DNA of 64,000 nucleotides from Thysanoteuthis rhombus (lineage: Eukaryota; Mollusca; Cephalopoda; Oegopsida; Thysanoteuthidae), in assembly GCA_963457665.1 (NCBI GenBank), contig OY735222.1, positions 35,157,891 through 35,221,890 of the forward strand, written 5' to 3'. Below the pieces are notes generated by a model. That model worked only from the letters and a program-made list of their open reading frames with translations. It did no database searches and was not told the DNA's origin. The number at the start of each line of letters is the position of its first letter. The first letter of the stretch is position 1. This document shows, piece by piece, positions 1-64,000 of this stretch. The translations under genes were made by a program, and so were the position numbers.

Positions 1-56
1 AAAACTTCTAGAAGACATTTTTTTTTCAGTTTGTATGTATTCTTGTCTGTTTATAG

Positions 57-625
57 CAGTGATTCCTAAAGTGGGTGTCACTGCCCCCAAAATGGTGCTG
101 GGAAACTCAAAGGGTCACTGGAAAGGGGTGCAGTAGGGAGACATCGGAAGACACAAGGGTGGTGAGGGGACAATAGGCAAAAAAACACAATCCTCAATTA
201 TGTGCTGTTGTCAAAAGGTTCCTAATTACGTTTCCATCATCGTATAGAGTATTGGATTATTTCAGTATGGATTTAGCTATGTTGCAAATCTTTTAATTAG
301 TAAACGGTGCTGCTTACTAATATTCAGGCAGGTATGGAAACCGTAACCCATCGGGCCGAGCCTTCTAATGAATTATTTTTGTATCAATTAACATATTTCT
401 ATTATTCTAAATTGTACTTTTGGTTATCATGCAATAACTGTTTGAACTTTTTTAAATCATTGAAATTTAATTTTCTGTGTATCATATTGACTGACTGCAC
501 GGGGAGGGTGCTGATGAAATGAATGCTTTAAAAGGGATGGGGGTGCTAATGAAATAGATGCTCTATAAGGGGGTGTGCTGATGAAATACATTTTCTAAAA
601 AGGTTGAAAAAGAATGGGAAACTTA
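57..625. mobile_element. Degenerate hAT-like element
   Basis: The left end, from 57, reads CAGTGATTCCTAAAGTGGGT followed by a C-rich stretch. This resembles the CAGTGGTTCTCAAA-type termini of hAT transposons and their short derivatives. The right side ends near an AAAAAGGTTG...GGGAAAC stretch (about 598-622), reminiscent of the complementary type of hAT terminus but interrupted. No transposase is recognisable. The element is old, and the family call rests only on the termini. Confidence 0.35.
506..602 (+). repeat. Three-copy tandem repeat of 30-35 bp
   Basis: Units begin at about 506, 541 and 571. They share the core GGTGCTGATGAAAT followed by an A/T-rich half and a run of G. The array lies inside the proposed hAT-like element, where subterminal repeats would be expected. 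Confidence 0.6.
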
Positions 626-629
626 GGTA

Positions 630-1230
630 TTCTTACATCTCTAGTAGGACTTTGTGCATTTTTTTTTTCTTTTTTTTTTTTTAAGAAACAGAATTTCAAG
701 TTGTCCGTCCATTTTATACAGAAGAAAAAAAATCGAAATTGATTTGTTTTCCCCTAATTATTGTGGTGCCTTCTTCCAGGGAAGGAGGAAGTGAAAAAAG
801 AAACAACACGGGGGGGGGTGCACGTTAAGAATAAAACCCCTCACCCTAAAGAGGAGACCTGCTTTATCTATGTTAATGGAAGATAAGTGTTATAAAGGCG
901 TATGTGTCATACTTACCCTTGTAGCTAGATGGGGTGTAAATGTCTTTGGGACTCTCTTCTTACCATTCTGCAGTAGTAACAGTTTCTATACAGGGAAGCC
1001 CTTATCTCTATTGACGCTTACTCCTTTGCTTCAACACTCCTATTCGTTTGTCTATTGTAAGATCCCGTCCAACCCGCCTGCTGACTCAGTTTCATAACAA
1101 GGCATCTTTTGATCTTGGTAGCCATAACACTGTCGCCTTTATCGAACTGATGCCCACATCTCTTTCTCTCGCACACACATCTTCATTCAACTTGGGAAAA
1201 CTTGGGGATAGTTGAGCAACATTTCCGTAT
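630..1230. other. Non-coding, no recognised feature
   Basis: AT-rich sequence with T runs at 661-680, an A run at 725-731 and a G run at about 811-818. Short open frames here show no family resemblance. Confidence 0.6.
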
Positions 1231-1564
1231 GAAATCCGATACTAATCAGAATTTGAGGTCCGAAATGGAATGTGGATGACGTCACATAAACATATGATCT
1301 AGTCACTAAAATAATGAGTATACTATTAATTCTCTTAGCATTGCATTTCCGTACTTTATAGATTTATAATCTTCAAGTTGACGACAACAATGAAAAGTCT
1401 TTATTAATTTATTTTTTCTTTGTTTTTTTTTTTTTTGATTTTCAGAACCTCGTTCGTTCTTCATAACGAACGGAGGAATGGCGTTTGTGTGACTAGTTCA
1501 CATGTTTCTGTAACGTCATCCACATTCCTTTTCAGGATTGAAATTCAGATTTGTATCTGTAATC
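1231..1564. mobile_element. MITE with 76-bp terminal inverted repeats
   Basis: The arms 1231-1306 and 1489-1564 are exact in length and align without gaps as inverted repeats, with 60 of 76 positions matching by hand. The most conserved block is GGAATGTGGATGACGT. The left arm carries a full TGACGTCA palindrome (1277-1284) and the right arm TAACGTCA. A small internal hairpin (CGTTCGTT/AACGAACG) lies at about 1449-1472. No transposase is present, so this is a non-autonomous foldback or MITE-type element. The superfamily is not identified. Confidence 0.75.
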
Positions 1565-4500
1565 CAAATAGAAAAATACAAATGAATAAAAATGTTTATG
1601 AAACTCGAACACCCCCCGACACATAGAGATACACGCACATGCACGTTTTATCAGTCGATCTATAGTGGCCCTGTGCCAGACTGAAGTGAGAATATATTTA
1701 CAGGTTTACCTTGATTTGAACAGTTATTTCATCCCAAAGTTTTTGTACTGTTCAAGGCCTTATTATAATGTCATGTTTTTTTCGCTTGTACTTAGTTACA
1801 TTAAATTTGTACAGCAATATTTCAACCATACTACACCAAAGTCGCCCAATAGCGAAACCCGCTCTCATCAAAACCGCACGAATCGAGTATTCCTGTATTT
1901 ATTTCTATGTGAAAATAACGACGTCAAACAGATTAGAAAAATAGACTTCAACTCTCCGTTGTTTTCCATTGCGATGTGAATTGATAATGAACCGTAGGAA
2001 TTTGTGTTAATTGTTTCCCCTTACATACGTAATGATCAAAATAAACATAACTTTACATCTACATGTGTACACACTGCACAGGCCTTTAATTACAAATGTT
2101 GTCCTCTTTTCTTAAATTCGTGCTGTACCGTTCGTATATGAAGTCTGCTCATCTCTTTTTTGTTTCTTACATTTTAAAAATGAAACTATTTCGTAGATTT
2201 TCCCGGTTTTTTTAAGTGCGTTATGCAGGGTCGGAATAAGTTATATACTTAGTATTAATTACTTATTTTATTAAGATTATTATTACTCAACTATTTATTA
2301 AGATTATGATTGTTCATCTCTTGCTATGAATAAAGAAGATATTTTAGCAGTAAAAAATTTATTTAGAAGTCACATTAATATTTTAATTCAAAATTCGGGT
2401 TGTTTCTATAATATGCATAAGATTATTTGTTAAACTTGGTACATGTGTTGTCCATGGTATGGGGCTCGATCCAACCCGTGTATTTCTCATTTTTTTTTTT
2501 ACATATTTTATATTTTCTTATAATCTTTTTTATGATTAATACATACCACTGAAATAATGTCACGGAAGGCCAGCGAGATCTCCACAACAACATTTATTAC
2601 GCTGTAACATCTAAAAGGTTGGAGGTTTTTGGTTACATTTGATTATGCATTATCTTTATTTCATCTTAAGCATGAATACTTTATAATTTCTAATAGATAT
2701 TGCAAAAGCTGGAGAAAAAATCCTCACTGAATTTAGTCACGGGAGGACAGTGGAGTCCCAACAACATTGATGGAACTCTTACGTCTTCGGCTCAATTTTT
2801 TTTTCTACAATAAAAGTCATAAAAAATGAAGTGAAATGTAAAGAAGGCATGATATTTAAAACGTTTTGGGTTCTGCAGGAACCCCTTCGGCGCACGAGGA
2901 GTTGATAAAATTAATACTCTCATGAAAATAGTATTTTAAGACATTTTTTTTTTTTAATATCGAACTAATATCGTTTTTGGTCCCTGACTTTAATTCCAGT
3001 GACCTTATGTCCGGTTACATTTCGTAGGTGGCACAGTAAGCCACCTACAGTATTGTGACTTGAGCTCTATTACTTGAGGGCTGGCTACCCTTAACAAGAG
3101 TCCATAATTAAGGAAATACACATGGATATCAAAGCATTTACGTTTATTTATTCGCTATGTAATTGAATTCCTTCATTTACTATTCTGTCGGGTGCATGGC
3201 AAATGTCTGACATTTCACTAATACAATGACTTCAATTTCAAATACCTTCGTATTTATGCTGATAAATACACCCAACTAATTGCTGTGTTAAAATAACGAC
3301 TCCACTTGAAGTTGATAATTGGCTAATGGCTAAAAATGTAAATCTTGGACACCCGGTCGTTCATAAAAGTTGAGGGTATGTATGAGTATTATAGTGATAG
3401 AGCGAGAGCAGAACCATTTGTTGGAATTGATAGCTTGCAAGCATTAGTGTGGGGCCCTCGGAATTGCAGGGCTCTAGCAAATTCTACTTGTGCTTCACAA
3501 CCCGTCACTGCCGTAGTCACAGAAAAACGCCATTTAAAAAAAAAATCATTATTTACAACAGTGTTTTAATGTTTATCATTATATAAAGTATTTTCAAGTA
3601 CAACAATTTCGTACTAAGTTCTTAGCTGTTCATACTGATCCATTAAAAACGAACATGTCATTACAGTCATACAAGTTTCACACTGTCCTCTAAAATCTAC
3701 TCGTGGGTGTTTTCAAAGGAGAGAGAGAGAGAGAGAAGTAAAAAAAAATAACTGTTCTGCGCCTCTGGAAGACTTGATTTTTTTAGTCCTAAGTAAGTGT
3801 TAGTGAAATCGTCCCGATGGCCTATTTCGACTCTCCTTTGCCTTCGTTTCCAGCTCCGTCTGGGGTACATCGTCGAGTGACACGTCTAACGATTACTCGG
3901 GCTTTTTACTCGTGTTCTCTTCGCGTCAAGCTCCCGGTCTTCTTACAAAATCTAACTCTTTTTTTTTTGTTGTTGATAAATTCCTTTTGTTTGTAGCTTC
4001 TAATAGGGAAGACGTATTAGTCAGCTCCCTTCACCCTCGAGCTCTCTCCCTCGATTGCTCGACTTTACCATGGACGCCTCCCTAAGACTAAAAATGATGT
4101 ACGAAGCATTGAACAGCATAATATGGAGAACCAACTAAACCAGTATTTATAAAATTACTAACTAGGCGTAATGTACCTACAAGAAATGAAAATCTGAGAG
4201 GTGATCGATATCAAAGAGTCTGGTAGACTGCATCACGACAGCTAGGGGGACGATGTTGGATTGCAGGAATCCGAATTCGAAAAATTCAACGCTCAATGTT
4301 CGGATGGAATTCGATGGTGGTTCCGTTACTGAGGGAGTGACCTCTTTGAAAACATTTCCTGGGCCCCTCTATTGGAGCCCCCAAAATTTATAAATACTGC
4401 TTCACCTGCTGCATTATTACTGACATTATACAAAGGTATCTTTTGTACAAACATGGATTGCGAAATAATTAGCATTTGGGGTTGTTTTTCACCAATTAAG

Positions 4501-5550
4501 TGATATTGCATGTCTATTCATTGCATTTTTTTCTTATTTCATAAAACCTCACTTGATGTTAAAGAGGAACCAAGCCCCCTCCCTCCAGACCCCCGAATCT
4601 TGAGCTATTTTTAGCTACGTCACTGGGTGTGCCCTTGTAATTTTACACCCATTCAACTTACTCGCGTTAATTTTTCACCCAAACTCCTTCAATTCGAATA
4701 TTTCGGTGTTAATGTTTCTGTTTCATCAAAAAAGTGATTGTCATCATGGGATATCTCTTGACAACGAACTTTATTGCTTTAATAAAGTGTATGTGTGTGT
4801 GTGTGTGTGTGTGTGTATTTTTGGTAGGGGGGGGGTCAAATCAATCATTTTTTGGAATTTACGATTTCGGGGTATTTCAAGAGTGCTCTCGATAACCGCG
4901 ATAGGACGCGAAACTCCGATATTGCCCCTGTTCTTTTTTCGATATTTCAAATGTATGGACGCCTAATATTTTGTTGTATATTGGTGAGTTGTCGTTTCGA
5001 ATAAATCACCGAACAACCACGTCAAGTGCACATCGAGTTAGATCAGACTTTTTTTTCATTTCTGTTCTACGACCCTCACACAAAAGAAAGCTCAGTCGAC
5101 CCCCCATTCAACTCCTTGGTGAATGTCGAAGTAACACTGGCATTTTCATTTTATTTAATTTCATTTAATTTTTGGGTTGGGGTTTTTCTCTAGAAATTGA
5201 CTGATCGCCCAACGCTATTGGGAATGATAAAATGTTATGCATGCCACGCCCAATATTCCTGATCTTTTAATTTATGTATTCTATTTTTTAATTTAATTTA
5301 TTTACTGACAATTGAATGTTCACATGACGCAAAAACGTCAGTCGTGTTCGAAGACAGAGTTATTGGTCAGTTGATGGAGTGCGATACGACAAAAAGATAT
5401 CAGGTCTGTGGGAACTGCATATTGAATAGAGCGCGCAGACCAGGGGGCATAAATGGAATCTGATCGTATAACTCCAGCAAGGACACAGGGAGTCATTCTC
5501 AACGACCAGATCCACTCAGCTTCGGACAGTCTTGAGTTAGAAGACATTGA
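1565..5550. other. Non-coding, AT-rich; minor repeats
   Basis: No convincing coding region. It contains a diverged direct repeat (2559-2595 and 2736-2769), a (GA)n tract at 3720-3736, a (GT)n tract at about 4792-4817 and scattered T runs. The short open frames lack family features. Confidence 0.5.
2559..2769 (+). repeat. Diverged direct repeat, about 35 bp
   Basis: 2559-2595 and 2736-2769 share GTCACGG(A/G)AGG-C-AG followed by a conserved CAACAACATT, with centres about 175 bases apart. This suggests an old tandem duplication or a repeat family. Confidence 0.45.
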
Positions 5551-5640
5551 ACGCCCCATCAGTCAATGAATACAAAGCTAGGTTAGAGAAGCATTGGCAA
5601 GGTAGGGACTCACGTACAGCTTATCCTACACACAATCAAG
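5551..5640 (+). pseudogene. Possible end fragment of a non-LTR retrotransposon ORF2
   Basis: One frame reads SVNEYKARLEKHW. This resembles the SVN-FK-xLDKHW ending seen after the reverse transcriptase of many non-LTR elements. Flanking sequence has stops and no clear reverse transcriptase motifs remain. The match is short, so chance is possible. Confidence 0.22.
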
Positions 5641-6415
5641 ATCGTCCCCTGGCGTCACAATACACACTCTAAACATGCTAGACAGGACACCTCATCCTAT
5701 AAAGCCATCGTGAGAAGAGGGCCAAAGACTTCGATAAACGGTTTGGTCACCCTAACCTCGTACGTAACAACCTCTACTACAAGCAGATATTTTGGATGAA
5801 ATTTTAGATGACATTTTAGATTTACGCCTTTTTATGCACTATTAGAAGCCATAGCTCAAGTCAAAGGTGGAAAAACGAACGAAGAAAAAAATGCTAAAAT
5901 GTTACAAAATCGAGACATTATCTGGGCTGTTTGTGGCTACTTGGTAAACTTCTCAACCGGTTACTGGAATTGAAAGTATCTACTCATAATTTCGTCTGGA
6001 TTGAAATCTATTCTTCATAGCGATATTAATCCGAAGTCACACTCTGATTTTAGCAGCAACATGTCTATCTGGTTGCGTCACCACAGATACGAAATTGAAC
6101 CATTAGAAATAGTTTTGAAATGAGAGCAAGGAAGAAAAGAAAGTGATATTCCTACCCCTGCACTGCAAAATGCAAGATATCTCTTTAACCCCGTCTCTCC
6201 TCTATTACTTCTAACAACTACGTTGGATATTCAGAAAAAATGTTTTTGTATCTGATTTTTGGCCGATCAACAATGGAAATATTCTATAGAAATAGATCGA
6301 TCGAAAATATTGGGCATTTAAACTCCCAAGAGTTTCGTAATGTCCTGAAAAACCAATTCCAAACGATCACAAAGCCGAGTGCTTTACAGATTCAATAGAT
6401 ATTGCACTTTAAATC
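5641..6415. other. Non-coding, no recognised feature
   Basis: No open frame of note and no clear repeat structure by eye. Confidence 0.5.
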
Positions 6416-6418
6416 AAT

Positions 6419-6455
6419 AGTTCTCAAATCGTGTGCCGTGGCACAATAGTGCGCT
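6419..6455 (+). mobile_element. hAT-type terminal inverted repeat (orphan left end)
   Basis: The sequence AGTTCTCAAATCGTGTGCC followed by GTGGCACAATAGTGCGC matches the familiar hAT terminus in which GGTTCTCAAAC is followed by GTGTGCCGTGGCACA. A matching opposite end occurs at 57858-57898. I do not find its own right end within the next 1.5 kb, so the element is truncated or decayed. Confidence 0.5.
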
Positions 6456-6989
6456 GTAACTCTCTCCCAAATGTGCCATGTATTTTTTCTCAATGTGCAA
6501 ACATGTATTTCGCACCCTGGGCGTGTGCTGTACGGGTATTATGTCTGTCTCACTTGCACCTCTGTGTTGTCAATCTAATGGAAACTGTTATTTCCATAAC
6601 AATTTATTTGTATCTTGGCACTAAAAGATAGGTAATGCTGGCGAACAATGGCCGCACTCTCCTCATACTCCATGGCCAACTTCAACGATGTCTTAGTTCC
6701 TCTACAAGGAGTTTAGAGACTATTCCCAGTGCTCTGTTGATCATGAGAACGACTTGGACTTTGAGGTTGCATAATTTTCGTATTTCTCGGACAATGATCA
6801 GATATTTATTTTCCTCCAGCTTCCTCATATAGCAGGCCCGTACCAATGGATTTTTTTGTGGGAGGGGCAAGGGGTAACCGAGACAAACGGGGATGGGGGG
6901 TACTGTAGATACCCTCAGACGCAATTGCATTATTCATTTCAGAACGATTTATTCTTTCTTTCATTTAGTTCATCTAGCATTAGTTGGAG

Positions 6990-7672
6990 GTCGTGTAGGT
7001 TAAAGTCTGCAAGACGAAGATCATGTGCAACAACCACATCGGGGATAAAAACACTAAGATCAAAATCGAGGACACAGAACTGGAGAAAGTAGACCACTAA
7101 ATCTACCTTGGACAACGAATCTCCATGAGACCCTCAAAAGAAGAAGAAATCAAGCGTAGAATCACACTAGGATGGCAAGCCTTTGGCAGAGCAAGCTCAA
7201 CCTTCAAAAATAAGATGATCCCATTAATCCTAAAAAGAAGGGTGTATAACCAATGCATCCTCCCAATAGCCACTTATGGAGCTGAAACATGGAACCTAAC
7301 CAAGAGACAGATCTGCAAATTGAGAACCACGCAACGTGCAAATGGAAAAAAAGGTGCTCAACCTCACATGGAGAGACCACAAGACAGCACAATACATCCG
7401 AGAGAAGACAGGAATCAAGTAAATCATAGAATCCATTAGAAAACTCGGACGGTAATTGGCTGACCTTGTCGCAAGAATGGCAGACAACCAGTGGACATCG
7501 TGACTCACGACATGGATCCCCAGAGATCACATGCGCAACCGAGGCTGACAGAGTATTATTAGATGGAGAGACGAGCTAGATAAATTCAGAAAGTTCTGGC
7601 TCTGCGACGCCCACGACAGAGAAGTGTGGCAAATCCTGGGGAAGGTCTATCTATGTCTAATGACGGACTTTC
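6990..7672 (+). pseudogene. Broken RTE-like LINE: 3' part of reverse transcriptase and tail
   Basis: A translation in the frame of 7125 gives KTKIMCNNHIGDKN, then a stop at about 7098, then YLGQRIS, RRITLGWQAFGRASS and YGAETWNLTKRQ. This is the conserved C-terminal reverse transcriptase segment of RTE-type endonuclease-reverse transcriptases. After about 7340 the homologous frame shifts (WRDHKTAQYIREKTG, then ARMADNQWTS, then WRDELDKFRKF and REVWQILGKVY). At least two stops and one frameshift show it is dead. The 3' end reads GGTCTATCTATGTCTAATGA, matching the copy at 44.26-44.60 kb. The 5' part (endonuclease and most of the polymerase) is missing, as usual for 5'-truncated LINE insertions. 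Confidence 0.8.
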
Positions 7673-8950
7673 TTTCATATTTTGTATATCTGTTAAAGGT
7701 TTGTTTCTTGGGGGGGGGGCTATGAGTTGTCAAGGGCCCGAGATAGCTACGTCTAATAGATTAAAAGGTTTCCTTGTTTTCGTGATCCATCTTTTCTTCC
7801 CAGGGATAGTTTCTGATTTTTAGCTAATTATTTATCATCATTACCATTACTGTTATTAGTAACAGCATGGCCTTTGTGTCGGTTCTCAAAACCTTTGACT
7901 CCACAGCCCAGAATACTTGTGACCTGTTTGATGATGGAGATGACTGTGCATTTGCCATCAGCACTAGTGGGCAATCTGGAAACGTAGGTAAAAGCCGGGA
8001 TTTCGGAGACTGCTTTCTAGGCAGGCAAACTGGATCTCCTACTTGGAAGATCGGCGCAACACAATCATCCTGACCCTATTTCTCCTTGTGCTGTACTAAT
8101 CTAAAACTTGGTATATCACTACTACTACTACTACTACTGCTGCTGCTGTTGTCACTACTTTTCTTCTACAAGATTTCATCAAATGTCATCTCACAGATTA
8201 TTGCCCAAAAACAAAAATGAAGAATTTTCGATGTTTCAAAATATTAAGCTGGATTAATATTTCTAACAGACCGAAAATAAAACATTCCTACGAACATGAC
8301 GACGGCTATGATTGGTTTCAGCGTTATTGATCGACTCATGAGTTTTAATATTTACTGGAAGCTGATGTTTCGTCTTGCAATTTCTATGACCGCATTGATC
8401 GTCCTGGGCCGGTTCTCGAATCCGTGACGCCCAGGCAAGCTGAACTTCGGCACTATTTAAACGTATTTTATCTTATTCGTTTCTTTTAAAGTAGAGACAT
8501 ATATAGGTACATGTATATAGGTATTATACTACACTGATTTATTAACGTCGATAATTTAACTTACGATGCATTGATTAGATGAGTTTGTCGTTGACCATAA
8601 GAATTCAATTTGCTAATTGTTTCTATTGATTTCGCCAACACTGTCGGATATTCTTTTAAGATCTGACTTACGACTCATATCAAGGATTTTTTTTTTGTTT
8701 TAACTCCTTTATTTTGTTTATTCCTTTTCCCATTTTTCTGGTTGCATTTGAAAGTCCTGCTGTCTCAGACTCCCTCTAGCACTTGGTGCCCTGGATATCT
8801 GTCCATGTTGTTGGAACCTTGGGTAGGCCCTGTTGAAATGGCTTTTAAAATTGCCTTTTCAAACTTTCGACCCTACGAATGAAAATTTCTTTGACGAAAT
8901 TGACAGTCCCAAGAGTCGTTCCGACTACTGATACCATTCTTTTCGTTATG
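7673..8950. other. Non-coding; ACT/GCT trinucleotide tract
   Basis: No gene recognised. A trinucleotide run (ACT)n(GCT)n lies at 8118-8151, and a G run of nine at about 7710-7718. Confidence 0.5.
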
Positions 8951-8953
8951 ATG

Positions 8954-9122
8954 ACAACGTTTCGACCGAGCCATCGTCCGTCTTTCCTCGGGAGTACATC
9001 GGTAGTCTTTCTTTTGTTTTACATTATTGGTGGGTACTACATGGGAAAAAATGTACTTAACCCTCTTCCATACGGATTGTACATATGACTAAAGCCGAAG
9101 AACGATTCGGTCGAAACGTTGT
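8954..9122. repeat. Inverted repeat with TCGGTCGAAACGTTGT arms
   Basis: The left arm (8954-8976) and right arm (9103-9122) share 16 perfectly complementary bases around ACAACGTTTCGACCGA. The 130-base interval has a short open frame without resemblance to any family I know. Arms with this GTCGAAACGTTGT motif are common in dispersed invertebrate repeats. The family is uncertain. Confidence 0.55.
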
Positions 9123-9124
9123 GT

Positions 9125-10400
9125 CGACAACAAAATAATGAGATCGTTAGAACTCTTAATATGTAACCATCACAAAATCGCACTCTGAAATTAATAACCA
9201 TTTTGAATATTGTTGCTGGTCAGAGGAATTTTTCAATGACAAAGATTGAAAAATTTATAAAATCTCACGATAATGAAAAGAAGTTCTTATTATTAGGAAA
9301 AAAAGCCCGCCTTCACAGATGCCACTTCGAGAGAGGTGGATAAAAGAAGGAAGTAGGTGTCACTATTTTTGTGACAACAAAAACCTTGTATGAACCTCCT
9401 ACTTATCGTGTTCAGCCGAATAAAAGGTCTGATGATAAATAATCCTTTAGATAAATATCAAAAGATTTTCACCTTCTCCCCACACACACTTGTATTCATA
9501 ATTAACGCGTGAATAATATACGATAGATTAATAGATTGCCGACTCTCTTATATTTCAGCGTGTTCGTGTAAACTTTCTCACCCCATCGTCATGGGCGTCC
9601 GTTGGGGGAGCTGAGTGTTGCTTCTCCTTGGAACAGGCCTCCTCACCGAAGGCATGGGGTCAGAAAGTTGGAACCTTATAATCAATAAAGGATAATGGTG
9701 CAGTACACTTGTTCTTTGGTAGCTCACCTTAATCTTCTCATCTAAAAACATGGCATTATTCTTTACTGTTAACGGGGTTACCCCTAAGATATATACCGAA
9801 TATACCATCCCCCACCCCCAATGTATCCTTTTGTCCCAAAGAAAAATGGCCCTGGGCGCCCATGCCCATTGCTTTCCTTCATTCCCTCCAATCCCTTTCG
9901 TTCCATACAGATATTCACTGGCACGAAAATGGGGTCCCAATAATATTTTAGTCCCCTGGGTAAAGTAATGTACGGGGCCCAGATAACCCACCTTCACCCC
10001 AACACATTTAGCTTGTATTGGATTTCCGGGCCCTTAAAATTGCGACCCCCAGTGCATCCATTCGATTAGACAGTCCTGCTGTTGCACCAACCCCCTAAAA
10101 GTTATATGACTGAAAATAAGAAGATTCGTCTAAATTATGGGCAAATATATTCACTCTAAAATCTCAAGAGATGTCCGAAAAATGTTTCCATAGAAAAACA
10201 CATTTTGAACTAAAAATCTCTCTTCCGTTAAGCCCCCCCCCCTCACTAAAAATAGTTCTTCGTTTTCCGATTGCGCTCTTCTTGATTTGACTGACCGAAT
10301 CAGTGCCTTCCTTGCATTTCCAAGAGTTGCTTCCAGAAAAAAATTTACGGCAACAAGGCACTCTGAAAGCGCATACCTCTGCCAATGCCATTGTCAATGT
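9125..10400. other. Non-coding, no recognised feature
   Basis: Includes a C/G-rich low-complexity stretch at 9770-10100 that produces overlapping open frames on both strands (up to 139 codons) without protein features. A C run lies at about 10231-10240. Confidence 0.5.
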
Positions 10401-10410
10401 CAAGCGGAGA

Positions 10411-10828
10411 CAATTGTGCATGGATCCGCTCAAAATCTGTATCAGTTCTCCCGTAGACCCTTCCAGTAAATATCTTTGAAATTCATTGATACCTTTGGAG
10501 ATATTGTGTGGAAAGCCATGTGCTTATTCATGAATATAGTTGAAAATAAAACGGGAAAATATCTCTCGATCAAGAAAATTTTCCCTGGATCCGCCACAAA
10601 ATTTTACCCCCTCTTTCTTACCCCATACCCCATCCCGAATATCGGGTGGACGGACGTGACATTTTGGCGATATCATGTGGTTCGGACGTATAATTGTGAC
10701 GGGGTAGGAGGTAATTGTCCAAGGATCCGCTCTAAGATTAAGATCAGTTATTCCGTGGCCTATTGTCCACCTTCCCACAAAATGACATAGAAATTCAACG
10801 AGAACTTTCGAAGAAATCGTGTGAAAAG
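10411..10828 (+). repeat. Dispersed repeat with duplicated 105-117 bp unit
   Basis: 10411-10515 and 10712-10828 share, in order, AATTGT, GGATCCGCTC, ATCAG, an ATTC-rich part and an ending GTGTGGAAAG/GTGTGAAAAG. A third GGATCCGC block occurs at 10588. The layout suggests an old tandemly duplicated non-autonomous element or the 3' region of a retrotransposon. No open frame of interest lies inside. Confidence 0.5.
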
Positions 10829-13800
10829 ACGGATTGTTTCGACCGAATGCTTATCCTTTTTTTTCCAACTTAGTTGACTGAGGTGAATGATAATTCATCG
10901 TTAACTTTCGACTAACAGCGAATCCATTCACACTTCGACATTATGAAAATCTTCATCTTAATTTGAACGTGATTATTTTTGGATATGTCGATGGGCAAAA
11001 TAAGGGTAAGATTTTTTTCTTTCCATTGAATGAAGGACATTTTTTTCTGCTAAACCTTTTTTGGCGAGTATGTCTCCCTTCAAATGATGTACGTATTGCT
11101 CTCTTCGTGTAGACTAACGGGTGCTTAGTGTGGAGGAAGTGTGGCCCCACTTCCCTACTTCCGACCCTGCTGAAAGCAGTGTTCAAAAGGTTTTGAGATC
11201 AGTATGGCTGCATGGGATGTCTCCATAGCTGATTAAGGCATCTGGTATTCCGAGAAAGTCACCCACCCAGAGACTGACCAGGGTCGACGTTGCTTCAAAA
11301 TAAAGTCAGGCCTTCCAAATCTCACACATGCATTCTCACGCTTACGCACATGAAAAGGACATTCCCACGCATGTTATAAAAAGTGCTACATTTAGTTAGA
11401 TTTATGAAATTGGTTTAAATTTCTGATAAAAATCTCATCTTGAATAAGAGGAGTAAACTTTCAACCGAATTCAGCGATAGTAATAATGGTCAAACGGGAA
11501 TACATCCTTGTGGTGTAATCTTGACCACTCTTCATTTCAATAGCTGATATGCCCTGATAACAGAAATTTAGACAATCTTAGACAATTGTCTTTTGGACAA
11601 TTTACGTGGGGTCCATGCCCCTAAATTACAGTAGAAGCCCCACACACACACAACTTTAGCTCTGGAATTTTTTTTACCGAATTTATTTAGCAAACTAATT
11701 ATTCACTATTATGGAGATAGAGATGTTATCTTCAGCGTCATCTTTTTTGATATTGTCATAGTGGTACCCTCAACCATTGTTGTCAGTCAGCAGTGGTGGT
11801 AATAATAATAATAATCACAGTACAACAAGTGTTATTTTTGTTATTAGTAATTATTCGCTACCATTTCCGTTATTGTTCTCGGTAACACTTTGGTTTATTG
11901 TCACTTCCAACTTTTTTGTTTTTTTTTCAAATTATTGTTTTTCTTCTTTTTTAATTCAACCCACATCGTTGAAAAACGAGAAATGTACGTATGAGTTTTA
12001 TGTCATTGTTTTGATTTGTTTTTCCTAAAAAAAAGTGAGCATTCGATGGAAATACTGTCTTTCCAGACTGGTAAGACGCTACAATTGGTAAGACGCATCT
12101 TATGATATTAATATTTTCGGATAGCTAACTAAGTCGCCGGCTCAACAGTATCATTTTCCTTTCTGTCACATTTTGAAACTATTACCTATTATTTTTCCGG
12201 AAAGAGTGCGCCCTACGTGACATACGGTAACAAGAAAACATTTATCATACATGTTGAACCTTGGATCGACATTGTAATGTACATTGAAATAATGTTGTCA
12301 AGAAGATTTAGTTTTTACTTACTCATCTGAAAGTCTCCTCTGAAAATCACTGTATGATCTCAATTCACTTCAATTGTAACAAATACGTATTAATGCTCTT
12401 GGTTAAGAAAAGGCTACTCTGAAAAATTAAAAAAAAACACGCTTTTAAATTGACCTAAAAACAAGAAAACTGCCATGATCTGTTTTGAACGCCGGTGATA
12501 CATTGTTTGTGAAAAATAAACCGGCCTCTTTCTTAGGTCAAAATGGCGAGTATTTGTCGTCTGAAATAAACTATTTAATGTCGTTATGGACACTTTGAGT
12601 AAAACGTTCACTTTTAGCGAAAAAGCAAACTAGTATGTTTTGCAACCTGAGACTTCTCTGTCGCTACAGTACAGGGTTCAGTTCTAGGGGTCCGTCCACA
12701 ACCACCTCCCCCGCACTGTACCTTCCCATGGCACTTGAACTGGATTATTTCTAAAACCACCTTTACGTATGCACGTGGGTCCTTACTTGGAACACGACCA
12801 TGTGTCATATTCCGCCCTTCCGAGGAGAGGAAGTATTAACCAATTCCTAGAGAGCAGGAAGGACATTTTTTTGAGTGAACGTACTTCTCTCTTTTTACTT
12901 ACTGTTCTGGGAAATTACAATTATCATCATTATTACTGCTGGACCTTGCTGGAGAGCACGTATGATTTTATGGAAGCTCTTTCAGCAGATAGTTATAGCC
13001 ATCATGATTGGCGTGCTTGGGATCCTCTTGGAAAACTTCGCTAAGAAGTTGGGAGAATTAGAAATCCAGAAGGAAGTCTTTCCAAAATCAGCTCGAATAC
13101 TGAAGGGAGAGTTGAAGTATTCGGGGGACATGTCATTACTTTATCTACTGCGAGAGCCACCAGATGATACCGGTATGAAAACTTCACGAGTATTCAGTGG
13201 AGAACTGAAACGAAAACTAGAAGAAAGAGCGGTCATGGATACATGGAGGGCACCTGAGAAGAGAAACACTCAAAATTGCGATAGTTATTCACTTGGGTTA
13301 GCTTAGTTTTGGCACATGACCTCAAGTATAGGGCATCCGGTGAGGATCGTACTCACTACTTGGTAATAATAATGAGCGTGACCAGCTTGCCAACCACTGC
13401 TACACGAAGAGGCACTCAAAACGTGTGCAAACTTTATAATTAGTGAGTTGTCAGCCTGTGACATAACAAACACAATAAGAGGAATGGGATAATGCAAACA
13501 TACGAACACAGACTTGGCTTTTCCGCTGTGTGTGTTTGTTCGTTCGCTGGTTATTGATAACTCAACAACAGCCACCACTACTACTGCTGCTGATTCGTTA
13601 GTTTCATTTTTTTTTTTTAACCAAAATGAATAAAAGAATTTTAGTCAACAAAACCTTGCGTCAACGTTTCGAATTACTATGTAAACATACTGACACAGGA
13701 CACAGTTTTAGGTATACCGTCACCAAAGCGACAGACATTGACTTGTAGAAAAAATTAGGCCGAGGCGTAGATTTAAAATGCACGAAACATCGCCAGTGTT

Positions 13801-15160
13801 GAAAAGGAAGCGAAAATGGAAACAACATCATAAGTGAATGCAAAAAAAAAAAAAAAAAATGAAAGTATAACTGAATGGGGATCGTGATTCACTGTGAATG
13901 GTGCAAAATACTTGGGTTTCTTCATGTGATGGAAATAATATGTTGATTCAAATGCCTGTCAAGCTTGAATACACAGAGCCAAAGGGGTTGATGTTAGAGC
14001 TTATGAAATCGGTTTTTGTCGTGAAGAATGGAAAAAAAAGTTCCTTAATTTGAAATTCAAATTGTTTATCTTAGTTTCATCATATATTCCTGAAATGCCA
14101 GGCTTCACTTCAGGTGATTTTCTCATTTTGATTGATTACTTTCTGTTTTAGTTAATTAATTTTTTGTCCATTTGTATTCAGAAAGTCTCGCAGACACGTG
14201 GCAGGCGCTCCTAGCATTAGGCACCCTGGGTGACTGCTCTGATTGCCGATAATGTCTGTTAGATAGCGGTCATCACTGTTAAAGCTGAGCAAGGTTTACT
14301 TGTGAGAGGACCGATACAATGTGTGAAACATGGGAGTATCGAGTGTTTCCGTTATTATTAGAGGTTGGAAGAATTGGCAACCCCGAGAAACCATCCAGAT
14401 GACAGCATTACTCTAGCTGGGATAATCTGCGTGCACTTCACTCAAATGCCCTGGAGAAAGGCATAAATTCATCTCCCCTGCTCCAGCTATGGGGAAATAC
14501 TGAGCAAAGTGAGTCTCGCCACTTCGGGAACATGTCGCCTGGAAGTTAATTGTCACGTAAGTGAGGCCGGACCCGTAGAGGAAATTAGTGAGACGAAGGA
14601 CAAGAGGGAGGGGCCCAGCTTTTCGCCATAGTCAACATAAGGAGAGGGCGCAAATAATGTGTTTATTCACTACTACAACTACTACAACAATGAACGATCC
14701 GAGAGAGAGAGAGAGAGAGTTACTTAGGAGTAGGAGTAGGAGTATTACTGTGTACTGAGAATATTTGCTGTCACTTGATCCTCGAAGAAAGTCACCAAAT
14801 ACGGTTGATGTTGTAAAATCACGTAACTCTCATAATTAAGAAAAAAATCATGTTTCGATTTAAAACTAATCTTGTCAGTCTTTTTTTTTTTTTTTTTTTT
14901 TTTTTCTCCATTTTCATTGTCATTAAATTTCTAGGTCGGTTGTACGAATACGGTAATGCCGCTCGACCGTTAAAGTAAATAAAAAAGAAAAGAAAAGGTG
15001 GGTTTTTGTTTCGTGCTGGTAGATCCCGGAAGGTGATAAGAGATAGAGAAGGAGGGAGGGAGAGAGAGACAGAGAGAAAATAGACGTGGGGCACTTGTCT
15101 CTCCCTCTTGATCTCCCTGTCTTCCTTTCTCTTCCTATCTTCCTCGTACGCACTTGAAGC
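10829..15160. other. Non-coding; simple repeats
   Basis: No recognised gene. Simple tracts: (CA)n at about 11641-11651, (AAT)n at 11798-11813, poly-A at 13841-13859, (GA)n at 14701-14719, poly-T at 14881-14905 and GGGA/GA-rich sequence at 15050-15080. The longest open frame (12875-13306, 143 codons) begins with hydrophobic residues but shows no family features. Confidence 0.5.
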
Positions 15161-15164
15161 CTAA

Positions 15165-15290
15165 GCAGCAGCAGCAGCAGTAGTGATCACTACAGTAGTA
15201 GTAGTAGAACTAATAGTGACTATGGAACTAGTAAAGGTAGTAGTAGTAGTAGTAATGAAAGGATGGAAGTAGTAGTAGTAGTAGTAGTAG
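15165..15290. repeat. CAG/TAG trinucleotide microsatellite cluster
   Basis: Blocks of (CAG)n and (TAG)n are interrupted by short unique pieces. The cluster lies immediately upstream of the candidate core promoter. Confidence 0.85.
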
Positions 15291-15293
15291 GGC

Positions 15294-15334
15294 TATAAAA
15301 CAAGCCTAGAGTCGCCGCTGTTGGTTCAGTTTAA
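15294..15334 (+). promoter_or_regulatory. Candidate core promoter (TATA box plus initiator)
   Basis: TATAAAA at 15294-15300 is followed 34 bases later by TTCAGTTT, an initiator-like TCAGTT with its A at 15328. Spacing is slightly longer than the usual 28-31. The next few hundred bases are CpG-containing and include a donor-like ACAG|GTAATA at 15646/15647, which could end a non-coding first exon. It lies 8.8 kb upstream of the first known dystroglycan exon on the same strand. Both elements are short and could occur by chance. Confidence 0.3.
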
Positions 15335-15649
15335 AGAAGGACGGCATTTCTGTTCGGTATAAAACCTCGTCGTCGTCCCATATACTTTTACAGGGTACGC
15401 ACACTGTAGGTGACTTTTTACTGCTGTTAGTAACCAAAAGGACGAATTCACGCCAATGGAGTAACCAAGAAAAAAAAAAAAAAGATATTTACTACTAATC
15501 GGAGCCGACGACCAACAGAAGTTTACCATTTTTGGTACTTTTTTTCCTTTCTTTTCTTCTTATTTATTTCATAAGGAATTTACCTACATTTTGTTTTGTT
15601 CACTTAACACTTATTTATCTGCCGACGGGACTGGTTAGCTTTACAGGTA

Positions 15650-18600
15650 ATAATAATGATCATCATGAAAAACATTGTCTCTTTCTTACTTATATATGTT
15701 TGTTTAAACTTATAAAGTTTTCTTCGTCCTTCACCTGCGCTTTTTCTAATTGTTTGATTAGTAATTACACCTGTGTCACAATATTTCTCGCTATTTGCTT
15801 CAGACTTTTCTGTAATTTTGATTACCTCTCTTTTCACTTGTGGAAAACATTGATATGATCGAATTCTTTTGCTTCACCTTCTCTGGAAAGGTTAACATTT
15901 CTTGATAAATCCAGTCTTCTAACCATTTTCTCCGCTAAAAAAAAAAAAAAAGAAGCTTGAATTTAAAACTGGATCTGTGCTCTCCCGGGCACTTTTCAGC
16001 TCCCCGCTTAATTTTGTTCATTTGATGGGCTTTTTAGAAGAATTCTATCTTATACCAAGGAGAAAGTTGTTTTGTGTGCATAGTAAATACGATCTTTTAT
16101 AAAATCGTTGAAACTGATTTAAAAACGATTTTTGAATCAGTTCAGTCCGAACAATGAAATCCAGATAGAAAAAAATCTAAGAATATATTTTGAGTATTTA
16201 TTCCCTTCAGTCATTCTGGTTGCAACTTCGCTAATTATTGCCTGGAAACTTTTTACGAACTTCTAAACTATCTGAAGTAATTATTTCTAGTGTATTTTGT
16301 TTTCTTTGATTTTCTTCATGAAATCAGTGGATCGCGGTTAATCAGAAAATAACACTAAATTCGACTTCTTCATAGATGTTATTGTTAATTAATTGTTGTT
16401 TAAACTCGGGCATTTTCTCTCCTCCCCGGGGAGTTTCTGAGTATCAGCACCTCTCGCCCTGCCCCCCGCCATTTTCTATTTCATGCTTGCTTGACGTTTT
16501 GTCCCGGGAAGAGAAGAAAGAAAATTTTCTTCTCGTCTTGAATGACCGATTTGTGTCGTTATTAACTGGAAAGTAGAATTTGGATAAAAGCCGGCCCTAC
16601 TGACACATGAAGGTCCTGCCACAAAAAATGATAGAAAAAAAATCGCTCGTATCTTCTGTGCCTCCAACCAGAAGACCTTCCCACCCTCAAGTTCTGAAAA
16701 AAAAAATTGGTTTGAGGTTTTAGAGGGGCTCTATTTACAATGTAACAGAGATGCGATATTGGGCACGTACGTTCCGCTATTTTTACTGAGTAAGGCCTCG
16801 AAGTATGTGGTTAAAACTTCGAAGAATCAACTTTTCTCGAAACTGACGAATTCCCAGAAGAAATGAAGGCTTCATGGACTGGAAGCGCTAACTACTCAAG
16901 AAAGGAAATTTTGAGGTGGGACTAACGTATGTTGGAGGTGTTAAAAAGCCCCCCCCCTCCCCGTGTGGGACCTGATTTGAAAGTTTGGAAACTTGAATTA
17001 GTTTTGTAGTTTTTTTGTTTGTTTGTTTGTTTTTTTTTTTTTCATAATGAACCATTCGTAAATTTGTGAACCAACATTTTTTCAACTAATTTTCTTATCT
17101 TCATCTCCGCTTTTTTCCCCCACTAGTCTCATGGTGTACATCTGAAAAATGAGGTAAATAGTTGAGAGGCAAAATTTGATATTTGTTTACAAAACTTCTG
17201 ATAAAAATGAATATACGTTTATCTACTGAAAAATAAGAATGAGAGCCTTATACATTTTCTGTCTCCTTATTTTACACCGACCCCAGGAGTTCCAACAAAA
17301 GTGGATGTTGTTCACCTGGCCGGTTTATTCTCCAACCGTCTTCAGTCGACACTGAACTTGTTAAAATTTTCTATTCAACCAATATTTGACCTGAATTCTT
17401 CCACTGAAAACAAGTATCATTATCATCTTGTTTATTTCGTTTAATTATTCTGTGCTTTTTGAAGTTTCCCCCAATCCTTTTTTTTTTTTTTTGTGCTTTT
17501 TCTAGGTCCTCCTGCCCCCCACTTGGCAATACTAATCTACTTCTTTGTTTCCTCTTTCGGTCTTTTCACGGTCCGTCAACAGGGAACACTGTGTCCCTCT
17601 CCCTTTTGTTAGGAAGAAATAAATATGCGATCATTTGGAAGAAGAGGGCCATTTCTGAACCATTACAATTGTTTCATTTAGGAGTATTTTCTTCTTTGTA
17701 GAAATGTAACTATCTTGATGAGATGGCAATAAATACCTTTCTCCCCAAAAGTCCTTTACTTACTCTGCCAACGAAGTATTCACTCGTGTCTGCCCACAAT
17801 ATCTTCGAAAACTCTCAATGGATTCTTATCATATTTTTTTAAGGATGGGCCAAGGGAGAATTGATCTAATTTTAAGACGGATCGGGGATTTTTTTTTTTT
17901 ACATTCACTCCCCAGCATCGTAGCTATTAATGAACTTCTCATCCTGTCCTTAGTGTTGATTGCATTAGCAGAGGTACCGCACTGTGTGCTTTCTACTTCT
18001 GATAGCGTCTAGATTTGATTGAGTGATATTTTGTTCTCTCCCAAGTACGCATGTTGATTTTTTTTTTCACTGCGAGTCCTGTTCTCGGTTTAAAAGAAAA
18101 AGGTAATGTCTGTCTACTAGAAACTTTTGTAGATAATTCTTCCAGACCCCCTCCCTACTGATGATTACCATGGATTAGATGGGTGGGGCCCTACATTCTC
18201 TATTTCGCTGCAGACTTGGAATGTAAATTTAGAATGTTGGATCCTCTATAATGTTGTTAGCGAATTTACACATTTAGTGTAGACTTATCAAACAATAGAC
18301 TGTGGGGGTGGATAACAATTTTCTCAGCCTGTAGTAGGTGACACACGGCCTGCTTTGTTCGCTACCAGGAAACTTCATAAGTTTGAAAGCAACATGCACG
18401 TACAACTTATCGTAATTCTCTGGAGTCAGAGAATTAACCCTAATGACACAATGTGTGGAAAGTTTTTTCTCTTTTCTTCAGGATGGAAGATAGGGGTGGA
18501 ATTACTTCAGTGCCATTTATTTCTATATCATATACAGTTGGAAAAATCTTCGTGTGCGCGTAATCACCACGATTACTCAACAACTGGTCATGTTACGAAA

Positions 18601-20070
18601 AGTGACATCCGCCAGATATATTAGTCTGCACCCTAAGTAGTGCAATTTTTATTTTTTGGTCGGCGGTTCTCGGGGAAATCTAATGGAAATGGAAAGAATA
18701 TTAAGAATCATTGATCTTCTAACTAAATTTAGATGTCGGATTGTAAATATTCGATTTAGCAACGCTGAAGAGAAATAACCGAAATACTTCGAATCCGTAG
18801 TTCCGTGCGACGGGTGGAAAATTGTTTTAAATGACAATAAGCCGGCTGCTCCGCACACCATAGAGTCCACTCCTTTTCAATCATAACCCCCTTTGGAACG
18901 AGCACTGCCCTTCAATCTCTTGACTTCTTTCGAGAATCACATTCTAACTTATCCAAACATCTTCCTTTGAAGACAAGTCTCGTAGATTCTTTTTATTCAT
19001 TTTCCTGTTCATTGGATTTTTAAAAAAAATTAATTCTCCCGTTTCATGAATTGAGAATTGTTTTCTTTTCGTTTATGTAAAGGACAAAATCCTTTGTTAT
19101 TCACCTGAGTGCATAGCCCATGTAGATGTCAAGGTTTACAATATTAGGGTGAAAGTGTTGAGTGTCAAGATGGTACATAATGTGTTTATACGCATGTATT
19201 AATGAAAAGACGTATGTGTCTAATTCTGCCATTAAGACCGACTTCCTAAACCGTAATATTTGGGAAAATGCCAAGAAACTTTTCGTTTTCGGAGTGTAGG
19301 GTAGGGTGATCCAGACATTCAGCAGTTCCGTCAGCCCTTCGTAGCAGGCATCAGTGTGTGACTGTGCCTCTAGCTCCATGTCAGGGTGTGTGTCCTGGGG
19401 TATGGGTTCTCAGTAACCAGGTTTTTGGTTCCGGTCACTAATTGTCAGAACCCCCTCAAAACCAGGGGAATGTCATGCACTGCATTCTGGAGCAAAAAAA
19501 AACAACATATTTCTACCATAGCGTCAACAGGTGTGTTTGTTTGCTTTGAAGAGCGGTATGGTGCGGCCCTAAAACCGGACAGAAGGTGCCCTAAGGCCCT
19601 GAGTGTTCATGGCCAAACTAACTACTAAATTATTAGAACTTTTCAAGTAGATCCATCGTAGTTGAAACTATGATTGACGATTGCACGCAACTTGGAAGGT
19701 GAATCAAACTTTACATACATGTTGGGGGAAGGGTTAGTTTTTGCAGCTTGGCATACCCCCAGAAAGAAATAACCCCTGTATATGTTGGTCTACGTGTTGA
19801 GCATTTAATGACTCTAAATCTTTTTGATCGGTGACAAAATTTTATGGCAGAGACATCGAGGACTACTATGCAAAGGGCAAAACATCAGTGAAGGAAACAT
19901 TGAAGGAGAAGGAAATGTAGTATTAACCACCGATCCATTATTATTATTTATTATTTATAACTAGTTTTAATTGAGGCTTCAGAGTTTATTTGTGGAGAGC
20001 GATACTCTCTCCATTCATAATTCAGTATACTAATACCCACAAAACTATGACGGTTGTTATTCACGTATGG
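15650..20070. other. Non-coding, no recognised feature
   Basis: AT-rich sequence with A and T runs (15937-15951, 17030-17041, 17478-17492, 17889-17900). CpG density is normal. The open frames are short and unremarkable. Confidence 0.5.
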
Positions 20071-20080
20071 ATCGGCTTTT

Positions 20081-20153
20081 CTGCCTAGGATCATAATACG
20101 TATGCGCTCCGCCGGAGATTCGGGTGTCGCTCCCGGCCATCTGCCTAGGATCA
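20081..20153 (+). repeat. 13-bp direct repeat flanking a GC-rich tRNA-like piece
   Basis: CTGCCTAGGATCA occurs at 20081-20093 and again at 20141-20153. Between them is an unusually CpG-rich segment containing a foldback CGGGTGTCGCTCCCG that resembles a tRNA T-arm. This may be a short SINE fragment with a duplicated flank. Confidence 0.35.
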
Positions 20154-20551
20154 GAGTGTAGTATTTGTGTGTTTATTGTTGTATGTTGTGCATTAAAAAA
20201 ATGGATGTACTCATGGTGTTTCAAGTGGATGGATATTGTTGATTATTCAGTAGAAAATAATTTCCTTTGATTTTGATACATTTTTCAATTAAAGAAGAAA
20301 TCCTTTCCACCTCATCTTCGACTTTTCTACTTTTCTACTAGTTACGGGTAGGAGTTAAATAGAAGTTCTTAGTAGTACCAACGCAACTAGATGAGTTTTT
20401 TCTTTACAAGAGACGAATGGTCGGCCCAAATAAACTTGGTGGTTGATATTCATCATCGCACTCTGGTATAACAACTGCCTACTACAAGGACAATACTTCT
20501 TGAATTTGCTCTGAATTACTTGTGGTATGTAATGCATGTATTATTAGCAAT

Positions 20552-20586
20552 ACACACCCACCTACGAGGTAGGGGTGCGTGTGTGT
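20552..20586. repeat. Short hairpin with CA/TG arms
   Basis: ACACACCCACCTA pairs imperfectly with TAGGGGTGCGTGTGTGT across CGAGG. Probably simple-sequence derived. Confidence 0.45.
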
Positions 20587-21605
20587 CACTGCTGGAAGGG
20601 CCAGCCTCGTGTATCATCCATACAGTGGATCCTTGACTTAACTGCGTGCCCTACTTTGTGACACTATATCAGACTGATATGCCTATGCCTATACACACAC
20701 ACACTAACAAGGACCCAGTAAAATGATTTACAACCTCCCTCTAACATAACGTGTGCCACACGAATACTATCTGCCTTATGTATCCTGAGTAGCGAGTTCG
20801 CTTCTCCTAAGTTTAACCCCATCGTTTTTTACTTTTCAAGTAGAATTATTATTCGATGAGGGACGGGGACTAAGGAATTTTTTAGGAGTAAAGGGGGTCA
20901 GAAAAAGGACAATTTTTTAAGAATAGATTAGAAGTCATTCACCGATGAAATGATTGCCGATAGGGGTGCGTGGAGACAAAAACGCGTGTAAATCTTGTCT
21001 ATTTGCCTGTCTTTTGTGTAACTCATCCTAACTTTCGGGTTATTGGGCGGACGGTAAAACTCGGCTTGGGTAGTCCCAATTGGATGTGACGTCTTTCATG
21101 AATCCTCTTATCTATTCTTACCTGTCCGCCGTTTTTGAAATCCGAGTATGCGCGGGTGTGACAGTTCGAATCTGTTACACCTTCGCTAAGCTGTACCAGT
21201 AGGGCTTTTGTTCCATCGCTCAAAATGTCATATTCTGGCTTCTATTTGGGGAGGCAATAGAACGTTGTTTAATTATACATTCATTTTCGTGTGAGAGATG
21301 AATAAAGGTAGATCGTCCATATAACTATAAGACTGATAGCTTGCAGAGATTTCCACTTGATTCGTTATTTTGTTGCATAATTGAAACAATTAAATTTTCC
21401 AGCTACAGTACTATATCTCAGGGTTTCTCCATCTTTTTTTCCTTTTTACCCCCCCCCCTACTTTCGGTCATTTTTTTTATATAACTCCCACCTGCTTCAG
21501 TTCAACTTTCACCTTCTTAGTGGTGATATTGACCCCCGCCTCCCTTGGTGAATAAATGTCTTTCACAAACCTTCGAAAACAATTCTATGCTCAAAGCATG
21601 AAAAG

Positions 21606-21609
<4 letters not shown>

Positions 21610-21689
<80 letters not shown>

Positions 21690-21834
21690 ATCTCTATCTA
21701 TCTATATCTCTATCTATCTATCTATATCTCTATCTATCTCTATATCTATCTCTATCTATATCTATATCTATCTCTATCTCTATCTATCTATCTCTATCTC
21801 TATCTATCTCTCTATCTCTCTGTCTCTCTCTCTC
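21610..21834. repeat. Compound (CT)n-(TA)n-(CTAT)n microsatellite, 225 bp
   Basis: CT dinucleotides run from 21610 to 21645, TA dinucleotides to 21684, then mixed CTAT/CTCT units to 21834. It translates as Leu/Ser and Ile/Tyr runs in an artefactual frame. It lies at the left edge of the CpG-poor block. Confidence 0.95.
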
Positions 21835-21839
21835 AAGAA

Positions 21840-23430
21840 ATTTCATTTATAAACTTTTTGCTCTAGTTTGAGAATTGTCACTAGTTTAGTCGCACTGTCA
21901 ACTTATGTAAATGAAGTTACAATTTCAACAGTTGTCTGGTTCTAGCCATAAAAATTTTTATATACTAACTAAATTTCAGTGATTGGTACTTCACCCAATT
22001 CTTCAACTGAGATATTTGATAACTGGTGTGTGAAACTAGTTGCCAGTTTTAAGATGTTACTTACTGATTTTAATCAAGTCGTCTGAATTTTCCTTCTCCA
22101 AGTGCCAGGTTAGTGATGACTATGATCACATTCATAAGGGGAAAGTTAGATATTCAATGCTGTTATGTCTTCCAGAAAATGTCATGGTACACTGAAAGTA
22201 ATTCCCTTTAATGTTGGGTAGTATTTTCACTTGTCTATCAAAATTATTTCTGTAATATTTACTATTTTGAAGCTGTATTTACATTAGTATTTCTGTTCTG
22301 TATTACTATTGGCTGACATGAATTTCTCGACTGTCCACCAGTTTATTCCAATCGTTTAAACCAACTGGCTGGTCAGAATACTCTCAGTTGATTTGCCACT
22401 GTTCCTGTTGACAAAACTTGGGTTAAAACATTCTTATGTGATGCTAATTACTGGTCCATTTCAATCCTTTATATCAGAGGTACTTGAAGTGGTCCGTAAA
22501 TGTTGTTGTACTGGAAATATAAGTATATTGTCTATTTCGTATATAGGTACATTTCCTTGATTTTGGTCAACTGAGATATGCTTAGTCTAGCACAAGGCCA
22601 AGTGGAACAATCATAAGGTTTTTACATGACTACAGTGACTTGGTTTGTGAGACAAGCTTGCAAACCCGTCGTGCCACTACAGTTGATGTGTAATGGCCAT
22701 TTTCTTGATATCAAATGAAGCAACTGTTTTGCGATAAAGTTAACAGTTTTGGAAAGGGTTCTCTGAGGCAAGTTTAGCGTAAGGAAAATATTAGGTTTCT
22801 TTGTTTTCATGTATTCGCTGTCCATAGAACATCTCGGTTCCCCAATACATTTCTCGGTCATTTTGTGGCAGGGTAACCTATGAGCTAAGGAAGAAGTGAT
22901 TAATTTTAGGGGTAAATCTGGAATTTTCTCATGGTAACCCACCCTTTCATCTATAAAGAACTGTTTCTCTGTTCTAACTTTTACTTAGACAATGTACTCT
23001 CCGAGTGCTCTCTCCCAACCCCCGGATCTATGTATGGTCGATTTAAAAACAACAAGACTGAAGTTGTTTCTTCCTTATCTAACTTTCTAATCATTTTCCA
23101 TATTCGTCATTTTTTTTCTTTTTTCTTCACAGTTGGAACGTCGGAAAATACTTATAGTCCCTACTAAACTTTGTACTGACTGGCATTTTCAGTGTAAAAA
23201 ATACCCTTTTCACTCCCTTCCTCCGAAAAGAAAATGTTCTCATTACTGCTTTGATGTTGAAGGGTAGTAGACCTCTTGCATGATCAACTTATTTTATTTT
23301 ATCATGAATTTTCATGTGTTCAACAATTATGAAAAGTTATTGTTGTATTTTGAATTGAAGATTATTTTTTTCATCTTGGAAGGATGATGTGTAGTGAATT
23401 GAGTCAACCTGACTACACTTGAGATTATCC
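21840..23430. other. CpG-poor non-coding sequence upstream of dystroglycan
   Basis: No open frame with protein features. The composition matches the dystroglycan intron rather than the DNA to its left. It may be transcribed as an upstream intron, but no exon can be placed by eye. Confidence 0.4.
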
Positions 23431-23436
23431 TACGAC

Positions 23437-23803
23437 TCGGGGCCCTTGGCTGAGCTTTATTACCACTCATATGACCCACCCTTCAAGTTACATTAAAAAT
23501 CTCTATTGTTATCGTTGTTGAATGTAGTAATATAACATCATGAATCAATTATAGAAATACTACAAAGCTTTAACATTTACTCTCAAACCATTTCTGTACT
23601 CTATTTCTGTGTGGCCAACTCGAGAAGATATTTTGGTGCCAAAAGCACTGAATTGGGAGGAGGGGATGGCCAGAACTCACCAGAAGATGCTGAAAATGGT
23701 CAAGAACAACTGACCATTTTAGCACTTTTTCGCCCTGTTAGAACAAGAAACTTGCCAAATTTATCACTAAAAGCTTCAAGTTGAGAACATGGCACCTTTT
23801 TTT

Positions 23804-23845
<42 letters not shown>

Positions 23846-24060
23846 TGAGAGCCCCTGAGCTGAGCTTTAGTAAGGACACCTTGCCCCCTCCCCCCGGACT
23901 ATGTACAATGTATCCTAAAGTTATTGGATTCAATTATAGAAATCCTAAGTACTCATGTTTACGCTGAAAGAATTTTTTGTTCATTCAGTTGAACTACTTT
24001 CTGGCTCTGTTGTGCCCTCTCGCCCCCCCCCCCCCCCCGGGGCCCCTAGTCGGCTGATCC
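23437..24060 (+). repeat. Diverged repeat units with poly-T and poly-C tracts
   Basis: GGGGCCC...GGCTGAGCTTTA at about 23440 and GAGCCCC...GAGCTGAGCTTTAG at about 23850, each followed within about 130 bases by AATTATAGAAAT, suggest two related units. A partial GGGGCCCCTAGTCGGCTGA appears at about 24039. The interval holds T32 at 23806-23837 and C16 at 24023-24038. Confidence 0.35.
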
Positions 24061-24153
24061 ATCCATTGGGTGTATGCTTCAGTGTACGGATTGATGATTG
24101 TATTGTCTTAGTCTACCATTGAAATCAACTTTTTTTTTTGCTTTGTTTTACAG

Positions 24154-24348
24154 GTCCAACGAAGAGCCAGAAGAGGATTTTTAAAGGAAATATGAACTAG
24201 AACACATTCACCACCTTCAGAGTATTTTTTTCTCCCCACCCTTCCTGCACTAAGAGGATTTATTACAGCTTATCCAGGGAGGATATTTGAAAAAATATAT
24301 ATATATATATACACACACACGTACACATGTCTAGTCTCTCCTCCTGAA
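24154..24348 (+). other. DAG1: 5'UTR part of a dystroglycan exon
   Basis: A pyrimidine-rich tract ending in CAG at 24153 gives a good splice acceptor, so this exon is probably preceded by one or more non-coding exons that I cannot place. Before the first in-frame ATG at 24349 there are two short upstream reading frames. One is a two-codon frame, ATG-AAC-TAG, at 24192-24200. The other is a six-codon frame at 24327-24347 whose TGA stop lies one base before the ATG at 24349. A TA/CA microsatellite occupies 24293-24320. The uORFs would be expected to lower initiation at the first ATG. Confidence 0.6.
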
Positions 24349-24807
24349 ATGAAGAGAGGACAATCCAAGTACATGTCTTATTTACCCCCCTCCACTGCCA
24401 TTACCCCTGACCTGACAACCAACCCTGGAAGGACACTTTACCATTGTGGCAGCAAAACCAGCCGTGGCTCCACTGACAGCCTGAACAACAAGATGGATTT
24501 GTCTCGAGCCAGGACTAAGTTCTCCCGTTCTCGATGCAGAAATAATTCCAGCCCCTTGGCTACATGGGTTTTTATAATAGCTTTCTGTATCTGTCTGCAT
24601 TCTGCAGCTGTAGGTGTCGAAGGCATAGACCTTAAACTAAATGATATTCAAAGCTACCTGAACTCTCTGGATGGGTCTCATTCCAATTCAAAAACAGAAC
24701 CAGTTTCTCTCATGTGGGGAATTGGAGATACTACAGCATTTGTTGGCAGAATCTTTACTTATGCGATACCCTCGGATGCCTTTAAAGGAAGCATACAATC
24801 ATTTAAG
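24349..24807 (+). CDS. DAG1: Dystroglycan, first coding exon (N-terminus)
   Basis: First 153 codons of the dystroglycan precursor, the laminin receptor of the dystrophin-glycoprotein complex. The exon ends AAG|GTAAGT at 24807/24808 in phase 0 and joins in frame to 45452. Residues 120-153 carry the start of the first cadherin-like (CADG) domain, with the family pattern W/V-G-I-x-D-x-T-A-x-V-G-R-x-F followed by I-P-x-D. A hydrophobic stretch at about residues 71-89 looks like a signal sequence. Measured from Met1 it is preceded by about 70 residues, which is unusual. Met49 (24493) has a better Kozak context (A at -3, G at +4) and would leave a normal short n-region, so I favour Met49 as the main start while recording the longest frame. 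The first ATG also sits behind two uORFs. Identity is clear; only the start is uncertain. Confidence 0.9.
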
Positions 24808-25637
24808 GTAAGTTTTGTTCTGAAAATTATGTGGTGTCATTTGATAACATCTGAAATTGAACCCTTTTAGATTATAAATGAAATAGCACCTATCAAAAAA
24901 AAGATGGAATTATTTAATCACGGATTAATTATACAAGGATATATTTGATGCAAATTGAGGGCAAACAAGAATGCATACCTCAGATGAAGTTTATTTTTTT
25001 TGCTGATTATCTACAACTGTTCTTAGTTTCTGTTTCCTAATACTTATAAGGCATGAGATGGGTAAGAAATGAATTTGAGACAGTAGTAGTAATAGTAGTG
25101 ATATTACCTGCAGTAGTTGCTGTCCAACTTCAACTAAAGACACCAGCAACAACCCGTGTGTTTGCAGTACCCCCTTCCACTTTTTGTTTGCTTCAACGTG
25201 ACAAAACTAACTACCAATTATTATAAGATGGCTTATTAGTAAGCCTTAACCATGTATTTGATTTTTTTTTTTTTTTTTTCCTCTGTCTCTCTTATGGAAG
25301 AATACGTGTTTGTCTGGTATAATTGGAGTAAATCTACAAAAAATTCCGAGAGAAAACACATTGAATATCTATTGCTTCCCAGGCAAATATGGGCAGGAAG
25401 CTGAAGATGTTACAAACGCGTCTGTAAATTTATATATAATCCACGTGTGTTTTACTGAAATGGTTACTTGAGCAGTCTTGATAACTCTCACGATTGTTTG
25501 AAGGCTTAAAATAGAAACCATCTGTGAGCGGAATTTTCTAAAATCCTGGTGTAAGAATCTGGCAGTAGGTGTGGTAATTTATTATGTCGGCTGTGTGTAT
25601 GTGTTTTACTACTTTCTTACTCCTCGGAATGTAGGTT

Positions 25638-25641
25638 AGAG

Positions 25642-25668
<27 letters not shown>
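25638..25668. repeat. (TA)n microsatellite
   Basis: About 15 TA units inside the dystroglycan intron. Confidence 0.9.
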
Positions 25669-25674
<6 letters not shown>

Positions 25675-26994
25675 TATCTTGCTTATAAACAATCTTGACT
25701 CCACTAAATGATCTTGTTCCTCACTGATCCAAACCAACTAGAGTAGGTAGCAACTTGATTAATGTTCCAATCCAAACGGGTTTCAAATTTCAGTTTCTCA
25801 TGGTAAGCACCTGGCCCAACGTTTTTAGGATCGTGTGATATTCCATATCTGCTGTTTTTTTTGTCATGTAGAGGCATTTTGCTTGCACTCGTGATTCCCT
25901 CTTGACATCTTTTAGAATTTATACCCACTTGATACTACAATACATCTGCCTGCTTGTAAAATTTGTAATAAATATTATTTTCAATAATGAGAGGGAAACC
26001 CTTTGATTTCACTTGCGTAGTTCTTGCCTGTCGAGGCTTCCTTACCAAAGATTTTCATCTGGACTTTGCATAACTTTTGAATTTTTACACATCGATTCCT
26101 ATATAATAGTTATAGTATAGAAAATTCGAATTGATATATTTGCAAAAAAGTATGCAGTATTCAGTCTGGTGGGGTGGAGGTCAGTTGCCTCAGAGCAGCA
26201 CCTCTCCATTGCATTGAAAGATGAGGATAGTAGGTCACTCTGACACCTTTGTGACACAGTACATAGGGACTGGGCAATTTTTGTCAATATCATCATGTGG
26301 GTGTGTTGCATTCCACCTTCGTGGGGAGGCAAATGAATACCTATTTTTATCAGAGCTTGTTGAATTCTACCTGTGTTGATGCAACTGAAAGAGGTCAACT
26401 GGTGCTTTGTCTTACCTTGTTTCAATTCATCCATCTGAGAGAGATCATTTGATGCCCGGAGGTGAGTAACCATGTATGTTCCGCCTTACAGCACAGTAGT
26501 TACCAATGAGGAATGTCATTCCCCTGACCCCTGAACACACGGGATCTGCTTTTCAAAAATGGTCCTCCTCTCTCATTGCCCTTGAACAAGACATGCAGAA
26601 TATTCTTCGTTTTCTTTTCTTCAGACATTGAATTCTGAGTGTATGCGAACTTTCAGTGCTACCGTGTTTTACACTTGTACTCTCTATTGTACTACCCCTT
26701 TCCTTGGGACCCTCAATGGATCCGAGGACTAAGTCATGTAGTGGACATCCGGCAATTATAGGTAGTCAAGTATGACTACAGGAATCTTTATATACAGCTA
26801 TTGTGACCTTGTAATGCCATCGACAAAGATCCTCATAGAAAGTACGGAAAGTATTGAAAATCTATATCTTATCAACCTGTGAAGGTGACTTACATAAATG
26901 TTGATATAAAATTTTGGTCAAGATGAAGTAAATCGGTCTGTAATGTTTGTGGTTAAAAGAAAAAAAAAAATTATCAGAGATTACGGATTAATTT

Positions 26995-27560
26995 GAAAGA
27001 TTTCAGACTGATAAGATATCTTGTATTCCCAAAATGATATCAAGGTGAACTTGAACCGAGTGGCTAACACAACCTGCTGAATTCTCATACTATGTAATTC
27101 CTAATATCATAAGAAAGTTCCTTGTTGGCAAACAAGTAACTGGAACTGTCCTAGTACAGACCCCCTGTTCTTCCTAACCATTTTATAAGCCTACTTTTGG
27201 AATACTCCAACCAATTTGTCGGTGATAAATATATTAAGATGTGTGCAACGTCTGAACTGAAAAAGAAACTTCGGTTGATGTAGATATAATTCACTTGGTA
27301 CATTTATTGTTCATTTGAATAATAATTCAACATCTGTAACAAGTCATTTTGATCAAAAAGAAATCAGCATGGTACTGTATATTTTCTGTGTTGGGGGGGG
27401 GTGTCTTATACCTCATGAACACAGATATGCATTCATAACTGACAAGAGCCAGCTCTTTCCTCAACTCTCCCATTAGAGTAGGGAGGAGGAAGCTATAGCT
27501 GAACATACCTCTTTCATCATCTCTGGTATTCTTTGCATGATATAACCAAGTCAATAGTTC
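26995..27560 (+). repeat. Dispersed intronic repeat, copy 1
   Basis: Matches copy 2 (36177-36890) in collinear order: GATTTCAGACTGATA, CCCCAAAATG-TATC / CCCAAAATGATATC, CCTGCTGAATTCTC, CCTAATAT, a GTCGGTG/GTCAGTG block, AAACTTCGGTTGAT, TTTATTTGAATAA, a G run (27394-27401), CTCATGAA and GCTGAACATA. It is non-coding, and the family is unknown to me. Confidence 0.6.
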
Positions 27561-29870
27561 AGTGTTGTGCATGCTGCAAAAGTTTATTAGTTTCAGTAAT
27601 TTATGATGAAAATTGGAATGAATGACATCAAACCAGAAGCATTTTATACATTACAAGACAACCAAAAGAAGATGAGCATAATATATGACCAGAACAAACT
27701 CTGATGGCTAATATATGAATGAATAAGACTATTCTATAATTATCATTTTAGTCATCGCTTTTGACAAATTGATTACGATGATATAGATAAAGTGAGTATG
27801 AACATAGACCCTACACTTCATTGCTAATCACCAGAATTAATTTATTTTTTCCTTTGCCCTCAGGTTGATACATTGTAGGGATATCTCAATTCAATACATC
27901 TGTCTACAAGGCTCTGTTTCAGCTGATGTCACAGACATGAACAAAATCACACCTTATAATATTGAATAAATGAAGAATGAAGTTGCGACTTTTTCAAGAA
28001 ACAATCTGTTTTCAATCCTCCTCTCGTTTGAATGGAATGAAAATCACAATTCCTTTCATTTTAGTTCTATTTCTCTTTAATCTTTTCTGCTTGGAGAAAT
28101 TCTTCTGTTCTGTTTTATTTTGACTGACAGACTCTGTCGCCCGTGGCAACAGCGAATGAATATGAAAGGATGGGGCTTTGTGGGACGCTGAATCCTGTTT
28201 CTTTTTACTTATAAATGAAACAGATGTGTCATCATTAGCTTATTGAACTTGTTGAGCAGTTGAGGCTGCAACGATTGTTGATGAATATTCTTGTTCAATT
28301 GACTGGATGCACATGATGTCCTCCCCACCTTTAACGGATTGTTGTCTACCATTTCAATAGTTAATTTGATGGTCTTGGATATTTTGTGGAGTTCAGTATC
28401 TTACTATAATCCACCCAGTGTCTGTCTGTCATTACATAACTATAAAAACTGAAAGGAAATCAGTTCACGATTATCTTCTACACAAAATAGGTGACTCTAC
28501 AAATTCTTCTATCCCCTACCCCTTGATTACTTCTTCCATAGCCTATGGTCCATCCTGCTACGAAACGTCATTGAAATGTATTGAGAACTCAAGTACTACT
28601 GTGTAAACTGACAGACGGACAAATTAATACATATACCTCTTCCAATCCTGTTGGCAGAGGTAGAATATCAGTTTATCTAGAACTCTGCCATTCTGGGCTC
28701 ACTGGCTGCTTCTGTTTCTTTTCTGTATTTAGGCTGTTGTTGTTTCTTTCCTTCTAGAATTTTCCAAGCCAGTACCATTAAACATTTCCTAATGTTACAC
28801 TCGTTAACTTGTTTCTTGAATATTCTAGCCGTATTTGTTTTGTCATTTGACAGCTTTACTGTTTACTCCATGAATGAACTTCAAGATCCTCAATTCAGAT
28901 GAAGCAATTTTCTCTACTTAATTGTTAAAGTAAGCAAAATTCCAGCTGTGTGAGTCTAATTGCTGAAAATGAGGAAAATAAAGGCTTTTATGTCGTCTTG
29001 AAATGTCATTTCACCTTGACATTTTGGCATAGACGTAGGAACAGTGTAGAGATGGAAGTGTTGAAAGGTCTTCTGTAAGTGTTATAAATACAGGTCTGTG
29101 AGCTTATAAGATTTGTTCTGCACCAATCTGAAAACCTTCTACTTCAGGAACTTTAGCCCACTCTACTTCCATGCATTCATTTTCTCTCAAGTCTTTTATC
29201 ACTACCAACCAAGTTAAAAGAGGTATATATATTCACTTTGGTCCATGCAATATCTCTGGAAGTTTTCAATCAGTTTTGACTATGGAAAGTAAGTCTTGGA
29301 CTAAGGAAGAATTAACTGAAGTCGGTAGCAGATCAAAGAATATTTTTCATTCATTTTTTTAACTAGTGTATCGTATCGGCTGGGGTATACGCTCTGAGTG
29401 CCTTGTATCATCTGATAGCAAAACTATAGAATTTCAACTTATTGTAAAGCTTAGAACTACTTCTGGAGTAGATATTCCTCATTGAATTTTCAAATGAATT
29501 TTTCTGATGGGAGTGGTATTAGTAGAAGGTTGAACAAGTCAATCCAACAACTTTCTCTTACTATCCAATAGTCTTCCTTCTTTTTAGCAAAGGGAGGTAA
29601 TTCATGAAATATTTCTTGGACCTCAGTTAAGTGACCGGTCCGCTTTCACTTCTAATGGGCTTAGGTACACAATGCATCACTTGAACCTAGTTGTACTCAA
29701 ACTTATTTCTCTCTCTCATCCTCTGTTATGGGGAGCCATGGCACACATTTTAAGAATAGTTGGATTACCCTGTGTATCTAGTGACTTGAACAATATGAAT
29801 TATCCTTCTTCGAAACATTCCAATTTCCTCTGAAATACTTGAAGTCCCAGAGGGATATTGGTTATTGAAT

Positions 29871-30128
29871 TAAGGCAGTCGTCCCCCTCTAATGCAGGTG
29901 TTGGGACCAAAGAAAGGCAACCGCATTATAACTGAACTGCAGATGATGAGTTAATTGAGTGCTCCACAAGTTCACCTGTGTGAAGTGTTCTTATCACAAA
30001 ATCGCAGATATATATGTACAATTGATTGCACAGTATAATTGATTGCAAAATCTAATTTCCTAGTCATTGTTTTCTACTCACTTTTTTTATAAACTGCCAA
30101 CTGCATTATAATGAGGGACTCCTGCATA
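29871..30128. mobile_element. MITE-like element with pogo/Tigger-style ends
   Basis: The left end GGCAGTCGTCCCCCTCTAAT and the right end, read on the other strand (TGCAGGAGTCCCTCATTATA), form imperfect inverted repeats of about 28 bases, each bordered by TA. The internal motifs AACCGCATTATAACTGA and AACTGCATTATAATGA repeat. CAGTCGTCCCTC-type ends with a TA target are typical of pogo/Tigger-derived short elements. No transposase is present. Confidence 0.45.
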
Positions 30129-31826
30129 ACTGTGCTTTCTGTTATCTTGCACTAATCCCTCTGTCTGTTGGAGGAATTTTTTCTGGAATGACTCCTCTTC
30201 CATTTGTGATATTCTTCGTCAAAGAAGGAGATCTCATTGTTAACAAACCAGGGCAATTCATCATTTCAGACCTATCAAACATACAACTGGGGTTTTACAC
30301 TGGGGGCAATCATATTTGAATGAGCCTCAACAGTTGTCTTTTTATAAAAGAAAATTTAACCCAGACAAATTTTAGTTGGGGGTCAAATTTTCATAATTAT
30401 TGATTCCACCTATTGGATTGTCTTGAATATAAAAGACAATATGAGACTCTGAACTACTTACGAAACCCATTTGATGAAAATTCGATAAGAGCAAATAGAA
30501 AATTTTACAACTGGTATTTATTCAGGTTGATATGGCACAAGGCAGCATCTACTGGATATGGAACTCATTGAAAAAGGTTTCTAAGATTAACCTGATGAAA
30601 ATTTCTTTACAACAAGAACCTACATAATTCAAAACCTTGATATAATTTGCAGGCTGTTCTGACAGAAAAAGAGGAAAGGGCTATTGCGAACATTTGAACA
30701 CAAAAATACTGTTGCATGTGTTCGTTATGCTGCTGATAATATAACTATAACTGCTTCATTTTAACCCATAATGAACGCAAGAATTTCTGTTGCATTAACC
30801 TTTCTAATGACTGAGGTTAACATACTTGCACCAAGCACTGCCTTAGGTATCAAAGCCATACACTAGTGGATATATAGATGTTTTGTAGCTTAGATAAGTT
30901 ATGCCACCAGGCACGTGAATGTCAACACATGGAATCTTAATCAGTAAAAAGGCTATTTGTGAAGGAGAAAGTTGCAACGAAAGGGGGTGGAGTGATGGTC
31001 TGCAGAGAGAAAGTCTGAAATGATATTTTCACACACTCCATGTACAGAATATTCCTGAGAGACTTGCAAAAACTGGACAAGCATATCCTATAACTTGTTA
31101 AGATTGCTATTTTGGGTCGATATGGCTTTTTTCGATAGAGAGGTCTTATTTACCTCGGCCAATAGAGGTGGAAAAGGTGTATTTATTCGCTCATGTCTGT
31201 CTGCTGTCTGCACACTATATCCAAAAGTTCTCATGAATTTCGATGACATTTTGTGTGGAAGGATAGGCCAAAGGCTGGGAGAAAATTGATTGAATTTTTA
31301 GGCAGATCCAGGAATTTGTTTTTGATTTATTTTTCATATATCAAGAAACAGTGAATAATAAACCACGGTTTCCTCCTCTCCATAACTCTCGTGAACTGAA
31401 TTTCATTTTGTTTTCCATGTATTGCTGCGGTTTTGAAACTTTTAAAACTTCTCCTATAAAGAAAACATTCTGGCGGACCCTATTTTTTGCATTTACTTTT
31501 TAGACTAATTAATGAAATGGAATAAAGAGTAATTTTTGGCTTTTACCAATCCTATTAATTTGAAATGGATTCTATTTGAATTCCAATGTAAGGTACAAGG
31601 CTGTGTGGAATCCTGTTCTATGATGGCATGGCATGGCATGGCATTAGCAGAGGTGTAAGCTTTAAAGTGTTTTCTAGTTATGCAGGAATCCCTTGTGAAA
31701 TGGTGAAAATAGAATTCCTGCAACAGGAAGGAATGAAATCGTTAGAAAGATTCTGGCACTTTGATTTTTTAATGCGAACTACTTGATTCATTCTCTGGTG
31801 TTGTCATTTCAATGATCTTCATTCCA

Positions 31827-31851
31827 TTTTTTTTTTTTTTTTTTTTTTTTT
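31827..31851. repeat. Poly-T tract
   Basis: About 25 T residues within the intron. Confidence 0.9.
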
Positions 31852-34800
31852 CCACCCCATGATTGTGCTATTTTGTCAGTATGTGCTTGGTTAATTTCTT
31901 TCTTTCTTTTTAAGGTTTCTCAGAATTTTCCTGAGGTTTCGTGGTAGCTCTTGAGGTTTAAGAATTTTGTAGAATTATTTTTGAATAACATTCTAACTTG
32001 GTAATATGCACTTATAAGTCTAGTAAAGGTGAGTTTCTGCCTGAACACAGATATACTCTCCCATTTTTATGGTAGGATAAAATTGCATAGATTTCTTCTT
32101 GATACTAGAATGAAGAGTCAAACAATATTGACTTGTCTTTTCATATATCTGGACATGTTTCCAAAGACTCAGCTTGGGTAGTTATCATATTATATATTAT
32201 TGAGCCCTTTTTATAGGTTCTTCAGTTTAGAGTGCTGCTCTGTGATTTTTCTGTTTGTGGTATCAGTCTTCAGTACCTTGCCAGAATCTGTCTATTTCTT
32301 TGTCATTTGAATGTTTGGTGTTTTAGAATTTCTTACTTTAGTCTTCTCACTGTGATGCTAATAGAGAAGGCAGCTCTGAAGAATGGAAATAGATGGAGAA
32401 ATATCAAGTAGCTTCCAATCTGATTTTGATGGCTTCTATTTTGACCTTCACAAATTGAACTTTCGCTGGTGAGGATTTATGTCATTAAAGTCAACCATCA
32501 ATTTGTGGCAAGAGCAACCCAGTTGCATTGCTCTAAATGCAACTCTAACTTGGACTATACAGTATGACACACAAGAAAGCTGAACAGTTTGTTTTCTCAA
32601 TAAACAATGGACCCTTTCATTAGAAGTTATAGAAAAACAAGCCGAAAAGGCCATCCAACTTCTTAGTTGGAGGGTCTGTTGTGTGACTGGAAACTTCTGT
32701 CATCTGAACTTCAGAAGATGCAATGACTGAAGTTTCCGGTCATCTACAATTAATGTGCTAATTACATCAAGAGAAACATGGCTGCTTTTTGGTGACGTAC
32801 ATACATTTGGGGCTATTCATGGGTAAGCCTGTCTTATAAGTCCAAATAACAATCTTGGAATTGCACTTAAAATTAGTATGACTGCTAGACTAATATCCAT
32901 GGAAAGAACTGATGTCACATCATCCAACTTGAATCCAGTTCACATTCCATTGATCCTATTGAGAGACAAAAGCTGTATCATGAACGATGTTCAGCATCAA
33001 CAGAAGCCATATTGATCCAAGAAAAGGTTGAGCTATTTGAAGAATGAATAAATGAAATTAAACAATGTCTCTTTGCTATATGACCTTCATGGAAATTCTG
33101 ACCCTTGTGATGTACCATGTTTCTATCCCAGTTGACAGTCAGAGGACAATTCTTTATACAATCTCTGAAAAAATAAATAATAGAACAAAGTACATCCTAC
33201 TGCAGTGGCCCCATCTTCCTGGCTGCAGAGCGTACCACTGGACCATTAGGAAAATATCAATTTTTTATTTTCTCTATGAAATAAAAGCAAATCTATTTCC
33301 ATTGATCTTGATATCATATTCTTTTGATAAACCATTTTAGGAATAAAATCGAGGGTTTTATCCATTTAGCACCCAGTTGTGATTAATACCCCCCCTCCCC
33401 ACATCCCCGATCGATCAAAGAAATTGAAGGGACCCCCGTTCTACAGTTTCATCGTTTGGAGTGATTGTCTTCATTATTGTATGATTTGATGGGACGTGCG
33501 GAAAAAGGAGATTGAAGTCAATTACGATCAAATTTTCCGTATTTGTTCGTCGTGTTCATTAGGATTGAAGTTAAACGAGACAATCATGTTTTCAATGCCT
33601 CTTTCTAGTAAATCCTTTGGAAGATCGTGCAAACCTGGAATGGTTATCTGATTGAAAGGTTGGGCTGGCGGTGCTGAGAAATTGCGTTATTGTAAGGCCA
33701 CCATGTTAGCAATGTTTGCCCCTAAGGCCGTAGGGTATAGCAATGAGAAATAATCAACAGATTAACAATCGAGTCGGCAAAATAGTCCCGAACATGCCAA
33801 ACATTTTTCTGTTTTCATCAGATGAAGGATTGTAAATCATTATTTAGAATTTTTTTGACTAATTACCTTCATCTATTCATCACAACTTGCATCAACCAAT
33901 TACTGTGTGGCACAATATTCACTTCACTTCATATTGCTGAGAGTTGTTATACATCAAATATCGTAACTATCAGAATGAAGTCTTGGTGGTTTAATAGAGA
34001 AAGCAGGTGGGGCTAAACAGTGCTTCCCCATGCCCAAGGGATATGGGTTCATATACCACTTAAGACTTATTCTTTATTTTTCTGGTCACTGATTTGCTTT
34101 GCGGTAAAAAGAGAGAAATCTTTATTACTGTAAATGACTAACATAGCTGGTGAACATTAGTGATTGGTATGAGAGAAAGAATCAATAATCACCATTTAAC
34201 AATCAATCTAACTTTTGCAAATCAATGCCAGTTGGCATTCCACTGTTTAACAAGGTGGAAATTGAATTGAATACTTTGAATCACCCTCTCAGAAATTCAA
34301 GTGGAGATATCTGAATGATATCAAATTTATATTAATATCCGTACCTAGTATGAAAGTATCACCGTAGCCCACTTGTGTACCAGGAATGATTATCTGCAAA
34401 AACTATCTTGTTTATTGAAATTATCTTGTAAGATACAGCTTTTATCTAGAAAGAGTTTTTAGATGGTCCTTACTGGTGTAATTTTCAAGGCTATAACCCC
34501 TCCAAATGTGACCCCCTTAGGTACTCAAAAGATGAAAATCAGTAGACCACTTGACTGGTTGGACGGTCATTAGTGAGGCTACACTGATTTGATAAGATTT
34601 TAGGGAAAAGTATACAATACCTGTACATACTTATTTGCTCCATCAGTCTGTTGTGATTAACAACTTGATGATCCTAGGTTTGATTTCGGAAAAAGAAACA
34701 AATCCATGAAAAGAACTGGTACTGCAGAATACGTAGCAGAAGGTGTCCCTGCTTGGGATCTCCTGGGTTTACTTGCTCCTCAATTATTCATTGCTACCCA

Positions 34801-34949
34801 CAACTGACCAGTTTGATCATTGTGGTTGGATTCAAGTTATTCATGTACTGACATTTATATGTACCTATCTATCAGGACTTGGCCCAGCCGAAATGTCCAT
34901 AGTAGAAATTTGTAATTTTATTCTCACACACACACTTGTCTCGGTGAGT

Positions 34950-35030
34950 AGGGATATATATATATATATATATTAAAAATAATATTATATATAATATTAT
35001 TTTTATATTTTATTTTATTGTTTTCCATCT
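34950..35030. repeat. TA-rich low-complexity tract
   Basis: A (TA)n run is followed by AATAATATTATATA palindromic sequence and A/T-only DNA. Confidence 0.85.
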
Positions 35031-36176
35031 TGAATTATAAATTTATTATTCAAATTGTACTGATGGCTCTTACATCGAGGTAACTTTATCCCCTCCCTCC
35101 TCATTGCTCAATTTACGAGGTGAAAAGAAGCAGATATGGGTGGAGGTGATTCATGATTTCCCTTGGAGTCTTGCTAGTCTTTTTATTGACATTTGAAACC
35201 TCCTCTCCTAATGATTTGTACAAATGCCATTTACTTACGAGAGGAAAATTTGATGAAATCCATTTTTCATGCGAATTGAATTTGAAAGCAGCTTCAAGTA
35301 TGAAAGACTAGATTCATTATTCATGCGCGATCGTATTCACTTACGGTTTAATTTTTTGAATGATTTTTTTTCATCTGATTTTTCTTTTCACTTTTAACTT
35401 CAGTATCTCTTTTATTTCATGTGACTTGCAGCAGACATTTTTACCATCTGCATAAATTACATATTCTCTTTTTGGCCACACCTAACAATGAAAAACTGGA
35501 TCTATGAATTGACATCTATATGAGGATATATTCATGCATTCATCTCTTGCCCAATCCCCATCAATCTTATGTATATTTCTTTCAAGAGTGTATATAAACG
35601 TGTCTGTAAAGAGGAATGTGTTTGATTCCTTGGGATAAGGAAATAGATGACTTTCTATCCTTATTGCATTTTTTATGTATATAATGAAATCAATTGATCG
35701 TTGAAAAATCATTGAAATCTGGAAAATTCTGCTCACTCTAATACCATGTAATCTAGTGTATAAGGCAGTCTTGGCACTTGAGGGGTTGACCCTTGATTCA
35801 TGGTTTGTTTGTTTTTGTTTTTTTGTTTTTTTCTTCCATCTCCGAGGAGTTGCTCTTAGCTCTTCCCATCATGTTCAAATTTCAACCTTTTCAAATTATT
35901 TCTCTTGTATAGGTCTACCACTGTTAACCTGAAGAAATGACTTTGAAAATTCTACCTATACATGAAAATATATGGTATATGATGTGAAGATCTTCTTTCT
36001 CAAATCTTCTCGACTTCTAGCTATGATTATAGTAAACATTTTAATTTGTCTACAAACATCAGAACACAACTATTTTGGGGAGAAAGCAAGTCTTTGGTTT
36101 ATGTTCTTTCCTTTTAGTTTTGGTGAGACCAGAGTTGATTAGTTCCAGCAACAGTCGGTATCAATCTTGTGTTGGA

Positions 36177-36890
36177 GATTTCAGACTGATATAGGAAAAT
36201 ATCTGTTATCCCCAAAATGGTATCTAGTTGAAGCCTTAGTGACCTTCGACACCTGCTGAATTCTCGTGTTCGAATACTTCCTAATATTATCTTCAGATAG
36301 TTCCTCCATCAGTAAACAAGACATTGAAAGCCCTTCTCTGTTTTCTTCCCAACATCCAACTCATTAAATAGTCCACCGATTTGTCAGTGTTCAATACATG
36401 AATCAACTTTTATCACCTAGTAGGTAATTACATTAGCAGAGCCAAAAGTTTGTCCTGCCACTGCAGGTGCCTCTGATCAGAGGACGTGTTTGGATTCGAA
36501 TGTTGTGCTGTCCTGTCAATTTCAGTCCTACAGTAACAGACTCACAAGTAACGGGCTCTCTAAGAGATTGTTTGAAAAGATCGTTTCTCTTGCAACTACT
36601 GCAGTGAAAAGGAAACTTCGGTTGATCTGTGTCCTTTGCTCAATGTATCTGCACTCTTATCAATGTATTATTTATTTGAATAAGGATTTTGCTTGGGTAA
36701 CTAGCCATTGTAAATCTGCCTGATTCTATTTTATATTTCCTGTAGTTGGGGGGGATCTTCCCTTGTCTCATGAATTCAATTGTATATGAAGTTGATACAG
36801 ACAAGAACTATCTTCCTACTCGTCTTGTGAATAGTAGAAAAAGTGATGGCTGAACATAGCTTTTATCATTGTCTTCTCTTCTGGCATCAC
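36177..36890 (+). repeat. Dispersed intronic repeat, copy 2, with insertion
   Basis: Collinear with copy 1 at 26995-27560 but longer. The extra stretch of about 170 bases lies at about 36420-36590, between the GTCAGTG block and AAACTTCGGTTGAT. The extra piece contains a GTTTGGATTCGAAT motif resembling a tRNA B box, so it may be a SINE inserted into the older repeat. Confidence 0.55.
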
Positions 36891-39220
36891 ACACATTTTT
36901 TTTTTTTTTTTCTATCAAACAAACCAATTGATCACTAAAGTGTTTGAAGTAACAGTGTGACCTGGTGACAGAAATCTATTGAGGAAAAACTCTCTTTGAA
37001 TTTTACAAAATACACAGCCACTTTCCCCTCACCATAAATTCTCTTTCTCTGAGGCTTTCACCAACATGGATTAATCAGATGAATGATAGAGATATGAGTA
37101 GAATTACGACATTTGTAAGTTTTTGCCTACTTTTGAAAAAAAAAGGTTCACGTTGTTACAAGATAAAGAGCTGGCAGGAATATAGTTTCCTTGATTTATC
37201 AAGGTGTACAATCTGTCAAGGGTTTTTTTTGTATGGCTTTTGTAGCTTGTGAATGCAGGCTCTGACTGAGGGAGAGGGGGAATGTCAGCTGGCATGGGCC
37301 CACAATTCTGAGAGGGCCTACAGCTTTCCATTATCCATCTTTTTATAAATCCTTCATTTTGATCTGCTCTTGTAATTATATCCTGCACACCAATGTGTGT
37401 ATACATACCGATGTATAAATTGTATGTACTGAGAACTGATCACAAAAATACTTGATCAGCTGTTACAAATGGGGACCGGGATTTCTCATCTGGCCTTGGG
37501 CCTATTACCAGCATAGCTTAGCCCTGCGCGATGGCTATCATTTTTTTTTTTTTTTTTTCTTTTTTTTCTTTTCTTCTTGATGATTCTAGGCTGCTGCAGC
37601 TCTTCTGACAGTCTCCTTTTGGTTTCTGAGAATTTTTTGTCGGAATCTGATCCCGAACCGTTTTACCAAGGGGCGATCAGTTATGGTAGGCTTATCGTAG
37701 AATGACTCAGTACTCTACACATGCATACTAGTATTCAAAGAAAGGTAACCTTGATCTGAATTCTTTGAGGATGCAGGTAGGAATACCATTGTGGTGGTAG
37801 ATTTATGAGGCAACAAAAGGATGGTCGTTATTGTTCATCCGTGCATGACCCATGTAGATGTCAATGCGTAGATGTGGGCACTAATCCATACGCCAGCATT
37901 TCTCCACTTTTTGTACTTTGAAGTGATATGTGTGCTGAGGGAAGAGTGTTTGATTGTGAGAGATAAGGAAATAGATAGCCCCCAATTATTTCTCATTGGA
38001 TTTCTGAAATATCTGTGCCTGAAATGAGTTCTCCTGTTGTTTTGTCTTGTAACGAGGTTTGTATCTCCAATGCTTGTAATGTCTTCTCTGTTTGATAAAT
38101 GTCTCTCGCAGTCTGTCACTCGCTCTCTCGCAGTCTCTCTTTCGTGCACGAAACCATATTTTTCTTTATTTCCTTTATTAGATTCCTTCCCATTAATTTC
38201 AAGTGAAGTACATGCATAAACAAAATACTTTAGTTTACACATGTTTCTCTCATCTTTATTAATTCCCTCTTCTCGAACTTGACCTAAATACCATTTTGGT
38301 TCCACTCGGTTTCTTGTACTGCAACGAATTCCTTCTCGGAACTAAATCTGCCTCCTGCCATTTAGAACTTGGCAGTCATCTCCCCACTTTCAGTCCTCAT
38401 TACAAATTTCTGCATTGTTGTATACCATTTAATCCCGATGAAGAATATTCACGGATATACAGATTTCCATGCCAGCTGAAAGTATAGTATTCTTATTGAA
38501 GTTTTTCGGAAGCTGAAATGGTGTAAAGTGAAAATCCTAACCTGAATAAAGGTTAGCATAGTATGTTAGATTGAAGATGATTATAGACGAAGGATGTGCC
38601 CTGCCTCTATGATGACTTGTTGTAAAATGGAAGCTGAATGATATTTTTGTTTTTTATCATTTTGTGAAAATAATGGGGGTAAAGCAAACTTTCATTTAGC
38701 AGAGACAACTTGTCTTTGATTTTTATTACATGAGATAGAAGATCCCCCCCCCCCCGCAAACTTGAAACAGAAGAAGAGTCGATAGTTTCAAAGACTGAGT
38801 AAGAGATACTTTCATCAGTAAACTTGATACCTTTTAAGTGGAAGACTCTATAGTAATGGCTTGAGAATCAAGAAAATCACTTGGTTCATAATATCAATCA
38901 GGCGGGTATATTAAGCGCTCTGCCCTTAATGAGTAAGCTGAGTTTTTACAAGAATCAACGACTTTGAATTTGATGAAATTCATATCATCTTGTTGGAAAC
39001 TTTTTATTATGATTAAATTTTCAATTATACTGACTCGGGGCTCTGGAAAATGCTAGATATAAATTATTAGCGAATTTTTTTTCTCTGCTAAAAAGAACAA
39101 TTCTCCAATCTGTAAAAGTATAACAAGAGTTTCAGTGTTGGAAATGAGAACGATTTCAAAAGTCGGGCACAAATGATTTATATTCAAATTGAATTCTCAG
39201 TTACCCATCCCAATGGCACC

Positions 39221-39280
39221 GATGGTACAATGGAGAGATCTGTGGTTTGAATCCACTAGGAAACAATTTTTTTTTTCTAA
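39221..39280 (+). repeat. Degenerate tRNA-like (SINE) fragment
   Basis: An A-box-like TGGTACAATGG (39223-39233) is followed by a B-box-like GGTTTGAATCC (39244-39254) and, soon after, by a run of T. The box spacing is shorter than in a real tRNA gene, so this is a decayed SINE head rather than a functional tRNA. Confidence 0.35.
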
Positions 39281-40092
39281 CAATAGTAGTTATAGTTGAG
39301 GACATGTTTAGACTTGAATAAAATCCTAAAAACAGGACCATTTAGGAAAATGCGTACCTGCACTAAGAGCTCCTTGGAAAACACTGGAAGAGAAATTAAA
39401 ATGAGAAAAATGTTGTTGCAGTGGCAAAATTAACCAATCTTATTTTACTAACTTGGGTTATAAGTGGGTACATGCCTCTGCATTCTTTTCATCTGTTTTA
39501 TATTGAAATATTCTTCTTCAGTGTTTTCAAGTTTTTGCAATTGCTTTTTTTTTTTTTTTTTACTGACATTAAAAAAAGGTCAAAACTCTTGCATCTATAA
39601 AATTGTTAAAACTCGCACCTCACAATTAGTTGTTGAACAAAAAAAAGAAAAAGGAATTATCAGAGAAATTGACTTTTTCTAATATTTTTGAATTCTCGTT
39701 TGTTAGACAAGTTCGCAAAAACCTTCTCTGTATTGGGACCACTGTATTTAAGAGCAAGTGATGCGTAGCGATTTGCATTTGTACCTTTCAATTTGTTTAC
39801 ACTTATGTGGTACACCTCTTGTAAGCCCCCCCTGGTTGGGAATGTATCTATCATCATGTTTTGATATATTTGTACCATAGCCTGCATAAACAACACTAGA
39901 AGTGGATAAGTAATCTGAGGAAAAGTTTGATGTTTATATTGAGAGGGGTCATGTGTGTATATATATTATATAAATACATTCATTGGTCTCCAGTATGTAT
40001 GTGTGTGTGTATATAATATATTATACTATATGAGGTATATAAATATATATAATTGAGTCATCCACAGACAGCTGATTCGTTGTATGACAACT

Positions 40093-40469
40093 CTTCAGTG
40101 TGGCTATAGACTATCCATTATCCATCCAGTACCACAAGGTAGGATCCAAACCTTCGCTTCAGACCCAGAGGCTAGCATTTTACCTCTGCCGCAGAACTGG
40201 ACGGTCAGTAGGGTTGAATTGAAGTGATATATCTACTTACGCACAATCCCTCATCTACCAGAGTGCTCTATTCCAGATATATAATATCTTCAGTGTGGCT
40301 ATATCCAATACCCCATCCAGTACCACAAGGTAAGATCGAAACCTTCACTTCATGCCCAGAGGCTGACATTTAACCCCTACCCTACACAGAACTGGATGGT
40401 CAGTAGGACTGAATTTAGGCAATATATTTACTTGTGCGCTATTCCCCATCCACCAGAGTGCTCCACCCC
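40093..40469 (-). repeat. Tandem pair of tRNA-like SINE units, about 184 bp each
   Basis: Unit 1 (40093-40276) and unit 2 (40288-40469) align from CTTCAGTGTGGCTATA through CCATCCAGTACCACAAGGTA, CAGAACTGGA-GGTCAGTAGG and CACCAGAGTGCTC, at roughly four matches in five. On the minus strand each has a B-box-like GGTTTGGATCC or GGTTTCGATC, preceded by a GAGGTAAAATGCTAGCC part resembling a D-arm. This suggests a tRNA-derived SINE duplicated in tandem inside the dystroglycan intron. Confidence 0.6.
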
Positions 40470-41951
40470 AAAGTTATTTATTCAGCCAGATGTTCTCGAA
40501 GGCTCCCTGTGAGATATGAAAGAGGGAAAAGTTTGGGGAATCACTGAATTAGTCCATAAGGCTTTGGAACTTCACATATATCAAATCACCATTGGCCCGA
40601 CCAACCAGCCAATAGGGCTTCAGATCTATACTCTCTCTGCTAGTATGTGGGTGCTTCCAGTTGATCCTGGTCACTTTTTGGAGGCTACTCCCTTGAAGAT
40701 TTACATGAGTACTCTTCTAGGCACCCTCTAAGAACAGTTGTTTTTACTCTACCAACGTGCTATTTATGAGTCCTGTGATCATAAGTACTCATCATTTTTT
40801 TTTTCCTTCCATCTGTCACTAAAAAAGTTTGCTCTCATAAAATGTTTGCTTACTGATATAAAAAAACTTTACTTGAATGAATATAGGATTCAGAAATAGC
40901 TGGTTTGGTTTTGTACATGACTTTCAAAAAAGAGCTTTGAAAACTTTTATTAAGTTGGTAAAGCAATATTTTTACATTGTCTGTGCAACACTATAAAAAA
41001 ACAGAACATGACTTTCCAAAAGTTTTCAGAAGATTGGGCCCTTACTGCAGATCGATCTGTTCTGGGATATGAAATTCTGCTCCTAATCAGAAAATTCTAA
41101 CTGCAGAAGGTAAATATTGTCTCGTTAGACAACTTCTTAGATTTGATGAAAGTATAGTGACTGATAGCATGTTGGGAAAAGTATTCTTGCTCATCTTTTT
41201 ATATTCAAGAATTATCTCCTGCGATCCACAAGTTTTACATTCAGTTTCAACAATTCACGGTTCAGTCTTGAATGATTTAATGGGTATATTTCGGGAAGTG
41301 ATGTGGCCTACCACGTGGAGCTGCATCATGAAAAATATGCTGTATGTAATAGATTGTGAAAGGTTCGGCAAATCATGTAGACATCGTAGTAATAATTGAG
41401 TTTTATCAACTAGAAATTATTTATGTTGACAATAAATCTGATCAAAAGGTTGAAATAGTTTGTTCCCTTCTTTTCATGTTACTTTTTACCTTCATAATAT
41501 TTTTCTCGCTTTTTCATCTTTACTTTTCTCAGACAGGATAGATTTTTTTAAAATAGCAATAAAAAATATATATATGGATGTAAATAGTGGCATTAAAAAA
41601 AAAAAGATAGTCAATTACTGCTCTGTAGTTTCTTTGAATTCATATTTGTTTTTTGTTTTTTTACTAACATCTACCACTCACTCACTTATCTGATCCTCTT
41701 TTGAGGATTTCTGAGCAGATTAAGAAGCTGTGTTGAAAAAATATTGATTCCACCATAATTGATGAATCTGTCACCAGGAAAAATGATGTCGAGTTTTGCA
41801 ATTCGAGAATTTTTACTGTATGCTTTACTAAATTCATCTATATGTGGATTTACAATTTGGAAAGGGTGAAGTGTCGGTTTGTCACAATGTTCATGCCTTA
41901 GGATATGAGTTTTTGGGACCAATAGTATTTAAAAGGTTTCAGCAAAAATAC

Positions 41952-41952
41952 T

Positions 41953-41985
<33 letters not shown>

Positions 41986-41986
41986 A
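41952..41986. repeat. (TA)n(TG)n microsatellite
   Basis: TATATATATATG followed by alternating TG units, in the intron. Confidence 0.9.
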
Positions 41987-43034
41987 AAGTAGTTGAGAAT
42001 GGAAAACCCATAATAACCAGATATTTTCCCCTAGACATTCACAGCCTGTCAGTAAGACTTCAGATGTCTCTTGACTAGTTCAAGCTGTTCTGGATTGTAT
42101 TTTGAATTTTATTAGAGGAAGAATTATCACTTTAATTCCCATGAAAAAAATTCAGATATATTGGAATTTCTGGAAGATGTTTCTTTTTTTTCCTTGTATA
42201 GAAGTACTGAACAGAGTTTCCTTGTTTCAAATGGTGAGTAGGAGATGTTTGAGCAAAACTGCCACCTTTATGTGGAAGAATCCACTGGTAATGAGAGAAA
42301 CGAAAATATCACAATCATGTACGAGGATTTTCAACTTGCATTTCTTTTATCTTGATTTCTGTTGCTTTTTCTCCAACTTTTCACACTGTTATTCTGCATG
42401 GATTTATAAACAGTGGAATTTTTCAATCAGCACAATGATAGTTCCAATAGGAGGCCACAGGAAATAGGATGAATGAAATACTAATGGAGAATTAATGCCT
42501 GCTTCAGATAATTACTCAATGATGACAGATATTAGTACTTCTGTCTTCTCATCACCCACCCATAATCACAAAGTCAGAATCCATACTTCAGAATATTCGA
42601 ATGAATATTTTGTTGTTAGTTAGATTACCTACCATTGCTCAGGACGATGTTGCTTGGCTTGTCATGTTCGGCGTAAGCCTTGGAAGGAGACTTCCTTCAT
42701 CAGTTATTTCATCCTATGAATTGATGTATTCAAGTAAACTTGGGAGGTCCTGCGTGGCCAGGCAGGATAGCTGCATGAGGAATGGTATCTGCAAGCTTGG
42801 CTCAAACTCTGGCTGGAACAGTTTTGTGTTCATGCCTTCAGGGCATGGCATGAATCCATCTCTCCCTTCAGGTATGGGTGAAATGAGTGAAGATGCTTGT
42901 TACCTCCATGTTCCGCGTATTGCTAATGGACTGCGTGAGTAGTCATGTGATATGCGGAGCCTGTGACGTGAACCAGTACCCCACTCCCTCTCTCTGGTAA
43001 TTTTCACTAAATTGGGTTTGATATATAAGCCCAA

Positions 43035-43790
43035 TATGCCAGTACATGCTCATGAACATACATATATACACATACACATGCCGTACATGCTAACACATGC
43101 CCTACTTACTACATATGCATACACACACATGTACCCATACGGAAATTACCCATCACACTCACCATATACTGACAGTCTGTATACCCACACATACACTTGC
43201 ACACTAACAAGCATACATGCCTAAAACAGTCTGACAAACATGAATCTACACATGCTCAGACATACATACAGATATGCACCTATGCTACATACACACACTA
43301 CATTCAGACCCTTGTAACTTGAGTTAGCGTGTGATGTGCATAGGTATATGGTATTTGAGTTAATGTGTGTACTTGTGGCAAGTGTGTGCACAGCATGTGG
43401 CTCATGTGTACACACACACACTATCTACAAGCGTACACATGCTATATACTCTCATGCACACTTGAACACAAATATACACACAAGCCATGTAAGCTCACAT
43501 GTACACACAAAGCCATAAATACCCACATACGCACCAATTACATATGGACATATTCCACATACACACATACCACACTCTCATTTCAGGTGTATGTATTTAT
43601 GGTGTCTATGTATTCATTGCATACATGTGTGTGTGTGCATAAATGTATTGTATAGACAAGTATATATGTAAGTATGCAAAATGTGTGTAATGAGTGCATA
43701 TATGTAGTTAGTGTATGTGGCTTGTGTGAACGTGTGAAGATATAGTGTTAGTAGTTACTATGCAGTGTGTGTGTCTGTATGCATACGTAC
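43035..43790. repeat. CA/TG-rich low-complexity region
   Basis: About 750 bases dominated by ACACAT, CATACA, TGTGTG and ATGTAT words. It creates His/Thr- and Cys/Val-rich artefactual open frames on both strands. It reads as a decayed microsatellite, not coding. Confidence 0.8.
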
Positions 43791-44257
43791 ATGAACAAAG
43801 ATGAATTCGTTTTGTAGAATTTACTGCAAGGGAATTCACCTCAGACTGTTGGTCCAAAGCACTGACGGCTGCAGTTTGTGTACAGGTATTACCTACTTAA
43901 TTCACAGTGGCAACAAATGTTGGGATCTGCCAGACTTGGGGTAGGGGGTCAGCAGTTAGTCAGGTTTTATATGCTGTCTGATTTTTGAGTATTCATCTCT
44001 CCCAGAACTGAATTTGAAGAGAATAGTGCGACCGTAGATAACATAAACCTTTGTTACGGTCTCCCCTGCATTGAACTTCTTGTTGGATTTCAAGTTCTTC
44101 ACTGTTCGAATTTTGCTTAGTTCGAAGGAAATTCAGTAATATAACGAAAGCTTCTAATCATGACCATGTGGATCACTTCATAAATATCAAGTATATTCTC
44201 CTACAGTATTTACTGAGTACATACAGCTTCATTTGAAACAAGGCCGCCCCAATGGGA

Positions 44258-44596
44258 CACATCATCATCATCAGTCTTTTAGTGTCCGTCGTTGGACATA
44301 GACCTTCCCCAGGATTTGCCACACTTCTCTATCATGGGCGTCACGGAGCCAGTACTTTCTGAACTTGTCTAGCTTGTCTCTCCATCTAACATTTTGCCGG
44401 CCTTGGTTGCGCATGTGGTCTGGGGGAATCCATGTTGTGAGTTGTGATGTCCATCGATTGTCTGCCATTCTTGCAACATGGCCAGCCCACCGCCATTTGA
44501 GATTTTTTTATGGATTCTATGATGTCTCTAACTCTTGTCTTTTCCCGGATGTACTGTGCTGTTTTGTGGTCTCTCCATGTGAGGCCCAGAGAGAGT
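44258..44596 (-). pseudogene. 5'-truncated RTE-like LINE 3' end with (TGA)n tail
   Basis: Read on the minus strand, it encodes WRDHKTAQYIREKTRVRDI, then after a frame change ARMADNRWTS, QLTTWIPPDHMRNQGRQ, WRDKLDKFRKYWLRDA and REVWQILGKVYVQRRTLKD. The 3' end is a (TGA)n microsatellite tail at about 44262-44273. It is the same family as 6990-7672 and better preserved at its end. It sits antisense in the dystroglycan intron and begins abruptly near 44596, as expected for a 5'-truncated insertion. Confidence 0.8.
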
Positions 44597-44667
44597 AAAA
44601 CTAGGAGTTTCATGAAATAACTGGAATATTATTCAGACATTTCACAAACTTGATAATCTATCCAAGC

Positions 44668-44739
44668 ACTGTGAAACTAGAAATTTCATGAAATTACGTG
44701 AATACTTTGTATTTCATGAAATCATTAGTTTCACAATCT
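44668..44739. repeat. 72-nt hairpin with ATTTCATGAAAT arms
   Basis: The left arm (44668-44694, ACTGTGAAACTAG then AAATTTCATGAAAT) pairs with the right arm (44711-44739) across a 16-base loop, with only a few mismatches. A third copy of TTTCATGAAAT at 44608-44618 carries the same AAACTAG flank. It adjoins the truncated end of the LINE. Confidence 0.6.
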
Positions 44740-45451
44740 AACTGAACATGTACATGTTTCACATTTATACTGAGGAAGATTTGATAAGATCCATGTCATG
44801 AGAGATTAAGGTTCCATCTGGCATCCAACAATGCAGGTACTTCTGGCCTTGAGAGATCCAAATTCAGACATCAAAGAAAAGCCTTCCGTAATGTCTCAAG
44901 CTTAGTTAATATGATTTGCATATCTCTTTTGGAAGCTGCTCTTGGAACTGTTTCAATAACCTGAGCTTTTCCTTGGATTTTTTGTACCACATGCAAATGC
45001 GTTTTAAACTAATCAATCCTAGCATTTTCATTATTTCATGACAAATGGATTTATTTGCAAATCCATAAGGAAATCCTTGTCATATCAGATTTGACTGATT
45101 TTGTCCACTTCTGATGATTGTCTATGAAGTGACAGGTCATGGACTAGTTCAACCATAAATATTATAAAAACATTGGTATTTCTAATCAAGTATCTTGGTT
45201 ATTTGAAAAAAATTCAAACTGGGTTATCAGGAGCTTCTTTTATTTTCTAATACCTATATATTTTTTCATCTTTTTCCATTTTATCAAAATTGGTCCCGAA
45301 TGAATTGAAAAGGAAATAATTATCACAGAAAATGAAAAAAAATTAATGAAACTATTTGTATGCATTCGAATATTTTTCTTCATTAAGTTTTAACCATTTG
45401 AATCCATGAATTAATTGATTTTTGTTTTGTTTTTTTTTTCCTCTTTTGTAG

Positions 45452-47632
45452 ATGACTGAAGCAGGAAAACCAGACTTACCTAATTGGCTCTACTTCGACC
45501 CAGAGACGCAGGTTTTCCATGGAGTTCCAACTCTCTCGAACATTGGACAGTACTACATAGAAGTTATTGCCATGGCCCCCAACGGAGGTGTTGCCAAAGA
45601 TGTCTTCTCCATCCACGTAACTAAGGAGAACAAGCCGATCGGTGCAACAAAACCACTGAAATTCTCCAGCAATGGTTCTGCTCCTTTTGTTCGTTGCAGC
45701 CCTGGTGAAGCTGAAACTGCCTTCACACTCGTAGTAGATGCCGACATGAGTCTCCTATCACCTCAAAGTATCGTCGGGCTTCTGAAAGATCTTGAACAGC
45801 ATTTGCTGCTCGCTTCAGAAATGTTTAAAGTTAGCCCAGCTGGTAACAAGCCAGTCTTTGATAACTCTGCCCTCGTTTCTGGTCCTGGAAATACTAAGAC
45901 CCCAAAACATCCAGGCATTTTAGTGACATGGCTTGTTGGCTGTGGCAAAGTTGAACCCCCACACATGCCAGTCTTGCAGAAGATAGAAACTACCTCATCC
46001 AATGGGTCATTGTCTGATGCTATCAAACATGGGATTATCGGTTGGCAGGTTACTAATAACAAGATCCAAGAAAAACGTGTCCGTCGAGCCATCATGGCAA
46101 CTCCTACCATGGGTTTTGTTCCGACAAGCATGACTCGTCACCATGGTAGCGATGCCATGACCCACCAGGTCCCTACCATGGCATCTCCCATTGTACCATC
46201 AACCCGAACTCACCAAAGGACCAGAACCAGACACCCTGAAACAACTGCTACTTACCTCCATCCATCTACTTATGACCCGACTGATGGTAGCATGCCGAAG
46301 ACTAAGACCTTGACGGATGGTATGTACACCATGACAACTGGTAGTATTGAACCAACCAGGGTTGATCCAGTGATGCCGACAAAACCCACCCCACCAATGA
46401 CCACACTTCCTCTGCAGTGCATGGATTACAAGGATGATCGCCCCATGGTTGACAAAGGTATACCACCAGTTGAAGTGGTTGCTGGTCAGGTAATGAAATT
46501 CAAGGTTCCCCCGGACACTTTTGTGGATTGTGAAGATGGAAAGACTGAAAATCTTCGGCTTGACTTCTTTTTTGAAAATTACAAACCAATCCCACCAGGT
46601 TCTTGGCTGAAAGCTGATAATAAGAAGCAGATGATGATAGGTCTTCCATTACCTAGTGATATTGGACTTCATAATATGTCTGTTGTTGCTGTAGATTCTG
46701 GGGCCTCCAAAGAGGTCTTAGACTTCTACTTCAAGGTTGTCCCCAATCCAAAAATGCCAGAGTCCAAGATAACCCACAAGATAAACATGGTCATTGATAT
46801 GGACTATGATGCATTCATGTCTGACATAGGAAATCGACTTAACGTGATGAAGAAGATAGCTCGATTATACGGTGACAAGAACCCCTCCAAAATCTCTGTT
46901 CTGGACATTGGCCAGGGTTCAGTTGTGTTCTCCTGGACAAACAACACTCTTGTCAGTGAAAAATGTCCCAAAGAAGAAACCAAGCAACTCCTCATGAAAC
47001 TGGTAGATGCTGATAAACAGGTGACGGATATGGCCAAGAAGGCCTTGAAGCCGTTCAAACTGCTCTCGGCCCAGATCACGCCGATGGGTCCCTGCAGTGA
47101 TACTTACATTACAGATTTGGTTGGCTCCACCCCAGTCATGCCAGTGTCCGACAAGCCTGTCCACACGCAGAAAGAGGAGACGGCAGATGATGATATTCTT
47201 ATTTCCACAGTCGTTCCAGCCGTCATCATCGTGTCGATTCTTTTACTTGCTCTGCTTGTCGCTTGCATTCTCTACCGTAAGAAGCGTAAGGGCAAGATGT
47301 CCCTGAGTGAACAAGAAGCGTATGCTGGCAAAGGAGCACCGGTTATCTTCGCTGATGAACTTGATGAAAAACCGACTGACTGCTCCCGGCCACTGATTCT
47401 TGATGAGGAGAAGCCACCACACCCGCCACCTGAATATCAGCCATCCAGTAGCGACAGTGCTCAGTCAACTCCACATCAGGATCGAAGAGGGGACAATGAA
47501 CCTAATTTGCCCGACAGCACTTCCCCACTTTATGAGCCACCTCCTCCTGTCACTGCCTCTCGAGGGAACAAGCAGCCGCGCCCCCATGTACAGCCCCCCT
47601 ATAGAACCCCACCACCCTACGTGCCCCCCTAA
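45452..47632 (+). CDS. DAG1: Dystroglycan, second coding exon (rest of alpha and all of beta)
   Basis: It encodes 726 residues (154-879 of the precursor; the human protein is 895). In order: the end of the first cadherin-like domain (to about 211); an S6-like alpha-N domain with the Cys235/Cys317 pair and a GPGN motif; a furin site RVRR at 362-365; a TPT matriglycan acceptor at 370-372; a Thr/Pro mucin-like linker of about 110 residues, shorter than in vertebrates; a second cadherin-like domain (about 475-584); and a SEA-like domain (about 585-713) with the alpha/beta cleavage point Gly642-Ser643, a following N-glycosylation sequon at Asn650 and the Cys658/Cys701 pair. One membrane helix (about 738-760) is followed by the basic YRKKRKGK. 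The cytoplasmic tail keeps IFADELD, PPPEY (811-815), PPYR and the terminal PPPYVPP that binds dystrophin or utrophin WW-EF domains. Stop TAA is at 47630-47632. No breaks are seen. Confidence 0.97.
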   Translation: MTEAGKPDLPNWLYFDPETQVFHGVPTLSNIGQYYIEVIAMAPNGGVAKDVFSIHVTKENKPIGATKPLKFSSNGSAPFVRCSPGEAETAFTLVVDADMSLLSPQSIVGLLKDLEQHLLLASEMFKVSPAGNKPVFDNSALVSGPGNTKTPKHPGILVTWLVGCGKVEPPHMPVLQKIETTSSNGSLSDAIKHGIIGWQVTNNKIQEKRVRRAIMATPTMGFVPTSMTRHHGSDAMTHQVPTMASPIVPSTRTHQRTRTRHPETTATYLHPSTYDPTDGSMPKTKTLTDGMYTMTTGSIEPTRVDPVMPTKPTPPMTTLPLQCMDYKDDRPMVDKGIPPVEVVAGQVMKFKVPPDTFVDCEDGKTENLRLDFFFENYKPIPPGSWLKADNKKQMMIGLPLPSDIGLHNMSVVAVDSGASKEVLDFYFKVVPNPKMPESKITHKINMVIDMDYDAFMSDIGNRLNVMKKIARLYGDKNPSKISVLDIGQGSVVFSWTNNTLVSEKCPKEETKQLLMKLVDADKQVTDMAKKALKPFKLLSAQITPMGPCSDTYITDLVGSTPVMPVSDKPVHTQKEETADDDILISTVVPAVIIVSILLLALLVACILYRKKRKGKMSLSEQEAYAGKGAPVIFADELDEKPTDCSRPLILDEEKPPHPPPEYQPSSSDSAQSTPHQDRRGDNEPNLPDSTSPLYEPPPPVTASRGNKQPRPHVQPPYRTPPPYVPP

Positions 47633-49059
47633 CAAGCCTTTTACACCTTGCTGTTTATAAGTATTTTTTGTCTTTGTATTAACTGTCCTGTCTATTTCTA
47701 TATAAAAAACTTGTCTGCCTGTAATTTTTTCTTCTTTTTTTTTTTTTTTTTAAAACGGGCGTTGAGTGATTTTGAAAAAAAAAAAGGTTTTTTTTTTTTT
47801 TATATATATATCATTTTTTTTTTTTTTTTTCTTTTTTTTTTTCCCACCTTCTTTACCGCATTATCCTCTTTCTCCGCGTACATTCTGTTCGGGGATAGAT
47901 CAAATGATACTAAGAAGGAAATATTTTGAAGTGGTCGGGGAAGATAGAAGTTGATGTTTTCATCACATTATTGGTTAATAGTATTTGCTGCTCTAGAGAT
48001 AAAAAATATTATCTACTATACATTTACTGGGTGGGGGGGAGCTACCTCTGAAGATGTTCTCTTTTGAACAGTCTGCCACCACTTCTTGAAGTGGGTGGTA
48101 AGTCTGAATTAAAAGTTGATGTCTGAACCTGAAAATTCAATCCTTTCAAAATTAGAGGAAAAAAACTTTCAAGTTAGACATTTTCTGTGAATTTTTTATC
48201 TACTCTTCTAAGATGCGGTCCCAAATTATGCGAGTTATTGAATCATAATATAGAACTACTCACGGTTAGGTTTTGAATTTTCTATGTAACATAACAAACT
48301 GTAGTGAAAGTACATTTCTTCATTCTATACCAATTTCTAAAATGTCTTATGCAAAGAACAAATACACCTTACGTGTGTGAATTACCAAAAGAGAGCATGA
48401 TGGTCTCCCACCTTTTTAGCTTGGCTGTTTTTACATTCTGTGTGACTCAGTGGTATTGTGCTGAGAGAAGAACTAAGGGATCAGTGGGTTGCCTGCTCTC
48501 TGGTTGAATTTCCAAAATTCAACTAATTTCACAGACGTTTGAAGGTACGTGGGATAAGTATTTGGACTTATACTTGCTAGTGTGGTTCTTTTTTTTTTTA
48601 AATCTGAGAAATGTTCAAAAAGAGGATATTAGTAGTATATCGATAAAGGACCCCCCCTTAGAAGTTAGGGAGTGACGTTCCAACCGCATTACACCACTGA
48701 TACTACTGATATTTTTGATGCACACTTAATCTTTTTGTGAAAGGTTTGCGTTTCCAACATTTTGCAAGTCCCTCAGACTGAGACAAGGAGGGTGCTAATT
48801 CTACTAACTATGCAAAGCTTAGCTATCTTTTACAGTTATTTCTTCAAAATGAATATCTTCAGCTTATGCCAAGACTATATATATTTGAAGTTAAGACTTT
48901 ATCTAGTCACTTACTGCTTTCTTTCCTCACTGTGACAGTTACAAGATAGGGATAAGTTTTGCTCAAAAGTTTTCAAAATGTCACCTTTTCATTTTGGGAA
49001 TAATACAGTTTTCCTGCTTTAAAAACGAATCTTGTATCTTCAGCCGACCACTTGAATTG

Positions 49060-49137
<78 letters not shown>

Positions 49138-50110
49138 TTTTTTTTTTCCATACTTGAAAAGGAATAAAAATGAAAACCTGAAAAATACCAATTCATTGAA
49201 TCAAAAAGTGCCGATTACTTCTTACCAGTATCATTTTTATCTTGTTATACTACATATGTTGAAATGTTTTAAGTAAGTTATATAAACATAAGGATGATTG
49301 GAGTAGAAGGGGGGGGGGAGAAAACTTAGGCCAAGATTAAGGAACACAAAGAAAGATTTATTTTCACCTTTTTATCTTAACTTTATTCACTTTTGTGGGA
49401 ATTATGTTCAAAGAAATGTTTGTATGCCGAGAAGTATGTGCGCATGAATATATTATGTATGTGTAGTGATATGAATGTGTGTATACTTGTCCACATCTGT
49501 GAGTGTGTGTGTGTGTGTCTTATTTTTTTCTTTTCTTATTTTGTTTTTGTTTAGAATTTCAGTTATGAAGGGAAGGGTTGGGGTGAGGAGATGAGAGAAA
49601 AAATAAATTTTCTTCTAACTTTCTGCACCCCTGACGTATACATTCACACTTGCTGATATTACTTTCTTTTTAGAATTTTCCCTTGACCTTTGCTCCCCAA
49701 CTCCAAATGATAGAAAAAAATGCAATTTAGGCCCACACACATTTTGCTGCCAAATTGTTGAATGCCCTCTGCATACCTCATGAACACTCAATTCTGATGG
49801 GCTTATGTTACTGGAAGTGATTTTATAACTCTTCATGTCATAAACCACTTGATACTGCTCTGAATTGACAGCAGAACTCTTCAGTGAAAGAGGAAAAATT
49901 TGTTGAAATAAGTATGTCAGAATGAGTAGAAAAAAGAAGAAAAAAATAACTTCAATCAGTAGTTATTCCTCTTGTTGACATTTTGATTTTCTTACATGAA
50001 ATTGAGAGTTCAATTGGGAAACCCTCTGTCTCTGCTTCCAGTGTATATATGGATGGATGGATGTGTGTGAATACACAAGTTGAATTCAAGAATAAACTAA
50101 AGGCTTTTCT
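47633..50110 (+). other. DAG1: Probable dystroglycan 3'UTR
   Basis: No coding sequence follows the TAA. The region is AT-rich and CpG-poor like the gene body. It has very long T tracts at about 47727-47842 and a (TA)n tract at 49063-49132. Possible poly(A) signals are ATTAAA at 48108 and AATAAA at 49163, 49602 and 50091. CpG content returns to normal from about 50.7 kb, which would fit transcript ends near the last of these. Vertebrate DAG1 also has a long 3'UTR. The end point is inferred from composition, not from any transcript. Confidence 0.4.
49063..49132. repeat. (TA)n microsatellite, 70 bp
   Basis: Uninterrupted TA dinucleotides within the proposed 3'UTR. Confidence 0.95.
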
Positions 50111-51723
50111 TTTCTCTGACAAGTTCCACTAATATTAAGATGAACTAATCTATGGCAGTTGACAACACCTTTTATCTATATAACTGCTTTATCTTATTTC
50201 TTTACACACACACACCACACACACACACACAATACTACTTTATTTGCCTGATATCTCTCTCTCTCTCTCTCTCTCTTTCCCTCTCCCTACCTATGGAGGT
50301 GGCTCACCCTCAAGCACATATATAAAACATTTTCTTTTCATTCTCCTTTTATGAATGGACTTAATCCTGCTGACAATATTCGGGACAGAAATTTTTTTTT
50401 TTTTTTTTTTTTACACTCACAATTTGATTGAGTGGCATCAGTAAATCTATAAATATAATTATTATATGATAATTTTATTTTTTTTTGTTAGCATGTATTA
50501 AAGCCAGAAAAAGAAGCATCAATATAAATTAGAACAAAAATGATTGAAAACTATCTGGATGACTTCATGCTATCTCGTTTGGGCTAAGGTTCTTGTTTCA
50601 GGAGATGGGTAATCTTCATTTTATATATTTACCTTGGCTTTTAGAAAATTCAAATTCTATTGTTGTTTTATATAAGATTTATAAGGAAGAATTGTCTGAA
50701 ATCAATTATATTTTCTTACTTACTGATGTTACCTTATCAAAATCGCTAAACAAATTTGTAGACAAATTTTTACCTGCTCGAATCGTTTCCAAAATAGAAA
50801 GAAATTTGGTCAACCGAGAGAAAGACGATCTTTCTATCTCAACAACAGTGCCAAATATATGAAGTTAGTTTGGTGTGCCTTCAAACTTGTTGACCCCTGC
50901 AGATGAAGGACCTTGTTTGCTGAAATCACAAACTCTGCCGATGGAAAGATGGAATGTGCCACATTCGATTCTTTTTTTAGGGTCGAACAAATCTTCAAAC
51001 ATCTTCAAGGAGGATAAGCGGGATGTTTGCTTATACTTATAAAATCTAAACCTGTGTCCTTTTTAACTCAATTCAATGTTTCATAGCACCGGTCACAGTC
51101 ATTTTGCACGTGGGTCAAAGGTTTGAATCCTTGCCTGGAAACTGATTTATTTGGCGTCTGTTTTTTCAAATCTGGTGTACATATGTACATTGAAAATTGT
51201 CATGAAATAAATATATTCGTTCTCGATACGCTCATTATTTTGTTTCTCTACATAAAGTCCTTAGCTGTTTGTTATTCTGGGAAACTTTCTCCTCCAAGAA
51301 CCATACTATTTTTTTGTTTTTTTTTTGTTTTTTTTTTGCTTTTGACTTGGGAAGCAGGACAAGGCGATACTGTTACAGCAACTTGATAATAACATTTACG
51401 AACCCTCAGCAGACGAGTTCGGTTTCAGCATGGTCGTCAGACGCTGTGCCTAGACAAGATTGGAAATACATTCACTGATGTTCCTAGGTATGCACACTCA
51501 TTAAAACAGCAGTTGCTCTAATTCTTTTTATCTCCTTGCTTTCTAAATTGTTGGAGAGATTACAAAAAACACAATGCAGTGAGAGAAAGTGAAAAGAGGA
51601 AGAAAATTTAACAGAAACTGAGGGAGTTCTCAAAATTTAAAGGAAAAAAAAAAAAAAACGAACAATTTAAGGGAAGACTTTCGTCCATAGAGATTACGTA
51701 TGAGACCTACCTTCAGCTTCGTG

Positions 51724-51756
<33 letters not shown>

Positions 51757-52288
51757 CATACCTGACAAAAAAAAACATAAGTTGACCATATGTGTAACTG
51801 GAGAAAAAAAGTTCTAAATTTGAAAAAGAGAAAAAAAAAAAAAAAATGCTAAGCATGAAACAACATATGGCCAGAAAAAAAAGCAATCAAAATTACATCT
51901 AAATCAAATGTACCTTATGTCTTTTTTGTTTTATTTCCTAATTAAATTTTTTAAAAATATTTACCAACTTGTTCAATTTTTTTTCTTCTTTTTTTCTCCT
52001 CTGTGTTATAAGTCAGTGTTTTCCGAGTGCAAAATATTCAAAAATCTTGTCCAGAAAATTTTTTTGACAAGAGGAAGAAAGTAAAAAAAAATAATTTTTA
52101 TTGAATTTTTCTAACTATCATTCATTTTCATCTTGACTTTTTTTTTCAGTTGCTTTTTATTGCAACTTTCCACTCCGGCTGGCTTCCCTTAGGCAGTGAG
52201 TAAAAGACATTGATTGAAAATGAAGGTCAATTTCCACCTGAATATTATACTCCCTACTCATCCTTTGCTGCCATGTGTTGACTAATGG
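50111..52288. other. Downstream flank of dystroglycan, no gene recognised
   Basis: CA and CT microsatellites lie at 50206-50230 and 50253-50276, with T tracts at 50392-50412 and 51727-51756. An 89-codon frame at 50593-50862 is compositionally ordinary and preceded by an acceptor-like TTGTTTCAG, but I do not recognise it. A tRNA-like B box GGTTTGAATCC is at 51120-51130. Confidence 0.45.
51086..51140 (+). repeat. Degenerate tRNA-like fragment
   Basis: GGTTTGAATCC (B box) at 51120-51130 is preceded by GCACCGGTCACAGTCATTTT. No good A box or acceptor stem, so a decayed SINE at best. Confidence 0.3.
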
Positions 52289-52380
52289 GCTTCAGTAGCT
52301 CAATTGGTCGAACGGTATGACATATAACTGACTTCCCAGGTGAGATGTGAATTCAAGTCTAGCTCAAAGCTTTTTTTTAA
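52289..52380 (+). repeat. tRNA-derived SINE head or tRNA pseudogene
   Basis: TAGCTCAATTGG at 52296-52307 matches the Pol III A-box consensus. About 45 bases later, AATTCAAGTCT (from about 52350) is a weakened B box. A run of eight T follows at 52371-52378, a possible Pol III terminator. The acceptor stem does not pair, so it is not a working tRNA. Confidence 0.45.
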
Positions 52381-55300
52381 TCTTTTATTCTTACTCCTCC
52401 AGATTAACGCTGTGTACTCGCTATGTAATGGAAGTTGACCTGAGTGAAAAGTTGCAATAGAAAGAGTAATACAATAAATGGGCAATTATCTGAGAATAAA
52501 TGATGGAAGTTTTTTGTTCTGAATTTCTGAGATCATTCATTATTATAGATTGATTTACTCAGACTAGTGTCCTCATCTTGTGACTATTGGAAACTAAGAT
52601 GCAGACACTAGTCTGCATAAGTCAGTGATATCCAATGTTTGTTCCTTCATGTAATTGAAGATTATGAAAACAATATTTTTTCGTGAACCTTATAAGATAA
52701 CAAATCAGATTCTATTTTCTCAGCGGCCATACTGAAAACTGTTGGATTTTTAAAACTGGCGATCTTTCAATATCTCAACTCTTCGATAAGATGAGCTCAA
52801 GATTCCAAGTGGTCAAATCTGGTGGTGCTAATCATGAATTCACATAGAAGACCCCGAAGGGAAATCATCTCGGACTTTTATACGTGTAGCTGATCATTAT
52901 TTTTAGCGTTTCTCTTTATTTCTTGACACTTGGTATTACATTGGGTCACGATTCTTGTGACCAAACAAACATTTCAGTAGCGTGGATTCCACTGGTGGGG
53001 ATCACGTGAAAAAGATCAGAAATACATGGGTAACCATTTTGGATTTTACAAATTACTGATTGCTCTTTCATTTTAGTTTCCAGTTGACCTCCGTGTCCAT
53101 ATATCCACCGTGGACATGATCATCATCATCCATCGATTGTGTCTGCATGATCCCCACGGCCATGAGCAAATGTAATATCCTGAAAGTATTCATTGTTCTG
53201 ACAAGAATGCATCACATAGAGCTACCCTGCACAGAGCTGACTTACATAAACATCTGTGTGAGTAGCACTCGGTTTTAGTTGACAACTATCTCGGTGATGG
53301 CCTCTGGTACTGGAAGGGACTCCGTTAGGATTGGCTTTGAGTGCTGTGCTTGTCCTTGAAATATCCATCCTGTAGTGAGTCAGGAAATTCATTTTAGGTA
53401 ATATCTACCTGAGCTCACGACCTGCAGCTTCACCGAGTGTTGTTGGAAGTTTGTCACTTTCTGCCGTGTGGTTGCAGAAAAGATGTCATCTTGGTTCGAT
53501 TTGGATCTCCTTTGGTAAGCATGGAGTACATATGAAACGAGGTAGAGATCAGGTTCTCTGTCACTGCTCATGTTTGGGAAAGCATCTGCTGAGCATTTGA
53601 CGATTCAATCATCTGCTTAGAAGTAAATATTCAACCAGATAGTTTTCCAGTTGGAAAACGCCCAGCATTGTATACTTCTGTAAGTGCCCTGCCCCATCTC
53701 CATATTGGTTTCACTTCCAGAGGCCATTGAAACATTTTTAAGCAAAAGGTTATGATTTTAACAACTGATCATTGCTCTTGGTGTGCCCTGAAGTAGAAAC
53801 AATGAGAAGCTCTGCCCTATTCAACAGTCTCCCATGCTAGATACTTAGATTTCTTTCATGTGTTGTGCACAGGTAGGGCTTGGGGTTTTTTCTCTGGCTT
53901 CTTGCTGCCTAAAGTTGCCTTCACCTGTCTGCTAGGCTTGAGACAAGAGAGGATATTTTAACTCACTTTGAGTGTTGTTCTGTCAATGACCCTTATCCTT
54001 GTTTCTGTCTCCAACTCATCCATGGAACCGGCTATGATCCATCTATGGCCTATCATTCATGCCAGGAAAAGGTTATCCATTATGTCTGCCTCCAAACAGA
54101 TTCATGTACGCAGTTTCAATCTCAATTACAGAGATAGGCTCGCTTTGGCACATTGATTAAACGTACTTTTTGTTGCAGATGGACGTTTGACGAACTCGGG
54201 GCTTGAAAGACATATTTCCTCCAACACGTTTAGTGATATCTAATTGGATAATGAGCATCTGTTGGCAAGATACATGTATTCAATCTCGTTTTTGAATACT
54301 GGGTTCTACGACTCACCTATGACTACTGCTAGTTTTAGAGTTTGTCCAGCATTTTGCAAGCATTCTTCTAACTTGTTCATCGGGTTCTTTTTGACTGGAG
54401 AAACCCTGGTCCTCAGCGATTAACACCATACATGACAGTGTGAATGGGGAAGACTGAACAGATGAACCTGGTCCATCTATCTGCATGTTTCCCCCTAGCC
54501 TTTCCACGTCTTCTGTCAGGGTGTGACCCAATGGATAAGGCATGATCATAGCGGCTATAGGCTTGCTGATCTCTTTCACTTGGAACCAATGCCTAAATTC
54601 TTATTCTTCACGTACTGTTTCTTTCTTTGAAGTCTTTGAGCTGCTTTGTATGAAAATCATGGCCAGTTTGAATGATGGAAACTTTCTCCTGATCTTGTTC
54701 TGTGCCAAACTGACTGAGATACCGTTCTCGTGATGCCTTAGTACACACTTGCAGAAAACAATGAGTGTCACCCGTAACATTCAATCAACCATCACTTCTA
54801 AGCAACGGACATTCACTAGTCTGTTGAAAGGAGAAAAATGTGTAAGGTTGAGACGCTTGGTATTTTGCAACTTGTGATAGATTTATAGATCTTTAATCAA
54901 CACCCTTTTCTGAGACTTATTCAGTTGTTGAGAGGTGTAAAGGTCAGTCAGAACTTCATTTAATACCACAATAATTACTGTTACTATCTTTTGATTCTAT
55001 TTATATTAAAGCAAGCGTATCGATAGAAAGATTCTCCATGACGATTCCTAGTCGGAAAGAAATCGTGAATCAAGTGAACGTGCGAATGTGGTTAGGAAAT
55101 TCCAATCTTAATTGCTGCCTTCGTACAATCTCTGATTCTCATGGCATGTTGCCTTTTGGAAACTTTGAAATCAAAAACCAGCACGAATCAAAAATGTGCT
55201 GGGTACTGTTTAACCCCCTTAGGGGATTTGTACGTCTCGAAATTGTTACGATTTGGAACTAATTTTTCATTTCAAGTATGCAATACGCCCATACAGAAAA

Positions 55301-57275
55301 TGTTCTTCGTCTTTTTGCGACGAGAAATCTCGTCAAGAGAAAGAAAACAGTGGCAAACCATTTTTTACTGCCTTGCATAAACCGTGCTAATGAATAAAAG
55401 GCTGAAAAAAAATAAAAGAAAAAATTTATTGATGAGATCTTTACAAAGAAAATTATTTAGAAAAATGTTACATAATACTGGGTGTGGTACTTGTGGAAAC
55501 ACCGTGCACATATTTTCGTTTGCACTTTTAGCACATACGCTGGGTCTCCTTCCTGATTTCCCCCGTGTCTTTTGGGGAAAAAGTGAAAATGTACTGGATG
55601 ACAGAAAAATAAGGGTCTCCGAGATTTTATGGCTGGAAGCTCGGGACGGCACCTTTCAATACTATCCCTGATTATTTTCACTCTATGCTGGGATGGTGAA
55701 AGTTGTGGCTCCCCAGAGACCCTGCACGTAGGGTGAGAATTCCATTGAGCTGTGTCGAACAGGTGGACAAACATTTCTCTTCAGTAATTCTCCCTGCGCT
55801 TCCTCGGAACACGGTAATATGCCGAATGGTCGTCTGCCCTACATACTCCTCCCATTGAATGGTTGTGTTCTGAGAGGACTTCTGTTTTTCTTCGGTCCTT
55901 GCCGGCTGTTCGCCAGTTCTGCATCGTGGATAGTGAAGAGGAGTACGTGCAACATCCTCTCTATTTTTTTCCACTGAAGAGCCCCCTGTTTCCCTCTTTC
56001 CCTCTTTCCCTGAGCTGCTATGGCACCTTTTTCATGGACATTTTGCAGCGGGGGCATATTTTCCTTGTTCAATTTTTCTGTTATATATGTTCGATGGGCA
56101 TTAAGGCGGTCAACTAAGTAACTATTAGACCGAACCCCAATGGGAATAGGATGTGATACTAGGTTGGCTTAACGTGGGGAATCTCTAACTCTGACGTGTG
56201 GAACTGGACCTTCTTGAAAATCATCTTTGGTCCTTGCAATTATTATATCAACGACATCGGAGCACTTAACTTGGATCACATTTCGAATCCTGATCCCACT
56301 TACCTAGACTACATAGTAATACCGGAGCCCTTGCGTGAACCTTTCATCGGCTGGGGCATCACATTTTCGTTCCTCCGGTCAGGAATGGACTGCGACCATT
56401 TATAGACCGTAAAAATAATCCCTTCTATCAGCAATGGTTTCAGGGAGAATTTTCCCAGCATGAAGGACCTATGCATACTCAATTCATGAAGTATTTTATT
56501 CCGAGTGTTTCAAAAAAATGTCAAGTCTTCCTTAATGGAGCGCATGGCTCTCTTCAATTTGGGTATTCACTTCTATCATGTCTCATTATTTGGGAGATGC
56601 TGGCATTGATTTCTCTCTTGTATGGCGTACAAGAAGCATAACACTCGTGTCAATTGTCATGTCAATCAAGGGATCTTTTTACGAATACATGTCCACTTTG
56701 ATGAATTTTCAATGCATTGAACTCTCAGAATCTTATGCATGATACCCCCTTCGAATTTGCAACACCCTTTTGACTGACAAATCTTGTGGTTTCGTTGCAA
56801 ATACGATGTAACATTCATTCAACGAAATAGATTGAAAAAAATCTAGGGTGTTCGTTTCATCGCTGATAAAGGTTTTCACGCATAGTGTCGCTAAAAAGTT
56901 AGCGTGAAAAGGCAGGATCGTAATTAGCTAGTCCAAGATTCATTTTGCTGTATTACCGAGAATAGGGTCGCTTTCATCCAGTGGAGAATAATCATAAGCT
57001 TCGCCTACCGAATCACTATCTGATTGAGAGTCAGCTTACTTTCAACCATGAAACGAAAAAACTGGACAAAAAATGAATGAAAATGTAATCTCTCGATGGA
57101 AGAAAAAAACTCCAATGAACTAAAAAAAAAAAATAATATAGCGTAAAAGCTTCTGCGGTTGCAGTGTATTACAACGTTGACTATATGAGCAAAAAACGAA
57201 AAAACCTCTACCAAAGGTGGGCAAATATTTTCGACATCATCTCCACACATGATATAATTTGTTAATGAGTTGAAT

Positions 57276-57311
<36 letters not shown>

Positions 57312-57857
57312 ATCCATTCTCAGTATACAGGGCCTTGCAAATTGACTTGAACAGTTTGTTCTCACTGTAGATTTAAAGCGATATCGAAATGAATGACCTA
57401 AATGGTGAATGGAAGCTTCATCCTTGGAAATCTCTTATTACATGATAAGTGGGGGGAGCCTGAGAAGACTACCGATGGCTCCATTCGAAGAACTGACAGG
57501 ATTTTATGACATGATCGTATAAATATCTGTCAGGAGATTTCGTACTTTGTTTGCACTTATCACAACATGCAAAGAGGAGGATGCTGACATATCGCCTCCC
57601 TCGATCTGTCTACAATTCCATCGTCTTCAAGTAGAGCACACAAGCATCCTGGTGGGAGACCTTTCAATTTTGTAAATCCAGTAAAACCAGCAGGATTTGA
57701 TAAGGATGGTGTACTCCCTACCAAAATGATTTCTAAATTCTTCATGTACTTATGGAAACTATTTGGTGGTAACGGGATATACATGTAACCGGAAACATTC
57801 AGAACTCCGAATACATGTTCGCCTCTTGGCGGAGAAATTAACATGGGAGATACTTGA
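52381..57857. other. Intergenic, no recognised gene
   Basis: CpG density is normal. No open frame shows family features; the longest (about 100 codons near 55.4-56.0 kb) overlap one another on both strands. A (GT)n tract lies at 57280-57307. Confidence 0.5.
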
Positions 57858-57898
57858 AGTGCACTATTGTGCTATGGCACACAGTTTGAGTACCACTA
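57858..57898 (-). mobile_element. hAT-type terminal inverted repeat (orphan right end)
   Basis: Read on the minus strand it is CTAGTGGTACTCAAACTGTG then TGCCATAGCACAATAGTGCA. This is the same terminus as at 6419-6455 in opposite orientation. No partner end is obvious nearby. Confidence 0.5.
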
Positions 57899-57943
57899 GC
57901 TTTCTGTTAGCTTTGTCAAGTATTATGAATGAAAATTAGCCTT

Positions 57944-57945
<2 letters not shown>

Positions 57946-58027
<82 letters not shown>
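57946..58027. repeat. (TA)n microsatellite, 82 bp
   Basis: Uninterrupted AT/TA dinucleotides. Confidence 0.95.
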
Positions 58028-58031
<4 letters not shown>

Positions 58032-58110
58032 TTGTTTGTTTTTGAGAAATGGATATATGATCCAACACAATGATTACAAATTACGTTATATTATATTGAA
58101 ACTCTCAAAA

Positions 58111-58215
58111 GGATCTCCAGTCATTACCCGGCTAATCTATCACTCAGCCTAGACAGAGTAAATAGAATGAACTATCAGAGAAAATGAGCCTACAGCAAGA
58201 ATCGAACCGGTCATC
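58111..58215 (-). mobile_element. tRNA-derived SINE, copy A (head-to-head pair)
   Basis: On the minus strand it starts at the B box GGTTCGATTC (58199-58208) and continues through TTGCTGTAGGCTCATTTTCT, then TTCATTCTATTTACT, and ends near GGAGATCC. The body matches copies B and C. Only the part from the tRNA B-box side onward is present before the junction with copy B. Confidence 0.6.
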
Positions 58216-58322
58216 CGAATCGATGGCAGGTTCGATTCCTGCTGCAGCCCTATTTTCTTGAATCGTTTATTCTATTTACGTTGTGTCGAGTGATACATTA
58301 ACTGCGTAACGGTGGGAGATCA
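58216..58322 (+). mobile_element. tRNA-derived SINE, copy B (head-to-head pair)
   Basis: The B box GGTTCGATTCC (58229-58239) is followed by TGCTGCAG, CCTATTTTCTTGAATCG, TTTATTCTATTTACG, GTGTCGAGTGATACATTAA and GGTGGGAGATCATT. With copy A it forms a near-palindrome about 210 bases long, which would fold into a long hairpin. Confidence 0.6.
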
Positions 58323-59920
58323 TTGCAATCGACCTTCGATGTAATATAATGCAATTCATGTACGTATACATATATCTACATACAGTCTAGAAAGCTTTAC
58401 CGCTTCGAACATTACAAAACTTTTTCAAAAGATTTTTTGTCACCAATTTCCCAATATCTGTCGATGCAATTCATGTAATCTACTAAAGTGTTTTTTCCCT
58501 GTTTCTCCTATACTTTGTTATTGAGGTACAATGTGCAAACTGTCAGGATCACCAGTCATTTACCAAGTAACTGTTTTGGGGATTTTGAAGACAAAACGGT
58601 TATATTACCATGGCACCCGAACAGATATACCACTACGGACTTTTTTTTTTCTCCTTTTTTCTCCGGGATGTTCGAAGCATTTCACCCGTTAGATTTTTTT
58701 CATTTGTAAATCAGAGTACTTTCCCTTTCAGTCGAATGCTGATTCTACTAAACGATATTTACTTGACATAGATAAAATAAAAATATCGAATGCTTTTTCA
58801 ATCTCATTTAAACATTTGCTATATTTTGAACACTTTTGTTCTCAATAATTTGGACTTCTGTTGAAAGAAAAAAAGATCATCACACAAAATAACCGTTTCT
58901 CTAATCTACCTATTTACATGAAAACGGACAGGGCGATCACCTGATAGGGGTAGATAGAGGAATGAATGCTCCAACACTATCCTCTACCTGTAAGAGCTTT
59001 TCTTCCTAACTTTGATATTTATTACGTAAGGATACATAACATGCATTGCTCTAATATCATCTTCTTTCTGTTGCTTTATTTTTAGCATTGCTTTATCTAT
59101 CATACCAAAGCTATTATAACCATTTCTTCGAAATGTCTCAATCATCTGAATTGAAAATTATGAATTAGTACATTCTTCTTATAGAATGGTCAAGTACATA
59201 CTGACAACCCTCAGTACTAGTCCTAGGCATATTCATGCATTTATTTAAGGGGAGCACAGTTTCACCAACGCATTGTAAATTGAAACTTTTTACAAACATA
59301 AAAAAAGATTTTGTGACTTACTTTTCGCCAAAATTGTTTACAACTGAATATATTTTGTTGCTTACATTTGATGCATATTCTTTTATCGTGATTAATATAT
59401 CACTAGTGTAATATAATGATGCCCCACAAGGAGATCCCATAAAACCTTCGGCCAAATGAACCCCATTTGCCATTTCAGAAGATTGGGATTTACTTGACCT
59501 CCGAGAGAGGTAAGCTCTAAGGGAAGTCTTGACCTCCTACGCGGGTAAGCCCTTGGGAAACTCAATTGTTTTGAGGGTTGCTCAGCTCTAGCGTGCGATC
59601 TAGTATGAATAGGCATAATTCAACATGAAGAAAGATTTTTATTTTCTTATTTTTTTAAAATTTTAACAAGTTTAAGTACCTATGGTGCTAAAGAGGTATT
59701 CAGATTAGAGTATATATCAAGGCGATGGTGATATGCCGGAGAAATTCCAGCTGATTCAAATTGGAATACGAACATAACTGGATATCTCCGACCACATAAA
59801 TGTTCGTGACCCTTGATATTAGACACTTCATAATACTCTTTTACGGGATAATTAAGCCTCGTTTTCCTAACATAGCACGTAAATACAGACTAAACACAAA
59901 GTACGAAATTCGAATCCCCA
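58323..59920. other. Intergenic, no recognised gene
   Basis: AT-rich sequence without notable repeats or coding features. Confidence 0.5.
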
Positions 59921-59927
59921 CGTCATT

Positions 59928-59992
59928 TCTTCATCATCACCATCATCATCATCATTATCAGATTTTTAGCGTCCATCGCTGGACGTAGGCTA
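59928..59992 (-). mobile_element. Solo LINE 3' tail with (TGA)n
   Basis: On the minus strand it reads CTACGTCCAGCGATGGACGC, TAAAAATCTG, then (ATG/TGA)n. It corresponds to the last 30 bases plus tail of the RTE-like element at 44.26-44.60 kb. It is either an extremely 5'-truncated LINE or a SINE that borrows the same tail. Confidence 0.55.
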
Positions 59993-60480
59993 AGAATATA
60001 AATAAAGTAATTAAGAATAATCAATTATAATGATAATTAAAATCTAGTTCAAACTAAACAGTAATATACCGAAAATATATATTTATAATCAAAATAGGAA
60101 AATGATAAAAAAAACGCCCACGTATTGTATATCTTACCCAACAGAATAAACCCCTATCATCTTATGGTCCACACCACAAAATATGCTTACAAACCATTCC
60201 ACCCTATATCACTGCTTCCATCACATTAACACAATACCCCCCCCCCTACACACACAAAAAAAAACGATGTACAAAGGGGGAACATTATACCGATTCTGTC
60301 GCTGCTGGGAACTCTGTTTTTCAATGAGCCAAAAACAGATCATTTCATTCCCCTAGGAATATACATTAGACTTGCATTGAAATACTGTCGTTGTCCAAGT
60401 TTTTTTGTCTTTTACTATATTATACATTATAAACAATACATTTATATAAGAATAATAAATTGCATTATACTATTTGAAAT
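59993..60480. other. Intergenic, AT-rich
   Basis: No feature recognised apart from a C8 run at about 60239-60246. Confidence 0.5.
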
Positions 60481-60612
60481 GATCCCCCATTCTTACAAGG
60501 CGAATATATCATTTAGCCAAGACAACATAAATAGAATAAACAATTGAAGAAAATGAAGCTGACTGGGGAGCTGCTTCAACGTAACGATGCTCTCACCATT
60601 GGGCTAAACAGT
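60481..60612 (-). mobile_element. tRNA-derived SINE, copy C
   Basis: On the minus strand it begins with TTTAGCCCAATGGTGAGAGC, a good A box. It continues to CTTCATTTTCTTCAATTG, TTTATTCTATTTATG, TTGGCTAAATGATATATTCG and ends near AATGGGGGATC. The body aligns with copies A and B; the B box has decayed. This copy shows the 5' half that the palindromic pair lacks. Confidence 0.6.
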
Positions 60613-62640
60613 TTTTTTCTAGTTGGGATCATCAGTTGTTTATCATGTAATCTTTTCAGGGAATCACAGACCAAGCAGCTATAAGATCATGGCTCTCCAG
60701 TAGTGTTGATCAAACTTCCTCTAAAGCTACGATATCAATATACAGTTACATTTTATTATTTGAAGGTCGTGTCGTAATACATGTAGTTCGTTATTTCAAG
60801 TAGGGTACTATAATAATGTATTGTATATTCAATGTTCGTGTCAATTCTATTGAGTGCTCTCCCATGTGAATATTCAATCTGTTATGTCGGTTTTAATCTC
60901 GGACTGTATGCAAACGAAGTTATATCATCTTTAAGAAGACTAGTTAGTCAGAAAAATTGAGTTGATTTTATACAGACGTATTCAACCGAACAATCTTACG
61001 AAATGTTCTAAGATCACTAACCTTGGACTGGATTATTCACATCTCAATTCCAGCAGTATTTTGATTTTTTCTATTTAAAATGGACTTTTATTTATGGCTG
61101 AGACGAAACTAAATAGCATTCTAGCGGATAGTAACACCTATGTAGACTATTCAATCAATATATCTCAGACATTTTTTCCATTTGGTATTCCGTGTCCTAT
61201 CTCCCAGCCCAGCCCATTACCTATTCACATTTCCACTAAAGACCCTCAATTTCTTGTGCCAGTGCTCAGTTCATCCAATCGATTGTTGTCTGATCACATC
61301 AAACCCTGGCGCCAAAGGTTCTTTATTTCTGAAAGTACAGAGACATCCAGCCTCTTATTCGCATGAGCAAAAGCTAGGATTAAAGGATAGAAGGTAGTCT
61401 GTGTGCTTGTGTGCCGGAAAATGAACTGCTAGCATCTATTTTCATCAGTTTTTCAAATGGTTTTAGTTGCTTGCTTGCTCCCACCCCGTTGGTATAAGAG
61501 ACTAAAAGTATTTGTTGGGGAGATGTAGAGGCGTCAATCAACGGACCATGGATTTGTATCGAGTAGCGTAAAAGAAAGAGACGGATGCAATTCCTCTCCA
61601 ATGTATAAATTTGACATCGGAATATTGTGAATATCTGTTAGTGTGCATGTGTATCATACTGATACATCTTCGTATATACATATATGTGTGTATGTACACA
61701 TGCGTATGTGTGTATGTACACATGCGTATGTGTGTGTGCATATATTTATGTGTGTGTATATAAATATTTAGGGAATATGTGATTTGATGTCCTTTGGATC
61801 TTGTGGGAGCTTTTGGGGATGACTTTTTCTTCTAAGCATCTAGTAAAGAAGCCTTACCCGCAAACAAAATCATCAGAATATGTATACTTATAACAAACCA
61901 ATGCTTCTTTAGTTTCGACAGAAATTCCTACCATCATCTGAATATGTATGTACGTGTATATCTATGTGTGTGTGCATATTTGAGTGTGTGTTCAAGAAAT
62001 GAAGACAAATAGAAGAAAGGCAAATTCCCACACCCCCAAAGCAGTTTCGACTGTGTGGTCATCCTCAAGGGAGTGAGTAATATACTCTAATGCTATTTGT
62101 ATAAATGACGATGGATCAGTTGTTTCAAATCATATAGGTATACAAATACACGGGGAGAGGGATGATGGAGAATGAGGGAGAAGGGTAAAAGAAGGGAGAG
62201 AGGAATGTATTGGTAGACAGAAAAATTGTCTTGAAATTCTCGCCAGAATTATACAAAGAAAAACAAAAACATATTTTTCCAATTGCTGTTCGTTACTGAC
62301 TTTTTGTCGTTCTGCAGTCGTCAACTGAAAACCTGATGCCCAGAAGGAGTGGATATGAAAGTCACTTGCAGCTGCAATAGCCTATTTTAACGATATGCGC
62401 ATCAACTCTGCCCCCCCCCAGTTGTTCACTCTCAACAAAAGGAAGCTTTGTTAGTTGTAGGCCCACGCATATTATTGGGGACAAAATGAAACAGTGTGGA
62501 AATGCAGCAGGCTTCTCTCTTCTAAAGAGAACGATATTATATTACATAATGATGCTGTCAATTCACAATCTTTGCCTAAGTCGAAGTTCTTGTCTTATGG
62601 GAAATGCATTGCCGGGTTGCCAAATGTCTTTTGTTTGGTC
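60613..62640. other. Intergenic; TG-rich tract
   Basis: A TGTGTATGTACACATGCG-type low-complexity region lies at about 61670-61765. The short open frames show no protein features. A C9 run is at about 62411-62419. Confidence 0.5.
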
Positions 62641-62647
62641 TTGGGAC

Positions 62648-62720
62648 CAGTGGTGTATCTAGGGTATCACAGGTATGGCACATGCCCTGAGTGCCACTTG
62701 GCGGAGGGGAGACATCTAGA
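62648..62720 (+). mobile_element. Candidate DNA-transposon terminus
   Basis: CAGTGGTGTATCTAGGGTAT followed by GGCACATGCCCTGAGTGCCA resembles the CAGTGGCGTATCTAGGG-type ends of dispersed DNA elements in many animal genomes. No opposite end was found in the window. Confidence 0.35.
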
Positions 62721-63976
62721 AGGGTCTGCTTGAACACTCTCTATGATAATCAGACGAGCCATCCTCGCATTGTGAAAAACAATTCTCTTGATGTATGACC
62801 TGTCTTTGATAATCATAGACGAGAAGGTCAAGGATGGCTGGATCGTTAAACTACTTACGAATGATTCAGTGTAAATACAGGAACCCAATGACTACATCAC
62901 AGTGCCACAGCTTAGCGCCAACTGGCTGGGAGACTAATCTCCTGTGCAAACTAGGTAGCTTGTCCAAAATTTGGCGAAAGAGTGGGAAGTCATCCAAGTG
63001 AAAAGATATCAGGATTGGGGTAAATGGAAGTTGATTTAGGGAGGAAAACTGTTAACCCCGCCTTTTATGTTTCGTTCAGGAAAAAAAAAAAACTCCGGGT
63101 ATACAAGTTCCCCACGCCATCTGAAAGCGTTCCTATAAAAGCTTTTCGTGGACTGAAATATTGTTAAGCGAAGAAACAATTAATTCCATTTTATGAAAAC
63201 AGTTCGTGAGCGTCTGAGACCCCCAAAATGGTTAGGAGGGTGTGTCGAAATTAATCAGTGGAAGTCATATTCATGGGAGATACAAGAGATACTGGAGTGT
63301 TGATAAGAGAGGGAGTGCGCTGCTCCAGTAATGGCTTATTGCAAAACAAAAGCTGATTACGCTGTCTACGTAAGGAATGGAGCAGTCACTCACCAATGAC
63401 GAGACCTCCTATTTGTAGGACAGGGGGAAAAGAGATTTCCACTTGGTAGAGTTTTATCCGTCACAATGTCACAGTATGGAGGTTCCTAGAAGGGATGGAA
63501 TCACTATCAAAGGCTTGCTCTTCCGTTAGTTATCGATCTATAATTGATATCAAGTAGACTCGGACTTGTGAATTCAATCCGCGGTGGATGTCTCATTGTA
63601 GGATCCGAGAAGGTTTTGCGAAGAAAACGCAAGTACGTGTCTACGAAAACATAATATCGACACGCCTATTTCTCTCTCTCTTCCTGTTGAATTTTACCTT
63701 TTCACTCATTGGGAAAACTAACTAATGCACAAACAATTGACTCAGTCGTTTGCCCAGTTCCGAGTAAACCACCGTTCACACCCAGTCATAATTAATTTCA
63801 TTCTCCGTCAGTTTGCTGCATTCACTTATATATGTCACGATTTCTTCCTCTCCTCCCCTTCCCTTTTCTCTTTGTGTGTGCGTATGTGTGTCTCTTCTCT
63901 TTACGTCACACTCAATCATAGGAAATGTCCCAAATGACGTGTATGAAGGAAATCAGTCGAGCCACGGGACGAGTCC
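62721..63976. other. Intergenic, no recognised gene
   Basis: CpG density is normal, with an A12 run at about 63080-63091. Nothing coding recognised. Confidence 0.5.
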
Positions 63977-63997
63977 GTATCATTTTGAAAATGATAC
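63977..63997. repeat. Perfect 9-bp hairpin at the window edge
   Basis: GTATCATTT and AAATGATAC pair perfectly across TGA. It may belong to a repeat cut off by the window end. Confidence 0.6.
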
Positions 63998-64000
63998 AAT

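Follow-up and report, generated by a model that had tools for sequence, protein, structure and literature searches.

The window analysed here, a stretch of 64,000 nucleotides from Thysanoteuthis rhombus, carries the gene of a squid-like mollusc dystroglycan in which, from its predicted protein, a single intact acceptor for core M3 and matriglycan has very probably been retained. Matriglycan is the sugar chain that holds muscle to the surrounding matrix in mammals, and judging from the acceptor motif and the enzyme genes of the same genome, the mammalian mechanism probably works in this animal too.

Gene model and domain organization

The window protein is a dystroglycan (DAG1), as an earlier note made from the same letters had proposed; the Pfam model DAG1 matches it to the last model position with an E value of 5.8e-68 and a_DG1_N2 with 5.7e-18, and the solved alpha-dystroglycan chain 9c3c_A is matched with 6.7e-46, in an entry that we take to be rabbit dystroglycan. 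Entries 5n30, 4wiq, and 1u2c are matched by the IG1-S6 N-terminal domain, and alignments to experimental structures of both chains, alpha and beta (9c3c and 8yt8 among them), run along the protein. The model of 879 residues is spliced in phase 0 from two exons (Table 1) at the junctions AAG/GTAAGT (donor) and TTGTAG/ATG (acceptor), and the second exon is an open frame of 726 codons that contains the acceptor motif. An in-frame second Met (residue 49, position 24493) may be the true start, in which case all residue numbers of the window protein would be 48 lower; the sequence also suggests a 5'UTR splice acceptor right before 24154. The mucin-like region comprises 108 residues, 31% of them Ser or Thr. 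Positions 44240 to 44600, which presumably resemble a retrotransposon-type repeat, lie within the intron. A search of Rfam gave 0 matches at gathering scores. The intron itself interrupts IG1 at the site of the intron described in PMC5216574 as universally present among dystroglycan genes.

Table 1. Features of the dystroglycan gene, in positions of the window
Feature	Position	Strand	Basis
First coding exon: start, signal-peptide-like segment, initial IG1 portion	24349..24807	+	In-frame ATG, phase-0 donor
IG1 intron, 20.6 kb	24808..45451	+	Splice sites, phase 0
Second coding exon: remaining IG1, S6, furin site, short mucin-like region, IG2, SEA, transmembrane segment, cytoplasmic tail	45452..47632	+	
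DAD, the DxD pair of the S6 domain, aligned with vertebrate DADLT (mouse D194/D196)	45737..45745	+	Alignment
RVRRAIMATPT, POMGNT2-type acceptor motif overlapping the furin site	46076..46108	+	Translation, pattern match, alignment
RVRR, furin consensus	46076..46087	+	Translation; human RVRR 309-312 as given in PMC9917425
TPT, predicted core M3 acceptor threonines Thr370 and Thr372	46100..46108	+	Sole TPT of the window protein
Gly-Ser alpha/beta cleavage site, SEA domain	46916..46921	+	Alignment with 9c3c_B (beta-dystroglycan) begins at exon residue 490
Transmembrane segment	47195..47275	+	Sequence reading; 8yt8_O alignment runs to residue 615
Proline-rich PPPY C terminus, dystrophin-binding type	47597..47629	+	DAG1 match reaches the last of the 290 model positions

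The acceptor motif

The peptide RVRRAIMATPT, residues 362 to 372 of the model, had been pointed out in the earlier note, and both translation and the two-exon model reproduce it. It stands immediately after the IG1-S6 domain, which is the homologous place, and is the single exact match in the window protein to R-x-R-x-x-I-x-x-T-P-T, a pattern that reportedly comes from Halmo et al. 2017. When it is called conserved here, one animal is being compared with vertebrates. Apart from residue 362, only residue 409 fits the R-x-R plus Thr spacing; the peptide there, RTRTRHPETTA, is without the Ile and the TPT and was rejected as a second full acceptor.

A chance match was rejected. The pattern occurs once in the six frames of the window, compared with 0 of 100 first-order Markov windows, and arises in 26 of 200,000 shuffles of the motif's own 112-residue stretch; in addition, the motif block is identical to vertebrate site 1, as present in 9c3c_A, at 9 of 12 positions, against 61 of 204 (30%) just upstream (binomial P, 0.0016). 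HMMER placed the block on both vertebrate sites, RIRRQIHATPT and RTRGAIIQTPT, and it combines the A-T-P-T of site 1 with the R-x-R-x-A-I of site 2. Both vertebrate sites might be derived from one ancestor like the window motif, which is our guess.

These figures also bear on another reading of the block, in which it is kept chiefly as a furin site, I-x-x-T-P-T is chance or leftover, and no matriglycan is built. The sections of the survey PMC4582122 concerned with these sites describe weak conservation of the Thr pair, alongside furin sites that several invertebrates have maintained, and the second dystroglycan of the same genome (see below) has likewise kept a furin-type RKKR without an acceptor. 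Against this, I, T, P, and T stand at the exact spacing although the upstream positions are so divergent, the full pattern is rare among the shuffles, and the searched enzymes were found, save for the CRPPA domain; we regard this reading as improbable and hold to a predicted matriglycan acceptor.

Enzymes of matriglycan synthesis in the same genome

The genome (2.73 Gb in 514 contigs) was searched for POMGNT2, POMK, LARGE, FKRP, FKTN, RXYLT1, B4GAT1, POMT1/2, and CRPPA. POMGNT2 is a frame of 602 codons on contig C1; at E ≤ 0.001 it has seven matches in the PDB, every one of them to POMGNT2 (best E, 2.2e-126). POMK lies on C22; the two PDB entries that it matches with E ≤ 1e-10 both belong to POMK (best E, 2e-70), and it shares 48% identity over 240 residues with the human query. 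FKRP, on C9, has FKRP as its one PDB match (E 1.3e-136) along with an FKRP_N domain. FKTN is represented in part, by a single FKTN_N exon on C7 that covers positions 216 to 278 of the 278 in the model (E 4.5e-6), and the adjoining frame, by eye, appears to resemble fukutin. RXYLT1_C has two exon matches on C31 (E 6.8e-57 and 1.7e-12), one of them with a stop inside.

LARGE in this genome is a two-domain gene, nearly complete. Thirteen of the 15 matches to the protein query, at 54 to 83% identity, fall within C46:19310993-19332422 and cover query residues 2 to 595 of 622, with 65 to 69 and 596 to 622 unmatched; the exon translations hold LDTDI and SDIDF, i.e., both DxD motifs. Three of the 13 matches contain one stop each, and on our reading of the sequence, these stops appear to sit at match edges, where an intron would begin. 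A search with the PF01501 profile did not find the GT8 exons of LARGE (1 match, on C2), which the protein query later found. The other two query matches are a GT49 gene on C7 and one place on C47. The GT49 gene has a single domain (model positions 2 to 329), and because its PDB matches are solely two LARGE1 sequences, it was called B4GAT1 by architecture, fitting a B4GAT1-like gene.

A POMT2-like frame (L033, C1:56779968-56780702) has PMT, MIR, and PMT_4TMC domains; its gene is an unbroken open reading frame of 858 codons, compared with the exon-split POMT1-like gene on C9. We take the C1 frame to be POMT2 and the C9 exons to be POMT1. The ISPD_C profile, for the C-terminal domain of CRPPA, gave 0 matches in this genome and likewise in 0 of 14 control genomes, which does not imply absence. 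Thus, of the orthologues that the earlier note had named for a check in the same genome, POMGNT2, POMK, FKRP, and LARGE with both DxD motifs were found and FKTN in part; LARGE and POMK, whose absence it would have counted against its interpretation, are both present.

Several further features of the assembly were observed. The LicD family is expanded (L003 to L014), with 15 matches, all above the cutoff; among the 12 loci read, one is FKRP and the other 11 have LicD-type frames, with Pfam applied to L005. Besides POMGNT2, the GT61 genes include L018, L019, and L021, with uninterrupted frames of 603, 478, and 525 codons, respectively. The mitochondrial genome (C514; 20,544 bases) contains a duplicated block of 3,150 bases holding COX1 (99.0%) and a second duplicated block of 1,326 bases (98.7%), whose reading frame suggests COX3, an arrangement that we take to be that of oegopsid squids. 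C198 contains a further repeated copy, with COX1 matches 20,544 bases apart.

As far as the account in PMC8478517 goes, all of the enzymes except LARGE2 are reported from Annelida upwards, with Mollusca discussed, and choanoflagellates have the enzyme set while dystroglycan was not found in them. The enzymes might likewise serve other substrates in this animal, with dystroglycan bearing only core M1, but it would then stay unexplained why the window protein has an exact acceptor and has retained the DxD of S6, and we consider this very unlikely.

A second dystroglycan gene

The genome search with dystroglycan also matched contig C30 (28% identity; E 8.6e-32). The gene there (C30:51565149-51549338, minus strand; L028 to L031) has four exons with usable splice sites and encodes 1,351 residues, its start codon and exon joins being a model from sequence. 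Profile matches (DAG1, E 8.8e-22; S6 model, E 7.1e-7) and similarity to vertebrate alpha-dystroglycan (E 3.2e-14) identify its family, and it retains the phase-0 IG1 intron, the Gly-Ser of the SEA domain, and a C-terminal PPPPY; its RKKR lies at the same domain edge as the furin site of the window protein. A mucin-like region rich in Ser and Thr extends over 663 residues in two exons (36% Ser plus Thr, 16 Trp). A full-length alignment was misplaced by this long region, and the two dystroglycans were therefore aligned domain by domain, giving 28 to 29% identity (77 of 277 and 108 of 376 aligned residues).

A scan of the second-gene model found neither the full R-x-R-x-x-I-x-x-T-P-T pattern nor an R-x-R with a Thr at the corresponding distance. 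The second-gene peptide chosen for comparison with RVRRAIMATPT is RKKRFAQRFMTPVPTPV, and the lone TPT of the protein, at residue 904, is outside the motif. At the S6 place, the window protein has VVDADMS and the second protein IFAVNLK, so that DxD is replaced by A-x-N. In a hand tally of eight residues chosen from vertebrate data (R, R, I, T, P, T, and two D), the window protein keeps 8 of 8 and the second protein 1 of 8 (Fisher P, 0.0014, or 0.007 if 2 of 8 are counted). The second protein is 26% identical to its vertebrate counterpart (68 of 259), at which level keeping one or fewer of the eight has a P value of 0.34. Its loss of the acceptor and the DxD is expected by drift alone at this identity; therefore, absence in the second gene alone does not show selected loss.

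Two dystroglycan genes per genome are also described in PMC5216574 for teleosts and lamprey, as the gene duplicates DAG1a and DAG1b; unlike those, the second gene here is distinguished by its low identity to the first, its long Ser/Thr-rich region, and the lack of acceptor and DxD. A literature search over titles and abstract openings gave no report of a second molluscan dystroglycan. Dystroglycan may possibly have been split in two in this animal, one gene able to carry matriglycan and the other Ser/Thr rich and devoid of acceptor and DxD, an idea that we put forward tentatively and consider somewhat doubtful.

Comparison with known dystroglycans

The window gene and vertebrate DAG1 share the order IG1-S6-furin-mucin-IG2-SEA-TM-PPxY, the IG1 intron, the site-1 acceptor, and the S6 DxD. 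They differ in that the mucin-like region is short in the window protein, the residue after TPT is Met instead of the Pro of vertebrate TPTP, and there is one acceptor compared with two in mammals (T317/T319 and T379/T381, as given in the preprint PMC10769215). According to the portions of that preprint on mouse and cell work, adult muscle stays healthy with just one matriglycan, even if it is short, although loss of site 1 cost embryos. With one TPT and one full motif in the window protein, a single-site dystroglycan is therefore plausible.

Among molluscs, the dystroglycans in the survey by Adams and Brancaccio (2015; PMC4582122) resemble the window protein in their short mucin-like region and, in some, the presence of a furin site. 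In the passages of that survey on the Thr-Pro-Thr-Pro site, the site is relatively weakly conserved and Lottia is among the species without it; compared with Lottia, the window protein has kept TPT, followed by M. The matriglycan enzyme set in such animals is already published; what is added here is an intact recognition pattern that lacks the final Pro, a search for the enzymes in the genome that carries it, and a second gene that contrasts with the first.

Proposed order of events

What was observed is the motif and where it stands, the gene model, and the listed enzyme genes; from these we infer every enzymatic step in this animal as follows. POMT1/2 would mannosylate Thr370 and perhaps Thr372. 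POMGNT2 would then read R-x-R-x-x-I-x-x-T-P-T in the endoplasmic reticulum and add GlcNAc, POMK would phosphorylate the mannose, FKTN and FKRP would add ribitol phosphates, and RXYLT1 and B4GAT1 would add the primer. LARGE would polymerize matriglycan with the N-terminal domain still attached, and furin would cut RVRR last, releasing this domain, so that the arginines would be used twice, early by POMGNT2 and late by furin.

The mammalian POMGNT2 (AGO61) is described in PMC3836086 as acting at Thr317/319, with a phosphorylated trisaccharide mapped to Thr317. Furin cuts off the N-terminal domain at RVRR (PMC9917425), and PMC12632563 places the cut in the trans-Golgi network, without effect on dystroglycan's own function. 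In the in vitro experiments described in PMC12514197, LARGE1 built matriglycan on prodystroglycan and none on the furin-processed form. Because LARGE1 works on the uncleaved form, POMGNT2 would read the arginines before furin does; with furin acting after LARGE1, the statement in the earlier note that the cut exposes the acceptor therefore reverses the order. That part of its interpretation falls, while the suggestion that the pathway acts here is strengthened by the homologous place of the motif and the named enzymes in the same genome.

In mice without the N-terminal domain, LARGE1 still produces short matriglycan (PMC9917425); attachment of this domain therefore aids length but is not absolutely required. 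The DxD of the S6 domain is proposed in a 2025 preprint (PMC12632563) to be a xylose-phosphatase motif, and in the mouse experiments described there, changing D194/D196 to Asn shortened matriglycan.

Implications

With TPTP as the yardstick, the survey PMC4582122, in the passages cited, judged the Thr pair to be weakly conserved outside vertebrates. The window protein has the whole recognition pattern even though the last Pro is missing, and most of the enzymes are present in the genome; therefore, conservation may be underrated. A single-acceptor dystroglycan and an acceptor-less sister gene in one genome would make the acceptor rule and the DxD phosphatase claim testable outside mammals. If dystroglycan is indeed split in two, the second gene would encode a dystroglycan naturally free of matriglycan, and its lack of acceptor and DxD together would be independent evolutionary evidence for the DxD serving matriglycan.
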